This document shows, piece by piece, positions 1-64,000 of a stretch of 64,000 nt of DNA. The stretch covers positions 1 through 64,000 of the forward strand of contig CAMDLO010000002.1 of the NCBI GenBank assembly GCA_945901765.1, in the 5' to 3' direction. Source of the DNA: Cyanobium sp. NIES-981 (GTDB lineage Bacteria; Cyanobacteriota; Cyanobacteriia; PCC-6307; Cyanobiaceae). A model generated the notes under the pieces. It worked only from the letters and a program-made list of their open reading frames with translations. It did not search any database and was not told the origin of the DNA. Position 1 is the first letter of the stretch; the number at the start of each line of letters is the position of its first letter. The position numbers and the translations under genes are program-made.

Positions 1-1277
1 ACGGGCTTCGGTTGAATCCGTCGACCGACCCAGGCTGCCAGCACGGCGCTCAGCAGGATGCCGAACAGCCACTGCTGGTCGCCGGCCAGGCGGAGGGCGA
101 ACACGGTCGTCATCAGGGGCAGCTGGGTGGCGCCTGCCAGGCCTGCAGCCATCCCCAGGGCAACTCCCAGTTGGGCGTCCCCACCCAGCAGGGAGAGTGC
201 CCCTCCGCCGAAGACAGCCCCGATGGTGAAGGCCGGGTCGATCAGGCCCCCCGGCACGCCTGCAGCCAGGGCCAGCACCGGGGCCACCAGCCGGCTCACC
301 AGCAACACCAGCCAGTTGAGCAGGCTGCCTGGATCACCAGGCCGGGGCAGTACCCCTTGCGCATGCAGCAGGTGGCGCATCAGCGCCTCTCCATCGCCGC
401 CACTCCATCCGCCGGTGACCAAAGCAAGCCCTGCCAGGCCAGCCCCAAGGGCCAGACCCAGTGTCCATGGTTGGTGCTGGAGTCTGTCCCTCAGCCCCCG
501 CCCGGTTGCCAGCAGGCTGCGGGCGAACAGTCCGCCCAGCCAGCCACCGCCCACACCCAGGGGAATGGCCCAGAGCAGCTGCTGCCATTCCGGGGTGTCG
601 GTGGGCACGATGCCCAGGGGGAAGAGGGGGATACCGGCCAGGTTGCTGACCAGAGCCGCACCCGAGCACACCACCAGCGCAGGCCAGATCAGGGCCGTTG
701 CGATGCTGCCGGTGAGCTCTTCGATCACGAACAGGGTTCCCATCAGCGGGCTGTTGAACCCTCCGGCCAGGCCGGCCCCGGCACCCACCGCAATCAGCAA
801 CTGAGGGTTGATCGGACCGATCAGTCCCGGTGCCCAACGCCGCAGGGCCTGGGCCACGGCGGCGCCCACGTGCACCACCGGACCCTCCCGGCCAAGCGGC
901 ATCAGCGCCAGGCTTGCCGCCGTCCAGAGGCTGAGCCGGGCCACCGTGGGCCGCAGCCCCAGCAGCCGATCCGCCCGGGCCGGCTGCTCGAGGCTGGCCA
1001 TGGTCTGGGGGATTCCCGATCCGGCCCCGCTGGCCAGCCGTCCACCCTGCAGAACCAGCAGCAGGGGCATCACCAGCACCGGTGCCACCGCAAGGGCCAG
1101 GGTGGCGAGGTGCCAGGGATCGCCCGATGGTCCCGGAAGCCTGGCCAGCAGAGCCTCCTGCCAGCCATCGACCAGATTCAGGGGCCAGCAGGCCAGCCCC
1201 ACCAGCAGGCCGAGCAGGACCAGGCGCGTCCCCCTCAGCAGGTCGTCGCTTCGCAGAGGCCAGGGAGAACGGGGCAT
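1..1277 (-). CDS. ClC-family chloride channel/transporter (3' end outside window)
   Basis: Membrane protein of the voltage-gated chloride channel (ClC) family, expected to move Cl- (or exchange Cl-/H+) across the inner membrane. About 425 codons are visible; the C-terminus runs off the left edge. Selectivity-filter motifs appear in order: GSGIPQ near residue 95, GREGPVVHVG near residue 125, and a GxFxP-like segment (AGVPGGLIDPAF) near residue 340, with many hydrophobic helices between. The ATG overlaps the recJ stop by one base (TGATG), so the two genes are probably translationally coupled. The reverse strand carries a 433-codon shadow frame. Whether it is a channel or an antiporter cannot be told from the visible part. 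Confidence 0.9.
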   Translation of the reverse strand, partial: MPRSPWPLRSDDLLRGTRLVLLGLLVGLACWPLNLVDGWQEALLARLPGPSGDPWHLATLALAVAPVLVMPLLLVLQGGRLASGAGSGIPQTMASLEQPARADRLLGLRPTVARLSLWTAASLALMPLGREGPVVHVGAAVAQALRRWAPGLIGPINPQLLIAVGAGAGLAGGFNSPLMGTLFVIEELTGSIATALIWPALVVCSGAALVSNLAGIPLFPLGIVPTDTPEWQQLLWAIPLGVGGGWLGGLFARSLLATGRGLRDRLQHQPWTLGLALGAGLAGLALVTGGWSGGDGEALMRHLLHAQGVLPRPGDPGSLLNWLVLLVSRLVAPVLALAAGVPGGLIDPAFTIGAVFGGGALSLLGGDAQLGVALGMAAGLAGATQLPLMTTVFALRLAGDQQWLFGILLSAVLAAWVGRRIQPKP

Positions 1278-3172
1278 CAGGCAGCCATGCCGAGGGCCAT
1301 GGCGGCATCCTGAAGCAATGCACGCAGGTAGGGGTGCTCGGGGGCGCTGTCACTGCAGAGTTCCTCTCCGGCGGCATTCCGCACCACCAACCCCTCTCCC
1401 TGGCGGCGGCACCAGTAGAGGCGCTGGCACCGTTCCAGGACCACCTCCTCACCGGGGTGGGCCCGCAGCCCCACCAGCTCCAGTTGGATCCGCTGCTCGC
1501 CTTGCCAGAACTCCCGCTGCAGCCGGAAGGCCACATCCACCCGGGCCGGGATCTGTTCGGCCTCCCCTGGCCAGCGCCAGCCGATCGCGCGGCGGCGGCT
1601 CCCTTCCTGCTCCAGCTCCAGTTGCAGGTGCCCGCCGCGCAGTCGCTTGCGGCTCACCACCCGGCAGCCGGAACTCCAGTACACAGGCTGCGGCTGGCCG
1701 ATGCCGAAGGGCGCGAGCCGCTGCTGTTGATCCAGAAACGCGGCGCTGATGGCCTGCAGGTTCAGCAGTGCTTCTGGCTCCACCGGTTGTCCATCACCCC
1801 GCCGTGCCAGCCAGGCGCGGGCCTGGTCCTCCAGGCGTTCCTGCAGGGCTGCCAGCAGCTCGGCCCGCACGCTGAAGCCTCCGGCGGCGGGATGGCCGCC
1901 GAAGCGCTCCAGCAGATCGGCGCAGGTGCTCAGGGCCTGATCCACCGCGAACCCCCGCGGCGCCCGCACCGAGGCGCGCAGCCTGCCGCCCCCTTCTCCG
2001 GCCAACAGGGCGCAGGGTCGGCCCAGCCGTTCCACCAGCCGGGCCGCCACGATGCCGATCACCCCGTGGTGCCAGTGGTTCTGTGCCAGCAGCAGGAAGG
2101 CAGGCAACCGCTCCCCATCGGCCTCCAGCAAGGCCAGGGCCTCGGCCTCGATCGCCTCGCACAGCTCCCGTCGCTGCCGATTGAGGGCGTCGCAGCTGCG
2201 GGCCAGCTCCAGCGCTCGGGCTTCGTCGTCGGTGGTGAGCAGCTCCACCACCAGGGCCGGATCCCCCAGCCGACCCACCGCATTGATCCGCGGAGCGATC
2301 TGGAAGCCGATGGTCTGGGCGTCGAGGCTGGAGCCATCCACACCCGCCAGGCGTTGCAGGGCCTGCAGGCCGGCCAGATCGCTGCTCGCCAGCTGGGGCA
2401 GCCCATCCATCAGCCAACGTCGGTTCACCCCCTGCAGGGGGGCCATGTCGGCGATGGTGCCGATGCAGAACAGATCGCGGGCCCTGCCCATGGCGGCCTG
2501 ATCCCCGAACCGCTCCGCCAGGGCCGCCGCCAGCACGTAGGCCAGCCCCACGCCGGCCAGTCCCCGATAGGGCGACTGCTCGGGTGTGCACTGCGGATGA
2601 AGGAGGGCGTGATGGGGCGGCAGCTGCTCCGGCAGGGTGTGGTGGTCGGTGATGATCACCTCCACTGCCAGCTCGGCCGCCCGCACCAGCGCTGCGGTGG
2701 CGGAGACCCCGTTGTCGACGGTCACCAACAGCGCCACGTCGGCGGCGGCCAGTCGTTCCACCATCGCCGGATTGAGGCCATAGCCCTCCTCCAGTCGGCT
2801 GGGGATCGCCGCCTCCGGTCTGGCCCCCAGTCGCCCCAGCACCCCCATCAGCAGGGCGGTGCTGGTCATGCCGTCGGCGTCGTAGTCGCCGCACACCGCC
2901 ACGCGTTCCCCCCGCTGGCAGGCCAGCTCAAGGCGATCGACGGCCTGTTGCAGCTGCGGGAAATGGTTGTGCGCTGCTGGAGCGTCCGGCGGATCCAGCA
3001 GGGCTGCCACCGCGGCGGCCGTGCTGTGGCCGCGGCGCGCCAGCAGGGCCAGCAGGGGCTCGGGCAGCGGCTCCATCGTCGCCGGGTTGAGGCGGCTCAG
3101 GGCTGCGGATGCCCCAAGGGCCCCCAGCGGTGCCGGCAGCTGCCAGCGCTGGGCGTCGAGGGCGGGGAGCAA
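1277..3172 (-). CDS. recJ: Single-stranded-DNA-specific exonuclease RecJ
   Basis: 5'-3' ssDNA exonuclease of the DHH superfamily, acting in recombination and repair. Motifs: a CGDYDADG metal site near residue 95, an ITDHH (DHH) motif near residue 165, and the DHHA1 glycine-rich GGHPAAGGF near residue 440, followed by an OB-like C-terminal domain. About 631 aa, close to the usual cyanobacterial length. I chose a TTG start at 3172 because the segment just after it (RWQLPAPL) resembles the conserved N-terminus of cyanobacterial RecJ; the first ATG (3076) would remove it. The gene runs directly into the ClC gene. It is divergent from the HAD phosphatase, with an 84-bp gap. Confidence 0.93.
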   Translation of the reverse strand: MLPALDAQRWQLPAPLGALGASAALSRLNPATMEPLPEPLLALLARRGHSTAAAVAALLDPPDAPAAHNHFPQLQQAVDRLELACQRGERVAVCGDYDADGMTSTALLMGVLGRLGARPEAAIPSRLEEGYGLNPAMVERLAAADVALLVTVDNGVSATAALVRAAELAVEVIITDHHTLPEQLPPHHALLHPQCTPEQSPYRGLAGVGLAYVLAAALAERFGDQAAMGRARDLFCIGTIADMAPLQGVNRRWLMDGLPQLASSDLAGLQALQRLAGVDGSSLDAQTIGFQIAPRINAVGRLGDPALVVELLTTDDEARALELARSCDALNRQRRELCEAIEAEALALLEADGERLPAFLLLAQNHWHHGVIGIVAARLVERLGRPCALLAGEGGGRLRASVRAPRGFAVDQALSTCADLLERFGGHPAAGGFSVRAELLAALQERLEDQARAWLARRGDGQPVEPEALLNLQAISAAFLDQQQRLAPFGIGQPQPVYWSSGCRVVSRKRLRGGHLQLELEQEGSRRRAIGWRWPGEAEQIPARVDVAFRLQREFWQGEQRIQLELVGLRAHPGEEVVLERCQRLYWCRRQGEGLVVRNAAGEELCSDSAPEHPYLRALLQDAAMALGMAA

Positions 3173-3256
3173 GGGCGGCCGGCAGAGCGTCCCATTCTGG
3201 AGGGCACGACCCCGGCCCGGCCTAGCCTGAGCCGGATCTGCCGGAGGGCGGTTGTC

Positions 3257-3994
3257 ATGGCCCTGGAAGCTCTGCTCTGGGATGTGGACGGCACCCTGGC
3301 AGAGACCGAGCGCGACGGTCATCGGCGGGCGTTCAACCGCGCCTTTGCCGAAGCTTCCATCCCGATCCACTGGGATGCGGCCACCTATGCCGACTGGCTT
3401 GCGATCAGTGGCGGGGCCGAACGGATTCGGGCGGCGCTGCTGGCCCTGGACGGGGTGGATCCGCCGCCGGAACAGGTCAGCCGGCTGCATCGGCGCAAGC
3501 AGTTGCATTACAGCGAACTGGTGGCCAGTGGCGTTCTGCAGCTGCGTTCCGGGGTGAACAGCCTGCTGGTGCAGGCCCGGGCCGCTGGCCTGCGCCAGGT
3601 GATCGTCACCACCAGCGGCCGCCGGGCCGTCGGCGCCCTGCTGGAGCAGTTGCTGCCTGCCGGCGAGCCTCTGTTTGCCTTCTGGGTGTGTGGTGAGGAT
3701 GTGACCCGCAAGAAACCGCACCCCGAGGCCTACAGCCTCGCCGCCGAACGGCTGGACCTGCCGCCAGCGCGGATGCTGGCCATTGAGGATTCGGTTGCGG
3801 GTCTGGAGGCGGCCCGTGCCGCCGGGGTGCCCTGCCTGATCAGCCGCAGCCACTACGGCGGACTGGAACCCCTGGAGCGGTTCAGCGCCGCCCGCGCCGT
3901 GCTCTCCGGATTTGGGCCTGCTGCCCAGGTGCTGGCCGGACCGGCTTGCCCGGCGGGGCCGGTCACGCTCTCCTATCTGCAGGCGCTGCTGTGA
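3257..3994 (+). CDS. HAD-superfamily hydrolase, CbbY/beta-phosphoglucomutase-like
   Basis: Soluble 245-aa HAD phosphatase. Motif I is DVDGTL at residues 9-14, motif II lies in the VTTSG segment, motif III is the Lys of KKPHPEA, and motif IV is IEDSVAGLEAA. The cap domain between motifs I and II is the helical C1 type of the CbbY/Gph/PGMB group. CbbY members dephosphorylate xylulose-1,5-bisphosphate, a misfire product of Rubisco; that role is plausible in a phototroph but not demonstrated by sequence. The ATG at 3257 starts exactly at the conserved N-terminus; the reading frame continues upstream only as a shadow of recJ. A short 12-bp duplication (GCTGTGAAGACT) follows the stop. Confidence 0.87.
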   Translation: MALEALLWDVDGTLAETERDGHRRAFNRAFAEASIPIHWDAATYADWLAISGGAERIRAALLALDGVDPPPEQVSRLHRRKQLHYSELVASGVLQLRSGVNSLLVQARAAGLRQVIVTTSGRRAVGALLEQLLPAGEPLFAFWVCGEDVTRKKPHPEAYSLAAERLDLPPARMLAIEDSVAGLEAARAAGVPCLISRSHYGGLEPLERFSAARAVLSGFGPAAQVLAGPACPAGPVTLSYLQALL

Positions 3995-4032
3995 GGGCTT
4001 TGCTGTGAAGACTGTGCTGTGAAGACTGGGCC

Positions 4033-4404
4033 GTGACACCTTCGCCATCATCCCGTTCCCCGGGCGCTCGTCCCCAGAACACCCGCTTCCAGCGGCTCTC
4101 CGCCAGCCTCGGCGAAGGGCTGCTCGGTCAGCTGGGCGGGGGCTGGCGCCATCGCAGCGCGGTGCTGATCGCCCTGCTTGCGGGCTTCTACATCGGCGGC
4201 AATCTCACCTCCTATGTGCTGCCGCTTTTTCCCGGCGGCAGACCCGCCCTGGTGCTGGTGCTGGTGCTGGGTCTGGAGCTGGTGGTGCGGTTGCGCGGCC
4301 GGCTGGTGAGCGGATCGCCCGGCCTGGGCTGGCGCCTCGCCGACAACCTGCGCATCGGCATGGTGTATTCGGTGGTCCTTGAGGCCTACAAGCTGGGCAC
4401 CTGA
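4033..4404 (+). CDS. ycf20: Ycf20-like membrane protein (DUF565)
   Basis: 123-aa protein of the DUF565/Ycf20 family, found in cyanobacteria and plastids. Plant homologues have been linked to non-photochemical quenching, but the molecular function is unknown. Two hydrophobic segments (about residues 43-58 and 70-85) are joined by a GGNLTSYVLPLFPGGRPA loop, and the C-terminus carries LADNLRIGMVYSVVLEAYKLG, typical of the family. A GTG at 4033 is the only reasonable start. The stop overlaps the ATG of the glycerate kinase gene (TGATG), suggesting coupled translation. Confidence 0.85.
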   Translation: MTPSPSSRSPGARPQNTRFQRLSASLGEGLLGQLGGGWRHRSAVLIALLAGFYIGGNLTSYVLPLFPGGRPALVLVLVLGLELVVRLRGRLVSGSPGLGWRLADNLRIGMVYSVVLEAYKLGT

Positions 4405-5495
4405 TGGGGGTTGATGCATCGGCCCGGGATCCGCTGCTGGCCCCAGCGCCTTTCCAGGCGGCAAGCCGGTTGCTGCGTCATTGCGGTGTGGCCGATCCCG
4501 CGGCCTGGACCACCACCTGTCGCTCACGCCTGGCTGCTGCGGGGCCTCTGGCCGCCCCGCTCGATCCCGAGCTGCTGCATTGGTTTGCCCTGCCGCTGCT
4601 GGAGCGGCTGCGCTGCCTGGTGGCCGCGGGCCGTCGTCCGGTGCTGGCCCTCAATGCCCCTGTGGGATCCGGCAAGACCAGTCTCTGTCAGGTGGTGGCC
4701 CAGTTGGCAGCTGCATCGCAGCTGCGACTGGCGGTGGCCTCCATCGATGATTTCTACCTGCCCTGGGCAGCGCGATCCGCCGCGATGAGCGGCAATCCCT
4801 TCGGCGTGTCCCGGGTGCCGCCCGGCAGTCACGATCCAGCGCTGCTCTGTGCGGTGCTGGATGACTGGCGTTCGGGAGATGGCCTGCGGCTGCCCCGTTT
4901 CGACAAGACACGGCGCGGTGGCCAAGGGGACCGTTGCGACGCCGGTTGGCAGGAGGCTGATGCGCTGTTGCTGGAGGGGTGGCTGGTGGGCTGTCGCCCG
5001 CTCGGCCCTGCGCTGGCCGGCCTGATGGCTGAGCCGAGCCCCCTGGGGCTCGATCGGGATTCCGGGGGCTCCCCGGCCCTGACCGAGGTGGAAACCGGCT
5101 GTCTGCCGCGATGGGATCGGGCGCTGCAGGCCTATCAACCGGCCTGGGCCCGGCTGGATGAACTCTGGCTGATGCGGCCTCTGGACTGGAGTCTGCCCCG
5201 CCGCTGGCGTTTCCAGGCGGAAGCCCGTCAGCGGCGCATCCGGGGTGCAGCCTTGCCGGCCGAAGCGCTGGATCGCCTGGTGCGAGCCAGCCTCTGCAGC
5301 CTGCCGCCCCAGCTGTATCAGGACCCTCTGGTCGCTTCGCTTCAGCAGCCATTGCCCTCACCGTGGCCACAGCCTTCGGTTCTGCCCTCAACTGCCCTGG
5401 CTCCGGATCAGCAGCCGGATCAGCAGCCCGTTGTGCTGGCCGCGGCCTGGTTGGACGGGCGAAGACGGCTGCAGAGGCTGGCGGTGCGCGAGTGA
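4404..5495 (+). CDS. glyK: D-glycerate 3-kinase (photorespiratory)
   Basis: P-loop kinase of the plant/cyanobacterial GLYK family (EC 2.7.1.31), which phosphorylates glycerate to 3-phosphoglycerate as the last step of photorespiration. The Walker A motif APVGSGKTSL lies near residue 85. It is followed by IDDFYLPW (near residue 115) and the GNPFGVSRVPPGSHD region typical of this family, and a Walker-B-like LLLEGWLVG. 363 aa. The ATG overlaps the ycf20 stop. The Pro/Gln-rich stretch near residues 315-345 is low-complexity and may be a lineage-specific insertion. Uridine-kinase-like relatives share the fold, but the motif set favours glycerate kinase. Confidence 0.85.
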   Translation: MGVDASARDPLLAPAPFQAASRLLRHCGVADPAAWTTTCRSRLAAAGPLAAPLDPELLHWFALPLLERLRCLVAAGRRPVLALNAPVGSGKTSLCQVVAQLAAASQLRLAVASIDDFYLPWAARSAAMSGNPFGVSRVPPGSHDPALLCAVLDDWRSGDGLRLPRFDKTRRGGQGDRCDAGWQEADALLLEGWLVGCRPLGPALAGLMAEPSPLGLDRDSGGSPALTEVETGCLPRWDRALQAYQPAWARLDELWLMRPLDWSLPRRWRFQAEARQRRIRGAALPAEALDRLVRASLCSLPPQLYQDPLVASLQQPLPSPWPQPSVLPSTALAPDQQPDQQPVVLAAAWLDGRRRLQRLAVRE

Positions 5496-5933
5496 GCCCG
5501 GAACGACGATGGCTTGAACGACTGGCGGTCAGTCACACCTGTTCACAGCCATGGTGTGCCACAGCCATGGTTGATCTCAGCCATGGTTGATCACAGCCAT
5601 GGTGAGACCACCGGCTGAGCGGGCCTGGCTCGTGCCGAACTTCTGCAGGGCTCCAGGGAGTCAGCCAGAGGCAAGACACTCCGGACGTCAGATCGACGGC
5701 CCTCCCTGCCCCAGCGCTCCCGTTTAAGGCTTTCCTATGGCTTTGCCGTTGATGGCCCTGCCATCACCAGAGCTTCGAGCGCTGGATCTGTCATGAGCAC
5801 TGGAGCTCACATCACCAAAACAGTGTGAGCCACCGAGATCGGATCGGCGGGTCCAGTCACAAGGATGAAGGTCCTACACGCCGTCTAACCCGTGTCGCCA
5901 CGGGAGATCGGCCAACGGGGCCGCCAACCAACT
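5496..5933. other. Intergenic stretch without a recognisable gene
   Basis: 438 bp between the glycerate kinase gene and rpmF. Apart from the four tandem 16-bp units at 5544-5607 I see no convincing ORF, tRNA or terminator. Both flanking genes end here (glyK on the plus strand, rpmF on the minus strand), so it is a convergent spacer. Confidence 0.6.
5544..5607. repeat. Four tandem 16-bp repeats with a CCATGG core
   Basis: Four consecutive 16-bp units start at 5544, 5560, 5576 and 5592. Each contains CAGCCATGGT, and each has a self-complementary CCATGG core. They are imperfect (units 2 and 3 differ by one base). No spacers lie between them, so this is not a CRISPR array. Confidence 0.8.
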
Positions 5934-6113
5934 TCAGGACTCCTCGGACTCCTCAGATTCGCTGATCGGATACACAAATCCCTGGGCCCGGCCGCTCAGC
6001 ACGGATTTGCCCAGGGACATGGCCCGCTGAGCCGCAGCCCCGGCCTTGGCTTTCCAGTGGGCATGACGCTGATTGCGCTTGCCTTTGGAGGTTTTCTTCT
6101 TGGGAACAGCCAT
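5934..6113 (-). CDS. rpmF: 50S ribosomal protein L32
   Basis: 59-aa ribosomal protein L32. The N-terminus [20 protein letters not shown] is diagnostic, followed by a basic middle and an acidic tail (SESEESEES) as in other picocyanobacteria. The zinc-binding cysteines found in some L32 proteins are absent. The start is the ATG at 6113; an upstream in-frame ATG would add eight residues not found in the family. The gene is divergent from ftsH with an 84-bp shared upstream region. Confidence 0.95.
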
Positions 6114-6136
6114 CCCCGACTCACAGCCAAACAACA

Positions 6137-6166
6137 ATCTTCTCTGGCCGACTGTCCTTTCGTCAA
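6137..6166 (-). promoter_or_regulatory. Candidate promoter for rpmF
   Basis: Read on the minus strand, TTGACG (6166-6161) is followed after 18 nt by GAAGAT (6142-6137), about 24 bp upstream of the rpmF ATG. The -35 is good and the -10 is weak, so this is tentative. Confidence 0.3.
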
Positions 6167-6197
6167 ATCGCTAAGCTCCAGGCAACGACGCAGGCCT

Positions 6198-8087
6198 GTG
6201 AGCACCAGCCCTTCCCCGGCCCCTGCTCCCGTTCCGGCAGGCCGATCCCAGGAGCGTTCAGCGCCCACGCTGGGTGATCTGCTGACGGGCAGGGACATCC
6301 CAGCACCGAGCTACAGCCAGTTGCTGCGGGACATCGGCGCTGGCCGGGTCAAGGAGCTCGAGCTTTCGCCGCAGCAACGGGAGGTGCGCGTCCAGTTCAA
6401 GGACGGACGCACTGCCCGCGTGCCGGTGTTCACCAACGAGCAGCAGGTGCTGCGCCGGGCCGAGAAAGCCGGCGTTCCCCTCAGCGTGCGCGACGACCGC
6501 GCCGAGGCGGCCAGCGCCGCCCTCGTGTCGAACGGGCTGCTGGTGCTGCTGTTGATCGCCGGTCTGGTGCTGCTGCTGCGTCGATCAGCCCAGGTGGCCA
6601 GCCGCACCCTGGGCTTCGGCAGCAGCAAGCCCAGGCTCCAGGCCGAGGGAAGCGTGCCCGTGCGCTTCGAGGATGTGGCCGGGATCGGCGAGGCCAAGGA
6701 GGAGCTCCAGGAGGTGGTCACCTTCCTGCGTTCCCCCGATCAATACACCGCCGTTGGCGCAAGGATTCCCAAGGGGGTGCTGCTGGTGGGGCCGCCAGGC
6801 ACCGGCAAGACCCTGCTGGCCCGTGCCATTGCCGGCGAGGCAGGCGTCCCTTTTTTCTCGATGGCCGCGTCCGAGTTCGTTGAGATGTTCGTGGGCGTCG
6901 GCGCCAGCCGGGTACGGGATCTGTTCCGCCAGGCCAAGGCCAAGGCACCCTGCATCATTTTCATCGACGAGATCGACGCGGTGGGGCGCCAGCGCGGTGC
7001 CGGCATCGGCGGCGGCAACGACGAGCGGGAGCAGACCCTCAACCAGCTGCTCACCGAGATGGATGGATTCGCCGACAACTCTGGGGTGATCCTGCTGGCG
7101 GCCACCAACCGTCCGGACGTGCTGGATGCCGCCTTGATGCGTCCCGGTCGATTCGACAGGCGCATCAGCGTGGATCTGCCCGACCGCCTTGGGCGCGAAG
7201 CGATCCTGGCCGTGCATGCGCGCAGTCGCCCCCTGGCGGACAGTGTCTCCCTCGCTGACTGGGCCTGTCGCACGCCAGGGTTTTCCGGTGCCGATCTGGC
7301 CAATCTGCTTAACGAGGCCGCCATACTCACGGCCCGTCGCCAGCAGAGCAGCATTGATGAATCGACGCTCAACGATGCGCTCGAGCGGATCACCATGGGT
7401 CTGGCTGTGGCGCCGCTGCAGGATTCCGCCAAAAAACGGCTGATCGCGTATCACGAGGTGGGCCATGCCCTGCTCACCACCCTGGTGCCCCACGCAGACC
7501 GGCTGGACAAGGTGACCCTGCTGCCCCGGGCCGGCGGAGTCGGCGGTTTCGCCCGCACCATGCCCGACGAGGAGGTGCTGGATTCGGGCCTGATCAGCAA
7601 GGCCTACCTGCGGGCGCGACTGGTGGTGGCCATGGGTGGCCGGGCCGCGGAACTGGTGGTCTTCGGAGCGGCTGAGGTCACCCAGGGCGCTGCCGGTGAT
7701 CTGCAGCTTGTGGCCAGGATTGCCCGCGAGATGGTGACCCGCTACGGATTTTCCGATCTGGGACCTCAGGCTCTCGATGGGGACGGCAGCGAGGTGTTCC
7801 TCGGCCGCGACTGGCTGCGGGCCCAGCCCCACTACTCGGAGGACACCGGCCGGCGCATCGATGCCCAGGTGCGTCAACTGGCACGTCTGGCCCAAGATGA
7901 GGCCGTGGCCCTTCTGGCGCCGCGCCGGGCGCTGATGGACACACTGGTGGACCTGCTGATCGCCGAGGAGACCCTGGATGGTGAGCGCTTCCGTGGCCTG
8001 GTCAACGCTGATGACCAGGCCGCTCTCGGCTCAACCGGCCAGGTTGCCGCTGAAGCGGATGTCGAGACTGCGCAAGTGGGTGTGTAG
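6198..8087 (+). CDS. ftsH: ATP-dependent zinc metalloprotease FtsH (single-TM form)
   Basis: Membrane-anchored AAA+ protease that degrades membrane and damaged proteins; in cyanobacteria FtsH complexes also turn over photosystem II D1. Order: an N-terminal soluble segment, one strongly hydrophobic helix (about residues 115-132), Walker A GPPGTGKT (near 205), Walker B IIFIDEID (near 260), SRH with RPGRFD (near 320), and zinc site HEVGH (near 420). About 629 aa from the GTG at 6198. That start places the protein outside rpmF on the opposite strand; the open frame extends to 5892, but that part is antisense to rpmF. The first TM helix usual in FtsH is missing. The 3' end overlaps the cupin gene by 57 bp. 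Confidence 0.93.
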
Positions 8088-9011
8088 GCCCGCGTCCTGA
8101 ATCGGCAGCAGCCGGGCGTTACGCCCGCTCTCGTTCACATGGGCGTGCCAGTGGCCGGGAGGCGTCACGAAGGCGCCACCCGGTTCCCAGTCGATCCGTC
8201 GCGGGTTGCTGATCTGACCATCGGCGCCCAGTTCGGTGCCCACCAGGCTGAAGCAGCCAGGATCACAGTCGATGATCAGATCAAGGGCGACCGACTGATG
8301 GCGGTGTGGCGGCTGGATGGCACCGGCCGGCACCACACCGAACATGGCCCAGAGGGTGTGGCTGACGGTGCGGCTGGCGGGCAGGTCGGCGTTGGCGAGC
8401 AGCACGCTGAGGCGATTGCTGCGGGCCGCCGCCGGATCGTCCAGCAGGCTCTGCAGTTCGCTCTCCAGCAGTGCAGCCGGATAGTGGGTCGCTTCAAAAG
8501 CCGCCCGCTCCGGCCGCACGCCCAGATAACGCAACAGGGGGCCGTCGTGCACCCAGTAGAGAACGCTGGTGTGAGTGGCTTCCAGCAGGGGGGTGTCCTC
8601 GCCCCAGGGCAGCACGACCAGATCACCGCTGGCCCAGTTCAGCCTGCGGCCGTTCCAGCTCAGCTGACCGCTGCCTGCCATCACGTAGAACAGCGAGCTG
8701 GTGGCGCTGGTGTCGGCTTTCAATCCCTCGCCGGCCAGCACCCTCAGGAAATGGGCCGCCAGGGCCGGGCTGGTGGCCGGTCCCTCGCAGCCGAGCTGCT
8801 CGCTGAGGTCCAGCGGGATCACCCGCGTCGGTCCGCTGCCATGCAGCGCGGCAGACCAGCTGCGGTAGGGGATCGGCTCGGTGAGGCCGGCCCGCACCGG
8901 ATTGGCGGCCTGTCGGTAGTCGAACAGCTGGGCCTTGTGCTGCCAGGAGCTGTCGGCGGCCTGATCATCCAGGCGGGGGCTGGAGGTGGAGGGGACCGGC
9001 GTCTGGGTCAT
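8031..9011 (-). CDS. Two-domain cupin protein (gentisate-dioxygenase-like fold)
   Basis: 326-aa protein with two cupin-like barrels. The first (about residues 85-150) has SSLFYVMAGSGQLSWNGRRL but few metal ligands. The second (about 210-310) has PPHRHQSVALDLII and PPGHWHAHVN, which supply the His ligands expected for a metal site. Bicupins of this kind include gentisate 1,2-dioxygenase relatives, but no aromatic-degradation neighbours are present, so the substrate is unknown. It is convergent with ftsH, and the last 57 bp overlap the ftsH 3' coding region. The ATG at 9011 is followed by a Ser/Thr/Pro-rich leader. Confidence 0.7.
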   Translation of the reverse strand: MTQTPVPSTSSPRLDDQAADSSWQHKAQLFDYRQAANPVRAGLTEPIPYRSWSAALHGSGPTRVIPLDLSEQLGCEGPATSPALAAHFLRVLAGEGLKADTSATSSLFYVMAGSGQLSWNGRRLNWASGDLVVLPWGEDTPLLEATHTSVLYWVHDGPLLRYLGVRPERAAFEATHYPAALLESELQSLLDDPAAARSNRLSVLLANADLPASRTVSHTLWAMFGVVPAGAIQPPHRHQSVALDLIIDCDPGCFSLVGTELGADGQISNPRRIDWEPGGAFVTPPGHWHAHVNESGRNARLLPIQDAGLHTHLRSLDIRFSGNLAG

Positions 9012-9121
9012 GGTGGGGAGCTCCCGCGTTGAGCCTGAACGGATGGGCCAACCCTATTGAGCGGCAGCCTCGCCCTGGAGGTCTGCCTCAGCGGCTACGG
9101 CCTGGCCTGGCAGCCTGGGCC

Positions 9122-9397
9122 TCAGCCCCCGGCCACAGCAGGCACGATCGACACCTCGTCACCGTCACCGAGCACGGTGGTTTCGTTGTCGAGAAAGCGG
9201 ATGTCCTCGCTGTTCACGTAGATGTTGAGGAAGCGCCGCAGCTTGCCGTTCTCATCGCAAAGCCGTGCCCGGATCCCCGGATAGCGCTCCTCGAGGGCAT
9301 CCACCAGAGCGCTGACGCTGCCGGCTTCGATGGCCACGCTGGCGTCGTTGTTGGTGAACTTCTGAAGGGGGGTGGGAATCAGAACCTGAACGGCCAT
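9122..9397 (-). CDS. MoaD/ThiS-family ubiquitin-like sulfur carrier
   Basis: 91-aa beta-grasp protein ending in Gly-Gly (PAVAGG), the hallmark of MoaD/ThiS/CysO sulfur carriers that are adenylated and thiocarboxylated at the C-terminus. The middle holds the [13 protein letters not shown] and [15 protein letters not shown] segments typical of the fold. It lies 55 bp downstream of thrC on the same strand, not near molybdopterin genes, so a role in amino-acid sulfur transfer (as for CysO with CysM) is possible. That is inference from context only. Confidence 0.85.
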
Positions 9398-9452
9398 GGA
9401 ACTCTCAAAAAGGTGAACGGTTGGCTCAGGGCGGGGACGTGCCCTGGGGGCA

Positions 9453-10718
9453 TCAGCCCTGTTGGCTGGCCTGAGCCTGCTGCCAGGCCGCCGTGAAACT
9501 GTCGAGCTGGGCTTCGATCAGGTAGGGCTGGCCAATGGCGGAGGCAACGGCTTCTGTTGTTTTGAGGCCGTTACCGGTGATGTAGGCCACGGTGCGCTCC
9601 TCCGGGTTGATCTTGCCCTGCTCCACGAGCTTCTTGAGCACCGCGATCGTGGTGCCGCCGGCGGTTTCGGTGAACACCCCCTCGGTTTCGGCCAGGAGCT
9701 TGATGCCCTCGATGATCTCGGCATCGCTCACAGCGGCGATCGCGCCGCCGGTGGCTGTGGCGATGTCGATGGCGTAGGGGCCGTCGGCCGGATTGCCGAT
9801 GGCGATCGACTTGGCGATTGTGTTGGGTTTCACCGGTGTGATGAAGTCACGCCCCTCGGCGAAGGCCTGGGCGATCGGGCTGCAGCCTTCGGCCTGAGCG
9901 CCGCTGAAGCGCACGCGCTTCTCATCGACGAGACCGCACTTGATGAATTCGTCGAAACCCTTGCGGATCTTGGTGAACAGGGAGCCGGAGGCCAGCGGCG
10001 CCACGATGTGATCGGGCAGCTCCCAGCCCAGCTGTTCAATCACCTCGTAGCCGAGGGTTTTGGAGCCCTCGGAGTAGTAAGGGCGCAGGTTGATGTTCAC
10101 GAAGCCCCAGCCGTAGGTGTTGGCCACCTCTGAGCACAGCCGGTTCACCTGGTCGTAGTTGCCCTTCACCGCCATCAGGGTGGGGTTGTAGATGAGGGTG
10201 CCGAGCACCTTGCCCAGCTCCAGATCGCTGGGGATGAACACGCAGCACTCCAGCCCGGCATGGGCGGCGATGGCGGCGGTGGAGTTGGCCAGGTTGCCGG
10301 TGGAGGCGCAGCTCACCGTGCTGAAACCGAGTTCCCGGGCCCGGGTGAGGGCCACGCTCACGACGCGGTCCTTGAACGAGAGGGTCGGCATGTTGACGCC
10401 GTCGTTCTTGATGTAGAGGCTCTTGAGGCCCAGGCGCCTGGCCAGGTTGCCCGCCTTGAGCAGGGGGGTGAAGCCGGTGCCCACATCGATCGGGTCCCCT
10501 TCGATCGGCAGAAATTCGCGGTAGCGCCAGATGGAGGCGGGGCCGGCCTCGATCGTGGCTCGGCTGACGCGGCTTTTGATCGCCTCGTAGTCGTAGACCA
10601 CCTCCAGCGGCCCGAAGCACACGTCTTCGCAGACGTGCCGCGCCCCGGAGGCGTAGGGATGGCCGCACTCCTTGCAGCGAAGCCCCGTGAAGGTGGTGCG
10701 CGACAGGGTTGCGGTCAC
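9453..10718 (-). CDS. thrC: Threonine synthase
   Basis: PLP enzyme converting O-phosphohomoserine to threonine (EC 4.2.3.1). 421 aa. The PLP lysine sits in LSFKDR near residue 117, and the phosphate-binding Gly-rich loop and the [10 protein letters not shown] segment follow. The N-terminus carries CKECGHPY and a later CEDVC, a zinc-ribbon-like cysteine pattern seen in this subgroup. The C-terminus has [14 protein letters not shown]. The start ATG at 10718 lies about 200 bp from the divergent UPF0182 gene. It is followed by the MoaD-like carrier gene, probably co-transcribed. Confidence 0.93.
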
Positions 10719-10917
10719 GGTGAGGGTCCAGGAGTGAGCTGAAAGCTAACAGCGGCAACCGGGTCCCCCCAAAAAGCCCGACCTGAAACATCTGTTTAGT
10801 GGATTCTGGTCGAGGGAGCCGCCGCTGCCTAGCCTCAACCCAGCCCTTGATGCCGATCGCGGTGCGGTGCGTTCTCTGGGTGCGTTCGCGGGGAACCGTC
10901 GCTGGGGGCGCTGGCCG

Positions 10918-13785
10918 GTGACGGTTCGGATCGCCAGGCCCCGAGGCCTGTTGCTGGGGCTGGTCATTGTTCTGGGTGTTGCTCTGACCCTGCTCGTCGG
11001 CGCGGCGCGGCTGTGGATGGAGTGGCAGTGGTTCAGCCAGTTCGGCTGGGGACTGGTGCTGCTGCGGCGCCTGGCTCTGCAGCTGGCGCTGGCGGCGCTG
11101 GGCCTGCTCCTCGGCTTCGCTCTGCAGCGGTTGCTGGGTCGGTTCTGGGCTCTGGGGAGGGCCCGGACCCCTGCCGCGGCCCGGCGTGCCGCCCTCGCGC
11201 CGCTGCCCTATGCCGCAACCCTGCTGACGGTGCTGGTCTGTCAGCTGATTGCGCTGCTGCTGCTGCTGCGCCTGGCCCAGCGCCTGACCGTCAATGCCTT
11301 CGATCCCCACCGCCTGCATGGTCTGGTGGCGCTGTTCGAAGGCGCCCCTGGTGGCCTCCAGCCGTTGTTGCTCGTTGGGCTGGTGCCGTTGCTGGCCTGG
11401 CTGCTGTGGCGTCCCCGCCAGGCCGCACGGGTGGTGGCCGCGCTCGGCTCCGCAGCCGGGGCGGTGGTGCTGGCGCGCGGCTGGGGCATCTGGAGCCTGG
11501 CTGCCCTCACCCCGGCCAGTGGTGCCGCTGAGCCACTGCTGGGAGCGGACGTGAGCTTCACGTTGGCCCGTTTCCCTGCCCTTGCCCTGCTGCTGACGCT
11601 GTTCATCGCCTTGCTGGTGGTGCATCTGGGTGCCGCCCTCTGGGGGCAGCTGGCCCAGCCGCCCCAGCTCAGCGATGGCCGCTTTGCCGGCTTCACGGTG
11701 GCTCAGCTCCAGCTGCTGCGCTGGCCGCTGGCGGGGTTCGCCCTGCTGGCAGCCGCTGGGTTCTGGCTGGCGCGTCACCAGTTGCTGCTCAGCACGGCGG
11801 GCAGCGTGCCGGGAGCCGGCTGGGTGGATGTGCATCTGGCCCTGCCCCTGCGCAGCCTGGCGGCGGTGCTGGCCCTGGCTGCTGCCGTGCTGGTGATCTT
11901 CACCCGCTGGCGCCCTGTCGCTTCGGTGGCCGCCCTCGCCGTGCTGGTGCCGCTGCTGGAGACTGTGCTGCTGCCGCTGGTGCAGCTGCTGGTGGTCACG
12001 CCCCGCGAGCTGGAGCGGGAATCGCCTTACCTGCGCCGCTCGATCGACGCGACCCGGGCTGCGTTTCAGCTCGATCGGATCCGCACCCGCAACGTCAATC
12101 CGCGCCCCCGGCTCACCCGCGAGGATCTGGCGCAGAGCGAGGCGACGATCCGCAACATCCGCCTCTGGGATTCCAGACCCCTGCTGGCCACCAACCGCCA
12201 GCTGCAGCAGCTGCGGGTCTTTTACCGGTTCTCCGAGCCCACGGTCGATCGCTACGGCATCGGCCAGGTGGCGCGCACCGGCAAACAGCAGGTGATCATC
12301 ACCGCGCGGGAGATGGACAGCTCCGGTCTGCAACCCTCCGCCCGCACCTGGCTGAACCGCCATCTCGTCTTCACCCACGGCCAGGGTTTCACCGTGTCGC
12401 CGGTCAACACGAGCGGCCCCGATGGTCTGCCCGAATACTTCATCAGTGACCTAGGGCCCAAAAGCCGGGTGAGCGGCAGCCCCCAGCTGGGTATCACCCG
12501 GGAGCAGGTGAAGGCTGCCATTCCGATCGGTCGTCCCTCCCTCTACTTCGGCTCGATCGCTGCCCCTTACGCCCTGGCCCCCACGGAGGTGTGGGAGTTC
12601 GACTACCCCCAGGGCGACATGAACTTCTACAGCCGCTACAACGGCCAGGCGGGAGTGCCATTGCGCCATCCCCTGGCTCGCCTCGCTGCCGCGATCTATC
12701 TGGCCGAACCGCGGTTGCTGGTGGCCGGTGCACTCACCCCCCAGACCCGCCTGCTGCTGCGTCGCGAGGTGCGGGAACGGGTCAAACGGCTGGTGCCGTT
12801 CGTTCGCTTTGAGGCCGATCCCTATCTGGTCTCGGTGCGCCTCCAGCACCAGACAGGTCCTTTCCGCCCTGGCCAGCACCAGTTCTGGATCGTCGATGGC
12901 TTCACCGTCAGCCGCTCCTATCCCTACAGCGCCCCGTTGCCGGGCCGCTCCGATCTGCGTTACCTGCGCAACTCCGTCAAGGCGGTGGTGGATGCCTACG
13001 ACGGCCGTGTCGCGCTCTACGTGGCTGAACCGGATGACCCCCTGATCGCATCCTGGCGGCGCCTGTTTCCGGAACTGTTCCAGCCGATCAGCGCCATGCC
13101 CGCTCCCCTGCAGGCCCACATCCGCTACCCCATGCCCCTGTTCCAGCTGCAGACCACCCAGCTGCTGCGGTATCACGTCACCGAGCCAGGGGTGTTCTAC
13201 AGCGGAGATGACGTCTGGCAGATCCCCAAGGAGATCTACGGTTCCGAGCTGGTGCCGATGCAGCCCTATCACGTCAGTGCCCAGCTGGCACCTGATCTCC
13301 CTCCGGAATTTCTGCTGCTGCAGCCCCTCACCCCCCTGGCCCGTCCCAATCTGGTGGCCTGGCTGGCGGCCCGCAGCGACGCACCGCACTACGGCCAGCT
13401 CGAGCTGTTGCGCTTCCCCAGTCAGACCCCGATCCTCGGGCCCGAGCAGATCACGGCGCTGATCAACCAGAACCCTCGCATCAGCCAGCAGTTCGGGCTC
13501 TGGAACCGCTCGGGTGCCGAAGTGATCCAGGGCAATCTGCTGGTCGTGCCGGTGGGCCGTGCCCTGCTGTACGTCGAGCCCGTGTATCTCAAAGCCCGTC
13601 AGGGTGGACTGCCCACCCTGATCCGGGTGGTGGTGAGCGATGGCACCCGGATTGCCATGGAACCGACCCTGGATCAGGCGATTGAGGCCCTGCTGGATTC
13701 AGGACGGTCCCAACCGAGCAGTGCGGAGCTTCCTGAGCTGGCAGAGGTCGGGCCGGCTCGCCCCCTCAGTCCGTCTGCCCCCTGA
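10918..13785 (+). CDS. UPF0182 family large membrane protein
   Basis: About 955 aa. Roughly seven hydrophobic helices occupy the first 330 residues (for example RGLLLGLVIVLGVALTLLVG, then LALLLTLFIALLVVHLG). A long soluble region of about 600 residues follows, containing conserved segments such as VWEFDYPQGD and YPMPLFQLQTTQLLRYH. This is the architecture of UPF0182 (COG1615), whose function is unknown. Two GTG starts are possible: 10867 and 10918. I prefer 10918 because it has a GGGGGCG stretch at a ribosome-binding distance and places a short basic N-terminus directly before the first helix. No gene partner is evident. Confidence 0.85.
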   Translation: MTVRIARPRGLLLGLVIVLGVALTLLVGAARLWMEWQWFSQFGWGLVLLRRLALQLALAALGLLLGFALQRLLGRFWALGRARTPAAARRAALAPLPYAATLLTVLVCQLIALLLLLRLAQRLTVNAFDPHRLHGLVALFEGAPGGLQPLLLVGLVPLLAWLLWRPRQAARVVAALGSAAGAVVLARGWGIWSLAALTPASGAAEPLLGADVSFTLARFPALALLLTLFIALLVVHLGAALWGQLAQPPQLSDGRFAGFTVAQLQLLRWPLAGFALLAAAGFWLARHQLLLSTAGSVPGAGWVDVHLALPLRSLAAVLALAAAVLVIFTRWRPVASVAALAVLVPLLETVLLPLVQLLVVTPRELERESPYLRRSIDATRAAFQLDRIRTRNVNPRPRLTREDLAQSEATIRNIRLWDSRPLLATNRQLQQLRVFYRFSEPTVDRYGIGQVARTGKQQVIITAREMDSSGLQPSARTWLNRHLVFTHGQGFTVSPVNTSGPDGLPEYFISDLGPKSRVSGSPQLGITREQVKAAIPIGRPSLYFGSIAAPYALAPTEVWEFDYPQGDMNFYSRYNGQAGVPLRHPLARLAAAIYLAEPRLLVAGALTPQTRLLLRREVRERVKRLVPFVRFEADPYLVSVRLQHQTGPFRPGQHQFWIVDGFTVSRSYPYSAPLPGRSDLRYLRNSVKAVVDAYDGRVALYVAEPDDPLIASWRRLFPELFQPISAMPAPLQAHIRYPMPLFQLQTTQLLRYHVTEPGVFYSGDDVWQIPKEIYGSELVPMQPYHVSAQLAPDLPPEFLLLQPLTPLARPNLVAWLAARSDAPHYGQLELLRFPSQTPILGPEQITALINQNPRISQQFGLWNRSGAEVIQGNLLVVPVGRALLYVEPVYLKARQGGLPTLIRVVVSDGTRIAMEPTLDQAIEALLDSGRSQPSSAELPELAEVGPARPLSPSAP

Positions 13786-13846
13786 AGCCTGCGTCGGTTG
13801 GGGCCCGGCGCGGCTCAACGGTGGAATCACAGTCCCCGCAACCACT

Positions 13847-13873
13847 AAAAAAGGAGGGGCCTGCAGCCCCTCC
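13847..13873 (-). terminator. Rho-independent terminator of the aldolase gene
   Basis: On the minus strand GGAGGGGC-tgcag-GCCCCTCC forms a perfect 8-bp GC-rich stem with a 5-nt loop, followed directly by six T residues (complement of A 13847-13852). It lies 55 bp past the aldolase stop codon. Confidence 0.88.
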
Positions 13874-13928
13874 AGATGGTGTGCCGGATCGGAGTGGAAC
13901 CCAATCAGGCTGATGGTGTGAGCGAGGT

Positions 13929-15002
13929 TCAGGCAGCGACGGCGGTCTTGGGGTCGAGTTCGCCCTTGGCGTAGAGACCGGCGTAGTAGTTGATGTCGCG
14001 CTGCTTGATCTTGCTGGCATTGCCGGCGCACCAGAACTGCTGGTAGCGATCCAGGCACACCTGCTTCATGTAGGCCCGGGCGGGCTTGTTGAAGTGGCGG
14101 GGATCGAAGTTGGCAGGATCCTTGGCGGCGGCCTCCCGCACAGCGGCGGTGAAGGCCAGGCGGTTGTCGGTGTCGATGTTCACCTTGCGCACGCCGTTGC
14201 GGATGCCTTCCTGGATCTCTTCCACGGGCACGCCGTAGGTCTCAGGGATGGCACCGCCGTACTTGTTGATCATGTCCAGCCATTCCTGGGGCACCGAGGA
14301 GGAGCCGTGCATCACCAGGTGGGTGTTGGGGATGGCCTTGTGGATCTCGGCGATGCGGCTGATGGCCAGCACTTCACCGGTGGGCTTGCGGGTGAACTTG
14401 TAGGCGCCGTGGCTGGTGCCGATGGCGATGGCCAGGGCATCGACCTTGGTCTTGGCGACGAAGTCGGCGGCCTCGGCGGGATCGGTGAGCAGCTGGCTGT
14501 GGTCGAGCTTGCCCTCGAAACCATGGCCGTCCTCGGCCTCACCCATGCCGGTCTCCAGGGAACCCAGACAGCCCAGCTCGCCTTCCACGCTCACGCCGAT
14601 GGCGTGGGCCACGTCCACCACCTCCTTGGTGACCGCCACGTTGTACTCGTAGCTGGCCGGGGTCTTGGCGTCGTCCATCAGCGAGCCATCCATCATCACC
14701 GAGGTGAAGCCGTTGGCGGCGGCACCGAAGCAGGTGGCGGGGCTGTTGCCGTGGTCCTGGTGCATCACCACCGGGATGTCGGGATAGGTCTCCACGGCCG
14801 CCAGGATCAGGTGCCGCAGGAAGTTCTCACCGGCGTACTGGCGGGCACCGCGGGAGGCCTGCAGGATCACCGGCGAGTCGGTCTCATGGGCCGCCTCCAT
14901 GATCGACTGCACCTGCTCCAGGTTGTTCACGTTGAAGGCCGGGATGCCGTAGCCGTTCTCGGCGGCGTGATCAAGCAGCAGCCGAAGCGGGACGAGCGCC
15001 AT
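13929..15002 (-). CDS. fba: Fructose-bisphosphate aldolase, class II
   Basis: Zinc-dependent aldolase of the Calvin cycle and gluconeogenesis; class II enzymes often also act on sedoheptulose-1,7-bisphosphate. 357 aa. Conserved features: [11 protein letters not shown] with the zinc His and catalytic Asp near residue 80, [11 protein letters not shown] near 140, [11 protein letters not shown] near 205, HGSSSVP near 245 and [12 protein letters not shown] near 290. The long form with the C-terminal [14 protein letters not shown] segment is the cyanobacterial/proteobacterial Cbb type. It is monocistronic by appearance, with a strong terminator downstream and an inverted repeat 41 bp upstream. Confidence 0.95.
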
Positions 15003-15042
15003 GGGAAACCTCGGGAGACAGGATTGAGGATGGGCGGACTCT

Positions 15043-15056
15043 AGGGGATGTCCCCT
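15043..15056. promoter_or_regulatory. Inverted repeat upstream of fba (possible operator)
   Basis: AGGGGA-TG-TCCCCT is a perfect 6-bp inverted repeat with a 2-nt centre, 41 bp upstream of the aldolase ATG. Its position fits an operator or a short 5'-UTR hairpin. No cognate regulator can be named. Confidence 0.3.
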
Positions 15057-15149
15057 CGGGGCCAGACCTGGCTTCCGTCGAGCAACTGATGCCGGCGCCC
15101 ACCCTCGCCGCCGCCCAGCCCAACGCAGAGCTGAGCCCCATCCCGAGGG

Positions 15150-16223
15150 TCAGCTGCTCCGCCTGGCCAGGTCGCAGCAGCGCTGGCTGGCCACCCCCTC
15201 GGTCAGGCCCGGCACCATCGGCCGTTGCTCACGGATCGCCGCGCTCCACCAGCTGTGCAGCCGTTCCAGCGGTGCGATCCGCCCATCGGCCCAGGTTCGG
15301 GCGAAGGCCCAGCGTGGATCGGGCTCCAGCCGGCGCAACGGCTCGCCGCCCCGGGACAGCCAGAGATTGAAGCCATGCACGTAGTCCGTCTGATTGTCGG
15401 AGCCGAGCACCGCCGTGCCTTCCCGGCCGTAAATCTCCAGCCAGCATCCCCGCCCGCGGCGGGTCACCGATGCCAGGTTGATCTGGGCAGGAACCGCCTG
15501 ACCATCGGCTCCCTCCAGTTCGAGCTGGAGCAGGGCGATGTCCTCGGCATCGACGGGGGCCTGTCTGCCGCTGCCATCGGCCAGCGGGCGTTCACGGATG
15601 GCTGTGCTCAGCTGGGCCTGGAGGGTGCGAGTGGGACCCACCAGCCAGTGCATCAGATCGAAGGCATGGGTGCCCAGCGCACCGATCACGCCACCTCCGG
15701 CTGCCGCATCGGAGTACCAGCTCCACGGCCTGGCGGGGTCGGCGCGGCTGCCCATCAGCCAGTCGAGCTTGACCAGCACCGGTTCACCCAGGACGCCCCC
15801 GGCCAGCAGCTCCTGCAGTTGCTGGAACAGGGGCACGGCCCGGTATTCGAAATCCACCGCCACGCTGAGGCCGCGCTGCAGGGCGAGACGCTGCAGTGCC
15901 TCCGCCGCATCAGCATTGAGGGTCACCGGTTTCTCCAGCAGCAGGTGCTTCCCTGCTTCCAGGGCACGTCGGGCCAGTTCGGCCCGTGGCGCCGGCGGCG
16001 TGGCGATCACCACGGCCTCGACCCTGGGATCGGCCAGGATCGCGTCGAAGTCGCTGCTGCCCGGGAGTCCTGTCTGCTGGCAGGCCGCTTCCAGGCGGTC
16101 GTGGCGTGGATGCCAGAGGGCGACTGGCACCGTGCCACTGCAGGCGTTCAGGGCAGGCAGGTGCACGGCCTGGCCGAAACCGAGCCCGGCGATGGCCACC
16201 CCGATGGGCCGATGGACCGACAT
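15150..16223 (-). CDS. Gfo/Idh/MocA-family oxidoreductase
   Basis: 357-aa NAD(P)-dependent dehydrogenase-like protein. The N-terminal Rossmann segment GVAIAGLGFGQAVHLPAL has the GxGxxG pattern. The EKPVTLN motif (near residue 96) carries the Lys typical of the family, and the C-terminal alpha/beta domain contains GGGVIGALGTHAFDLMHWLVG. Family members oxidise or isomerise sugars and inositols, or act like biliverdin reductase; the substrate is not identifiable. It lies 19 bp downstream of the accD-linked secreted-protein gene on the same strand. Confidence 0.85.
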   Translation of the reverse strand: MSVHRPIGVAIAGLGFGQAVHLPALNACSGTVPVALWHPRHDRLEAACQQTGLPGSSDFDAILADPRVEAVVIATPPAPRAELARRALEAGKHLLLEKPVTLNADAAEALQRLALQRGLSVAVDFEYRAVPLFQQLQELLAGGVLGEPVLVKLDWLMGSRADPARPWSWYSDAAAGGGVIGALGTHAFDLMHWLVGPTRTLQAQLSTAIRERPLADGSGRQAPVDAEDIALLQLELEGADGQAVPAQINLASVTRRGRGCWLEIYGREGTAVLGSDNQTDYVHGFNLWLSRGGEPLRRLEPDPRWAFARTWADGRIAPLERLHSWWSAAIREQRPMVPGLTEGVASQRCCDLARRSS

Positions 16224-16242
16224 GGTGCGGAAGGGGAACGCT

Positions 16243-16728
16243 TCAGCCAGCCTGCAGCAGCCCCGCCCCCGCCTCGCACGAGGCTTCGATCACCGCATTG
16301 ATGAGGACCTCGTTGCCGGCAGCCAGCCACGGTGCACCAAAACGGGGGATGCCGTTCACGCTTGTGTCGCGATACAGCTTCTGACCGCAGTCGATTTCCA
16401 TCACATAGAGATCGCCCATGCGGCCGCGGCCCCGCTGCTCCGGCTCGCTATCCGGATCGGTATCCGGATCGGCCGGCAGGAAGCGGCTCAGCACGCTGAG
16501 ATTGCCGTCCCGGCTGATGCGCAGGCTGCCGGAATCCCACCACTGCTGGCCCTCCGCCGTGGGTGCCACCGGCTGCCAGTCAACCGGGCCGGCCATGGCC
16601 GGCGTGGCCGGCAGGCTCAGGCTGGCCGCACAGAGCAGCAGCGCGATCAGGCCTGACACGAAGGTGTGGGCCCGGTCGCGGAGACGGCTCAGGACTCCTT
16701 TCAGCTCCCGCAGTCGTCGCATGGTCAT
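16243..16728 (-). CDS. Conserved secreted protein of unknown function
   Basis: 161-aa protein not assigned to a named family. A basic N-terminus ([16 protein letters not shown]) is followed by a hydrophobic core ([15 protein letters not shown]) and an AMA cleavage site near residue 47, so it is probably exported. The mature part has an acidic [11 protein letters not shown] stretch and ends in a conserved-looking [14 protein letters not shown]. The start ATG overlaps the accD stop by 4 bp (ATGA), pointing to coupled translation. A second ATG six bases downstream is possible. Confidence 0.7.
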
Positions 16729-17600
16729 GCCGGTGTGAGCGCCCGGCAGCCATGCAGCTGCAGCAGGGTCGCCAGGGTGGTCTTCAGGTCCGGGCGCTCG
16801 ACGATGGCGTCGATGAAACCATGGTCCCGCAGGTACTCCGCCGTCTGGAATCCTTCCGGCAGCTTCTCCCGCAGCGTCTGCTCGATCACCCGCCGGCCGG
16901 CGAAACCGATCAGCGCCTTCGGTTCCGCCAGGATCAGGTCCCCCAGCATGGCGAAGCTGGCGGTGACGCCGCCGGTGGTGGGATGGGTGAGCAGGGGGAT
17001 GTAGAGCAATTCCGCCGCCCGGTGGCGCTCCAGCGCTCCGGAGATCTTGGCCATCTGCATCAGGCTGAGCATGCCCTCCTGCATCCGGGCGCCGCCGGAG
17101 GCGCACACGATCAGCACCGGATAGCGCCGGGCGGTGGCGGTTTCGATCAACCGGGTCAGCTTTTCCCCCACCACCGACCCCATCGAGCCGCCCATGAACC
17201 GGAAATCCATCACCCCAAGGGCGAGAGGCATGCCGCTGCTGCGGCACAGTCCGGTCACCACGGCGTCGCGCAGTCCCGTGCCCCGCTGGCTGTCGCGGAT
17301 CCGGTCGGCGTAACTGCGCCGGTCCTTGAAGGCGAGCGGATCGGTGGGGCTCAGGTCGGAATCGAGCGGTTCGAAACTGCCCGCATCAGCGATCAGCCGG
17401 ATCCGCTCCTCGCTGTCGATGCGGTGATGGTGGCCGCACCCCTTGCAGACGCTGGCGTTGGTCACCAGATCCTTGCGATACACCACCAGGGCGCACTCCG
17501 GGCACTTGCTCCAGAGGCCATCCCCTTCTTCAGGCTCCTGGACGAGGCGAACGGCTGGTGCGGTCTTGCGCCGGTCGGCGAACCAGTCGAACAGGGACAT
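16725..17600 (-). CDS. accD: Acetyl-CoA carboxylase carboxyltransferase subunit beta
   Basis: Beta subunit of the carboxyltransferase component of acetyl-CoA carboxylase, which commits acetyl-CoA to fatty-acid synthesis. 291 aa from the ATG at 17600 (MSLFDWF, the usual start). A zinc ribbon (CPEC, then CKGC) lies near residues 33-58. The crotonase-like carboxyltransferase core follows, with [24 protein letters not shown] and the [12 protein letters not shown] segment. accA is not in the window. The frame is open upstream to 17645, but the extra residues are not conserved. Confidence 0.95.
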
Positions 17601-17658
17601 GGGGTTCCAGAGAAGGTCAGGCGCCCAGGCCGACGGGGCACCCACCCATTAAAGGCTG

Positions 17659-18486
17659 TCAGATCTGGGGCACCAGGCGGCTCAGCCAGAAGCCGTTGCC
17701 GAGCAGCCACACAGCCGCGCCGCCGCTGGCCAGGAACGGCCCGAACGGGAAGGGCTGGCCTGGCCCGAGCCGACCGCTCAGCCGACCCGCCAGCCCGATC
17801 ACGGCGCCGCTGAGCACCGCCAGCGCAACGGCCAGGCCCAGGCCTGTCAGTCCGAGCCAGGCCCCCAGCAGGGCCGCGAGCTTGGCATCCCCCAGGCCCA
17901 GGGCCGGTCGCCCCATCAGGCGTTCCGCCAGCGCGCTCATCGTTTCAAAGCCCACCAGTCCCACTCCGGCGGCCAGCAGGTGCTGGAACAGCAAGGCGGC
18001 CGCGATTGCGGTGCCCTGCAGCAGGCCGATCCCGGCCGTGCAGGCCAGACCGAGCAACAGGCCGAGCCGGCAGAGGGATTCCGGCAGCCAGAGGCTGTCA
18101 AGATCGATCAGCGTGAGCGGCACCAGCCAGCTCAACAGCAGCCAGCCGGCCAGCACCAGCAGCAGCGGCTCTGCGGCGGAGCCCATGGCCGTCGGGCGCG
18201 CCAGGCAGGCGGCCACCCAGAGCCCGGCTGTGAGCAGTTCCACCAGCGGGTAGCGCACGGCGATGGATGCCCCGCAGTGGCGGCAGCGTCCGCCCACCAG
18301 CAGCCAGCCCAGCACCGGCACGTTCTCGCGCCAGCGCAGGCCGGTGCCGCAGCGGGGGCAGTGACTGCCGGGATGGATCAGCGATTCCTGCCGGGGCAGC
18401 CGCCAGGCCACCACATTCAGAAAACTGCCCACGCAGGCGCCAAGGACCGCGGCCAGCAGGGGCGGAAACAGCAGCGTGGATGCCAT
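17659..18486 (-). CDS. pilD: Prepilin peptidase / leader peptidase
   Basis: Membrane aspartic protease that cleaves and may N-methylate type IV prepilins. 275 aa with about eight hydrophobic segments. Two cysteine pairs (CPRC near residue 43 and CRHC near 68) form the methylase-domain zinc site. The catalytic aspartates are in LTLIDLDSLWLPE (near 128) and GLGDAKLAALLG (near 200). GSFLNVVAWRLPR at residue 20 is the family signature. No pilus structural genes are in the window. Confidence 0.93.
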   Translation of the reverse strand: MASTLLFPPLLAAVLGACVGSFLNVVAWRLPRQESLIHPGSHCPRCGTGLRWRENVPVLGWLLVGGRCRHCGASIAVRYPLVELLTAGLWVAACLARPTAMGSAAEPLLLVLAGWLLLSWLVPLTLIDLDSLWLPESLCRLGLLLGLACTAGIGLLQGTAIAAALLFQHLLAAGVGLVGFETMSALAERLMGRPALGLGDAKLAALLGAWLGLTGLGLAVALAVLSGAVIGLAGRLSGRLGPGQPFPFGPFLASGGAAVWLLGNGFWLSRLVPQI

Positions 18487-18497
18487 CGGGGTCAGGT

Positions 18498-18713
18498 TCA
18501 GCGGTTCCGAGGCATGCGCAGGCGGGAGTTCGGCCGGGTCGACGTCCTGCCGCGCAACAGCGCCAGTGGGATGAACTGCTCATCCGGCAACAGCACCGGT
18601 TGATCGAACACCACCCGGCCCCGATCCCCCTGCAGCACCACTCCGTGGGGTTCGGCCCCGCCTGGGCAGTGCTCCAGGTAGCGATAGATCACGCTCCTGG
18701 CCTGCTGAAACAC
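18498..18713 (-). CDS. Small hypothetical protein
   Basis: 71-aa ORF from a GTG at 18713, immediately upstream of the prepilin peptidase gene on the same strand (11-bp gap). No family recognised. The sequence is predicted soluble, with QQARSVIYRYLEHCPGGAEPHGVVLQ, and has coding-like codon use. The frame stays open upstream for about 50 more codons without an ATG/GTG/TTG, so the true start may be missed. It could belong to the pilD transcription unit. Confidence 0.4.
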   Translation of the reverse strand: MFQQARSVIYRYLEHCPGGAEPHGVVLQGDRGRVVFDQPVLLPDEQFIPLALLRGRTSTRPNSRLRMPRNR

Positions 18714-18904
18714 CGCCTGACTGTTGATGCGGTCGAGACGGAGTTCCTGGGCCCGGGTCCCGATCGCCCCCGCGATCAGGAAGGAGGGCCAGCGTTGATC
18801 CGGAGGCGGACTCTGGGGGGGAGCGTGGTTGATGGCCTCACCGTCTCCGGGTTGTCAACCAGATTAAGGGTGAATCACAGAGCTGACTGAAACGCTGTCA
18901 GCGA

Positions 18905-19807
18905 TCAGGCCAGTTTCTTCTTCTCTTCGATCATCCTGTGGATGACAGGGGTGAGAATCAGTTCCATGGCGAAGCCCATCTTGCCACCATTAACCACGAT
19001 TGAGGTGGGGCTGGACATGAATGAATCATGGATCATGTCGAGCAGATAAGGGAAGTCGATCCCCCACTTTTCGCGCGCACCCTTGCGAAAATGAATGATC
19101 ACGAAGGATTCATCGGGTGTGGGGATATTCCGGATCATGAACGGGTTGGAGGTGTCCACGGTGGGAACCCGCTGGAAGTTGATGTCGGTGCGGCTGAACT
19201 GCGGGCAGATGTGGTTGATGTAATCCGGCATGCGGCGCAGGATCGTATCCACGGTGGCTTCGGCGGAGTAGCCCCGCTCCTGGTTGTCGCGAGCGATCTT
19301 CTGAATCCACTCCAGGTTCACGATCGGCACCACACCGACCAGCAGGTCAGCCAGGCCGGCCACGTCGTAGCCTTCGCCCTTCACGCCACCGTGCAGACCC
19401 TCGTAGAAGAGCAGGTCGGTGCCGGTGGGGATGGGCTCCCATGGGGTGAACTGACCGGGCTCCAGGCTGGTGCCCAGCCGGCCATTGTGCTCGGCGGCCT
19501 CCTCTGTGGAGTGGAGGTAGTAGCGCTTCTCGCCGCTGCCCGTTTCGCCGTAGGTGCGGAACAGCTCCTCCAGCTTGTCGAACAGGTTGGCTTCGGGGCC
19601 GAAATGGGAGAAGTTCTCCCCTTTGGCCAAGGCGGCCGCCATGGCCTCCTTCATCGCTGCGCGCTCGTAGCGGTGGTAGCTGTCGCCTTCGACCACGGCC
19701 GGAGTGATCCCCTCCCGGCTGAAGATGTATTCGAAGGCCCGCTTGACAGTGCTGGTGCCTGCGCCGGAGGAACCGGTGACGGCAACGACCGGATGACGCT
19801 TCGACAT
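18905..19807 (-). CDS. prk: Phosphoribulokinase (class I-like)
   Basis: Calvin-cycle kinase making ribulose-1,5-bisphosphate (EC 2.7.1.19). 300 aa. The P-loop GSSGAGTSTVKRAFE lies at residues 12-26, VVEGDSYHRY near 38, YEGLHGG near 135, and a C-terminal FVIIHFRKGAREKWGIDFPYLL segment follows. These features and the length resemble the proteobacterial (class I, CbbP) enzyme rather than the roughly 333-aa plant/beta-cyanobacterial form. The regulatory cysteines of the plant-type N-terminus are absent. The gene stands 66 bp downstream of leuB on the same strand. Confidence 0.93.
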   Translation of the reverse strand: MSKRHPVVAVTGSSGAGTSTVKRAFEYIFSREGITPAVVEGDSYHRYERAAMKEAMAAALAKGENFSHFGPEANLFDKLEELFRTYGETGSGEKRYYLHSTEEAAEHNGRLGTSLEPGQFTPWEPIPTGTDLLFYEGLHGGVKGEGYDVAGLADLLVGVVPIVNLEWIQKIARDNQERGYSAEATVDTILRRMPDYINHICPQFSRTDINFQRVPTVDTSNPFMIRNIPTPDESFVIIHFRKGAREKWGIDFPYLLDMIHDSFMSSPTSIVVNGGKMGFAMELILTPVIHRMIEEKKKLA

Positions 19808-19873
19808 CGACGCAGGGGGAGAAAACCGCGACTGAGTTTGGCAGGTCGCGGGTCCGTTCCCCCATCCTGCCCG

Positions 19874-20971
19874 TCAAGTCGGGGACAGATCGCTCTCCAG
19901 CGCCCCCAGCAGCTGTTCGCCCATGGCCCGACATCCCAGTTGGGTACAGCCTTCGGCCATCAGATCACCGGTCCGGTATCCGGCGCTCAGCACCCGGTCC
20001 ACGGCGGCTTCCAGGGCGGCGGCGGCGGCGTCCTGCTGCAGGCCGATCCGCAGCAGCATGGCGGCGCTGAGCACCATCGCCATCGGGTTGGCCTTGTCCT
20101 GCCCCGCAATGTCGGGGGCGGAGCCGTGGATCGGCTCGAACAGGCCCGGACCGCCGGCTCCCAGGGAGGCTGAGGGCAGCATGCCGATCGAGCCGCTGAG
20201 CATGGCAGCCTCGTCGCTGAGGATGTCGCCGAAGAGATTGCTGGTGAGCAGCACGTCGAACTGGCGGGGGTTGCGCACCAGCTGCATCGCGGCATTGTCG
20301 ACGTACATGTGGCTGAGCTCCACAGCTGGGTAGCTGCTGGCGTGCAGCGCTTCCACCCGGTCGCGCCAGAGCTGGCTCACGTCCAGCACGTTGGCCTTGT
20401 CGACGCTGCAGAGGCGGCCACGGCGCTGCTGGGCCAGGTCGAAGCCCACCTTGGCGATGCGGTCGATCTCGTCGTCGAAGTAGGCCATCGTGTTGAAGGC
20501 ACGCACCCGGCCTTCGGCCTCCACCCGGCCCTTGGGGGTGCCGAAGTACACGCCGCCGGTGAGCTCCCGCACCACCAGCAGATCCACCCCTTCGATCACC
20601 TCACGCTTGAGCGTGGAGGCCTCGATCAGGGCGGGAATGATCTTGACCGGGCGCAGGTTGGCGAACAGGCCCAGGCCGGCGCGCAGGCCCAGCAGCCCGG
20701 TCTCCGGCCGCTTGTCGCGGGGCAGGCTGTCGTACTGGGGAGAGCCGATTGCCGCCAGCAGAACCGCATCGCTGGCGCGGCAGGCTTCCAGCGTGCTGGC
20801 GGGCAGCGGTTCGCCGGTGGCGTCGATGGCGGCGCCACCGATCGGCTGTTCGTCGTAGGTGAGCGCGAAGCCGTGGCGGCGGCTCACCGCATCCAGCAGC
20901 TGGCGGGTCACGGCCATGATCTCCGGACCGATGCCATCTCCGGGGAGCAGGGTGATCCGGGAACTGGTCAT
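19874..20971 (-). CDS. leuB: 3-isopropylmalate dehydrogenase
   Basis: NAD-dependent oxidative decarboxylase of leucine biosynthesis (EC 1.1.1.85). 365 aa from MTSSRITLLPGDGIGPEI. Substrate-binding VVRELTGGVYFG is near residue 135, the metal-site SNLFGDILSDEAAML near 240, and the NAD-binding EPIHGSAPDIAG near 280. An upstream ATG (20989) adds six unconserved residues. It lies between lpxD and prk, 52 bp after lpxD. Confidence 0.95.
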   Translation of the reverse strand: MTSSRITLLPGDGIGPEIMAVTRQLLDAVSRRHGFALTYDEQPIGGAAIDATGEPLPASTLEACRASDAVLLAAIGSPQYDSLPRDKRPETGLLGLRAGLGLFANLRPVKIIPALIEASTLKREVIEGVDLLVVRELTGGVYFGTPKGRVEAEGRVRAFNTMAYFDDEIDRIAKVGFDLAQQRRGRLCSVDKANVLDVSQLWRDRVEALHASSYPAVELSHMYVDNAAMQLVRNPRQFDVLLTSNLFGDILSDEAAMLSGSIGMLPSASLGAGGPGLFEPIHGSAPDIAGQDKANPMAMVLSAAMLLRIGLQQDAAAAALEAAVDRVLSAGYRTGDLMAEGCTQLGCRAMGEQLLGALESDLSPT

Positions 20972-21023
20972 GGTGGCGGCCGACGGCACGGAAGGGTCTG
21001 GAGGTTAGGCCGTGGCCCCGCAC

Positions 21024-22091
21024 TCAGTCGTGGCTGCGCTTCTCCAGTTGCCGAAGGCTGCGGGCCAGCTCCGGCAGCCTGTTGAAGGCGGCGGCGCAGC
21101 GCAGCCAGAGGCGGTTGGGGATGGCGGGGTAGCCGCTCACCACTTCGCCGGCAGCCACCTCGCCATGCACCCCGGATTTGGAGGAGGCGATGGCCCGGTC
21201 GCCCATCACCGCCCGATTGGCCAGGCCCACCTGGCCGGCCAGGATCACCCCGTTGCCGAGGCGGGCCCCTCCGGCGATGCCCACCTGGGCGGCCAGGGCA
21301 CAACCGCGGCCGGTCGTGACCCCATGGCCGATGTGCACCAGGTTGTCGATCTTGGTGCCGGCGCCGATGCGGGTTTCGCCCACAGCCGGGCGGTCGATGC
21401 AACTGCCGCTGCCCACTTCCACGCCGTCCTCCAGCACCACGCGGCCGGTCTGGGGCATCTTGCGCCAGCCTGCGGCCGTCGGAACGAAGCCGAATCCTTC
21501 GCCGCCGATCACTGCGTTCGCCTGCACCACGCAGCCCTCGCCCAGCTGGCTGCCGGCCTGCAGCACGGCGCCCGCATGCAGCTCGCAGCCGGCGCCGAGC
21601 GCCACGTCGTCATCCAGCACCACCCGGGGATGGAGCACGCAGCCGTCGCCCAGCCGCACGCCGGCCCCGATCACCACCTGGGCCCCCACATGAACGCCGC
21701 TGCCGAGCTGGGCCGAGGGATCGATCACGGCGCTCGGGTGGATGCCGGGCGGACGCTGCCGGGGTGGATGCAGCAGCTCCAGCGCCTCTGCGAAGGCGAG
21801 GCGCGGGTCCGCCAGGGCGGCCCAGGCCACCCCTCGCTGCCGCAGCAGTGACTGCAGCGCGACGGCCTCGTCGCCCCTGGCGGGAACCAGAACGGCGCCG
21901 GCATCGGTGGCTCCCGCCGCCCCGGCCAGAGCATGGCCGGGTTCCACAAAGCTCAGCTGGCTGGCTGTCGCCTGATCCAGGGCCGCGGCGCCGGTCAACA
22001 CAGGATCTTCCGCCAGGAAGCGTTCCGTCTCGCCGTCGTCAGGGCCGCAACCCCGGGCGCGGAGCAGATCGAGCAAGTGGCTGAAGCGCAT
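21024..22091 (-). CDS. lpxD: UDP-3-O-acylglucosamine N-acyltransferase
   Basis: Left-handed beta-helix acyltransferase of lipid A biosynthesis. 355 aa. The N-terminal uridine-binding domain is followed by imperfect hexapeptide repeats from about residue 110, and the catalytic His region [11 protein letters not shown] is near residue 245. GGEGFGFV (near 200) is the LpxD signature. The ATG at 22091 (MRFSHLL) is the natural start; the frame is open further upstream through repetitive DNA. Confidence 0.93.
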
Positions 22092-22144
22092 GCGCCACGA
22101 TGGAAACGGGCTGGCCGGATCGTAGGCAGCCGGTCGGGGCTGAC

Positions 22145-22186
22145 CGCCCGCAGCTGACTGCCCGCAGTGGACCGCCCGCAGTGGAC
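22145..22186. repeat. Three tandem 14-bp repeats upstream of lpxD
   Basis: Units of the form CGCCCGCAGTGGAC occur at 22145, 22159 and 22173; the last two differ by one base and the first by two. They lie in the lpxD upstream region, 54-95 bp before its ATG. Confidence 0.75.
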
Positions 22187-22213
22187 CGCCCCACATTGGA
22201 GCGCCAGCTGTTG

Positions 22214-23296
22214 CTACAGCAGGGCCAACTGGTCACGGTGCACCACCTCCACGCCGGCTCGACCGATCAGCCCCCGCAGCTCAGCGCTGCCGAGGGCTGT
22301 CAGCCCGCGCCCCAGTTCGCGGCCGTCCTGGCTGAGCAGCCGCACCGGTTCCCGCGCAACGAACAGGCCCTCGATGGCCGTCACCCCCACCGCCAGCAGG
22401 GAGGCGCCCCGCTCCACCAGGGCCCGTTCCGCTCCGGCGTCAAGCCACAGGCTGCCTTTGGGTAACAGGGCATGGGCCAGCCAGCGTTTGCGGTCGGGCA
22501 GGGGGGTGATGGCGGGCTGGAAAATGGTGCCCACCCGGTCGCCAGCGAGCAGAGCATCGAGCACGTTGGGGTCGCGGCCATCGGCCAGGCGCACGCGGAT
22601 GCCGCTGGAGGTGGCGATCCGGGCTGCCGCCAGCTTGGTGGTCATACCGCCGGTGCCCCACTGGCCCCCGCCTGCGGCGACGTGGCTGAGGCGGGCCAGC
22701 TCCTCCAGATCCCGCACCTCCTCGATCGGCTCGGCGCTGGCGTCCTGGCGGGGATCGCCGGAATAGAGCCGGTCGACATCGGTGAGCAGGATCAGCTCAT
22801 CGGCCTCCACTGCCACGGCCACCAGGGCGGAGAGGGTGTCGTTGTCGCCGAAGCGCAGCTCGTCGGTGGCCAGGGTGTCGTTTTCGTTCACCACGGGCAC
22901 CACCCCCCAGGCCAGCAGCTGCTCAAGGGTGCGCCGGGCGTTCTGGAAGCGACGCCTGGAGGCCAGGTCGCCGCGGGTCAGCAGCACCTGGGCCACCGTG
23001 AGGCCGCGCACGGCAAACGCATCCTGGTAGAGGGCCATCAACTGCCCCTGCCCAACGGCGGCCGCCGCCTGCAGGGCTTCCACCGCTGTGGGTCGTGTGC
23101 CGATCGCCAGGTGGGCGCATCCCAGCCCCACCGCTCCGCTGGTGACCAGGGTGATCGCCTCGCCGCGGCGGCAGGCCCGATTCAGGCTGGCGGCCAGATC
23201 GGCGATCACCGCGGCTGTCGGCCGCTCTGGCGTGCCGCGCAGCAGGCTGGTGCCCACCTTCACAACCCGACGGCAGGGTTTGCTGGAACCGGTCAT
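22214..23296 (-). CDS. proB: Glutamate 5-kinase
   Basis: First step of proline synthesis (glutamate to glutamyl-5-phosphate). 360 aa. An amino-acid-kinase domain carries VVKVGTSLL near residue 12, VTSGAVGLG near 52, [17 protein letters not shown] near 138 and the GTGGMTTK loop near 215. A C-terminal PUA domain spans about residues 270-360. The ATG at 23296 overlaps the yqeG stop by 4 bp (ATGA). It is the last gene of a five-gene minus-strand run. Confidence 0.95.
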
Positions 23297-23808
23297 CCGC
23301 CCAGGCTGGTTCCCATCCAATGGGCCAGGCGCAGCTCGAGCCGCTGCAGCCGGTCCCGTCGGCAGGGCCGTCCGTCCGGGTCGATGGGCTTCACCAGCAC
23401 GGTGAACAGGCCCAGCCGATTGCCGGCGATCACATCGGTGAACAGGCGGTCGCCGATCAGGGCCACCTGGGCGGGAGGCAGCTGCAGGGTCTCGAGCACT
23501 TTGCGCAGGGCGCTGCGGCGTGGCTTGCCCGCTGAGGTGGTGAAGGGCACGTTCAGCGCAGCGGCCACGGTGCCGATGCGCTGGCGGGAGGGGTTGTTGC
23601 TGAGCAGGTGGATGGGAAGCTGGCCGCGGGCCTGCTCAATCCAGATGCGCATGCTGTCGGGCAGGGTGGCTTGGCGGCGGGGCAGCAGCGTGCGGTCCAC
23701 ATCGAGCACCAGGGCCCGGATGCCGCGCCCTTGCAGCTCGGTGAGGGGCAGCTCCGCCAGGGTGCGTTCGATCAGCCAGTCCGGCCGGAGCAGCTGCCGC
23801 AGCCTCAC
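23293..23808 (-). CDS. YqeG-family HAD IIIA-type phosphatase
   Basis: 171-aa HAD phosphatase of the YqeG group. Motif I LDVDRTLL is near residue 34, LLSNNPSRQR (motif II) near 70, the Lys of SAGKPRR near 92, and LIGDRLFTDVIAGNRLG (motif III) near 116. Homologues include mitochondrial/plastid phosphatidylglycerophosphate phosphatases, so a PGP-phosphatase role is possible. It overlaps its neighbours on both sides by 4 bp (DUF3727 upstream, proB downstream). Confidence 0.85.
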   Translation of the reverse strand: MRLRQLLRPDWLIERTLAELPLTELQGRGIRALVLDVDRTLLPRRQATLPDSMRIWIEQARGQLPIHLLSNNPSRQRIGTVAAALNVPFTTSAGKPRRSALRKVLETLQLPPAQVALIGDRLFTDVIAGNRLGLFTVLVKPIDPDGRPCRRDRLQRLELRLAHWMGTSLGG

Positions 23809-24356
23809 TCCTGCTCCTCCCGCTCCTCCAGCTCCGCTTCGATGCGGGGCTGCACACGCTCAAACTCCTCGCCTTCCACCAGCACCGCCGAGCTGCCGTC
23901 CATGCGGGCAACCACAAAGAAGGGATCGAGAGGGATGTAGAGGCCGTATTCCCGGTCATCCACCAGGAAGCTCACCAGCAGTTCGTAGGTCTCGGTGTCG
24001 TCGTCGCTGTCGTCGTCATCGAGGTCGTCCGGTTCCGGTTCATCCAGCTCGCCGCTCACGGTGAGTGTGACCGCTGAGCGCACCAGGGTGAGGTCATGTT
24101 CCTGCAGCACCACATCGGCAACCGAGAGAATCGGCTCGGCGGCATCCACGGCCTCGATCAGCTCCGGCTCCTCGCCATCGCTGAGGCGGAACAGGCATAC
24201 CGGGGTATCGACCGGTGTCAGCAGCACGTAGTCGTGGCCGTCGAGGGGGATCAGCTGCTCGAGGAAGCAGAGCAATTCACGGTTCTGCTGATCACGCACC
24301 AGCACGGTGGGCACATCGGTGGGCACATCGGTGGGCAGGTCGCCGGAGCCAGTCAT
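23805..24356 (-). CDS. DUF3727 domain protein
   Basis: 183-aa cyanobacterial protein. The first half contains VLVRDQQNRELLCFLEQLIPLDG, typical of DUF3727, the second half a DUF1292-like YELLVSFLVDDREYGLYIPLDPFFVV. A very acidic linker (residues 109-122, mostly D and E) separates them, and the tail is Glu-rich. The function is unknown. The start repeats a 12-bp motif encoding the dipeptide-like PTDVPTDVP. It overlaps yqeG by 4 bp and lies 87 bp after ruvX. Confidence 0.8.
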   Translation of the reverse strand: MTGSGDLPTDVPTDVPTVLVRDQQNRELLCFLEQLIPLDGHDYVLLTPVDTPVCLFRLSDGEEPELIEAVDAAEPILSVADVVLQEHDLTLVRSAVTLTVSGELDEPEPDDLDDDDSDDDTETYELLVSFLVDDREYGLYIPLDPFFVVARMDGSSAVLVEGEEFERVQPRIEAELEEREEQE

Positions 24357-24443
24357 GAATGCAGCAGCGGGGCTCGGGAATCGAGCGGTGCCCTCAGGAT
24401 GGCCCAGCGTTTGACCGTCTGCCGCCGCCGATGGTCGCCGCGC

Positions 24444-24887
24444 TCACCGGCAGCAGGGGGGAGCGGTGGGTTCCGGCCCCTCCCGCAGCCACTGTTCCAG
24501 CAGCAGGGCGGCGGCGGCGCTGTCGAGGGCACCGCTGCGATCGCCCGCCAGGCCGTGGCGCTCGGCTGCTGCCCAGCTGCTGCTGTGCTCGTTCACCCAC
24601 ACCAGCGGCAGGCCGGTGGCGGCGCGCAGCTGCTCGCCGTAGCGGCGGCAGTGGCGGGCCTGAGAGGTGGGGGCTCCGCTGGCATCGAGGGGCAGACCCA
24701 CCACCAGCAGCTGCACCCTGCGGCTGCTGATCAGCGGTTGGATCACGTTCAGATCCGCACTGAAGCTGCTGCGGGCCACGGCGGTGAGGCGAGTGACCGT
24801 GAGGCCGAGGGGGTCGCAGCCGGCCAGGCCGATGCGCCGGCGGCCGACGTCGAAGGCCAGCACCGAGCGAGGGTGAGGTGCCGACAT
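24444..24887 (-). CDS. ruvX: Putative Holliday junction resolvase / pre-16S rRNA nuclease
   Basis: 147-aa YqgF/RuvX protein with an RNase H-like fold. LAFDVGRRRIGLAG (residues 9-22) carries the first catalytic Asp; VVGLPLDASGAP (near 68) and the DSAAAALLLEQWL segment (near 123) complete the active-site signature. Family members process the 16S rRNA 5' end. It starts 4 bp after the upstream GNAT-like gene; the ATG at 24887 was chosen over an upstream ATG lying inside that gene. Confidence 0.9.
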   Translation of the reverse strand: MSAPHPRSVLAFDVGRRRIGLAGCDPLGLTVTRLTAVARSSFSADLNVIQPLISSRRVQLLVVGLPLDASGAPTSQARHCRRYGEQLRAATGLPLVWVNEHSSSWAAAERHGLAGDRSGALDSAAAALLLEQWLREGPEPTAPPCCR

Positions 24888-24891
24888 CGTT

Positions 24892-26016
24892 TCAGCGCGG
24901 CCCGCCGAGCGGGGTCGGCATCGGCCGGCGACGCGGCTGGAGCTGCTCCAGCACCGCATCCAGACGACGGCTGGTCTGGCTGGCGCGCACGGGCAGCTCC
25001 TGACGACGCCAGACGCTGCGGGCCATCAGCAGCCGTTCGCCGCGGGGTTCGGCCCCGCGGTGCTGCAGCCAGTGCTCCAGGGCGGTGTCGTGGCGGTCGC
25101 TGCGCAGCCAGAGGGGCTCGCCATCGCCGAGGGCCTGCTGGGCCTGGTGCAGCAGCAGCTCCGTGCCGGTGCCGATCAGGTGCTCCCAGCCCGGATGGAC
25201 GGTCAGTTCCAGGTCGTGGCCACCGCCCGGGTGTTCCCCCAGCCAGCGCACCGCCGCCACCGCCTGGTTGCGGCAGCGGTCGAGCAACAGCCAGCCCCGG
25301 CCGCGGCTCTGGTCCAGCAGGTCGTCGCTGCAGCGGTCGAGCAACTGGCGCAGCTGGGCCGGACAGGCCGCCTGCTCCAGCTGCAGGAGGGATTTGGCGT
25401 TGGCGCGGCAGAGGGATTGGGGCAGCAACTCCGCCGGGGGCTCCACCGGCTCCGCAGCCTGGTGCCATCGCCAGAGCCCTTCGAGGCGCAGGGGTTGAAA
25501 GCCCTGTTCGCGCAGCGATGCCAGCCGGTCACGGTCGACGCTGGAACTGGTGGCGATCCAGCTGGTGGCGGCCTCGGTGCGTTGCATCGCTTCGCGCAGC
25601 AGCAACTGGCTGAGCTGGCGACGGTCAGCGGTGCTGGCCAGGCGCAGATGCAGCACCTGCCAGCAGCTGCCACGACGGTTGATCTGGCGGGTGACGATCA
25701 GTCCCTCCGGCTGGGTACCCCGGCGGGCCAGCAGCACCTGGGCTGCACCGCTCGGCCGACCGCTGAACAGGTGCAGGAGCCGCTGAGGCAGGTTGAACAG
25801 AAGCGACTGCATCAGCACGGAGCGCTGCAGCAGCGGCTGAAGCGGCACGAAGGCCGGATCACCCAGCTGGGGCAGGTGCCAGGCGGCGAGCGGTTCGATG
25901 GTGTACTCAGGGTCCGGGACCGATGGAGTGCCAGCGGAGTGCGTCTCCACCAGAAGGTCCCCGGAATTGGGACCGGCTGGACCGGAACGCTCCGGCGTGG
26001 TGGATTGCACTGCCAT
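24892..26016 (-). CDS. Conserved cyanobacterial protein, GNAT-like
   Basis: 374-aa protein with a weak resemblance to N-acetyltransferases: VLHLRLASTADRRQLSQLLLREAM, then a C-terminal GTGTELLLHQAQQALGDG that looks like an acetyl-CoA-binding region. The substrate is unknown. The sequence is Leu/Gln/Arg-rich, as is usual for long cyanobacterial hypotheticals. I used the ATG at 26016; a GTG at 26049 would add 11 residues. It heads the run with ruvX, DUF3727, yqeG and proB. Confidence 0.6.
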   Translation of the reverse strand: MAVQSTTPERSGPAGPNSGDLLVETHSAGTPSVPDPEYTIEPLAAWHLPQLGDPAFVPLQPLLQRSVLMQSLLFNLPQRLLHLFSGRPSGAAQVLLARRGTQPEGLIVTRQINRRGSCWQVLHLRLASTADRRQLSQLLLREAMQRTEAATSWIATSSSVDRDRLASLREQGFQPLRLEGLWRWHQAAEPVEPPAELLPQSLCRANAKSLLQLEQAACPAQLRQLLDRCSDDLLDQSRGRGWLLLDRCRNQAVAAVRWLGEHPGGGHDLELTVHPGWEHLIGTGTELLLHQAQQALGDGEPLWLRSDRHDTALEHWLQHRGAEPRGERLLMARSVWRRQELPVRASQTSRRLDAVLEQLQPRRRPMPTPLGGPR

Positions 26017-26081
26017 CCCGGTCCGCTCCCCGATGCTGGCCCGAATCACTCTATCGAGGCAGATCCACCACCGCCGCTGGC

Positions 26082-27272
26082 TCAGGCGGGCCGCACCAGC
26101 ACCAGCGGCGTGCGCTCGTTGGCGTTACCAGCCGGGTTGGGGCGCAGGGCCCGCTGCAGCAGCTCCTCATCGCAGCCGGCACTGGCTGCCAGCACCTTCA
26201 CCCGCCCCAGGTCATTCACATCGACCACCGCCACCGCCACGCCGAGGGCCTGGGCCATGCGGCTGCAGAAGCTGGCTGGATCGGAGGGGCCCAGCACGAT
26301 CGTCTGGTCGTAGGGGGGGGTGGTGCCCGTCACGTCATCGATCAGGCGGGCCTGGTCACCGGCGAGGCGGTAGAACCAGCCCTTGGACCCCACCAGCTTC
26401 AGGGCGGTGCCGACCAGCCAGGCCGACAGCACGCGGGCGGGGCCGACCAGGTCGATCAGGCTCTGCAGCCCACAGGCCGTGGCCAGGGAGCTGGTGGGGT
26501 GGAAGACGCGGCAGAGCAACCGGGCCAGAGCGGAGGGGTGCACCGTCTCGGGATGGTGGTATCGGCCCTCCATCACCGCCAGGGGGGTCTCGCCGATCGT
26601 GAGCACATCGCCCGGTTGCACCAGGGCACCGGCATAACGGCGCAGCACCTGCTCCGGGTCGTCGAGGGTGCCGAGCAGATGGGTCCTGAGGGGCAGCACC
26701 CGGCAGCGCTCCCCCTCGCGCCAGGCAGCGCCGGCGGCCTCGAGGGGCTCAGGACGGCGCAGGGGTACGAGGATGCCGTCGCGGCGCCAGAGACGACCGA
26801 ACGGGCCGTAGTTGACCCAGAGCACCTCGAGCCAGAGGGTGTCGAGCAGGACGGCCGGATCAACGTCAGCCGGCGCTTCGATCGTCACGCTCAGGGCGGC
26901 GCGGGTGGCCTTGCGGCCCTTGATGATGTAGGCCGCCCAGTAGCCATCCGGCCGGCTCTCCTCGTCCGGGTGGCAGGCCTGTACGTGGGTGCGGATGCTC
27001 ACCCCGCTCAGGTCGCCCCGTCCCAGCAGGGTGGGACGCAGTTCCAGCTGGGGCACGAACACCTCCATGCGCCGGTGTGGATTGGCCAGCGTGACCATGC
27101 CGCGCACGATCACCCGGCCCCCTGCCTGTTCGACGGCAAAGGATTCGGCGGTGAGCCGCAGCGGCGATGCCGGCCGCAGCCGGTGGCGCAGCTCCAGCCA
27201 GAGCAGCAGCAGGCCGAGGAGCAGGGCAGCGATCAGGACCCCCTTGAGCAGCAACAGGAGCAGCAAGTGCAA
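26082..27272 (-). CDS. F420-0:gamma-glutamyl ligase-like membrane protein
   Basis: About 396 aa. An N-terminal hydrophobic anchor (LLLLLLLKGVLIAALLLGLLLLWLEL) precedes a soluble domain resembling the CofE/F420-0 gamma-glutamyl ligase superfamily. Supporting segments are YAGALVQPGDVLTIGETPLAVMEGR, DVTGTTPPYDQTIVLGPSDP and the C-terminal DVNDLGRVKVLAAS. Known CofE proteins are soluble and add glutamate to F420-0; this anchored form is a conserved cyanobacterial variant with unknown substrate. No ATG or GTG fits before the anchor, so a TTG at 27272 is proposed. It is divergent from phoH. Confidence 0.65.
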   Translation of the reverse strand: MHLLLLLLLKGVLIAALLLGLLLLWLELRHRLRPASPLRLTAESFAVEQAGGRVIVRGMVTLANPHRRMEVFVPQLELRPTLLGRGDLSGVSIRTHVQACHPDEESRPDGYWAAYIIKGRKATRAALSVTIEAPADVDPAVLLDTLWLEVLWVNYGPFGRLWRRDGILVPLRRPEPLEAAGAAWREGERCRVLPLRTHLLGTLDDPEQVLRRYAGALVQPGDVLTIGETPLAVMEGRYHHPETVHPSALARLLCRVFHPTSSLATACGLQSLIDLVGPARVLSAWLVGTALKLVGSKGWFYRLAGDQARLIDDVTGTTPPYDQTIVLGPSDPASFCSRMAQALGVAVAVVDVNDLGRVKVLAASAGCDEELLQRALRPNPAGNANERTPLVLVRPA

Positions 27273-27345
27273 CGCGACGCGAATCGGGGGGAGCGTAGAG
27301 GCATCCGGCGCTTTAGCGTCCCCCCCAGATGGGGCCCGCTGGGCG

Positions 27346-28740
27346 ATGCGCAAGACCTTCGTCCTGGATACCAACGTGCTGCTGCACGATCCGGCTGCGC
27401 TCACCCGGTTTGAGGACAACAACATCGTCATCCCGATCGAGGTGGTCGAGGAGATCGACCGCTTCAAGCGCGACCCCGCCGAGAAGGGGCGCAATGCCCG
27501 CCAGGTGTCGCGCCTGCTCGATGAGCTGCGGGCCCGGGGCAACCTCTCCGACGGGGTGCCGATCGACGATCAGGGCGGCACCCTCAAGGTGGTGTTCTGT
27601 CGCGCCGAGACCCTGGCCACCCTGCCGCCTGAGCTCAAGGCGGGCAATGGTGACAACAACATCCTGGCGGTGGCGCTGGAGCAGCAGCGGCTGGAGGCGG
27701 TGATCGGCGACCAGCCGCCGGTGGTGCTGGTCACCAAGGACACCAACCTGCGCATCAAGGCGGATGCGGTGGGGCTGATCGCCCAGGACTACACCACCGA
27801 CAAGGTGGCGATCGGCGACCTGTACCCCGGCTTCAGTGAGGTCTGGGCGAGTGCCGACCAGATGGATGCCGTGAAGGTGGCGCCCGGGCTCGCACTGGAG
27901 GGGTTGGCGCTGCCCCAGCAGCTGGTGGCCAACGAGGGGGTGACGCTGATCGACCAGGTCCAGCCGGCCCACACCCTGCTGGCTCGCTTCAACGGGGCCA
28001 GCCAGACCCTCCAGCCGCTGCAGCGCGTCACCAAGGTGAAGCTCGGCCGGATTCAGGCCCGCAACCGGGAGCAGACCTTTGCCCTCGATCTGCTGCTCGA
28101 CCCGGCCATCCAGCTGATCACCCTGGTGGGCAAGGCGGGGACGGGCAAGACCCTGCTGGCCTTGGCGGCGGGCCTCAATCAGGTGGCCGATGAACGGCTC
28201 TACGAACGGCTGCTGGTGACGCGGCCGGTGATTTCCCTGGGCAAGGAGATCGGGTTCCTGCCCGGTGACCTTGAGGAGAAGATGGGGCCCTGGATGCAGC
28301 CGATCATCGACAACCTTGACTTCCTGCTCGGTTGCGACGATCAGCGAGGCGGGAGCAGCGCCGCCACCAGCCATGGCCCCAGGCCCGGTGGCCATCGGCC
28401 CCGCAGCAACTGGGCTGACCTCAAGGGTATGGGGCTGCTGGAGGTGGAGGCGATCAGCTATATCCGCGGCCGTTCGATTCCCCGTCAGTACATGGTGGTG
28501 GATGAGGCCCAGAACCTCACACCCCACGAGGTGAAGACGATCGTGACCCGGGTGGGTGAAGGCACGAAGATCGTGCTCACCGGCGATCCCTACCAGATCG
28601 ACAACCCCTATGTGGATGCGGAGAGCAATGGCCTCACCTGGTTGGTGGAGCGGTTCAAAGACCAGCCCCTGGCGGGCCATGTGACCCTGCAGCGGGGCGA
28701 GCGCAGTGCCCTGGCGGAACTGGCGGCCAATCTGCTCTGA
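27346..28740 (+). CDS. PhoH2-type PIN-domain RNase/ATPase
   Basis: 464-aa two-domain protein. The N-terminal PIN nuclease domain has DTNVLLHDP at residues 7-15 and the acidic residues of VEEIDRF and the TKDTNLRIKA segment. The C-terminal PhoH ATPase has Walker A VGKAGTGKT near residue 262 and VVDEAQN (Walker B) near 384. PhoH2 proteins unwind and cut RNA. A basic, Gly/Ser-rich insertion (GGSSAATSHGPRPGGH) lies near residue 345 between the ATPase motifs. The ATG at 27346 gives the conserved MRKTFVLDTNVLL start. It is convergent with the downstream GlnT-type gene. Confidence 0.92.
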   Translation: MRKTFVLDTNVLLHDPAALTRFEDNNIVIPIEVVEEIDRFKRDPAEKGRNARQVSRLLDELRARGNLSDGVPIDDQGGTLKVVFCRAETLATLPPELKAGNGDNNILAVALEQQRLEAVIGDQPPVVLVTKDTNLRIKADAVGLIAQDYTTDKVAIGDLYPGFSEVWASADQMDAVKVAPGLALEGLALPQQLVANEGVTLIDQVQPAHTLLARFNGASQTLQPLQRVTKVKLGRIQARNREQTFALDLLLDPAIQLITLVGKAGTGKTLLALAAGLNQVADERLYERLLVTRPVISLGKEIGFLPGDLEEKMGPWMQPIIDNLDFLLGCDDQRGGSSAATSHGPRPGGHRPRSNWADLKGMGLLEVEAISYIRGRSIPRQYMVVDEAQNLTPHEVKTIVTRVGEGTKIVLTGDPYQIDNPYVDAESNGLTWLVERFKDQPLAGHVTLQRGERSALAELAANLL

Positions 28741-28770
28741 CGGCAGCCTCAGGACCAGCGCAACAGTGGT

Positions 28771-30087
28771 TCAGCAGTCCAGGCTGGAACGGCGTTCGGC
28801 CTCGCTGATGTCACCGCGCTCGCGCTGCCACTGGCGGCGACGGAGGTGTTCATAGGCCTGGCAGAACTCCTCCCCCAGAGCCTGGCGCAGGGCCGTGTCG
28901 GCGGCGAAGGCCTCCAGAGCCTCACCCAGCTCGGTCGGCAGCCGCTGGCATTCGCTCTGGGCGAGGGGCTGGGCGTAGTTGTCGTTGTCGTGGCGGAGGC
29001 CGGGGCTGAGCTGGCGCTCGACGCCGTCGAGGCCGGCCGCCAGGATCGCGGCCTGCAGCAGGTAAGGGTGGGCCGAACCGTCGGGCAGGCGCAGCTCCAG
29101 GCGCTGGTCGTCGGGGATACGCACCATGTGGGTGCGGTTGTTGGCCGTGTAGCTGATGCCGCCGGGGCTCCAGGTGGCGCCGGAGGTGGTGGGCGGGGCC
29201 GCCAGGCGCCGGTAGCTGTTCACCGTGGGGTTGGTGATCGCGCACAGGGCCGGGGCGTGGGCGATCAGCCCGCCCAGGAAGTGATAGGCCAGGGCCGAGA
29301 GCCCCAGCTCCCCGGCCGGATCGTGGAACAGATTGCGGCCGGCGGCCGCTGTGCCGGCAGCGCCCCACAGCGACAGATGGGTGTGACAGCCGTTGCCGGT
29401 GAGGGCGGCGAAGGGCTTGGCCATGAAGCTGGCCCGCAGGCCCTGCTGCTCGGCCATCGCCTTGACCATGACCTTGAAGAAGGCGTGACGGTCGGCGGTG
29501 GTGAGGGCATCGGCGAAGGTCCAGTTGATCTCGAACTGGCCGTTGGCGTCTTCATGGTCGGCCTGGTAGGGGCCCCAGCCCAGCTGTTCCATCGCCGTGA
29601 GCAGGGGCCCGATCAGGCCGAAACGGCGCATCAGGGCAAGCTGGTCGTAGCAGGGTTTCTCCTGGTGATCGGCCGGATCGGCGATCGCCGCCCCATCCGG
29701 GCTGAGCAGGAAGAATTCCGCCTCCACGCCGCTGCGCAGTTCGAAGCCGAGGACGGCGGCCCGCTGCTGCTGCCGGCGCAGCAACCGCCGCGGGCACTGG
29801 GCCATCGCCGTGCCGTTGAGGGTGAGTTCGGCGGCCATCCAGCCCACGCCGCTCTGCCAGGGCAGGGCTGTGAGGCTGGCCGGATCAGGCACCGCCAGCA
29901 CGTCGCCGTCCGCGGGGGAGAGATCCAGCCAGGCGGCGAAGCCGGCGAATCCCGCTCCGCCGGTGGCCATCGCCGCCATGGCGGAGGCCGGCACCAGCTT
30001 GGCCCGCTGGATGCCGAACAGGTCGGTGAACGACACCAGCACGAACTGGAGGTCCTGCTCCAGGAGCCGGTGGGTGAGATCAGCCAT
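28771..30087 (-). CDS. GlnT-type (type III) glutamine synthetase-like ligase, paralogue 2
   Basis: 438-aa GS-fold ligase. It retains the beta-Grasp DLFGIQRAK segment, the metal Glu of GVEAEFF, the DHEDANGQFEINW segment, GNGCHTHLSL and RLELRLPDGSAHPYL. The flap between PTVNSYRRL and NNRTHM reads SGATWSP, without the Glu of the GYEAP flap that binds and deprotonates ammonium in enterobacterial GlnA. It may therefore ligate an amine (as gamma-glutamylmethylamide or gamma-glutamylpolyamine synthetases do). The ATG overlaps the alpha/beta hydrolase stop by 8 bp, making it the last gene of a desaturase-hydrolase-GlnT operon. Confidence 0.82.
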   Translation of the reverse strand: MADLTHRLLEQDLQFVLVSFTDLFGIQRAKLVPASAMAAMATGGAGFAGFAAWLDLSPADGDVLAVPDPASLTALPWQSGVGWMAAELTLNGTAMAQCPRRLLRRQQQRAAVLGFELRSGVEAEFFLLSPDGAAIADPADHQEKPCYDQLALMRRFGLIGPLLTAMEQLGWGPYQADHEDANGQFEINWTFADALTTADRHAFFKVMVKAMAEQQGLRASFMAKPFAALTGNGCHTHLSLWGAAGTAAAGRNLFHDPAGELGLSALAYHFLGGLIAHAPALCAITNPTVNSYRRLAAPPTTSGATWSPGGISYTANNRTHMVRIPDDQRLELRLPDGSAHPYLLQAAILAAGLDGVERQLSPGLRHDNDNYAQPLAQSECQRLPTELGEALEAFAADTALRQALGEEFCQAYEHLRRRQWQRERGDISEAERRSSLDC

Positions 30088-31078
30088 GGGGTGCCTGCTG
30101 GAGAAGGTGGTCGACGATTGCGCGCAGCTGCTGCTGCTCGGCCGGGCTGCTGTGGGGGTTGCCGGCCCGGTGACCGAGGTGCGACGCGATCAGGTGGAAC
30201 CCGGCGCCGGGGATGGCCGCCGCGTCGGCTTCCACGTCCTCGGGGGTGAAGTAGAGGTCGTGGCTGCCTGCCACCACGGCACAGCGCGCCCGGATACCGC
30301 CGAGCACGGCAGCCAGATCGGCGCCGGGGGCCACGTCGTGGGCCAGCCAGGTGTCGAGCATGGCGATCAGGTCGCGCGGGTCGTGGCGCCGGTAGTGGGG
30401 CAGCCACTGCAGTTCCACGTGCTCCTCCACCGGCTCACGGATGGTGCGGAAGAAGGGTTGGCTGGCGGCCCAGCTGGCGTAGATCAGGGCGTAGGTGCGC
30501 AGCCCCTGCTCCGGATCGGCGTCGAAGCCGGCTCCGTTCCAGTGGCGGTCGGCGGTGAGGGCCTGGCGCAGGCTCTGGCAGAACAGCCGGGTGTGGGGGG
30601 AGGTGCGGGCGCTGCCGCACACGCAGCAGATCCGCTCCACCAGCTGTGGATGATCCACCGCCCACTGATAGGCCTGCTGAGCTCCCATCGACCAGCCGTA
30701 GACCAACGGCAGGCGGCGGATGCCGTAGGCCTCCTGCAGCAGGTGATGCTGGGCGGCCACGTTGTCGCGGTGCTGCACCACCCAGCCCTGCTCCGCCAGC
30801 CCCATGGCGCTGTTGCTGGGGCTGCTGGAGGCTCCGTTGCCGAACTGGCTGGCGATCACGATGCACCAGCGCTGCGGGTCGAGCACCGGGCCCGCCAGCC
30901 AGGCCAGATCTTCAGGCCGGGCGCCGTAGGAGGTGGGCACCAGGATCAGATTGGTGCGATCGGCATTGAGTTCGCCGATCTGCAGCACCGTGATCTGCGC
31001 GTCCGGGATGGTGTGGCCGCAGGCCAGGGGGAAGTCGCCGAGGCGGTGCTGATGCAGGTTCCGGGCCAGGGTCTTCAT
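30080..31078 (-). CDS. Alpha/beta-fold hydrolase, MetX-like
   Basis: 332 aa. The nucleophile elbow YGWSMGAQQAYQWA is near residue 130, and the general-base His is probably in ASHLGHRAGNP near 305. ITVLQIGELNADRTNLILVPTSYGA near the N-terminus and the FGNGASSSP segment resemble the homoserine O-acetyltransferase (MetX) branch of alpha/beta hydrolases. Many of these are misnamed and act as simple hydrolases. It overlaps the desaturase gene by 4 bp (ATGA) upstream and the GlnT gene by 8 bp downstream, so all three are probably made together. Confidence 0.8.
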   Translation of the reverse strand: MKTLARNLHQHRLGDFPLACGHTIPDAQITVLQIGELNADRTNLILVPTSYGARPEDLAWLAGPVLDPQRWCIVIASQFGNGASSSPSNSAMGLAEQGWVVQHRDNVAAQHHLLQEAYGIRRLPLVYGWSMGAQQAYQWAVDHPQLVERICCVCGSARTSPHTRLFCQSLRQALTADRHWNGAGFDADPEQGLRTYALIYASWAASQPFFRTIREPVEEHVELQWLPHYRRHDPRDLIAMLDTWLAHDVAPGADLAAVLGGIRARCAVVAGSHDLYFTPEDVEADAAAIPGAGFHLIASHLGHRAGNPHSSPAEQQQLRAIVDHLLQQAPHG

Positions 31079-32073
31079 GCCGGCTGACCGCCTGTGCCGG
31101 GCAGGGCCAGGGATGGCAGATCGGCCAGCAGCAGACGGTGCACCTGCAGATAGCCCGGGTCCAGATGGTGCAGGTGGGGGGCGATGTGGCGGTGGGCCGC
31201 CGGCAGGGCGTGGAAGGGAAGCGAGGCGTAAAGGTGGTGCTCGGCGTGGAACGGCATGTTCCACATCAGCCAGCGCACCGGCCAGAGGGTGAGGGTGGTG
31301 CGGGTATTGGCGGTGCCGTCGCTGGAGAAGCTGCAGCCGCTGTGTTCGGCCAGCAGCACGAACCGCAGAAAGGGCTGACCCACGGCCAGCGGCAGCAGCC
31401 AGAACCGCCACAGGAAGCCGTTGGCTTCGATCAGCGACACCGCCGCCAGGGTCAGGTAGAGGCCCACCTGCAACCAGGCTGAACGGCGCACCTTCGGGAT
31501 CAGCTCGGCGTTGAGGTAGGGCACCGCCGCCAGATCACCCCAGAGGAGGCGTGCATAACTGCTCAGCTTGCCGCTCCACCAGTGCCAGCCGCTGATCTCC
31601 AGCAGGTAGGCCACCACGCTGGTGGGCACCGGGTCGTCGAGCTCGGGGTCCAGCCCCGGTTGATGGGTGTAGCGGTGGTGCCACTGGTGGTAGCGCCGAT
31701 AGGCGGTGGCGTTGTAGAAACTCAGCAGCCCCAGCAGCCAGGCGATGCCGTCGTTGAGGGCGAGGCTCCGGAAGGCGGTGCGATGGCTGCATTCGTGCAG
31801 CCCGGCGAAGCAGGTGGCCAGCCCCAGCCCACACGCCAGCAGTCCCGCCAGCCGCAGGGACAGGGGCCAGTGCGGCTGTCCCCAGGCCAGGCCTCCGGCC
31901 ACAATTGTGAGTAGGTGGCTGGCGAGCCGCAACCAGGCGGGGCCATCACGCAGCCGGTTGAGGGCCGCCAGCTCCTCGCGGGGGATCAGGGGCGGCAGGC
32001 TCGTCCTTGCGGCGGTCGCGCAGGGAGTTGCGGGGCTGGTGGCGTTCAAGGGGGCGTATGGCGCTTCTCCCAT
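31075..32073 (-). CDS. Membrane fatty-acid desaturase-like di-iron protein
   Basis: 332-aa membrane protein with the three His boxes of the desaturase/hydroxylase superfamily: HECSHRT near residue 93, HQWHHRYTH near 128, and HAEHHLY near 276. Four or so hydrophobic helices flank them. The substrate could be a lipid, a carotenoid or a small amphiphile; no box residue is missing. It is the first gene of an operon with an alpha/beta hydrolase and a GlnT-type ligase, unusual partners for a lipid desaturase. The upstream region holds nested repeats. Confidence 0.85.
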   Translation of the reverse strand: MGEAPYAPLNATSPATPCATAARTSLPPLIPREELAALNRLRDGPAWLRLASHLLTIVAGGLAWGQPHWPLSLRLAGLLACGLGLATCFAGLHECSHRTAFRSLALNDGIAWLLGLLSFYNATAYRRYHQWHHRYTHQPGLDPELDDPVPTSVVAYLLEISGWHWWSGKLSSYARLLWGDLAAVPYLNAELIPKVRRSAWLQVGLYLTLAAVSLIEANGFLWRFWLLPLAVGQPFLRFVLLAEHSGCSFSSDGTANTRTTLTLWPVRWLMWNMPFHAEHHLYASLPFHALPAAHRHIAPHLHHLDPGYLQVHRLLLADLPSLALPGTGGQPA

Positions 32074-32204
32074 CCCAGCAGCGGCCAGCCTGTGGCTTCG
32101 GTAGGGATTGCAACCATCAGCCCGCCCCGGGAGGGCTGATGGTGTGGCTGGCCGCTGCCATCAGCGACCCTGCCTAGATTGACCCTGTACGGCGCTTCCC
32201 CCAT
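32056..32204. repeat. Nested direct and inverted repeats in a divergent promoter region
   Basis: Three layers are visible. An 18-bp direct repeat (GTAYGGCGCTTCYCCCAT) occurs at 32056-32073 and 32187-32204, and each copy ends at a start codon. A perfect 13-bp inverted repeat lies at 32078-32090 and 32146-32158 (GCAGCGGCCAGCC and its complement). Inside it is a perfect 10-bp hairpin, CCATCAGCCC (32114-32123) with GGGCTGATGG (32133-32142) around a 9-nt loop. Read either way this would form a long structured leader. Confidence 0.75.
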
Positions 32205-32397
32205 GGCCAACGGAGACCCCCTGCCGGCTGTGTCGCCGAGCCTGGCGGCCGACCCGCGTCGGCTGGCGCTGGTGGCGTCGCTGCGCAGCCGCTTCCGCAG
32301 CGCCGAGGAGTGTCAGGACGCCGCGGCCAAGCAGGCCCTGTTCAAGGAGGCGGTGTATCTCGGCATTCAGCCCGAAGAATTCACTGGGCAGGCCTGA
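32203..32397 (+). CDS. Small conserved cyanobacterial protein
   Basis: 64-aa protein of unknown function starting at ATG 32203. Predicted mostly helical; the C-terminal half (RSAEECQDAAAKQALFKEAVYLGIQPEEF) has a well-formed amphipathic pattern. No export signal. It lies 17 bp upstream of the TIM-barrel gene on the same strand and is probably co-transcribed with it. An ATG at 32179 would add eight residues but is less likely. Confidence 0.6.
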   Translation: MANGDPLPAVSPSLAADPRRLALVASLRSRFRSAEECQDAAAKQALFKEAVYLGIQPEEFTGQA

Positions 32398-32414
32398 GCG
32401 ATGCAGGTGCGGCT

Positions 32415-33263
32415 GTGATCCAGCCCGGAACCCCGCTTGTGCTGTTCAGCCTCTGGGGCTTCAGCGGTGATCTGACCGCTGCCATCAGCACGGCCCGGAA
32501 CCGGGGCTTTGACGGCCTTGAGCTGAATCTCCGCCATTCAGTCCTTGCCGATCAGGCTGGGGAGGAGGTGAACCCTGCACTGCGGGCCGCTGGCCTGGCC
32601 CTGGTGCTTGAGCTGCTCACAGGGGGCGACTATGTGCCCGATCTGAGCTGGACCCCGGAGCAGCACCTCGAGGACCTGGCTGCCCAGCTGGCCTGCGCAC
32701 CAGCTCTCGATCCCCTGCGCGTCACGGTGCTCACGGGCAGTGACAGCTGGCCCTGGCCCGTGCAGCATCGCTTCTGGGGCGAGGCCCTGGCACTGGCCGA
32801 GGCCAGCGGCCTGCCGGTGAGCTTTGAGACCCACCGTTCCCGCAGCCTTTGCAGCCCCTGGTTGCTGGAGCCGTACCTGGAGGCCTTCCCAGCGCTGCGG
32901 CTCACAGCCGATATCAGCCATTGGTGTGCGGTGGCCGAGCGGTTGATGACGCCCGAACTGGAGCCCGTGCGGGCGATGGCCGCCCGCGTCGACCACATCC
33001 ACGCCCGGGTGGGCCATGCCCAGGGGCCCTCGGTGGGCCATCCCTTCGCCCCGGAGTGGACGGAGGCCCTTGAAGCCCATCGCCGCTGCTGGCAGCTCTT
33101 CGCCCGGGAACGCTCGGAGGCGAGCCAGGGTCCGTTCACCATCACCCCGGAGTTCGGTCCGGATGGCTATCTGCCCCAGCTGCCGTTCACCCGCCAGCCG
33201 GTGGCCGATCTCCTGGAGATCAATGGAGCGATGGCCGACTGGCTGCGGCGCCAGAGCTGGTGA
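32415..33263 (+). CDS. TIM-barrel sugar-phosphate isomerase/epimerase-like protein
   Basis: 282-aa protein of the AP-endonuclease-2/xylose-isomerase-like barrel family. Typical strands end in acidic or His residues: GFDGLELNLRH, VSFETHRSR, LTADISHWCAV, VDHIHARVGHAQGP and FTITPEFGPDGY, which could form a divalent-metal site. The substrate is unknown. The GTG at 32415 is the only start after the preceding stop. It is convergent with the Rieske gene (16-bp gap). It sits between the two minus-strand nitrogen operons and may process a product of either; that is inference. Confidence 0.75.
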   Translation: MIQPGTPLVLFSLWGFSGDLTAAISTARNRGFDGLELNLRHSVLADQAGEEVNPALRAAGLALVLELLTGGDYVPDLSWTPEQHLEDLAAQLACAPALDPLRVTVLTGSDSWPWPVQHRFWGEALALAEASGLPVSFETHRSRSLCSPWLLEPYLEAFPALRLTADISHWCAVAERLMTPELEPVRAMAARVDHIHARVGHAQGPSVGHPFAPEWTEALEAHRRCWQLFARERSEASQGPFTITPEFGPDGYLPQLPFTRQPVADLLEINGAMADWLRRQSW

Positions 33264-33279
33264 GGGGGCCAGCGTCTCC

Positions 33280-34338
33280 TCAGCCGGGATGCATGCTGTC
33301 CAGGTCCATCAGGCGGTGGTACAACGCTTGCCACTGCACGATCCGCTGCTCCAGCCGATGCACCGGTCCGGGGGTGAGCTGGCTCCCATAGCCGCGTTGG
33401 GCCGATTCCACCAGGCGCCGGTCCTCCTCCAGGAAGCTCTGCATGTCGTCCATCCAGCCCGCGGCCTTGGCGGCCAGTGCGGCGGGACCGAACAGCCACA
33501 CGTCCATGCTGCACTGATCCAGTGCTGATGCCGGTGCGGCGGTGGAGCCCCGGGGGAGAAAGCTGATCAGGGCCAGTCGCTGGTCTGGCCAGAGCAGCAG
33601 GTGCGTCCAGGGGGCGAGTCCGAAGGTGTAGAAGGTGCCCTGGCCGTGGGGTGTGGCCAGCAGAGTGCCGTGGGCACTGAAGGCATGGCGGTAGTCGCGC
33701 ACCGGCCCCTGCTCCCGGTGCAGGGTTGTGGGATGGGCGATCGCCACGTGATAGTCGTCGAGGGTGTTGTCGTGGGCAAGCTTCCAGTTGCATGCCAGAG
33801 GCCGCTGTTGCCGGGCCAGCAGGGGCCGCGGTATGGCAAACAGATCTGCCGCCTCCTGCAGCACCAGATCCAGCTGGTGCTCGAGGGGCAGGGGATCGGC
33901 CGTCAGGGCCACCCAGATCAGCGGGCCCAGCTCACGGCAGGCCAGGGCCTGCAGGGGCCAGTCGGCCCGATCGAAGCGCTCCAGGAAGTCGCTCTCCCGC
34001 GCCGCTGCCAGCAGCTGGCCCTGGAGGTCGTAGGTCCAGCCGTGATACGGGCAGATCAGGCGGCGGCAGGCTGCCCCGGTGCCTCCGGTCGCCTGCAGAG
34101 CCACGCCCCGATGGGGACAGCGGTTCACAAAGGCGCGGGGAGCCACTTCCCCCTCGCCACTGGGCCTGGTGAGCAGCACGGGAATCCCCAGCAGTTCCAC
34201 AGTCAGTGCTGACCCTGCTGTCAGGTCGGCAGCGGCTGCCAGCGGGTGCCAGAAACGGTTGGCGTAGTGGGAGAGCTCCCGCGCGGCCACGGCAGCGGAG
34301 GTATAGACCCAGCTGGGCATGAAGGTGGTCGAAACCAT
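33280..34338 (-). CDS. Rieske non-haem iron oxygenase, alpha subunit-like
   Basis: 352 aa. The Rieske [2Fe-2S] ligands are CPHRG (near residue 73) and CPYHGW (near 95). The mononuclear iron site is in NWKLAHDNTLDDYHVAIAHP (near 180), with the usual bridging Asp and two His. Related single-component oxygenases N-demethylate carnitine, choline, stachydrine or glycine betaine, or hydroxylate aromatics. A partner reductase is not in the window. It is the last gene after the SBP, permease and ATPase genes (19-bp gap to the ATPase). The context suggests it acts on the imported compound, possibly an N-alkylated guanidine; that is inference. Confidence 0.85.
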   Translation of the reverse strand: MVSTTFMPSWVYTSAAVAARELSHYANRFWHPLAAAADLTAGSALTVELLGIPVLLTRPSGEGEVAPRAFVNRCPHRGVALQATGGTGAACRRLICPYHGWTYDLQGQLLAAARESDFLERFDRADWPLQALACRELGPLIWVALTADPLPLEHQLDLVLQEAADLFAIPRPLLARQQRPLACNWKLAHDNTLDDYHVAIAHPTTLHREQGPVRDYRHAFSAHGTLLATPHGQGTFYTFGLAPWTHLLLWPDQRLALISFLPRGSTAAPASALDQCSMDVWLFGPAALAAKAAGWMDDMQSFLEEDRRLVESAQRGYGSQLTPGPVHRLEQRIVQWQALYHRLMDLDSMHPG

Positions 34339-34357
34339 GGTCTGGCGACGGGAGGGG

Positions 34358-35128
34358 TCAGGCGGCGAGAGCCGGCTCCAAGCCCCGCAGGTCCGCGGCG
34401 AGCTCTTCGCGCAGATCCAGAAACGGCCGCGATAGCCGCAGTTTGGCCAGCGAGGAGCGATCCAGATCCACCCTGACACTGCGCACGATCCGTCCAGGGC
34501 TGGGCGCCATGATGTGCACCGTGCCCGCCAGCAGCAGGGCTTCCTCGAGGTCGTGGGTGATGAGCAGCGCTGTGAGGCCGGTGCGCTGCCACAGGGTGTG
34601 CAGGAACTCCTGCATCGATTCGCGGATCTGGATGTCAAGGGCGCCGAAGGGTTCATCGAGCAGAAGCACCTGCGGTTCGGCCGCCAGGGCGCGGGCGATG
34701 GCCACCCGTTGCTGCATTCCCCCCGAGAGCTCCCGTGGCAAGCGCCGGGCCGCGTCGGCCAGCCCCACCACTTCCAGGAAGTAACCCGTGCGCTCACGGA
34801 TCTCCTGGCGCGGGCGACCCTGCAGCTCCATGCCGAAGGCCACGTTCTCGGCAGCGGTGAGCCAGGGGTAGAGGCTGTACTTCTGGAACACCATCCCCCG
34901 GTCGGAACCCGGGGCGGTGATCGGCCGGCCGTCCATGCTGATCGTGCCGGCGCTTGGCTGCTCGAGGCCGGCGATCAGGCGCATCACGGTGGATTTGCCT
35001 GAGCCGGAGCTGCCCACCAGCGCCACGAACTCGCCGGAGTGGACAGCAAAGCTCACGTTGCGCAACACTTGTTTGGCTCTGGCGCCATAGCCAAAGGTCT
35101 TGGACACGTCGGCGATCTGCAGATGCAT
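34358..35128 (-). CDS. ABC transporter ATP-binding protein (SsuB/TauB/NrtD-like)
   Basis: 256-aa ATPase of a nitrate/sulfonate/taurine-type importer. Walker A GSSGSGKST is near residue 40, Q-loop FQKYSLYPWL near 82, the signature LSGGMQQR near 136, Walker B LLLDEPFGALD near 158 and the H-loop ITHDLEEAL near 190. It lies 17 bp downstream of the permease gene. In Synechocystis a transporter of this type (sll1080-1082) neighbours the guanidine hydrolase genes, so guanidine or a derivative is the likely cargo. Confidence 0.92.
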   Translation of the reverse strand: MHLQIADVSKTFGYGARAKQVLRNVSFAVHSGEFVALVGSSGSGKSTVMRLIAGLEQPSAGTISMDGRPITAPGSDRGMVFQKYSLYPWLTAAENVAFGMELQGRPRQEIRERTGYFLEVVGLADAARRLPRELSGGMQQRVAIARALAAEPQVLLLDEPFGALDIQIRESMQEFLHTLWQRTGLTALLITHDLEEALLLAGTVHIMAPSPGRIVRSVRVDLDRSSLAKLRLSRPFLDLREELAADLRGLEPALAA

Positions 35129-35145
35129 GGAGAAAGTGATTGGGG

Positions 35146-35913
35146 TCAGTTGGCCCAGGCGCAGGCACGGCGCATCACGGCGCGGAAGCCCAGATCGATC
35201 AGCAGGCCGATCAGACCGATCACGATCAGACCCATGAAGATTTCATCGGTGCGCAGGAAGCGCTGGGCGAGGCTGATGCGCTTACCCAGGCCTTCGGTGG
35301 CCGCCACCAGCTCTGCCACGATCACCAGATTCCAGGCTGAAGCCATGTTGATTCGGTAGGTGTCGAGCACCTGGGGAGCAATGAAGGGAGCCACCACCTT
35401 CACCAGAATCGGCAGAGTGCGGCCGCCGAGGGTGCGGGCGGTTTCCATCAGTTCCCTCGGCACGAACTTGACGGAATCCATGATCATCAGGGTGTTGAAG
35501 AAGAAGGTGCCGATGAAGATCAGCAACACCTTCGGCAGTTCATCCAGTCCGAAATAGATGATCAGCAGGGGAATGAAGGCCGGCGCCGGCATGTAGCGGA
35601 TCAGGCCCATCAGCGGCTCCAGCAGCCGGCAAATCACCGGGCTGGTGCCCATGGCGATGCCGACCGGCAGGGCCAGGCCCGCCGACATGGCAAAGCCGAT
35701 GAACACCCGCTGAATGCTGGCCAGGGCATCCTTCAGCAGCAGGCCACTGGTCCACTGCTGCTGCCCCGCCAGCCAGACGGCCTGGGGCGAGGGCAGGAAC
35801 AGCTTGTTCACACTGCCGCTGGCGGTGGTGATCCACCACAGCAGCAGCACGGTGAGGATGCCCAGCAGGCCGAGCGACCAGGGGTGACGGATCAGGCGTT
35901 GGAACGCAGGCAT
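35146..35913 (-). CDS. ABC transporter permease (SsuC/TauC/NrtB-like)
   Basis: About 255-aa inner-membrane permease with six hydrophobic segments. The cytoplasmic EAA-like loop appears in VPRELMETARTLGG (near residue 165), which couples to the ATPase. PAPAFIPLLIIYFGLDELPKVLLIF is typical of the SsuC/TauC family. I use the ATG at 35913 (MPAFQRL). A longer frame from 35958 would overlap the binding-protein gene by 29 bp. Confidence 0.9.
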   Translation of the reverse strand: MPAFQRLIRHPWSLGLLGILTVLLLWWITTASGSVNKLFLPSPQAVWLAGQQQWTSGLLLKDALASIQRVFIGFAMSAGLALPVGIAMGTSPVICRLLEPLMGLIRYMPAPAFIPLLIIYFGLDELPKVLLIFIGTFFFNTLMIMDSVKFVPRELMETARTLGGRTLPILVKVVAPFIAPQVLDTYRINMASAWNLVIVAELVAATEGLGKRISLAQRFLRTDEIFMGLIVIGLIGLLIDLGFRAVMRRACAWAN

Positions 35914-35929
35914 GACCAACGGCTGGGGA

Positions 35930-36970
35930 TTACTTGGCGTTGTCGACGAACGTGGCATTGAGCAGGTTGCTCAGATCCGGCTTGCTCTTGGCCAGACCCA
36001 CCTCCACCAGGAAGGCACTGATCTGCTCTGCGGCGAAGGGCAGGGAGGTCATGGTGGTTCCTGGTTTGAAGTTGGCCCGGTTCTGCGCCAGGGTCTGAAT
36101 GGTGGTGCCGGCGTCGTACTCCTTGAACTCCTGCTCGGACACCCCCGAGCGCTGCACCAGGATCGGCAGGGTGGTGGCTGGATCGTCCTTCATCAGCTGC
36201 AGCGTGGTGAACCAGGCATTCACCACTTGTTGGATGGCCTCGGGGTTCTTCTCGACAAACTCCCGCCGGCACACCAGCAGGTCGCTGATCGCGCCGGGAT
36301 GCTCGCGGGAGGAGGTCAGCACCTTGCTGCCCGGACGCTTGATGGCCTGGCTGGTGAAGGGGGCGTAGACGGCAGCGGCATCCACCTGGCCAGCGGCGAA
36401 GGCCGCGGCGGCAGCGCCCGTCTCGAGAGGCACGAACTGGATGTTCGCGGCAGTCATGCCGTTGTCCTTGAGCACCTTGAGCAGCAGGTAGTGGTCCACC
36501 GTGCCCTCCTCGGCAGCCACCTTCTTGTTCTTGAGATCTGCCACCGTCTTGATGCCTTCGGCCACGATGATCTGGTCGTTGCCAGTGGAGTAGTCGTTCT
36601 GCAGCACCACTTGCAGATCGGCACCACCGGCCATGGAGCTGATGGTGTCGTTAAGGGTCTGGCTGTTGCAGTCGAGCTGGCCGGCATTGAGGGCATTGAT
36701 GCTGTCGAGATAGCCGTCAAACCACTGCATCCGGGCGCTCACGCCGGCCTTGCTGAACAGGCCTTTGGTTTCGGTGACGGCCCAGGGGAACCAGCCGGGC
36801 CAGGCGCTGTAGCCGATGCGCACGACCGGACTCTCACCGCTTGGGGCCTGGCCGCCTGGGCTCTGGCAGGCCGCCAGCAGGCTGGTGCCCAGTGAGGTGA
36901 TCAGGGCGAGAACCGCCAGTCGGCTGCGGGCTGGCCGTCGGGAAGGACGGTTGGGAGTGAGCTGTGCCAT
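35930..36970 (-). CDS. ABC transporter substrate-binding lipoprotein (NMT1/SsuA-like)
   Basis: 346-aa periplasmic binding protein. The lipobox LLAAC ends at about residue 35, giving a lipid-anchored protein. The NMT1/OMS-like fold shows VRIGYSAWPGWFPWAVTETKGLF, typical of nitrate/sulfonate/thiamine-precursor binding proteins, and a DCNSQTLNDTISSM hinge region. The ligand cannot be read from sequence; the riboswitch-controlled neighbours favour guanidine or a substituted guanidine. It lies 104 bp downstream of the GlnT gene, with no second riboswitch in that gap. Confidence 0.9.
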   Translation of the reverse strand: MAQLTPNRPSRRPARSRLAVLALITSLGTSLLAACQSPGGQAPSGESPVVRIGYSAWPGWFPWAVTETKGLFSKAGVSARMQWFDGYLDSINALNAGQLDCNSQTLNDTISSMAGGADLQVVLQNDYSTGNDQIIVAEGIKTVADLKNKKVAAEEGTVDHYLLLKVLKDNGMTAANIQFVPLETGAAAAAFAAGQVDAAAVYAPFTSQAIKRPGSKVLTSSREHPGAISDLLVCRREFVEKNPEAIQQVVNAWFTTLQLMKDDPATTLPILVQRSGVSEQEFKEYDAGTTIQTLAQNRANFKPGTTMTSLPFAAEQISAFLVEVGLAKSKPDLSNLLNATFVDNAK

Positions 36971-37074
36971 GGGTGAATCAGGGGGTGTGTTGGGGTGGGG
37001 TTGGTTGCTTTGGACGAATGACCGGTATGGGTGCTCTGTGGTGGTTTCAGAGGGGCGCTGCCATGACGGAGTGC

Positions 37075-38433
37075 TCAGAAGAACTCGAGGTACCGCTTCT
37101 GTTCCCAGTCGGAAACGGAGGAGTGGTATGACTCCCACTCCTGCCTCTTGTACGTCACATAGGCCTCAAACATGGCATCACCGAATACGGATCTGGAGAG
37201 AGGATCTGCGGCGAAGGCATCTGTCGCTTCCTCCAGATTGCGGGGCAGCATGGTGAGCCCTCGTTCCTGCCGTTGTTGGGGTGTGAGGGTGTAAGCATTC
37301 ACCAGGTTCGGAGGGCCGGGATCCAGCCCTTCGCGGATGCCCTCGAGGCCTGCAGCCAGAATCATGGCGGCTCCGAGATAGGGATTGCAGGAGATGTCTG
37401 CAGCCCGGCATTCCACCCGACCTCCAGGTGAAGGGACTCTCAGCATGTTGGTACGATTGTTGTTGCCGTAGCAGATGAAGACAGGGGCCCAGGTGAAGCC
37501 CGACATGCTGCCCTGGGCCACCAGCCGCTTGTAGCTGTTCACCGTGGGGGCGATCACGGCGCAGATGGCTGGCGCATGACGCAGCACCCCGGCGATGAAG
37601 CTGTGCGCCAGCTCGCTCACCTGGCCGGGTGCCCGATCGGCCGTTTCAAAGAGATTGATGCCGCTCTGCAGCTCGGCCAGCGACATGTTGAAGTGGGCGC
37701 CACTGCCGGTGCGGTCGGCATAGGGCTTGGGCATGAAGGTGGCGATCAACCCATGGTGGTGGGCGATCTCCTTGGCCATCAGCTTGAAGAAGGTGAGCCG
37801 ATCCGCCATGGTGAGCACCTCCGCGTAATCGAAGTCGATCTCAAACTGCCCCGGGCCATCTTCGTGATCGAAGGAATAGACTCCCCAGCCGAGCTGGTTC
37901 ATCGCGCTCACCAGCTCATCGAGCCAGGGGAGGTTGTCGAGCAGGGTGCGGACGTCGTAGGCCGGTTTGTCGAGGCAGTCGCGCGGGCTCAGGGGCACGG
38001 GGCGGCCCTGGTCATCCCGGCGCAGCACGAAGAATTCGGTTTCGATGCCAAGGTTGAAGCGATAGCCCATGGCGGCGGCCTGGGCCTGCACCCGCTGAAG
38101 GATGTGACGGCTGCAGGCCTCAAAGGGAGTGCCGTGCAGATGGAGCGTGCTGGCCATCCACACCAGCTCGCGCTGCCACGGCAGCACGGTGGCTGATGCC
38201 GGGTCGGGTACGGCGGCCACTTCGTCGTCGCTCACGTCCTGGGGCACGCCATCGAGGGCGGCACCGGTGAACAGCTCCGAGCCGGCAAGCATCTGACCAA
38301 GGTGGCTGAGGGGCACGGCCTTGGCTTTGCATACCCCGTGCAGATCGACGTAGCTCGCCAGGGCATAGCGCACCCCCTGACTTTCAAGGCTGCGGCGCAG
38401 TTCGTCAGCGGCTGGGGAGGTGGGGCCGCTCAT
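37075..38433 (-). CDS. GlnT-type (type III) glutamine synthetase-like ligase, paralogue 1
   Basis: 452-aa GS-fold ATP-dependent ligase. Preserved: the [10 protein letters not shown]-domain loop, GIETEFF (metal Glu), [23 protein letters not shown] and [15 protein letters not shown]. Two departures from true GlnA stand out. The flap between NSYKRL and NNRTNM reads GFTWAP in place of GYEAP, so the ammonium-closing Glu is missing. The second His of GSGMHxH is Asn. It is therefore more likely a gamma-glutamyl ligase for an amine than an ammonia-assimilating GS. The ATG overlaps hypB by 4 bp, putting it in the guanidine operon. Confidence 0.85.
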
Positions 38434-39158
38434 GCCGTCACCAGGGTGGGGGACGTGGCGCGAGCGAACGGGCCACACACGGCTGCCTGCTGATCGCGTA
38501 CCCAGCCATGCCAGGCCGCCAGCCCTTCACCGCTGCTCGCCGAGACGCGGATCACGGCACAGCGCGGATTCACGGCGCGGATGTGGGCCTCGATCCGCGC
38601 GATGTCGACCGGCAGGTAGGGCAGCAGGTCGGTCTTGGTGATCAGCACGCAGTGGGCCTCGCGGAACATCACCGGGTACTTGAGGGGCTTGTCGTCGCCC
38701 TCGGTGACGCTGAGCAGGGCCACCTTGCGGTGCTCGCCCACCTCGAATTCGGCGGGGCACACCAGGTTGCCCACGTTCTCCACCCAGAGCAGGTCGAGGC
38801 TGGCGGGATCGAGCCGCTGCTTGAGCAGCTTCAGGCCGCCGCTCACCATCGCCGCATCGAGGTGGCAGGCGCGGCCGGTGGTGATTGGCACCACCGGCAC
38901 GCCCACGGCCTCGAGCCGCTCGGCATCGAGCTGGGTGGTCATGTCGCCCTCCAGTACCGCCATCTGCAGGTCGGTGGCGAGGGCAGCCAGGCTGCGCTCG
39001 AGCAGGGAGGTCTTGCCGGCGCCTGGGCTGCTCATCACGTTGAGGCAGAGCAGCTGCCAGGCATCGAAGTGCTCGCGGTTGTGTTCGGCCTGGTGCTGGT
39101 TGGCGGCCAGCAGGTTGAGGCCAAGGGTGTCTTCCAGGGGCATGTGCATGGCCGTCAC
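38430..39158 (-). CDS. hypB: HypB-like nickel GTPase for guanidine hydrolase
   Basis: 242-aa SIMIBI-class GTPase. Walker [11 protein letters not shown] is near residue 43, the metal-site Cys-His pair in [11 protein letters not shown] near 95, the [11 protein letters not shown] segment near 128, and the guanine-specificity TKTD near 168. HypB proteins deliver Ni for enzyme maturation. No hydrogenase genes are present; instead it sits between hypA and GlnT in the gdmH operon, matching Synechocystis sll1079, an accessory protein of guanidine hydrolase. There is no long N-terminal His stretch of the kind that stores nickel in some HypB proteins. Confidence 0.92.
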
Positions 39159-39574
39159 ACCGCAGCGGCGGTGGCGAGGGGGGCTTGGGGGGCGGTTGTC
39201 GCGCTGGGGCTGGCTGGTTCCGGCAAGCGGTAATCGACGGAGCGGATGCGCAGTTCACGGCCGCTCACGATCTCCTCCATCGGCTGGTTGCAACAGGGGG
39301 AGCGGTAGGCCTGCTGGGGATCGGGGCTGTAGGTGCCGTTGCACAACACACAGCGCCCCACCAGCGGCACGGTTTCGATCGCCAGCTCGGCGCCGTCGAG
39401 CCAGCTGCCGCGCACGGCCGCCCGCCAGGTGGTGACCAGCTGGTCGGGCTCCACACAGGTGAAGGTGCCCACCTGCAGATGCACCGTCTGAACCTGCGGC
39501 GTGACGGGGTCGTGCTGCTGCCTCCACTCCTGCATGGAGAGCACCAGGCATTTGGTCATGTCGACTTCATGCAT
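39155..39574 (-). CDS. hypA: HypA-like nickel metallochaperone
   Basis: 139-aa HypA-family protein. The N-terminus MHEVDMTK retains the Met-His-Glu nickel-binding start. The zinc-binding half has CVLC (near residue 90), then an adjacent-cysteine PCCNQP (near 107) instead of the usual second CxxC, a small departure from hydrogenase HypA. A Pro/Ala-rich tail of about 20 residues follows. It lies 4 bp after gdmH and overlaps hypB by 4 bp. Corresponds to Synechocystis sll1078, needed to activate guanidine hydrolase. Confidence 0.9.
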
Positions 39575-39578
39575 GGCG

Positions 39579-40769
39579 CTATCTCCACGTCTGGTCGACG
39601 TTCATGTTGCAGACGTCGCTGATCCAGCTCGGCTTTTGCTTCCGCGGCAACTGACCGCTCACCACCAGGTGGGCCATGGTGTCGCAGATCACCCGGCAGG
39701 CCATCAGGGAGGTCATGTCGCTGATGTCGTAAGGGGGCGACACCTCCACCAGCTCCAGGCCGCACACCGGTACGTTGCGCACGATCAGCTCCAGCAGCTT
39801 GAGGGCCTCGCGCGGCAGCAGGCCGCCGGGCTCGGGCCAGCCGGTGCCGGGCACGAAACCGGCATCGATGCAGTCAATGTCGAAGGAGATGTAGACGCAG
39901 TCGGTGCCATCGGTGGCCCGCTCGATCGCGAACTGGGCAGCGGCCTCCAGCCCCATCTCACAGATGTCGGTGACAGTGAGCACGTTGGTGCCCCGCTCCC
40001 GGCACACCTTCACGCCTTCGCGGGGCACCTGCCAGCCGCCGATGCCCAGCTGCACCAGGTTCTTGGCCGGCGCATTGGCCATGTTCGTGGCGTGGAACCA
40101 CGGACAGGTGTGCATGCGCTCGTCGAGGTCGATCTCCTGGGTGTCGACGTGACGATCGAAGTGGATGATGCCCACTTTCTTGTCGCCCAGGTGGCGGCAG
40201 ACGCCGCGCACGGTGGGGAAGCCGATCGAGTGGTCGCCGCCGAGGATGATCGGGAAGGCGCCGCTGGCGAACACGTGGGCGACGCCCTTGGAGATCTGAT
40301 CGAAGCTCTTCTCGTTGTTGGCCGGAATCGTGAAGATGTCGCCGACGTCGCAGAGCTTGATCTGCTCGCGCAGATCCACCCCCATTTCGTAGTTGTAGGG
40401 GGTGTAAAGCGCCGAAATCCGGCGGATACCCTGGGGCCCGAATCGGGTGCCGGGCCGGTAGGTGGTGCCACTGTCGTGGGGCACACCCACGATTGCCACA
40501 TCAAATTCACCGACACGGTTCACGTCCTCGATGTAGGGCGCCTTCATGAAGGTGTTGATGCCCGCGTAGTGGGGCAGTTCACCGCGGGAGAAGGTGGAGA
40601 TGCGCCGGTCGACGATGCTCTCGGCCGCTTCCAGGCCGTAGCGGTGGGCCTGGTCGACCTCCTGTTGCCAGCCGGTGAGGGGAAGGGCTCGCTCCTTTTC
40701 GAGGGCCTGCATCCCCTCGCTCGGGTGCAGACGTTCGAAGGCGCCAGAGGCACCTGAGGGGGTCTTCAT
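39579..40769 (-). CDS. gdmH: Nickel-dependent guanidine hydrolase (arginase/agmatinase superfamily)
   Basis: 396-aa ureohydrolase-fold enzyme that should split guanidine into urea and ammonia. Metal-binding segments: GGDHSIGFPT near residue 170, HFDRHVDTQ near 195 (DRHVD in place of the agmatinase DAHxD), and SFDIDCIDAGFVPG near 285. The roughly 60-residue N-terminal extension, the HxD variant and the C-terminal NMNVDQTWR match the Synechocystis Sll1077 guanidine-hydrolase group rather than true agmatinases. The guanidine-I riboswitch 28 bp upstream and the hypA-hypB genes downstream support the call strongly. SpeB agmatinase is the main, less likely alternative. Confidence 0.93.
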   Translation of the reverse strand: MKTPSGASGAFERLHPSEGMQALEKERALPLTGWQQEVDQAHRYGLEAAESIVDRRISTFSRGELPHYAGINTFMKAPYIEDVNRVGEFDVAIVGVPHDSGTTYRPGTRFGPQGIRRISALYTPYNYEMGVDLREQIKLCDVGDIFTIPANNEKSFDQISKGVAHVFASGAFPIILGGDHSIGFPTVRGVCRHLGDKKVGIIHFDRHVDTQEIDLDERMHTCPWFHATNMANAPAKNLVQLGIGGWQVPREGVKVCRERGTNVLTVTDICEMGLEAAAQFAIERATDGTDCVYISFDIDCIDAGFVPGTGWPEPGGLLPREALKLLELIVRNVPVCGLELVEVSPPYDISDMTSLMACRVICDTMAHLVVSGQLPRKQKPSWISDVCNMNVDQTWR

Positions 40770-40796
40770 GACATGGCAGGGGGTGAGGAGTGGTTG

Positions 40797-40890
40797 CGGT
40801 CTCCCGGGCTTTTATCCCTCCGTGCCCCGGCCTGCGCCGGTGGAGCTCTCTTGGACCAGACACCCAGTGATGGGCCGGAACCCTAGAACT
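40797..40890 (-). ncRNA. Guanidine-I (ykkC) riboswitch aptamer
   Basis: On the minus strand the conserved ykkC blocks occur in order: CTAGGGTTCCG (40886-40876), CTGGTCCAAGAGAG, a GC-rich variable hairpin, then CACGGAGGGATAAAAGCC and CGGGAGA ending near 40799. Spacing and order match the class I aptamer. It lies 28 bp upstream of gdmH. No T-run terminator follows, so I cannot see the expression platform. Binding of guanidinium would be expected to switch the operon on. Confidence 0.93.
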
Positions 40891-40960
40891 CCTGTTCCGC
40901 AGTGAAAGTGTGAAGGACCTGAGCGTCGCTGATGGTGGCGGTCGTTACCGCAGCGGCGAT

Positions 40961-40994
40961 CGGGCGGTCGATTGATCCGGGCGGTCGATTGATC
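40961..40994. repeat. Perfect tandem 17-bp direct repeat
   Basis: CGGGCGGTCGATTGATC occurs twice back to back, at 40961-40977 and 40978-40994. The second copy runs into the stop codon of the His-rich peptide gene. The pair lies 70 bp upstream of the riboswitch core, where the operon promoter would be expected, so it may bind a regulator or be a recent slippage duplication. Confidence 0.85.
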
Positions 40995-41163
40995 AGTCGT
41001 GGTGGTGGTGCTCGTGCTCGCCCTGCTGGGTTGGCTGGTGGTGGTCAGGGTGGGCGAGGGCGGCGGTGGGGTTGGCTGCGGACAACCAGGCCAGCGCCAG
41101 CAGCAGCGCTGCGACCAACCGGCCATCAGGACGCCGCGATGAGAGGGGAAGACGGGGATTCAT
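40993..41163 (-). CDS. Small exported His-rich peptide, possible metal binder
   Basis: 56-aa peptide starting at ATG 41163. The N-terminus has basic residues (SSRRPDGR), a hydrophobic core (LVAALLLALAWLSAA) and an ALA cleavage site at residue 37. The predicted mature part is only 19 residues, eight of them His, including a run of four, with Asp and Glu between. It is expected to be periplasmic and to bind Ni, Co, Zn or Cu. It lies on the same strand as, and just upstream of, the riboswitch-gdmH-hypA-hypB operon, whose enzyme needs nickel. It could equally be an unrelated metal-binding peptide. Confidence 0.65.
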   Translation of the reverse strand: MNPRLPLSSRRPDGRLVAALLLALAWLSAANPTAALAHPDHHQPTQQGEHEHHHHD

Positions 41164-41269
41164 GGAGAGAGCCGTGCGGCAGTGCGAGTAAAGGCCAATG
41201 GCCTGGGGCGGACCGTAAGGAGCCGGCTGCGCTTGTCCAGTAGCCATGGCAACAATTTGCCAGGCCGGG

Positions 41270-42664
41270 CTAGACCATCGATTCGGGTTGCACCCACTGC
41301 TCGAACTCCTCGGCGCTGAGCTCACCGAGCACCAGGGCTGCCTCCTTGAGGCTGAGCTGGTGCTGATGGGCATGTTTGGCAATGGTGCAGGCCCGGTCGT
41401 AGCCGATCGCCGGGGTGAGGGCGGTGACCAGCATCAGGCTCTGGTCGAGCAGGGCGCTGATGCGGTTTTCATCGGCGGCGAGGCCCTCGATGCAGTGCTG
41501 GCGGAAGCTGCTGCAGCTGCCTGCCAGCAGCTCGATGCTCTCCAGCAGGTTGTGGGCGATCAGCGGCTTGAACACGTTGAGCTCGAAATTGCCCTGGCTG
41601 GCGGCGATCTGCACGGCCGTGTTGTTGCCCATCACCTGCACGGCCACCATCGTCAGGCTCTCGCACTGGGTGGGGTTCACCTTGCCGGGCATGATCGAGC
41701 TGCCCGGTTCGTTTTCCGGCAGGATCAGCTCGCCCAGGCCGCAGCGGGGGCCGCTGGCCAGCCAGCGGATGTCGTTGGCGATCTTCATCAGGCTGCCCGC
41801 CAGCACGGTGAGGGCGCCGTGGGCGGCGGCCAGGGGCTCGTGGCCCGCCAGGGCCTGGAACGTGTTGGGGGCTGAGGTGAAGGGCAGGCCGAGGCGCTCG
41901 GCCAGCCGGGCCGCCACCGCTTTGCCGAAGCCGGCCGGCGCATTGAGGCCCGTGCCCACCGCTGTGCCGCCGATGGCCAGCTGGAGCACCTGGGGCAGGC
42001 TGGCGCGCAGAGTCTCCAGCCCCAGCTCCAGCTGGGCGGCGTAGCCACTGAATTCCTGGCCCAGGCTGAGGGGGACGGCGTCCTGCAGGTGGGTGCGGCC
42101 GATCTTGATGATCGCCTTGAAGGCCTCGGCCTTGGCAGCCAGGGCCTGGCGCAGCGCCTCCACCGCCGGGATCAGCCGCTGCTGCAACTCGAGGGCCACG
42201 GCGATGTGCAGGGCGGCCGGGAAGGTGTCGTTGCTCGACTGGCTGAGGTTCACATGGTCGTTGGGGTGCACCGGGCTCTTGCTGCCCAGCACGCCGCCCG
42301 AGGCCGCGATCGCCCGGTTGGCGATCACCTCGTTCACGTTCATGTTGGTCTGGGTGCCGGAGCCGGTCTGCCAGACCTTGAGCGGGAACTCCCCGTCGAG
42401 GCGGCCTTCGGCCACCTCCTCGGCCGCCGCCACGATCAGGGCGGCCAGCTCGGGGCTGAGCCTGCCCCTGGCCTGGTTCACCTCGGCGCAGGCGGCCTTG
42501 AGGGCGCCGAAGGCATGCACCACCGCCAGGGGCATTCTCTGGCCAAAGGGGAAGAAATGCAGGGAGCGCTGGGTCTGGGCTCCCCAGAAGTGCTCGGCGG
42601 GCACGGTGATCGTGCCCATCGCGTCGCTCTCCTGGCGCGTTGTCGCCATGGGGTGTTCGCTCAC
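41270..42664 (-). CDS. fumC: Fumarate hydratase class II
   Basis: Iron-independent fumarase (EC 4.2.1.2). 464 aa. The signature [11 protein letters not shown] lies near residue 320, [14 protein letters not shown] near 105, [11 protein letters not shown] near 145 and [16 protein letters not shown] near 190. Two starts are possible: GTG 42664, which overlaps the upstream stop by 4 bp (GTGA), or ATG 42649, five codons later. I chose the overlapping GTG. The downstream 106 bp to the His-rich peptide gene show no clear terminator. Confidence 0.94.
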
Positions 42665-43272
42665 CGGCGCACCACCTCCGCGTTGAGCTCGTTGATGCTC
42701 ACCGTGGAGCTGCGGCGGAACTCCTCAGGAATGGTGATGCCCGTGGCCTCACTGATGGCGTCGTTGATGGTGTCGAGGGGGACCTGTCCGTCCTGATCCA
42801 GCAGCACCTGCCCTTCCGGGCTGAACACCACCACCTGAGGGATGTGGCCATGCCAGTAGTGGGCTGGATCGCTTGGGCCCTGGTCGGGGCGGTCCTGCAG
42901 GGGGTCGGTGACCAGGGGGATCAGCTCGATGCTGTTGCCCCAGAGCCGCTGCAGCTCCGACACGGCGGGGGCGAACTGCTTGCTGGAGGTGTCGTCGTCG
43001 AGGTAGTACACCACCACAGCTGGTCGGTGCTCCGCCAAGGCCTGCTCCAGGCTGCTGCGGGGCGGCACCAGGGAGCCGTTGCCGGCATAGAGGGCGTAGA
43101 TGTTGCCGTCGTAGGTGTTGTTGGTGAGGGATGCAGCGGCGATCGGTGGGGCCACCACCATCACCAGCAATCCCAGAAGCAGGGAGAGCCAGGTTGAAAG
43201 CCGCCAGCTGGCGGTGACCGACCAGCCTGCGGGCGGATTGCCCTGGTCCTGCCGTTGCCGCCTGTCGTTCAC
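42661..43272 (-). CDS. Membrane-anchored thioredoxin-fold protein without the CxxC
   Basis: 203 aa. One N-terminal hydrophobic segment ([20 protein letters not shown]) acts as a signal anchor. A thioredoxin-like domain follows with [19 protein letters not shown], where the redox CxxC would fall but two Ser stand instead, and [19 protein letters not shown] near 145. Such proteins are conserved in cyanobacteria and annotated as thylakoid-associated; redox activity is unlikely without the cysteines. GTG start at 43272. It overlaps fumC by 4 bp, so it is probably co-expressed with it. Confidence 0.7.
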
Positions 43273-43322
43273 CCGCTTCGCTCAGCTGCGGCCATTGTGA
43301 CCGTTGCCCGCGGCAGAGCCGA

Positions 43323-45020
43323 TCAGGACCTGCCGATGCTGCGGCCCATGCCCTGGAGGATGCCCCGGCCCACCAGGCCGATCGCCCGGCCCACCACCTG
43401 GGTCAGCAGCACCACCAGCAGGTTCCCCACGCCGCTGATCAGCTGGCGCAACTGGGGGGCGAGGGCATCGCGGGCCTCAAGGGCGAGGGCCACCAGCTGC
43501 TGGAGCCAGCCCAGCTGGCGCAGCTCCTGGTCGCGCGGTTCGAGCAGCTGCAGGGTGGCGATCTGGCTGCCATCGAGACAGAGCAGCTCACGGCGGCTCT
43601 CGTAGAGCGCGATCGGCCGCTGAAACCAGCTGAGCCAGCGCTGCTGGGCGTTGAGCTGGTTGCGCAGCCGCTCCAGGTTGCGGGTCGACAACAGTTCGGG
43701 TCGCAGCAGGTAGCGGCGCAGATCGGGCCAGTCGCCGCAGCAGGCCAGCACGTCGGCCGCAAGCAGCTCGGCGCTGCGCAGCAGCCAGTTGGACACCAGC
43801 CGCTCCAGGTGCAGCACCGCCTGAGGTTCGTCGGCGGGCAGCAGACGGCCGTCGACCAGCAGGGGCCTGGCCAGCACCAGGGTCGCCAGCATCGCCTGGG
43901 CATCGGGCAGTTCCGGATCCCCGGCCTCGGGATCGCTGGCTTCCACCAGACTCACGGCCACGGGCCGCAGGGCGCCGTCGCGGGGGAGCTGGACATAGGG
44001 GCTGGCCATCGCCACCAGGGCCTGCTGGCGCAGCTGACGCTGCAGCGCTGGCCAGCGTTCGGCGAGCAGGGCGGCGGCATCGCCGGGGCTCTGGCCCACC
44101 TCCTCGGCCAGCTGGCGGCGGATGCAGTCGAGCTGGTGCAGCAGGGCGATCAGCAGATCAATGCGCCGCTGGGGGTTGAGCCCCTCGATCGCCAGCAGCT
44201 GGCCCGTGTGGTTGGCGGGGCCTGCTTCGATCGCCGCGGTGAGCCGCTGCTGCACCGCCGACCAGACCCCTGCGGCATTGCGTTGCTGCAGGGTGAGGCT
44301 GGTGCGGGCGGGAGCGCTGCTGCCCACCAGTGCGGCCCGGTTGGCGGCCCGGTTGGCGGCTGGGGCGGCGCCGCCAGTCTCCCCCTGATCGGGCCCCTGA
44401 TCGGGCCAGGCCAGGCTCAGCGGTCCCCAGAGCCAGAGCAGCAGGCGCCGTGCTGCGCCCAGCTCCCGCAGCCGCCCTTCCAGCATCAACCGGGCGAGGG
44501 GGTGCAGATTGGTGCGCTCCAGCAGCAGCCGGCAGCCGCAGCGGGCCACATCGATCTGCTGCAGACCGCCCACCAGCAGCGCCTGGCCGATGCTGAGGCG
44601 CTGGGAACTTGGTGGCACCGCCCCGCTGGCGCTGCACAGTTCCACCACCCGCCCGCCCTGGCGCAGGGTGGCGATGGCGCGGTGCAGCAGGTCCGCATCG
44701 GGGGCTTCCAGCAGGCCTTCGGCCGGCAGCAGCAGCAGGGCCGCACGATCGAGGCCATGGCCGCTGCCCAGCACGATCAGCAGCGGTGCTGGTTGCCAGC
44801 GTTCCCGCAGCAGGGTGGCTTCCCGCTGCAGCACCGCCAGCGGGGTGGCATCGGCCGGTCGCCACAGCACCAGATCGGGGGCGCCATTGAGCTCTTCGGC
44901 CGCCTGCACCGGCCTGATTGCGGCATCGGGTGCACCTTCCAGCCAACGGGTCAGACCTGCCGCCAGCACGGGTTCGGCGATCAGCAGCAGCTGGCAGGTC
45001 ACGGCCGCGCGGCGGAACAC
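43323..45020 (-). CDS. DUF3685 / Ycf55-like protein
   Basis: 565-aa protein related to the cyanobacterial/plastid Ycf55 (DUF3685) family, of unknown function. The N-terminus CQLLLIAEPVLAAGLTRWLEG resembles a degenerate response-regulator receiver domain. The C-terminal 250 residues are the DUF3685 region, including VLHLERLVSNWLLRSAELLA and LLVVLLTQVVGRAIGLVGRGIL as a final hydrophobic segment. A repeated NRAANRAA stretch lies mid-protein. It follows the Fur-family gene by 18 bp on the same strand. Confidence 0.75.
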   Translation of the reverse strand: MFRRAAVTCQLLLIAEPVLAAGLTRWLEGAPDAAIRPVQAAEELNGAPDLVLWRPADATPLAVLQREATLLRERWQPAPLLIVLGSGHGLDRAALLLLPAEGLLEAPDADLLHRAIATLRQGGRVVELCSASGAVPPSSQRLSIGQALLVGGLQQIDVARCGCRLLLERTNLHPLARLMLEGRLRELGAARRLLLWLWGPLSLAWPDQGPDQGETGGAAPAANRAANRAALVGSSAPARTSLTLQQRNAAGVWSAVQQRLTAAIEAGPANHTGQLLAIEGLNPQRRIDLLIALLHQLDCIRRQLAEEVGQSPGDAAALLAERWPALQRQLRQQALVAMASPYVQLPRDGALRPVAVSLVEASDPEAGDPELPDAQAMLATLVLARPLLVDGRLLPADEPQAVLHLERLVSNWLLRSAELLAADVLACCGDWPDLRRYLLRPELLSTRNLERLRNQLNAQQRWLSWFQRPIALYESRRELLCLDGSQIATLQLLEPRDQELRQLGWLQQLVALALEARDALAPQLRQLISGVGNLLVVLLTQVVGRAIGLVGRGILQGMGRSIGRS

Positions 45021-45038
45021 CCGCTCAAGGTACCGGTC

Positions 45039-45560
45039 TCAGCAAGCATCGGGCCGTCGCCCGGTGAGCTGGAGGGTGTACGACTCGATGCGAAAGCCGG
45101 TCTGCTGTTCGATTGCTTGCAGCAGTTCGGCCGGCAGGCTCACGTCGAGGTCGTGGATCGCTCCTGAATCCAGACAGGTGAGATGGCTGTGGGGATCGCT
45201 GCGGTAGCCGTAGAGCCGACCGCTGGCCCGCTCCAGGCACTCGATCACGCCGGCGGATTGGAGCGCCTCCAGGTTCTGATAAACGGACGTGTGGCCGATG
45301 TTGCGGCCGAGATTGTTCAGCTTTTCAAAAATGTCGCGGGCGCTCAGGTGGGCTTTTTCCGCCCACAGCAGGTCGAGCACCATGCGTCGCTGCCGGCTCA
45401 GGCGCATGCCGAGGTCCCGGCAGCGACGGTAGACCGCCTCAACGCTGGAGCAGCCCGCGGGCGAGGACGCTGCGCCGAGCACTGCTGGGTTCAGCACCGG
45501 AAGCAGCTGGTGTGTGGAGCTGGCAACAGCTGGACTCAAGCGCGACAATGTCTGCGGCAA
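45039..45560 (-). CDS. Fur-family transcriptional regulator
   Basis: 173-aa regulator. The winged-helix domain has MRLSRQRRMVLDLLW, SARDIFEKLN and the recognition-helix region HTSVYQNLEALQSAGVIE; the dimerisation domain has HSHLTCLDSGAIHDLDV. The C-terminal CxxC pairs that bind structural zinc in typical Fur and Zur are absent, which is nearer to some PerR-like or lineage-specific members. The N-terminal 40 residues before EAVYRRCRDLGMRL are poorly conserved, so the start may lie further in. The ligand (Fe, Zn, Mn or peroxide) cannot be assigned. Confidence 0.85.
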   Translation of the reverse strand: MPQTLSRLSPAVASSTHQLLPVLNPAVLGAASSPAGCSSVEAVYRRCRDLGMRLSRQRRMVLDLLWAEKAHLSARDIFEKLNNLGRNIGHTSVYQNLEALQSAGVIECLERASGRLYGYRSDPHSHLTCLDSGAIHDLDVSLPAELLQAIEQQTGFRIESYTLQLTGRRPDAC

Positions 45561-45622
45561 CTCTTCTGTTATAGAGCACTCCGCAACCGCCCCGTGTTCG
45601 GGTTGCTGCGGCCCGGCACCAG

Positions 45623-46396
45623 TCAGGCCAGTCTGCCGCTGCCGGGCGTGGTGCTGACGTCCTGGAGGCGGCCGTCGCCGATCGCCTGCAGCGCCTCGTT
45701 CAGGTCGACGCGACCGTCATAGAGCGCGCGGCCGACGATCACACCCTCCACACCCTGGTTCGCCAGGCTGAGCAGCGACAGCAGATGCTCCAGGTTGCCG
45801 ATGCCACCGGAGGCGATCACCGGCACGCCGCTGGCTTCGGCCATCCCCCGCAGAAACGCCAGATTCGGACCCGCCAGCGTGCCGTCGGTGGCGATGTCGG
45901 TGCAGATCAGGGCGGCCAGGGGACTGCGGCTGAACCGTTTGGCCAGGTCGGTGGCCTCCGTGCCGCTCGCTTCGATCCAGCCCCGGGTGGCCACCTTGCC
46001 GTCGCGAGCGTCGATCCCCACCACGATCCGCTGCGGATGGCGAGCTGCCAGACGATCAACCAGTTCCGGCTGCTCCAGGGCAACCGTGCCCAGGATCACC
46101 CGATCCAGCCCGCAGGCCAGAAGCTCCTCGGCGCGCTGCTCGGTGCGCACACCGCCGCCGAGCTGCACCGGGATGGCAAGGGCAGCGGTGATCGCCCGGA
46201 TCACCGCATCGTTCACCGGCTCGCCCGTGCGGGCACCGTCGAGGTCCACCAGGTGCAGCCGCTCGGCCCCCTGCTGCTGCCAGCTGAGGGCCTGGGCCAC
46301 CGGGTCGGCTGAAAAGTGGGTCACCTGGGCGTAATCGCCCTGGTGAAGGCGCACGCACTGGCCGTCGAGCAGATCGATGGCGGGGATCACCTGCAT
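45623..46396 (-). CDS. hisA: ProFAR isomerase of histidine biosynthesis
   Basis: TIM-barrel isomerase (EC 5.3.1.16). 257 aa from ATG 46396 (MQVIPAIDLLDGQCVRL, the canonical HisA start). Catalytic aspartates are in IPAIDLLDG (residue 8) and CTDIATDGT (near 130). LGGGVRTEQ (near 82) and VIASGGIGN (near 175) bind substrate phosphates. The frame is open upstream into a Trp-rich coding-like segment without a stop, so the natural protein could be longer (see the following entry). Confidence 0.93.
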   Translation of the reverse strand: MQVIPAIDLLDGQCVRLHQGDYAQVTHFSADPVAQALSWQQQGAERLHLVDLDGARTGEPVNDAVIRAITAALAIPVQLGGGVRTEQRAEELLACGLDRVILGTVALEQPELVDRLAARHPQRIVVGIDARDGKVATRGWIEASGTEATDLAKRFSRSPLAALICTDIATDGTLAGPNLAFLRGMAEASGVPVIASGGIGNLEHLLSLLSLANQGVEGVIVGRALYDGRVDLNEALQAIGDGRLQDVSTTPGSGRLA

Positions 46397-46618
46397 GGCT
46401 CGGCCTGGAGGCAAGGACTGCCAGCCAGGCTGCCAGAGCTGGCGGTCTCGCAGCTGCGCCAGCGGCACCAGCAGGCGGAACCCCGGCTCCAGCACAGCGG
46501 CCAGCTCGACGGCCCGCTGCTGGCCGCGGCCCCGCTCGCCGATCAGGCGGAAGTGGCGGAAGCCTCCGGCGCTTGAGCGCATCGCTGGCAGGGCTGTGTA
46601 GGCAGGGCTGGGTCGCAT
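46397..46618 (-). CDS. Trp-rich TIGR02450-like segment, in frame with hisA
   Basis: A 74-codon stretch from ATG 46618 (alternative ATG 46582) that runs without a stop into the hisA ATG. It contains GGFRHFRLIGERGRG, RAVELAAVLEPGFRLLVP and LRDRQLWQPGW, closely resembling the small cyanobacterial TIGR02450 Trp-rich proteins, which are normally separate genes with their own stop. Either it is translated as an N-terminal domain of HisA or the stop was lost and hisA still initiates internally. Family assignment is from remembered motif pattern only. Confidence 0.5.
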
Positions 46619-46651
46619 CGGGCCATCCTGGGCGTAGATGCGGCGTCCGCC

Positions 46652-47554
46652 GTGGCGTTCCTGCTGGAGCTGGTGCCGCCCCTGTTGCTGGGCCTGGGGT
46701 TGGCCCGGCGCTGCCCGCAGCTGGCGGGGCGGCTGGCGCCGCCCCTGGTGCGCTGGGGGGTGCCCTTCAGCCTGATGGGGCTGCTGTTGCGCAGCGGGCT
46801 GCAGTGGCGCTACGCCGAGGTGCTGCTGCTGGCGGTGCTGGTGGTGGTGGTCGGCCTGCTGATGGTGCATCGGCTGCCCCGGTTGTTCCCGGGGCCGGCG
46901 GAACGGCTCGGAGCCGTGGTGGGCAACACCGCCTACTTCGGCATCCCCGCCGCCCTGGCCCTTCTCCCGACCGAGGCCGTGGGCTACGCCATCAGCTACG
47001 ACCTGGCGGCCACGCTGTTCACCTGGACCATCGGCCCCTCGCTGCTGGCCGGACGGCGCCTGCGCCTGCAGGTGCTGCTGCGGGCACTGGCGGCCAGTCC
47101 CGCCAGCCAGGGGTTGGCCGGCGCGTTGCTGCTGCAGCTCACGCCCTGGCACGCCGGCCTGGCGGGCCTGCTGTGGTGGCCGGCCCGGGCAGTGGTGTGG
47201 CTGTCGCTGGTGGTGCTTGGCCTGCGCATGGTGGCCGTGCTGGGCACTCCCCTGCCGCGGCCGCTGCTGCCGGCCATGATCTGCAAGCTGCTGCTGTTTC
47301 CGCTGGCGGTGCTGGGGCTGGCCCTGCTGCTGCGCCTGCCGCCGCTGCTGCTGGCGCCGCTGGTGCTGCAGGCTGCCGCCCCCACGGCGGTGGCCGTGCT
47401 GTTGCTGGCGGAGGCAGCGGCACCGCCCGGAGGCGAACAGGCCCGGTCGGCGGCCCTGGTGCTCTGGAGCACCCTGCTGGCCCTGGGCAGCGTGCCGCTG
47501 TGGGCCTGGCTGCTGCGCCTCGCCGGCCTGAGCCCAGCGGCCGGCGGCGGCTGA
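46652..47554 (+). CDS. AEC-family permease
   Basis: 300-aa membrane protein with about ten hydrophobic helices, resembling the auxin-efflux-carrier (AEC) superfamily. The N-terminal LELVPPLLLGLGLARR and the mid-protein GNTAYFGIPAALALL are family-like, the latter matching the NxxxxGxP motif. The APTAVAVLLLAEAA segment near residue 250 is typical of the second half. The substrate is unknown. GTG start at 46652. It is divergent from the hisA segment with only a 33-bp gap. Confidence 0.75.
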   Translation: MAFLLELVPPLLLGLGLARRCPQLAGRLAPPLVRWGVPFSLMGLLLRSGLQWRYAEVLLLAVLVVVVGLLMVHRLPRLFPGPAERLGAVVGNTAYFGIPAALALLPTEAVGYAISYDLAATLFTWTIGPSLLAGRRLRLQVLLRALAASPASQGLAGALLLQLTPWHAGLAGLLWWPARAVVWLSLVVLGLRMVAVLGTPLPRPLLPAMICKLLLFPLAVLGLALLLRLPPLLLAPLVLQAAAPTAVAVLLLAEAAAPPGGEQARSAALVLWSTLLALGSVPLWAWLLRLAGLSPAAGGG

Positions 47555-47605
47555 GCAACGCCCAGAATGGCTCCGACCTTTTCGGGCCCGCGGGCCGGTA
47601 GCGGC

Positions 47606-48523
47606 ATGGACATCCTGGTGATGGGCGGCACGCGCTTTGTCGGCAAGCCCCTGGTGGAGCGGCTCCTGGCCGCGGGCCATGCCCTCACCCTGTTCACCCG
47701 GGGCAACAGGCCGGCGCCGGCGGGTGTGGAACATCTGGTGGGCGACCGCAGCAGTGTCGAGGGCCTGCGGCTGCTTGACAGCCGTCGCTTCGATGTGATC
47801 GTCGACAGCTCCGGCCGCAGCCTGGAGGATTCCGAGGCGGTGATCAGCCGCACCGGGGCCCCCAGCCACCGCTTCGTGTACGTGAGCTCGGCCGGGGTGT
47901 ACGCCGACAGTGAGCTCTGGCCCCTGGATGAGGACAGCCCCACCGATCCCCAGAGCCGCCATGCCGGCAAGCTCGACACTGAAGCGTGGCTGCGGGGCCA
48001 GGGCATTCCCTTCACCAGTTTCCGCCCCACCTACATCGTCGGGCCGGGCAACTACAACCCGGTGGAGAGCTGGTTCTTTGATCGCATCGTGCATGGCCGG
48101 CCCGTACCCCTGCCCGGCGATGGCAGCACGATCACCCAGCTGGGCCACGTCTCCGACCTGGCCGCCGCCATGGCCCGCTCCATCGAGGTGGATGCCGCCG
48201 CCAACCGCACCTACAACTGCAGCGGCCGCCAGGGAATCACCTTCCGGGGGTTGGTCCACGCTGCTGCGCGAGCTGCAGGCAGGGATCCTGCGGCGGTGGA
48301 GATCCGCAGCTTCGATCCCGCCGGGCTCGACAAGAAGGCGCGCAAGGCTTTCCCGCTGCGGCTGGCCCACTTCCTCACCGACATCACCCGGGTGCGGCGC
48401 GAGCTGGCCTGGGATCCGGAATTCGATCTCGAGGCCACCCTGGCCGACAGTTATGTCAACGATTACGCCCTGCGGACGGGAAGCGATCCGGATTTCAGCG
48501 CCGATGCGGCCCTGATGGGTTGA
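47606..48523 (+). CDS. NAD-dependent epimerase/dehydratase-like protein (CSP41-type)
   Basis: 305-aa short-chain-dehydrogenase-fold protein. The nucleotide-binding motif is MGGTRFVGKPL (GGxxFxG) at residues 6-16. FVYVSSAGVYAD (near 93) corresponds to the active-site Ser/Tyr region, but the usual YxxxK is replaced by a SRHAGKL segment. This matches the cyanobacterial relatives of plastid CSP41, which bind RNA rather than act as classical epimerases. Its stop abuts the pgsA stop on the other strand within TGATCA (48521-48526). Confidence 0.8.
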   Translation: MDILVMGGTRFVGKPLVERLLAAGHALTLFTRGNRPAPAGVEHLVGDRSSVEGLRLLDSRRFDVIVDSSGRSLEDSEAVISRTGAPSHRFVYVSSAGVYADSELWPLDEDSPTDPQSRHAGKLDTEAWLRGQGIPFTSFRPTYIVGPGNYNPVESWFFDRIVHGRPVPLPGDGSTITQLGHVSDLAAAMARSIEVDAAANRTYNCSGRQGITFRGLVHAAARAAGRDPAAVEIRSFDPAGLDKKARKAFPLRLAHFLTDITRVRRELAWDPEFDLEATLADSYVNDYALRTGSDPDFSADAALMG

Positions 48524-49096
48524 TCAGCGGCGCCGGAGATAGCTCCAGGCCGAGCTGAGGGCCAGCACCAGCGACGGCCAGAACAACCACCAGCCCAGCT
48601 GATGCAGGGTTGCCGCCAGGTCGGTCTGGCCATACCCCTGCCCCCCGCCCAGCCCCCAGCCGAGGGGCCAGAGCAGCAGCAGCAGGCTGGCAAACTGCAG
48701 CACCGTTTTCGCCTTGCCGGCCGGGGAGGCCGGACCGCCGCCGCTGGCGCCGCTGCGCCAGCCGGAGATCAGCAGCTCGCGGGCCAGCAGCAGCCACACC
48801 GCCCAGAGCGGCAGCTGCTGGGGCCAGCTGGGCTGGGCGGCCAGCCAGAGCAGGGGGGCGGCGATCAGAATCTTGTCAGTGAGCGGATCGAGGCGAGCAC
48901 CCCAGGCCGAGCCGCCGCCGGCGCGGCGGGCCAGCAGGCCGTCGGCCCAGTCGCTCAGCCCGCCCAGCAGCAGCAGCCACCAGGCCAGGCCCGCCGCCCC
49001 ACCGGCGAGGGCCAGGATCAGCGGCAGCCCCAGCAGGGCGCGGCCGACGGTGAGCCCATCGGCAAGGCGCCGCAGCCTGGACCGGGCCAGGCTCAT
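48524..49096 (-). CDS. pgsA: CDP-diacylglycerol-glycerol-3-phosphate 3-phosphatidyltransferase
   Basis: 190-aa CDP-alcohol phosphatidyltransferase of phosphatidylglycerol synthesis, a lipid essential for photosystems. The active-site pattern DGxxAR-x8-GxxxDxxxD is present as SDWADGLLARRAGGGSAWGA followed by RLDPLTDK (residues 47-74). Four or more hydrophobic helices. The start overlaps the Coq4-like gene stop by 4 bp (ATGA). Confidence 0.88.
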   Translation of the reverse strand: MSLARSRLRRLADGLTVGRALLGLPLILALAGGAAGLAWWLLLLGGLSDWADGLLARRAGGGSAWGARLDPLTDKILIAAPLLWLAAQPSWPQQLPLWAVWLLLARELLISGWRSGASGGGPASPAGKAKTVLQFASLLLLLWPLGWGLGGGQGYGQTDLAATLHQLGWWLFWPSLVLALSSAWSYLRRR

Positions 49097-49791
49097 GGCA
49101 GCGGCCCCAGCTGGCTGTCGAGGCCGTAGGGCTCGGCGTCAGCCGGGTCGTTGATGCCGAGCTCCTGGCGCCACTGGCGCACCGGCTTCTCCCAGCCCTC
49201 CTCCCACTTCACCGCCGCCAGGCACTGGGCCTGGCGGGCGATGGCGTGGCCGTGAGCCTGGGCGGCGCTGAGCTTTGGGTAGCGCTCGGGCTGGAAGCGG
49301 AAGGCGGCCAGCTGAGCGGCGCTGGTGAGCAGCACATAGCCCGGGAAGCCGATCTGGGCGGCGGTGATCGCCAGCACGCCGTTCTCGCCGGCGGCCTCGG
49401 TGCCGAATCCCGCCACCACGTGGTGGATGTCGTGGGTGGTGGCGATGCGCTGGGTGAGCCAGCGGTCATCACTGCCGGTGTCGCGGGGGCGGAAGAACGC
49501 GGGGTCGTAGCCCAGCGAGAGGATCAGGTCGGCGTAGCGGCGGCCCAGGGTACCGGGGGGCAGCTGGCGCAGCCGGTCGATGTCCGGCTGCAGGGGGGGA
49601 TAGTGCTCGGCCAGCAGGGCCGCCCCCTCCGGCAGGGCCCTGAGGCGCTCCACGCTGGCGGCCAGCTGGGGGCTGCCCAGGAAGTTGTCGATCAGGTCGG
49701 CGATGCTGCTCAGCTCGCCGCCGCTGCGGCCCACGGCCGCCAGCAGGCGCAGATTGTTGGCGGCGCGCAGGGCCTCCTGGAAGCGGCTCAT
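49093..49791 (-). CDS. Coq4-like protein
   Basis: 232-aa protein of the COQ4 family. The metal-binding motif HDxxHx11E is complete, as HDIHH near residue 118 followed by Glu at the expected spacing. RRYADLILSLGYDPAFFRPRD upstream is typical. COQ4 acts in ubiquinone synthesis, but cyanobacteria make plastoquinone, so the substrate here is unclear. It overlaps pgsA by 4 bp. The upstream 111 bp are shared with the divergent CBS gene. Confidence 0.82.
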   Translation of the reverse strand: MSRFQEALRAANNLRLLAAVGRSGGELSSIADLIDNFLGSPQLAASVERLRALPEGAALLAEHYPPLQPDIDRLRQLPPGTLGRRYADLILSLGYDPAFFRPRDTGSDDRWLTQRIATTHDIHHVVAGFGTEAAGENGVLAITAAQIGFPGYVLLTSAAQLAAFRFQPERYPKLSAAQAHGHAIARQAQCLAAVKWEEGWEKPVRQWRQELGINDPADAEPYGLDSQLGPLP

Positions 49792-49902
49792 CGGCGGGCT
49801 GGTTTGTATGACCGCAGTCTGCTCAGGCTCGCGGCCATGGGCAGCCCACCCAAGCGCGGTGCGCCCGCGGGCTCAGAATGCGCCCAGCCGTCCGACTCGC
49901 CC

Positions 49903-50370
49903 GTGGTGCAGCAGCCCGTTTCCGCCGTGATGACCACCCCGGTGCTGAGCGTGAACCAGGATTCGCCCCTGCAGGAAGCGGTGACCCTGATGAGCGAGCA
50001 CCACATCAGCGGCCTGCCGGTGCTCGATGGCAGCGGCGCGCTGGTGGGCGAGCTGAGCGAGCAGGACCTGATGGTGCGCGAGAGCGGCTTCCAGCCGGGG
50101 CCCTACGTGATGCTGCTCGACGCGGTGATCTATCTGCGCAATCCGCTCAACTGGGACAAGGAGGTGCACCAGGTGCTGGGCAGCACGGTGAAGGACGTGA
50201 TGAGCACCCGCACCCACACCTGCGGCGTGGACCTGCCCCTGCCGGCGGCGGCGCGCCAGCTGCACGAGGGCGGCACCCAGCGGCTGTTCGTGCTCGACGG
50301 CAACGACAAGCTGGCCGGTGTGCTCACCCGCGGCGACGTGGTGCGGGCCCTGGCGGCCGCTGAGGGCTGA
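49903..50370 (+). CDS. CBS-domain pair protein
   Basis: 155-aa protein made almost entirely of two CBS motifs, a Bateman module that senses adenine nucleotides or similar ligands. The first runs from VMTTPVLSVNQDSPLQEAV to LVGELSEQDLM, the second from VKDVMSTRTHTCGV to GVLTRGDVVRALA. No effector domain is attached. Two adjacent GTG starts (49903 and 49906) and an upstream ATG (49837) are possible; I chose 49903 because the next residues begin the conserved part. Confidence 0.83.
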   Translation: MVQQPVSAVMTTPVLSVNQDSPLQEAVTLMSEHHISGLPVLDGSGALVGELSEQDLMVRESGFQPGPYVMLLDAVIYLRNPLNWDKEVHQVLGSTVKDVMSTRTHTCGVDLPLPAAARQLHEGGTQRLFVLDGNDKLAGVLTRGDVVRALAAAEG

Positions 50371-50408
50371 GCAGGGCCCCCCTATCCACCCGCCGCAGAG
50401 CCAGTCCT

Positions 50409-51347
50409 GTGACCACCACCAGCGCCGCCGATCCCCTGCCCTCCTGGCGGCCCGGTGCCGTCAAGCAGGCCCTGCTGGCCTTCGTGGCGGCGGTGAGCAG
50501 CGAGGGCTCGGATCGTTTCGTGCCGGAGCCGGAGCGGGTGGCGGTGTTCGACAACGACGGCACCCTCTGGCCGGAGCAGCCGCTGCCCTTCCAGGCGGCC
50601 TTCGCCTTCGCTGAGCTCCAGGGGGCGGTGCAGCGCCAGCCGGAGCTGGCCAGCGACCCGATGGTGCAGGCGGCCCTGGCCGGCGACATCGGCGCCCTGC
50701 TGGCCGGTGACCACTTCGACGGGCTGCTGCGGGTGATCGCCGTGAGCCATGCCGGCATGACCACCGAGGCCTTCGCCGCGGCGGTGGAAGCCTGGCTGGG
50801 CTCCGCCCGCCATCCCCAGCTGCAGCGGCCCTACGACGCCCTCACCTATGGGCCGATGCAGGAGGTACTGGCGCTGCTGCGGGCCCATCACTTCCGCAGC
50901 TTCATCGTGTCCGGCGGCGGCGCCGACTTCATGCGGGTGTGGGTGGAGCGGGTGTACGGCATCCCGCCGGAGCGGGTGGTGGGCTCCACCGGCCGCACCC
51001 ACTTTGAGCTGCGCGACGGCGCGCCGCTGCTGGTGAAGTCGCTCGACACCCTGTTCGTGAACGACGGCGCCGGCAAGCCGGCGGGCATCCACCAGTTCAT
51101 TGGTCGCCGGCCGCTGATGGCCTTCGGCAACAGAGATGGCGACCTGGCGATGCTGCAGTACACCACCATCAACAACCCGCGCCCGAGCTTCGGGTTGATC
51201 GTGCACCACACCGACGCCGAGCGGGAATTCGCCTACGACGCCGAAACCAGAAGCACCGGCCGGCTGGTGGAGGCCCTGCGCCAGGCCCCCGAGCGCGGCT
51301 GGCACGTGGTGGACATGGCCCGCGACTGGACGACGGTGTTTGCCTAG
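50409..51347 (+). CDS. HAD-family phosphatase
   Basis: 312-aa haloacid dehalogenase-like hydrolase. Motif I FDNDGTLWPEQ lies near residue 47, motif II IVSGGGADF near 163, the Lys in LLVKSLDTLF near 205, and motif III FGNRDGDLAM near 238. The arrangement resembles SerB-like/HAD-IB phosphatases, but the substrate is unknown. It is convergent with hsdR; the two stops interlock in CTAG (51344-51347). The codon pattern matches the core genome, marking the right edge of ordinary DNA before the defence locus. Confidence 0.8.
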   Translation: MTTTSAADPLPSWRPGAVKQALLAFVAAVSSEGSDRFVPEPERVAVFDNDGTLWPEQPLPFQAAFAFAELQGAVQRQPELASDPMVQAALAGDIGALLAGDHFDGLLRVIAVSHAGMTTEAFAAAVEAWLGSARHPQLQRPYDALTYGPMQEVLALLRAHHFRSFIVSGGGADFMRVWVERVYGIPPERVVGSTGRTHFELRDGAPLLVKSLDTLFVNDGAGKPAGIHQFIGRRPLMAFGNRDGDLAMLQYTTINNPRPSFGLIVHHTDAEREFAYDAETRSTGRLVEALRQAPERGWHVVDMARDWTTVFA

Positions 51348-54300
51348 GCGGCCAGCAGCGGCCGGGCCCGGTCGTTGATCAGCTGGAGCAGATCAAACAG
51401 CTGCTCCGCCTCCGCATCCGAGAACAGGCCTTCCGGGCCGGTGGGGGCCAGGTCGCTGAAGGGTGGGTCGTAGAGGCGGGCGGGATCCATGGCGCCGCGG
51501 CTGGTGAGTTCATCGATGATCTCGTTGATGAAGCGGATCTGGGTGGCGGTGTGGGTGCCCTCGGCCAGGTAGTCGGCAAACAGCTCCTTGGCGGCATTGC
51601 GATCGAGGCCCACCATGGAGCGGATGAACACCCCGAAGCCATTGCACTCCTCACGGGCACGCGCGATGGCCTGCTGATCGCCGATGCCATGGCTGATCAG
51701 GAACTGCTCCAGTTCGTTGAGATCGGCGGAGGTGAGGGGCTGGTTGCGGCGCAGGCGCTGCATGGTGAGGTGGTCGTCGTGCGCCCGCAGGAACTCGCGG
51801 GCCCGCAGGCGGAACTGCTGGAACTCGTCGCGGCTGAGCAGGGCGGCGGCATCGAGTTCGCGCAGCGCTCCGAGCTCGTCGGCGAAGTTGGTGTAGAGGG
51901 GTTCCCTGCTGATCGTTTCGATCAGACCCATCAGGCCCCGCAGGCGCCGCCGCGCTTCCTCGAGCATCGGCACGGTGACGTCCTGCCACCATTCATCGCG
52001 CAGTAGATCGCGAATCAGCTCCAGCTCGGCCGCCACCTGGGGAATGTTGGGCCGGGCCTCCAGCTGGGCGGCCAGCTCGCGGAGCTGCAGCTGGAGGCGC
52101 TGGAAGCGTGGCTCGCCGCGCAGCAAGGCGAGCTGCAGGTTGTAGAGGAGCAGATCGAAGCGGCGCGCGTCGGCATCGGTGTCGCCCTGCTGCTCGGCGT
52201 AGGCCGAGGGCAGGGGGGCCAGGGTGGCGGCGAGGGCCTGATAGTCATCGGGGCTGAGGCTGGCCCAGGCCTCATGGTTGCGGAAACGCTCCACAAGCTG
52301 CAGATGGGGTCGCACCAGAAAGTTGTCGGCCGGGCAGGCGGCCACATGGCAGCGCAGGAGTTCGGCGAGCGTGTGGCGATACAGCCCTAGAGCGTTGTCG
52401 TGATCGGCTGGCTGGCCGTCTCGCGAGGGAATGGCCATGCTGGGCACCGAAGGCAGGATCGAAAGCAGCCCTTTCTGGTCAATCGTGTCGATCAGCGCCA
52501 GGCGACTGCGGAACAGGCGAGTGCTGAGGCTTTCGGGCGCGGAAGTGGCCTCGGCGCCGCCCTGGCCGAGAAAGAATTCGAGGTTTTGGCAGAGATCGAA
52601 GATCCAGAAGCACTCCTTGTCGCGTCCAGGGCCAAATAAGCCCTTGCAGGTGCGGGTGCCGCGCCCCACCATCTGCCAGAACTTGGTGCGCGAACGCACC
52701 GGCTTGAAGAACACCAGGTTGACGATCTCCGGGATGTCGATGCCGGTGTCGAGCATGTCGACGGAGATGGCGATCCGTAGATCGCTGTCTGGATTGGAGA
52801 ACTCGTCAATGAGCGATTGGGCGTACTTCACCTGGTTGTCGATCACGCGGGCGGCCTTGCCGGCCAGGTGGGGGTAGTGGTGATCGAAGCGCTCGCGGAT
52901 GAACTCGGCATGCTTGTGGTTGCGCGCGAAGATCACGCTCTTGCCAAGGCGATCACCGGCGGCTTCGAGGCAGCCCTTGGTCATCAGCACCTGCAGCCCC
53001 TTGTCGACGGTGTCGGCGTTGAACAGCCAGGCGTTGACGGCGCCGGAATCCACACGGCCGGCGTTCTGCACGTTCTCCTCCCAGTCGAGCAGGTCCCACT
53101 GGGTCTTTTCCTCGTCGCTGAGGGCGGCATAGCTGATGCCCTCGCGCGGGAAGCGCAGCGGCACGGAGATGGGCTTGAAGGGCACCAGAAAGCCATCGGC
53201 GACGGCCTGATCGAGGCCGTACTCATCGGTGGGTAGGCCGATCTCTCGGTCGAAGAGCTCGTAGGTGTTGCGGTCGATCTCCTCGCGGGGCGTGGCGGTG
53301 AGACCGCTGAGCAGCGAATCGAAGTAGGCAAAGATCGCCCCGTACTTCTGATACACACTGCGGTGGGCCTCGTCGATGATCACCAGATCGAAGTGGCCCA
53401 CCCCAAAGCGCTTGACGCCGTGGGCATCCTCTGCATCGATGAGGTTCATCATCGTGGGGTAGGTGGAGAGGAACACGCGCCCCTCACCGCCCTTGTTGGT
53501 GACCAGATTCACCGGTGAGCAATCGGGCAGGAAGCGGCGAAAGGCCCGCTCGGCCTGGAGGACGAGGGAGGTGCGATCGGCGAGAAACAGCACCCGCTTC
53601 ACCCAGTTGCAACGGGTGAGCAGGTCGGTGAGCGAGATGGCGGTACGGGTCTTGCCGGTGCCGGTGGCCTGCACCAGCAGGGCTTTGCGCCGGCCCTGCT
53701 CCAGGGATTCACAGATCGCCCGGATCGCCCGCTGCTGGTAGTAGCGCCCGGCAATTGCGGTGGAGATGGTGGCCTGGGCAAGGGGCTGGCGGATCTCGCG
53801 GCGGCGGATCAGGGTTTCGAGCTCCTCCTTCTTGTAGAAACCCTGAACGTCCCGGGGTGGATAGCGCAGGTCATCCCAGAGGCGGTGCCGGTAGCCGTTG
53901 GAGAGAAAGATCAGGGGCCTCTGGCCGTAGCGCTGCTCGAGACAGTTGGCGTACAGCTCAGCCTGGCGCTGGCCTTCCATCGGATCGCGGCTGGTGCGCT
54001 TGGCTTCCACCAGGCCGAGCGGTTTGCCGTCGTCGCCCCAAAGCACGTAATCCACGAACCCTTGGCCCGTGGCATTGGGCATGCCCTGCACCTCGTGTTC
54101 ATGGGTGCAGCTCTGGCCGTGCACCCAGCCGGCTTCCTCGAGGTAGTGGTCGATGGTGGCGCGGCGGGTCTCGAATTCGCTAAGGTCGGGTTCGGGCTGG
54201 GCGGCAGCTTCATTGACCTTGCGCAGAGCGGTGATCTCCTGTCGCAGCCGATCGAGTTCTTCCTGGGAGGCCAGGGCGGCCAGGCGTTGATCGCGCAACT

Positions 54301-54820
54301 GGGCATCACGCTCGGCCAGCTGGTCCGCCAAGGCCTCCAGTTGTTCGCGGCTCTGGGCCTGTTGGGCGGTGGCGGCGTCACGGCTGGGCAGGAGATCGGC
54401 GTTGAAGCTGCAGCCCCGTACGCGATGGGGATCACGGCCATAGGTGAGCGCAAACCAGCGCAGCACCTGGAACAACTCCCGAGCAGCCAGCACGGCATCG
54501 CCAGGGCGGATCGGATCGCTGCGATGCACGGCCTTGTTGCCGAGGTCTTTGAGCAGGCGGAAGCGACGCATCTGCTCGCCCGCCACGTCGCAGAACACGC
54601 GTGCGTACATCAAATCCGCCAGGGTCTGGGCGGTCAACGGCCGCTCCAGCTGCCCGTCGTTGTCGTACACCCACTCCACCAGCAGCTCGATGGTGCGGCG
54701 GGCGTAGAAGCAGGCGGTGCGCGGATCGGAGAGAGCGAACTGCTCGACCTTCTGCGCCTCCTCGTGGAGCTCAGGCCATTGGCCTGCGATGAGGGCGTAC
54801 TGGGAAGAGACAGTGGTCAT
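51344..54820 (-). CDS. hsdR: Type I restriction enzyme, R subunit (HsdR)
   Basis: 1158-aa motor/nuclease subunit. Order: DUF4145-like N-terminus (ARRTIELLVEWVYD), a coiled-coil-like Gln/Glu stretch (residues 165-210), PD-(D/E)xK nuclease with DYVLWGDDGKPLGLVEAKR near 265, SF2 helicase motif I ATGTGKT near 390, DEAH near 485, LSGLTATP near 508, motif VI QMVGRGTR near 725, and an EcoEI-type C-terminal domain. All catalytic residues look intact. Start ATG 54820 overlaps the HEPN gene by 4 bp. It is the last gene of the restriction operon. Confidence 0.94.
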   Translation of the reverse strand: MTTVSSQYALIAGQWPELHEEAQKVEQFALSDPRTACFYARRTIELLVEWVYDNDGQLERPLTAQTLADLMYARVFCDVAGEQMRRFRLLKDLGNKAVHRSDPIRPGDAVLAARELFQVLRWFALTYGRDPHRVRGCSFNADLLPSRDAATAQQAQSREQLEALADQLAERDAQLRDQRLAALASQEELDRLRQEITALRKVNEAAAQPEPDLSEFETRRATIDHYLEEAGWVHGQSCTHEHEVQGMPNATGQGFVDYVLWGDDGKPLGLVEAKRTSRDPMEGQRQAELYANCLEQRYGQRPLIFLSNGYRHRLWDDLRYPPRDVQGFYKKEELETLIRRREIRQPLAQATISTAIAGRYYQQRAIRAICESLEQGRRKALLVQATGTGKTRTAISLTDLLTRCNWVKRVLFLADRTSLVLQAERAFRRFLPDCSPVNLVTNKGGEGRVFLSTYPTMMNLIDAEDAHGVKRFGVGHFDLVIIDEAHRSVYQKYGAIFAYFDSLLSGLTATPREEIDRNTYELFDREIGLPTDEYGLDQAVADGFLVPFKPISVPLRFPREGISYAALSDEEKTQWDLLDWEENVQNAGRVDSGAVNAWLFNADTVDKGLQVLMTKGCLEAAGDRLGKSVIFARNHKHAEFIRERFDHHYPHLAGKAARVIDNQVKYAQSLIDEFSNPDSDLRIAISVDMLDTGIDIPEIVNLVFFKPVRSRTKFWQMVGRGTRTCKGLFGPGRDKECFWIFDLCQNLEFFLGQGGAEATSAPESLSTRLFRSRLALIDTIDQKGLLSILPSVPSMAIPSRDGQPADHDNALGLYRHTLAELLRCHVAACPADNFLVRPHLQLVERFRNHEAWASLSPDDYQALAATLAPLPSAYAEQQGDTDADARRFDLLLYNLQLALLRGEPRFQRLQLQLRELAAQLEARPNIPQVAAELELIRDLLRDEWWQDVTVPMLEEARRRLRGLMGLIETISREPLYTNFADELGALRELDAAALLSRDEFQQFRLRAREFLRAHDDHLTMQRLRRNQPLTSADLNELEQFLISHGIGDQQAIARAREECNGFGVFIRSMVGLDRNAAKELFADYLAEGTHTATQIRFINEIIDELTSRGAMDPARLYDPPFSDLAPTGPEGLFSDAEAEQLFDLLQLINDRARPLLAA

Positions 54821-55194
54821 GACAGCTGACGTTCTACCTGCGTCAACAGCGAGGACGTGACGGCAAGAAGGAGCGGCCAATCGGGGGGGCTGATCTCCAG
54901 GCTGTCGTCGTAACGCGTCTGAACTGCGAAGAAAGTGAGATCAGCAATCCGTTCGAATGGACTGAGATCCGATCCCACTTCTTCCAGCCAGTCCATCAGG
55001 GCCATGATGTCGTGTGTGAAGGGTGCGAGCCCTCCACGGGAATGAATCCAGCTTTTGAGAGCCTTCTCGCAGGCCTGTTGCAACAGGAACCCGATGCTGC
55101 TGTCGCGGAACCCCGAAAGCTCAACCATGCGCTGCGCCTCGGCAAGATCGGCCTGGGCAATGCGGAGGTAGCGAATGGCGTCGGGATCAGCCAT
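54817..55194 (-). CDS. HEPN-domain protein (putative toxin of MNT/HEPN pair)
   Basis: 125-aa all-helical HEPN protein. QQACEKALKSWIHSRGG (near residue 42) and FTHDIMALMDWL (near 64) are the family hallmark, with an Arg and His positioned as in HEPN RNases, although the HepT RX4HXY signature is not exact. HEPN proteins paired with MNT nucleotidyltransferases act as toxin and antitoxin. It overlaps the MNT gene by 8 bp and hsdR by 4 bp, so it is embedded in the restriction operon. Confidence 0.85.
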   Translation of the reverse strand: MADPDAIRYLRIAQADLAEAQRMVELSGFRDSSIGFLLQQACEKALKSWIHSRGGLAPFTHDIMALMDWLEEVGSDLSPFERIADLTFFAVQTRYDDSLEISPPDWPLLLAVTSSLLTQVERQLS

Positions 55195-55540
55195 GCAGCA
55201 GGATTCCCTCCTCATAGGCGCGCGTGGTGACGGCGCTTCGATACTGCTGCCGTTGGTTCACTTCACTCTCGGAGTACAGCAGCAGATCGAGAGGAAGCCG
55301 ATGGCTGGAGAACTGGCGCCAGAGGGCCCCCAGTACACGCACCCGGTCATGGGTTGTCAGCCAGAGATCCGGCACGGTGATCAGCAGATCCACGTCGGAG
55401 TCGGGCCGGGCAGTGCCCCTGGCGCGGGATCCGAACAACCGCACCTGGGCCTCCGGGATGGCCGCTGCGATGCCGGCTGCCACGGTGCTGATCCGCGGAT
55501 CGATCGGGTTGGCAGTAGGAGTGGAGGTGGATTCGGTCAT
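55187..55540 (-). CDS. Minimal nucleotidyltransferase (MntA-like antitoxin)
   Basis: 117-aa nucleotidyltransferase-fold protein. The catalytic motif GSRARGTARPDSDVDLL (near residue 35) is complete (GSxAxG...SDxDL). PLDLLLYSESEVNQRQQ near 88 supplies the third acidic position. MntA antitoxins AMPylate and silence partner HEPN toxins. The ATG at 55540 was chosen; the frame is open to 55576 inside the preceding gene. It lies 13 bp after the DUF262 gene. Confidence 0.87.
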   Translation of the reverse strand: MTESTSTPTANPIDPRISTVAAGIAAAIPEAQVRLFGSRARGTARPDSDVDLLITVPDLWLTTHDRVRVLGALWRQFSSHRLPLDLLLYSESEVNQRQQYRSAVTTRAYEEGILLHG

Positions 55541-55553
55541 GGGGCCATTCTGG

Positions 55554-57695
55554 TCACGGACCTTCAGGTGCGTCATCCAGTTGTCGCTCCAGCGACTGGC
55601 GGATCAGGCCGAGGGCATAGGGAACTTCCTCCAGGCTGGAGATACCCAACTCCACCTCGCCATTGCCCCAGCGGCCGATGCCGGCGACGTTCTTGGCGAT
55701 GCCCCTGGGGTCGTCGAGCTCGGCGAAGGGCATGTTGAGGCTGAGGCGCAGCCGCTTGGCCTGGGGAACGATGTCAACGACGTTGGTCTCAGCCTTGTAG
55801 GCGATGTAGAGCTTGAGCACTTCCTGGCTCACGTTCGGGTCCAGAGCCCGGATGCGGACGTCCAACAGATCGAAGACCGCTCGGATCTGGGGGTTGGACA
55901 GCTGGGGATGGTCGTCGAGGGTGTAGCTGGCGACCTGGCTGCGGCTGGGTTGCCGGTAGGCCTGGCGCTGCTCCTCGCTCAGCTGGGGCGATGCCCACAC
56001 CTCCAAAGCGCGTGCGGCGAGGGTCTCCCCGCGCTGGCGCATGGCACCCACATCCCAGCGCTCCAGTTGGCCCAAGCCCTGGTTGAGGCGCAGGGGGCTT
56101 GTGCAGAAACCGCCCTCGGGGTGGTCGCGCTTGTCTGTGAAGGGCCGATCGCTGAGTTCGGGGTTGTAGCCGGTGAGGGTGAGGTTGCCGAGGCGGTGCA
56201 GCCACTCCTCCTGCAGCTGGGCCCACTCGGGGCCAAGCGCCTCGCGCCAGGCAGGGGAGAGGTCGGGGTTCTGGGGAAGGATGTGCTCGATCGTGTAGTC
56301 GGCCACGGCGATGGGCTCCTTGCGCTGGCGGTTCTCCAGGCGGCGGAGCCAGTAGCTGCAGCTCTTGTTGAACTTGTAGAGATTGCGGATCTGCAGGTCG
56401 CGGCGGAACTCCTCATCAGAAGGGAAGCGCCGGTAGGAAGGCAGATCGAGCAGGTGGGCCTTGAAGCTGGGCAGGTAGTGGCCTGCTTCGCGGCGCAGGG
56501 CACGGCTGAAGGTGGCGAAGGTTTTCTGCTGGGAGTTGGAGGGGATGGCGCAGACCGCCCGGCGGAACACGTAGGCCTCCAGCAGCCGCAGGGCTTCCAG
56601 CAGCTCATCGCGGCTGAGCAGGCCGGTTTGATGGTCGCCATAGAGCTCCAGCAGCAGGGGCGTGACCACGTTCACCTTGAGCTCCCGCAGGTCGTGGAAG
56701 GCCTCCTTGAGCTGGGGGTCAGGCTCCTGGCCGAGTGCCACGCGGCAATACCGGATGGCGGTGGTGTGCAGATCACGCAGCAATGCCTCGATGCCTGCTT
56801 CCGCGACGGCCGGCTTGCGTTCGTACTGCTTGAACACCTCGTAGACCAGATCGAGCCGGGGGACTTCGCCGGTCTTGAGTGTGAGGAAGTCGCGCATGAA
56901 GGCGCTGAACTCGTTGCCGCTGTAGGCCTCCTGCCCGAAGGCCAGCTCCATCGGCCGCCAGTGGAGGGTGTACAGCCGTTCCTGCAACTCGGGCGGCTGG
57001 CCCATCAGCACGTAGTTGCGGATCAGATCGGCCTGGGAGAGCTCCCGGCCGGTGGAGTTCATGCTTTCGAAGATCAGCTGGGGATTGTCCTGATCGCGGG
57101 AGAGGGCCACGTCCACCACCAACAGCTTGCTGATGCCACGGCAGACCACGGCCAGATCGGTGGTGGATGCGCGGAGTTGCTCCAGGAAGAACTGGTGGTT
57201 CTCCTGGATCCGGATGGAAGGCTCGGCTGGCAGTGCTGCAGCGGTGGGATCCACCAGCGCCATCAGGGTGGCGCGATCGGTGTCGGAGAGCAGCAGCTTG
57301 AAGCGCTTGTCGCCTTTCTGGTGCCGGCGGGTGAGGTAGGTCTCGCGGATGATGGCCGGAGCGAACTCCTCGATCGGCTCCTGCTGATCCACTGGCAGCC
57401 CATCGAGCACATCCGCCAGGGCGGTGAGCAGCAGGGTGACGGTGGTGAGCCGCTGCTGGCCATCGATCACCAGCTTGGGTGCCTGCACGGCGAGGTTGCC
57501 GAGGCCTTCATCGATGTGCACCACTGAGCCGATGAAGTGAACACCGATCTCATCGGTGGAACCAGCACGGAGGATGTCAGCCCAGAGCTGCTGGCATTCC
57601 TTGAGCGTCCAGGAATAAGTCCGCTGATAGATAGGGATGATGAACTGAGAGACGGCGCCCAGGATCTGGAGGAGTTTGGCTTCTGTGGCTTTCAT
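55554..57695 (-). CDS. DUF262/DUF1524 (GmrSD-like) nuclease
   Basis: 713-aa protein. The N-terminal DUF262 (ParB-like NTPase) domain has IPIYQRTYSW (near residue 20) and LVIDGQQRLTTV (near 74). A DUF1524 His-Me nuclease has YTIEHILPQNP (near 470) and LGNLTLTGYNPELSDRPF (near 505). A C-terminal DUF5655-like domain has RLRLSLNMPFAEL. GmrSD enzymes are type IV restriction systems that cut modified phage DNA. It overlaps hsdS by 4 bp, so it is coupled to the type I system rather than standing alone. Confidence 0.87.
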   Translation of the reverse strand: MKATEAKLLQILGAVSQFIIPIYQRTYSWTLKECQQLWADILRAGSTDEIGVHFIGSVVHIDEGLGNLAVQAPKLVIDGQQRLTTVTLLLTALADVLDGLPVDQQEPIEEFAPAIIRETYLTRRHQKGDKRFKLLLSDTDRATLMALVDPTAAALPAEPSIRIQENHQFFLEQLRASTTDLAVVCRGISKLLVVDVALSRDQDNPQLIFESMNSTGRELSQADLIRNYVLMGQPPELQERLYTLHWRPMELAFGQEAYSGNEFSAFMRDFLTLKTGEVPRLDLVYEVFKQYERKPAVAEAGIEALLRDLHTTAIRYCRVALGQEPDPQLKEAFHDLRELKVNVVTPLLLELYGDHQTGLLSRDELLEALRLLEAYVFRRAVCAIPSNSQQKTFATFSRALRREAGHYLPSFKAHLLDLPSYRRFPSDEEFRRDLQIRNLYKFNKSCSYWLRRLENRQRKEPIAVADYTIEHILPQNPDLSPAWREALGPEWAQLQEEWLHRLGNLTLTGYNPELSDRPFTDKRDHPEGGFCTSPLRLNQGLGQLERWDVGAMRQRGETLAARALEVWASPQLSEEQRQAYRQPSRSQVASYTLDDHPQLSNPQIRAVFDLLDVRIRALDPNVSQEVLKLYIAYKAETNVVDIVPQAKRLRLSLNMPFAELDDPRGIAKNVAGIGRWGNGEVELGISSLEEVPYALGLIRQSLERQLDDAPEGP

Positions 57696-58798
57696 CTGCC
57701 AGAATCTCCATGGAAAGTTGCATGCCGAAGTGCACCGCTAAGCCTCGAAGTCTGCCATGCAGATATCTCGGCCTGAGCAAGCTTGGCATCCAACGCAGCC
57801 AGCACTGATTCAAAGCGCTCCTGAAGATCCAGCGGAGGGAGGGGAACAGGAAGGGAATCAAGAGCTGATCTTGTCAACTTCGGCTGAGCCGAGCCCGTCA
57901 CAAAAGGCTTTAGATCAACAAGGCCAAAGTAGAACTCCAGGAAACGAAGCTTGGCTTTTCCGTTCTCGCCAAGAACATGGGCATGGTTATTAACCCAGTA
58001 CTTGCCATCTGCCATGAAGGCAATCGGGGATGAGCGGGCGATTAGATTCGCTCCGTCTTCACCTACCAGAAGCCTCCGCCCGTCAAACAAGTAGTCGTCG
58101 ACATGGTCGATAACCCCCGATGCACCGTAGTAGGGGTATCGACCTTGCATGGCTTTCCGATCGGAAGATTTTACGGGTACTCGCCTCGCGTCTTCGTTTA
58201 AGCAAATCTCGCCCAAGCGGAAAACAGGCCACTGAAAAGGATTGTGCCGAGGATCGCCAAACATTTGCCTGTAGACAGATAGCGGGAAAGCTTTCAGCAG
58301 ATTGTGTCTCCGCCTTTCAGCGCCGGAGAGCTCATCGGTCTTATCCAGGATCGCCGCGATGCGCCGCTGCTCCTCCAGTGGGGGGAGGGGGATTTGCGCA
58401 GATTTCAGCTTCGCAACCGAAAGATGTTTGACAGTGACAAATGGCGTCTCGTCTTCAATCTTCTTGAGAAGAATTGGGAGGAAGTGGTATAGGTAGGCAT
58501 CGTCTAAAAGGCTTTGTCTGGAAATGGCCTTGCAGACCCGCTGGTTGAGCAGGGCTGGATCACTTTTCCATCTCTCGCGATTGAACTCTCCATCCATTCC
58601 AATCAGGATGTCTCCCTTCTCGACTATGTATAGGGGTTGATAGTCACCGCTATAGAAAGTGGCGCTCGAACCTGGCAGGACGTCTCTAATCCGAATAATG
58701 GGCAATCCAATTGGCTCGGCCGAGAAAAAATCTGACTTGAACGCAAAGCCAGACAGAAAATCACAAACCTCACCAAGCTCAACAGTTGTCCGTTTCAT
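57692..58798 (-). CDS. hsdS: Type I restriction enzyme, S (specificity) subunit
   Basis: 368-aa specificity subunit with two target-recognition domains and two conserved coiled-coil repeats. TRD1 covers residues 1-140 (ELGEVCDFLSGFAFKS), followed by IPLPPLEEQRRIAAILDKTD. TRD2 covers about 190-330 (FRLGEICLNEDARR), followed by VPLPPLDLQERFESVLAALD. The base composition and codon use are clearly lower-GC than neighbours (many AT-ending codons), a sign of transfer or rapid TRD exchange. Its ATG overlaps a TGA that ends a duplicated hsdM tail. Confidence 0.93.
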   Translation of the reverse strand: MKRTTVELGEVCDFLSGFAFKSDFFSAEPIGLPIIRIRDVLPGSSATFYSGDYQPLYIVEKGDILIGMDGEFNRERWKSDPALLNQRVCKAISRQSLLDDAYLYHFLPILLKKIEDETPFVTVKHLSVAKLKSAQIPLPPLEEQRRIAAILDKTDELSGAERRRHNLLKAFPLSVYRQMFGDPRHNPFQWPVFRLGEICLNEDARRVPVKSSDRKAMQGRYPYYGASGVIDHVDDYLFDGRRLLVGEDGANLIARSSPIAFMADGKYWVNNHAHVLGENGKAKLRFLEFYFGLVDLKPFVTGSAQPKLTRSALDSLPVPLPPLDLQERFESVLAALDAKLAQAEISAWQTSRLSGALRHATFHGDSGR

Positions 58799-58915
58799 CG
58801 CAGCATCCCCTCCAGCTCCTCGATCCCCTGCAGGATCTCCTGCTCCTGCTCAATCGCCCGCAGTTCGGCCAGGATCTCCAGCGGTGGACGTTGCTCCACC
58901 TCTTCGTGGATCAGC
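58795..58915 (-). pseudogene. Duplicated 3' fragment of hsdM
   Basis: 121 bp nearly identical to the hsdM 3' end at 59595-59709 (six mismatches and one 6-bp indel). It encodes the same C-terminal tail, including HEEVEQRPPLEILAELRAI and the final LEGMLR stop. The stop overlaps the hsdS ATG (ATGA), showing how hsdM and hsdS were joined before the mazEF-like pair was placed between them. There is no start codon of its own. Confidence 0.85.
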
Positions 58916-58972
58916 CCAGGCCAGCAGCGCAAGCTCCGGCTAGGGTGACATGTAACCGTTGCGGGAGTCGCC

Positions 58973-59251
58973 ATGGGACCCGAATCCTCCCCGGAGCTGG
59001 GTTGCTCAGAGGCCACAGCCCAGGAGGCGCGACGTGCGGCCAATCGCCGCAAAGTGCGGGAGCACCGCCAGCGGTTGCGGGGCCAGGGGATGCGGCCGAT
59101 CCAGATCTGGGTGCCGGATGTGCATTCACCTGAGTTTGCCGCCGAAGCGCGGCGGCAGTGTCTGCTGGCCAATGCCAGCGAGGAGGAAACCGAAATCCAG
59201 GCTTTCATCGACTCGGTGTACGAGTGGCCGGACGACGAGACCAGCCGGTGA
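58973..59251 (+). CDS. mazE: MazE-family antitoxin (DUF3018)
   Basis: 92-aa antitoxin. The segment VREHRQRLRGQGMRPIQIWVPDVHSPEF (in two halves) is the DUF3018 signature of MazE-type antitoxins, and the acidic C-terminus (EEETEIQAFIDSVYEWPDDE) would wrap the toxin. The stop overlaps the mazF GTG by 4 bp (GTGA). It points opposite to the surrounding restriction genes and has its own likely promoter between 58916 and 58972. Confidence 0.85.
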   Translation: MGPESSPELGCSEATAQEARRAANRRKVREHRQRLRGQGMRPIQIWVPDVHSPEFAAEARRQCLLANASEEETEIQAFIDSVYEWPDDETSR

Positions 59252-59577
59252 AGCGCGGTGAGATCTGGACCATCGCCGGCGGCTCCGGCTATGCCAGCAA
59301 GCTCCGCCCTGTGGTGATTGTTCAGGACGACGCCTTTACCGCCCGCGACTCCGTGACGGTGTGTCTGATCACGACCGACCCGTCTGATCTGCCGGTCTTT
59401 CGCGTCCCCGTCGAGCCCACAACGGAGAACGGTCTGCGAGCCCTCAGCCGCCTGATGGTCGACAAGGTCACCACTGTGTCCAGAAGCCGCCTGGGCCAGT
59501 GCATCGGCTGCCTTGCGGATGACGACCTTCTGCGGCTCAACCGCTCGTTGCTGGTGTTTCTGGGCCTGGCCCGCTGA
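59248..59577 (+). CDS. mazF: MazF-family endoribonuclease toxin
   Basis: 109-aa PemK/MazF-fold RNase. VKRGEIWTI at the start, then KLRPVVIVQDD near residue 20 and RALSRLMVDKVTTVSRSRLG near 70 are typical. The conserved Arg and Thr of the active site appear in RPVVIV and ITTDPSD. Starts with GTG overlapping the mazE stop. The 17-bp gap to hsdM on the opposite strand leaves the two stops convergent. Confidence 0.87.
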   Translation: MKRGEIWTIAGGSGYASKLRPVVIVQDDAFTARDSVTVCLITTDPSDLPVFRVPVEPTTENGLRALSRLMVDKVTTVSRSRLGQCIGCLADDDLLRLNRSLLVFLGLAR

Positions 59578-59594
59578 TCGCGCTTGCGTGCCTC

Positions 59595-61478
59595 TCATCG
59601 CAGCATCCCCTCCAGCTCCTCAATCCCCTGCAGGATTTCCTGCTCGATCGCCCGCAGTTCAGCCAGGATCTCCAGCGGTGGCCGGTGCTCCACCTCTTCG
59701 TGGATCAGCTCCTTGTAGCGGTTGAGGCTGAGGTCGTAGCCCTGCTCGGCGATTTCCGCCTTGGGCACGCAGAAACTCTGGGCGGTGCGTTCCCTATCTC
59801 GCTCGGCATCCTTGCGCTGCCGCCAGCGGACCAGGCAGTCGGGGAGGTTGTTCTTCTCGTGCTCTCCCTCGGCCAGGGCTTCCTTGGGAGCGGGGCCCAG
59901 CTTTTCCAGCGGCAGCAGTGGATTGCGCTTGTCGTCGAGGCTCCAGCCGTCGGCCGTCATGTCGTAGAACCACACCTGATCTGTGCCGCCGCGGCCGGTT
60001 TTGGTGAAGAACAGGATCGCCGTGCTTACGCCGGCATAGGGGCGGAACACACCGCTGGGCAACGACACCACGCCCTCCAGGAAATGGTCTTCCACCAGGG
60101 TGCGACGCAATTCCTTGTGGGCCTTGCTGGAGCCGAACAGCACCCCATCGGGCACGATCACCGCCGCCCGGCCGCCGGGTTTGAGCAGCTGCAGGAACAG
60201 GGCCATAAACAGCAGCTCGGTTTTTTTCGTCTTCACCACCCGCTGCAGCTTGCCGCTGGTGCTCTCGTAATCCAGGGATCCGGCGAAGGGTGGATTGGCC
60301 AGGATCAAGGTGTACCTGTCCTGCTCATCGGCGCCGTCTTCTGAGAGCGAATCGCGGTAGCTCACATCGGGGTTCTCCACCCCGTGCAGCAGCATGTTCA
60401 TTGCCCCGATGCGCAGCATCGTGGTGTCGAAGTCGAAGCCATGGAACAGGCCATGGTTGAAGTGCTCGCGCAGCTCCGGATCGCTGAGCACCTCGGGGTG
60501 GTGCTCGCGCAGGTATTCGCCCACCGCCACCGGGAAGCCGCAGGTGCCGCAGGCCGGATCCACCATCACGTCCCGCGGCGTGGGCTCGGTCATCGCCACC
60601 ATCAGCTCGATGATGTGGCGCGGCGTGCGGAACTGGCCGTTGGTGCCGGCGGTGGCAAGCTTGCCGAGCATGTACTCGTAGATGTCGCCCTTGGTGTCGC
60701 GGTCCTCCATCGGCACCGCATCAAGCAGCTCCACCACCTTGGTGAGCAGCCCCGGCGTTGGAATCGTGAAGCGGGCATCGCGCATGTGGGTGGCGTAGGC
60801 CGATTCCTCACCGCCCAGCTCGCGCAGGAACGGGAACACCCGCTCGCCCACCACCTTGAACATCGAAGCGGCCTCGCCCAGCTCCTTGAAGCGGCTCCAG
60901 CGCAGTTCGCTCCAGGGGCGGCCCTGCTCATCAGCCCCCTCCGGGAAAATGCGGCGGCGCATCGGCTGCTCGGCTCGCTGGCTGCGGCGCTCCTCCAGGG
61001 TTTCCAGTTCATCCAGCCGGCGGATGAACAGCAGATAGGTGAGCTGCTCCAGCACCTCCAGCGGGTTGGCGATGCCGCCGCTCCAGAAGGCATCCCAGAT
61101 CCGGTCGATCTGATTTCGGAGTTCCCCCGTGAGCACCGAGGCCGCTGTGGTGCCGGGGGCGATGGCGGATTGGGGGGCTGGCGCGGCTGAGCCGTTACCG
61201 CTGCGACGGGTGCGGGAGCCTGCGGCTGGAGCAGCAGCTCGCGGAGGCGGGTCGATCCCCGGCGCTCTCAGGCCTCCGCCGGGGCCTTTCACACCCTCCG
61301 CTGCGCCCAGGGCCACCACCTGGTTCTTGAGCTCCTTGAGCTCCTCATCGCTGATGGACTCTCCCGACTCCCGCTCCAGGGCAGCGCGAATCTCGTCGTT
61401 CGTGATCCGGCTGCCGTCCTCTGGGATGAGAGCGATCAGGTCGTTGACGAGGTCAGCGAGGTCGGCGAGGGGGGGCAT
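59595..61478 (-). CDS. hsdM: Type I restriction enzyme, M (methyltransferase) subunit
   Basis: 627-aa N6-adenine methyltransferase. SAM-binding motif I is DPACGTCGF near residue 305 and catalytic motif IV is NPPF near 400. An HsdM N-terminal helical domain covers about residues 110-240 (LRNQIDRIWDAFWSGGIANPLEVLEQL). The start at ATG 61478 gives MPPLADLADLVNDL; the frame is open further upstream. Residues 60-105 form an unusual Gly/Pro/Ala-rich linker. The gene lies 86 bp downstream of the PdeM-like gene and its 3' end is duplicated beside hsdS. Confidence 0.94.
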   Translation of the reverse strand: MPPLADLADLVNDLIALIPEDGSRITNDEIRAALERESGESISDEELKELKNQVVALGAAEGVKGPGGGLRAPGIDPPPRAAAPAAGSRTRRSGNGSAAPAPQSAIAPGTTAASVLTGELRNQIDRIWDAFWSGGIANPLEVLEQLTYLLFIRRLDELETLEERRSQRAEQPMRRRIFPEGADEQGRPWSELRWSRFKELGEAASMFKVVGERVFPFLRELGGEESAYATHMRDARFTIPTPGLLTKVVELLDAVPMEDRDTKGDIYEYMLGKLATAGTNGQFRTPRHIIELMVAMTEPTPRDVMVDPACGTCGFPVAVGEYLREHHPEVLSDPELREHFNHGLFHGFDFDTTMLRIGAMNMLLHGVENPDVSYRDSLSEDGADEQDRYTLILANPPFAGSLDYESTSGKLQRVVKTKKTELLFMALFLQLLKPGGRAAVIVPDGVLFGSSKAHKELRRTLVEDHFLEGVVSLPSGVFRPYAGVSTAILFFTKTGRGGTDQVWFYDMTADGWSLDDKRNPLLPLEKLGPAPKEALAEGEHEKNNLPDCLVRWRQRKDAERDRERTAQSFCVPKAEIAEQGYDLSLNRYKELIHEEVEHRPPLEILAELRAIEQEILQGIEELEGMLR

Positions 61479-61564
61479 CGGCGGGCGAGCGGGCAAACCT
61501 GGGCAGAGCATGGCCTGGGAGGCCCCCTTGTGCAGCGGTTCTGCTGCGAAGGACGGGCTGAGGT

Positions 61565-62227
61565 TCAGGCCGCTCGCCTGGTTTCTGGTGATATGGCCAG
61601 CACAATCCCCTCCGCCACCAGCCACTGGCGCTCATGGGCCGGCAGCGGCATGCCGCCCGTGAGCGCCCCGAAGGCGGGCAGGGCCAGGCGCTCGCTGCGC
61701 GGGCAGTAGCTGAAACAGCTCAGCCGCAGGCGGTCGCCGTTGCGACCCAGCAACGCCACCGGGTGCAGGTGGCCGCAGAGGTTGAGCAGGCCGGCGCGGG
61801 GTTCGGGCTCGTGGCTGAGCCACCAGGGGCCGAGGGCCTGGCTGGGCTCCTGGGCCAGGCCGGCGATCCAGCTGCCCCGCTCGTGGTTGCCGCCGATCAG
61901 CCGCAGCGGGCAGCCCAGCAGCGCCGGCAGGGCCGCCAGCTTGGCGCGCAGCTCGCCCGTGAGTCCCAGGCGGCCGTGGATCAGGTCGCCCAGCACAATC
62001 ACCTGCGCCGGCTGCAGCCGCGTCGCCAGTTCCAGCAAGGCGTTGAGGGTGGCGGCGTCGCCATCGCTGGGCAGGGGGATGCCCTGGGCCTGGAAGCTCT
62101 CGGCCTTGCCCAGGTGCAGGTCGGCCAGCAGCAGCGTGCGCCGCAGGGGATCCCACACCGCCCGCTCAGCCAGCAGCTCCAGCTGCTCACCGCCCCAGCG
62201 GAACGGGGCCGATGCCGGCCCGCTCAC
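61565..62227 (-). CDS. Metallophosphoesterase, PdeM-like
   Basis: 220-aa calcineurin-fold phosphoesterase of the ligase-associated (PdeM/YkuE-like) branch. Metal-binding motifs in order: LLLADLHLGK near residue 32, VLGDLIHGR near 75, GGNHERGS near 108, and LCGHLHPVA near 148. Bacterial PdeM normally stands beside a DNA ligase and Lhr helicase; here the neighbour is a GST. GTG start at 62227 overlaps the GST stop by 4 bp (GTGA). Confidence 0.85.
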   Translation of the reverse strand: MSGPASAPFRWGGEQLELLAERAVWDPLRRTLLLADLHLGKAESFQAQGIPLPSDGDAATLNALLELATRLQPAQVIVLGDLIHGRLGLTGELRAKLAALPALLGCPLRLIGGNHERGSWIAGLAQEPSQALGPWWLSHEPEPRAGLLNLCGHLHPVALLGRNGDRLRLSCFSYCPRSERLALPAFGALTGGMPLPAHERQWLVAEGIVLAISPETRRAA

Positions 62228-62823
62228 CGGCTGCCCATCGCCCGCTGGTAGGCCGGGCTGGCCTGGGCGGCGGCGATCGTTGCCCGCACCCCCGGCCAGG
62301 GCTCCAGGTCGATCTGGGGGAAGAAGACCGGCAGGTAGGCCAGGTAGGCCTGCACGGCGCAATCGGCCGCGCCCCACTGCTCGCCCACCAACGGCCGCCC
62401 GCCTTCCAGCAGGCCATCGAGCACCCCCATCAGCCGCGGGAACTCCCGTTCGCGATTGCTGGGCACGAACAGGGCCACGGCCAGGGTGGCGTTGGCGAAC
62501 AGCAGCCACTGGGCCACCTTGGCCCGCCGCACCGCCGCCTGCTCCGGCGGGCCGCTGAACTCACCGCCGTCGTGCTCAGCCAGGTGCAGCAGGATCGCCC
62601 CGCTCTCGAACAGCCGCAGCGGCCCGCCGGCCGGATCAACAAAGCGGTCGTCCTCCAGGGCCGGCAGCTTGGCGAAGGGGTTGATCGCCGTGAAGGCCGG
62701 CTGCCGGTGCTCACCCGCCTCCATGTCGAGCTGGCGCCAGCTGTAGGCGATGCCTTTTTCCTCCAGGTACCAGCGGGGCATCGAGGCGCGGCTGCGGGCG
62801 CCGCCGTAGAGGGTGAGGGCCAT
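62224..62823 (-). CDS. Glutathione S-transferase family protein
   Basis: 199 aa. The N-terminal thioredoxin-like domain has LTLYGGARSRASMPRWYLEEKGI, with the catalytic-loop Ser, then INPFAKLPALED (cis-Pro loop) and LFESGAILLHLAE. The all-helical C-terminal domain ends with CAVQAYLAYLPVF. It is probably a detoxification or redox enzyme; the substrate is unknown. Coupled to the downstream phosphoesterase gene by a 4-bp overlap. Confidence 0.88.
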   Translation of the reverse strand: MALTLYGGARSRASMPRWYLEEKGIAYSWRQLDMEAGEHRQPAFTAINPFAKLPALEDDRFVDPAGGPLRLFESGAILLHLAEHDGGEFSGPPEQAAVRRAKVAQWLLFANATLAVALFVPSNREREFPRLMGVLDGLLEGGRPLVGEQWGAADCAVQAYLAYLPVFFPQIDLEPWPGVRATIAAAQASPAYQRAMGSR

Positions 62824-62957
62824 GGGAGCGCTGCGGGCAGGACGGGACCGAACCCCAGCCTATGGAGTGTCAGACGGGTGCTGGTGGCGGGTTTGCTGCA
62901 TGGCAGGGTGTCATCGCATGACAAGGTGTTGCTGTGGCGTTGTGATGGTGTTGTGCG

Positions 62958-64000
62958 ATGGCGAGCACGTCCCCTGCCGGTCCCGCCGCCGACAGTCAGG
63001 CCTGCCTGCTCAAGCTGGCGCCCCACCTGCTGGGCCGCTCCCGCCGCGGGGTAGTGGGCAGCAGCCGCTACGCCGACCGCCTGCGCGCCGCCGTGCGTGA
63101 CGCCGCCGCCGACCCCGCAGCCCGGCCGGTGCTGATCAGCGGCGAGCCGGGGCTGGAGAAAGACAACCTCGCCGCTCTGATCCATTTCGGCAGCCCGCAG
63201 CGGCGGCGGCTGATGGCCCGCGTCGATGCCGCCAGCCTGGGGGACGACGGCGCACCCCTGTTCGGCCCGGCCTCCAGCGGCGGCGCTGGCTCCCTGCTGG
63301 AGTGCCTGGGCGACGGCGCCCTGCTGATCGACAACCTCGATTGCGCCGATCCGGCCCTGCTGCCCCAGCTGCTGGAGCTGGCCCGCAGCGGCCGCTGGGG
63401 GGGGCCTGGCGGCACGGGGCCCATGCGCCGCTTCAGCGGCCGCCTGTTCGTCACCACCGAATCGGCGCAGCCGGCCTTCGACGGCTGCTGCACCCTGATC
63501 CGGGTGCCACCGCTGCGGGTGCGCCGGCAGGACCTGGGCGAGTGGCTGCGTTACAGCAGCCGTCAGCAGGCACGCCGGTTCGGCTGGCGACGGGCGCCGG
63601 CGATCAGCGAGGCAGCGGTGAAACGGCTGCAGAACCACGACTTCCCGGGCAACATCCGCGAGCTCGACCTGCTGATGCAGCGGGCCCTGCGCCAGTGCGG
63701 AAGCGAGAGGCCGGTGCTGCTGCCCGACGATGTGTTCTGGACCGGCAGCCGCGCCAGCCGCCTGCGCGTCGATCTGTTCCGCTGGCGCCCACGCCTGCGC
63801 CAGTGGCTGCGGGCTCCGGCGCTCTGGAACCTGCTGCTGTTCGGCCTGGTGAGCTGGGTGTTCGTGCTGGTGAACCTGTGGCTGTGGCTGGGGCCGCAGG
63901 ACCGGGCCCACAACGGCGCCCTCACTGTCTTCTGGGCCTGGTGGTGGCCGTTGATCCTGCTGGCCTATCCCGTCGTGGGGCGGCTGTGGTGCTCCTTCTG
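62958..64000 (+). CDS. NtrC-like AAA domain fused to membrane 4Fe-4S protein (3' end outside window)
   Basis: 347 codons visible. Residues 30-260 resemble the sigma-54 activator AAA domain. The Walker A site is degenerate (GEPGLEKD in place of GExGxGKE), Walker B reads LLIDNLD rather than LxxDE, and the GAFTGA loop is replaced by FGPASSG. FPGNIRELDLL near 230 is a typical C-subdomain motif. Two hydrophobic helices follow (from about 291 and 324), ending with GRLWCSFC, the start of a NapH/NosR/FixG-type polyferredoxin motif. Cyanobacteria lack sigma-54, so the AAA domain probably has another role. The end lies beyond the window. Confidence 0.75.
   Translation, partial: MASTSPAGPAADSQACLLKLAPHLLGRSRRGVVGSSRYADRLRAAVRDAAADPAARPVLISGEPGLEKDNLAALIHFGSPQRRRLMARVDAASLGDDGAPLFGPASSGGAGSLLECLGDGALLIDNLDCADPALLPQLLELARSGRWGGPGGTGPMRRFSGRLFVTTESAQPAFDGCCTLIRVPPLRVRRQDLGEWLRYSSRQQARRFGWRRAPAISEAAVKRLQNHDFPGNIRELDLLMQRALRQCGSERPVLLPDDVFWTGSRASRLRVDLFRWRPRLRQWLRAPALWNLLLFGLVSWVFVLVNLWLWLGPQDRAHNGALTVFWAWWWPLILLAYPVVGRLWCSF

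Follow-up and report, generated by a model that had tools for sequence, protein, structure and literature searches.

What could a cyanobacterial protein do that carries the AAA domain of an NtrC-type activator at one end and a membrane polyferredoxin at the other? A gene of this kind lies at the edge of the window, the stretch of 64,000 bases that we analysed, which forms the first part of contig CAMDLO010000002.1 (67,147 bases) in a draft Cyanobium genome of 2.46 Mb and 94% completeness. The gene begins with an ATG at 62958 on the + strand, and its frame is still open at 64000, where the window ends (62958..64000, +). On the full contig it continues to position 65051 (L008 2958-5051) as a single frame of 697 codons without internal stop or frameshift; a truncated or frameshifted gene, which the initial annotation had raised as a way its reading might fail, is thus ruled out. 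Along the protein, a degenerate NtrC-type AAA domain is followed by an AAA lid and then by a multi-helix membrane polyferredoxin: AAA_lid_14 and, in the full protein, Fer4_5 (PF12801) score above their Pfam cut-offs, and Sigma54_activat falls just under its own (20.1 against 20.2 bits). The architecture is not a product of chance, as 25 of 40 related genomes, including all 12 sampled congeners, hold the gene and dN/dS stays below 0.5 in all domains. One frame, the domain matches and these relatives establish that the fusion proposed from the window's letters is real.

Elsewhere the window contains an apparent type I restriction-modification island (51344-61625, mostly on the - strand), made up of an HsdR-like ORF named from its own sequence only (51344-54880), nucleotidyltransferase-like and partner ORFs (54817-55576, with a PADLOC match for 55187-55576) and, each matched by PADLOC, a DUF262/Orf5-type ORF (55554-57695), HsdS (57692-58798) and HsdM (59595-61625). 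The 3' end of hsdM is duplicated at 58788-58915 and 59588-59709 (72 nt at 94% and 58 nt at 91%). Between the repeats lie two small + strand ORFs, 58973-59251 and 59158-59577; one resembles an antitoxin, the other a toxin of the PemK/MazF type, and the arrangement looks as though a cassette had entered between the hsdM and hsdS genes.

A large unnamed cyanobacterial family

A profile search of the class found family members in 201 of 291 genomes (~70%) and 101 of 131 genera, so that the distribution, which the initial annotation had asked about, proved to be wide. Among named genomes, a scan turned up relatives in Nostoc, Leptolyngbya, Phormidium, Thermosynechococcus, Xenococcus and many more, and the best two plasmid matches came from Aulosira laxa and Pseudanabaena galeata; those listed genomes of genus g29 that measure 1.6-1.7 Mb lacked the gene. 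We found no functional study of the family in the open-access literature. The Aulosira relative is annotated as a 'nitrogen assimilation regulatory protein', the name that Synechocystis transcriptome papers give to slr1529 (ntrX in one of them), a gene with less transcript after high copper and with largely negative entries in a table on iron deprivation (PMC4182526, PMC3516471); slr1529 is a lead to a family member by this product name only. Broken copies also occur: one genome (G007) has a split gene, two others have one (G016) or two (G003) TGA codons within it (L022/L038, L024, L026), and the Pseudanabaena plasmid pPg_02 carries a fragment (L146).

The family falls into two subfamilies. 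In subfamily I, to which the window gene belongs, a pseudo-Walker A motif is conserved, mostly as GEPGLEKDN, and subfamily II has an intact P-loop, for example AQPGTGKTF. Subfamily II split off with full support in a tree where long branches meet, which leaves the root and the deep nodes uncertain. Most members begin with an N-terminal CRP-like domain that the group of the window gene does not have, and a hidden upstream domain is ruled out for the window gene by an open frame of only 701 codons. Domain searches likewise placed cNMP_binding (PF00027) above its cut-off in two subfamily II plasmid proteins and found it absent from the window protein. In a reading of the ligand pocket that covered part of the rows, the canonical cyclic-nucleotide motifs FGE and PRxAT were both missing from the subfamily I rows; in the subfamily II rows PRxAT was missing and GY stood where GE is expected. 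With the canonical residues absent from every readable pocket, cAMP cannot be taken for granted as a ligand.

The membrane half and its genomic surroundings

Downstream of the AAA part, hydropathy predicts two membrane helices within the window: residues 292-310 (63831..63887, +), with a helix at the matching place in a relative's structure model, and residues 322-340 (63921..63977, +), which include a nearly invariant FWAWWWP motif. They are followed by GRLWCxxC, a CX2CP motif formed by Cys345 and Cys348 (63978..64000, +) and present in 105 of 105 relatives; the last base of the Cys348 codon lies beyond the window. The two helices and the GRLWCSFC motif of the initial annotation are therefore present as described. 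Ten further conserved cysteines lie past the window edge. Across the 105 near-full-length relatives, Cys345, 348, 431, 435, 459, 463, 468, 484, 499, 502 and 505 are invariant and Cys509 is kept in 104. These twelve residues form the motifs CX2CP, CX3CP, CX3CX4C...CP and CX2CX2CX3CP, that is, two membrane-proximal CXnCP motifs and two [4Fe-4S] motifs of variant spacing.

Such near-invariance fits electron transfer, for which NapH-like proteins offer a precedent, as electron transfer from quinol to partner redox centres is supported for them (PMC5928378, PMC8238504). Several further lines of sequence evidence point the same way: firstly, the twelve cysteines are held in 104-105 of 105 relatives while the nucleotide-binding motifs vary; secondly, the membrane half matches Fer4_5 above its cut-off and NapH models weakly; thirdly, median dN/dS is lowest in the iron-sulfur and membrane-helix part, at 0.17 against 0.36 for the AAA region (Nei-Gojobori estimates, which are rough on GC-rich genes). 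Against an electron-transfer role, the score for NapH orthology (NCBIfam TIGR02163) falls far short of its cut-off, at 32.6 against 213 bits; neither sequence nor fold searches of solved structures returned a recognisable relative of the membrane half; subfamily I has no conserved partner; and the ferredoxin segment was poorly modelled in the predicted structure of a Thermosynechococcus relative, L085. No second Fer4_5 gene was found in the window's own genome.

Two homologues outside the family count in favour of the electron-transfer reading. A stand-alone 4Fe-4S protein of Deinococcus ficus (L145) keeps all twelve cysteines, and neither this protein nor the preceding ORF matched an AAA or CRP-like domain; the membrane module can therefore exist alone. 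A partial match on a Rhizobium plasmid (L152) adjoins FTR1, covers only 46% of the Deinococcus query and owes its FtrD name to gene order. Weaker relatives of the membrane half occur in haloarchaea, in Sulfurovum and in this Rhizobium FTR1 cluster. On the Sulfurovum plasmid (L151 5064-10294) the genes after the 4Fe-4S homologue encode another 4Fe-4S protein and a 2-hydroxyacyl-CoA dehydratase with its activase.

The neighbourhood of the gene differs between the subfamilies. Cysteine synthase occurs in 12 of 21 subfamily II loci and in 2 of the 88 remaining loci (Fisher p = 7e-9, uncorrected, with related genomes that are not independent), and in 8 of the 12 it starts less than 50 bases downstream on the same strand; of the two other loci, one (L144) is itself a fragment, with cysteine synthase after it. 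Genes for a Rieske protein, a thioredoxin-like protein, an ArsP permease, DsrE, a rhodanese, a Tll0287-like protein, a nitronate monooxygenase or a PsbA copy are found at some of the subfamily II loci as well. Six loci (L009, L010, L040, L042, L052 and L054) combine cysteine synthase with varied sets of Rieske, thioredoxin-like, DsrE, rhodanese, Tll0287-like and PsbA genes. Such company points to sulfur or low-oxygen islands, both plasmid-borne and chromosomal, and a link to cysteine synthase and to redox or sulfur genes would suit an electron-transfer protein. Around subfamily I, by comparison, we found no conserved neighbour: the commonest close same-strand neighbour appears in 5 of 87 loci, and no partner oxidoreductase is conserved beside them. 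Co-occurrence with cytochrome bd, judged by eye, showed no pattern; cydA is missing from the window's own genome and is present without a family member in genomes such as G027, G031, G032, G037 and G039.

The main rival to electron transfer, to which we give perhaps one chance in a handful, is a membrane redox sensor, in which the iron-sulfur half would read quinone, oxygen or iron status and the pseudo-AAA head, with the CRP-like domain where there is one, would signal to a soluble partner, bulk electron flow not being the function. Regulatory-type domains fused to a redox module, a strongly conserved pseudo-Walker motif and the lack of any conserved enzyme neighbour in subfamily I all suit a sensor; the headless stand-alone homologue speaks against one, as does a domain search that found no HTH, kinase or cyclase output domain. 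Sequence cannot decide between the two readings. The claim that this might be a redox-sensing or electron-transfer protein that reused an AAA domain is supported by these comparisons, and we favour electron transfer with a regulatory head.

The AAA head and the absence of sigma-54

If the membrane half carries electrons, what does the AAA head contribute? Its motifs were surveyed in the same 105 relatives, and family members were aligned with three canonical sigma-54 activators from plasmid records. The pseudo-Walker A motif GEPGLEKDN (residues 62-70; 63141..63167, +) occurs in 55 of 70 subfamily I rows and in 9 of 15 rows of the group without an N-terminal domain. The lysine is kept, the preceding glycine is usually glutamate and the Ser/Thr position is aspartate, as they are in the window protein; an intact Walker A is confined to subfamily II. 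The GAFTGA loop is deleted after LFG (residues 101-103; 63258..63290, +) and was found in 0 of 105 relatives. Walker B has degenerated to GALLIDNLD (63315..63341, +), with the catalytic glutamate changed to asparagine, and this glutamate is replaced in the aligned members of both subfamilies. FREDLYYRLN, the arginine-finger segment of true activators, has been deleted at 63477..63500 (+), and the segment is missing from every family member of the alignment. The lid domain PF25601 persists above its Pfam cut-off (residues 187-249; 63516..63704, +). A C-terminal Fis-type DNA-binding or HTH domain is absent from the aligned members, whose membrane domain occupies that place. The altered Walker motifs and the lost GAFTGA that the initial annotation had read are thus borne out, and by these alignments every feature of an enhancer-binding activator except the fold is lost.

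The fold itself is predicted to be of the NtrC type still. An AlphaFold2 model of the relative L085, taken in place of the full window protein, has a mean pLDDT of 85.7 and a TM-score of 0.82 to NtrC1; over the AAA domain, the NtrC1 and PspF structures both reach about 0.8. That the head is a decaying leftover without a function of its own seems to us unlikely: all its catalytic motifs are gone, and the window lineage is without the CRP-like domain too, but the altered motif is conserved across the class and the AAA region has a dN/dS of 0.18-0.27 in five close pairs (the median of 0.36 being that over all pairs). Wide conservation of the altered motif, together with purifying selection on the region, makes the head look like a pseudo-enzyme domain that is being maintained rather than one in decay.

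Equally doubtful is an ATP-driven activase whose AAA head would energise or remodel the redox module. The intact P-loop of subfamily II and the activase gene near the distant Sulfurovum 4Fe-4S homologue could be taken in its favour, but neither subfamily has the Walker B glutamate or the arginine-finger segment, and the P-loop of the window protein has glutamate for glycine and aspartate for Ser/Thr.

We found no sigma-54 DNA-binding domain in the window's own genome (94% complete), and among the 291 genomes of the class 4 gave short fragments near the threshold, one of them just over the cut-off; the same profile detected sigma-54 in four well-known genomes, including those of Escherichia coli and Bacillus subtilis. 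In a 2011 survey of 29 cyanobacteria, both sigma-54 and the activators that serve it were reported absent (PMC3162934). Sigma-54 is thus effectively absent from the class, as the initial annotation had stated, and a missed sigma-54 is rejected by both searches. With GAFTGA, the arginine-finger segment, the Walker B glutamate, the HTH and sigma-54 all missing, the further claim that this is no normal enhancer-binding activator holds. A membrane-tethered transcription regulator that works without sigma-54, by analogy to TyrR or VpsR, is the least probable reading of all: its AAA domain is of the activator family, a relative bears a nitrogen-regulator name and sigma-54-independent descendants of such activators are known (PMC3162934), but the C-terminal Fis/HTH domain has given way to a membrane domain and no DNA-binding family was matched in the window protein.

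A proposed regulated electron-transfer protein and its known counterparts

Together, these observations lead us to favour, with somewhat better than even confidence, a membrane quinone-linked iron-sulfur electron-transfer protein of the NapH/NosR/FtrD kind, whose dead AAA head would act as a scaffold for oligomerisation or regulation. The CX2CP/CX3CP membrane module and two [4Fe-4S] clusters, which we infer to be occupied, would relay electrons between the plastoquinone pool and a partner in the cytosol or the membrane. The cytoplasmic head, presumably a catalytically dead NtrC-type AAA domain that in most cyanobacteria follows a CRP-like domain with a non-canonical ligand pocket, would hold an oligomer together, dock the partner or let a ligand gate the flow of electrons; it would neither hydrolyse ATP nor contact sigma-54 or DNA. 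Because the head is itself conserved, it may instead be the main output and not an accessory.

More speculatively, and with odds that we put clearly below even, the family could be one of regulated electron valves, in which a dead ring of the enhancer-binding-protein type, with or without a CRP-like ligand sensor, controls how electrons are exchanged between plastoquinone in its pool and iron-sulfur partners in the cytosol, subfamily II being a sulfur-linked version on plasmids and accessory islands. If exchange with the plastoquinone pool is under ligand control, a protein encoded by about 70% of the sampled cyanobacterial genomes, one relative of which bears a nitrogen-regulator name, would control photosynthetic and respiratory electron flow at a point that has so far been overlooked, and an activator AAA domain would have been kept by selection after losing its catalytic and sigma-54-contacting elements.

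Compared with known systems, the protein resembles NapH, NosR and RdhC-type proteins (PF12801) in its membrane helices, its two CXnCP motifs and its Fer4_5 score, and NapH and NosR also in having [4Fe-4S] motifs after the CXnCP motifs. It differs from them in a first motif that is CX2CP and not CX3CP, in an atypical first ferredoxin motif (CX3CX4C...CP), in additional C-terminal helices and an N-terminal pseudo-AAA head, and in falling short of the NapH NCBIfam cut-off. The membrane module is homologous to those of the Deinococcus ficus protein, which has neither an AAA nor a CRP-like head, and of the Rhizobium FtrD-like protein. The head shares the AAA fold and lid domain of the NtrC-type activators PspF, NtrC1 and NtrX; unlike them, the family has no GAFTGA, arginine-finger segment, Walker B glutamate or HTH, and the window's own genome no sigma-54. 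TyrR, VpsR and DhaR have activator-type AAA domains that likewise no longer serve sigma-54; where these end in a DNA-binding domain, the cyanobacterial family ends in a membrane redox module.
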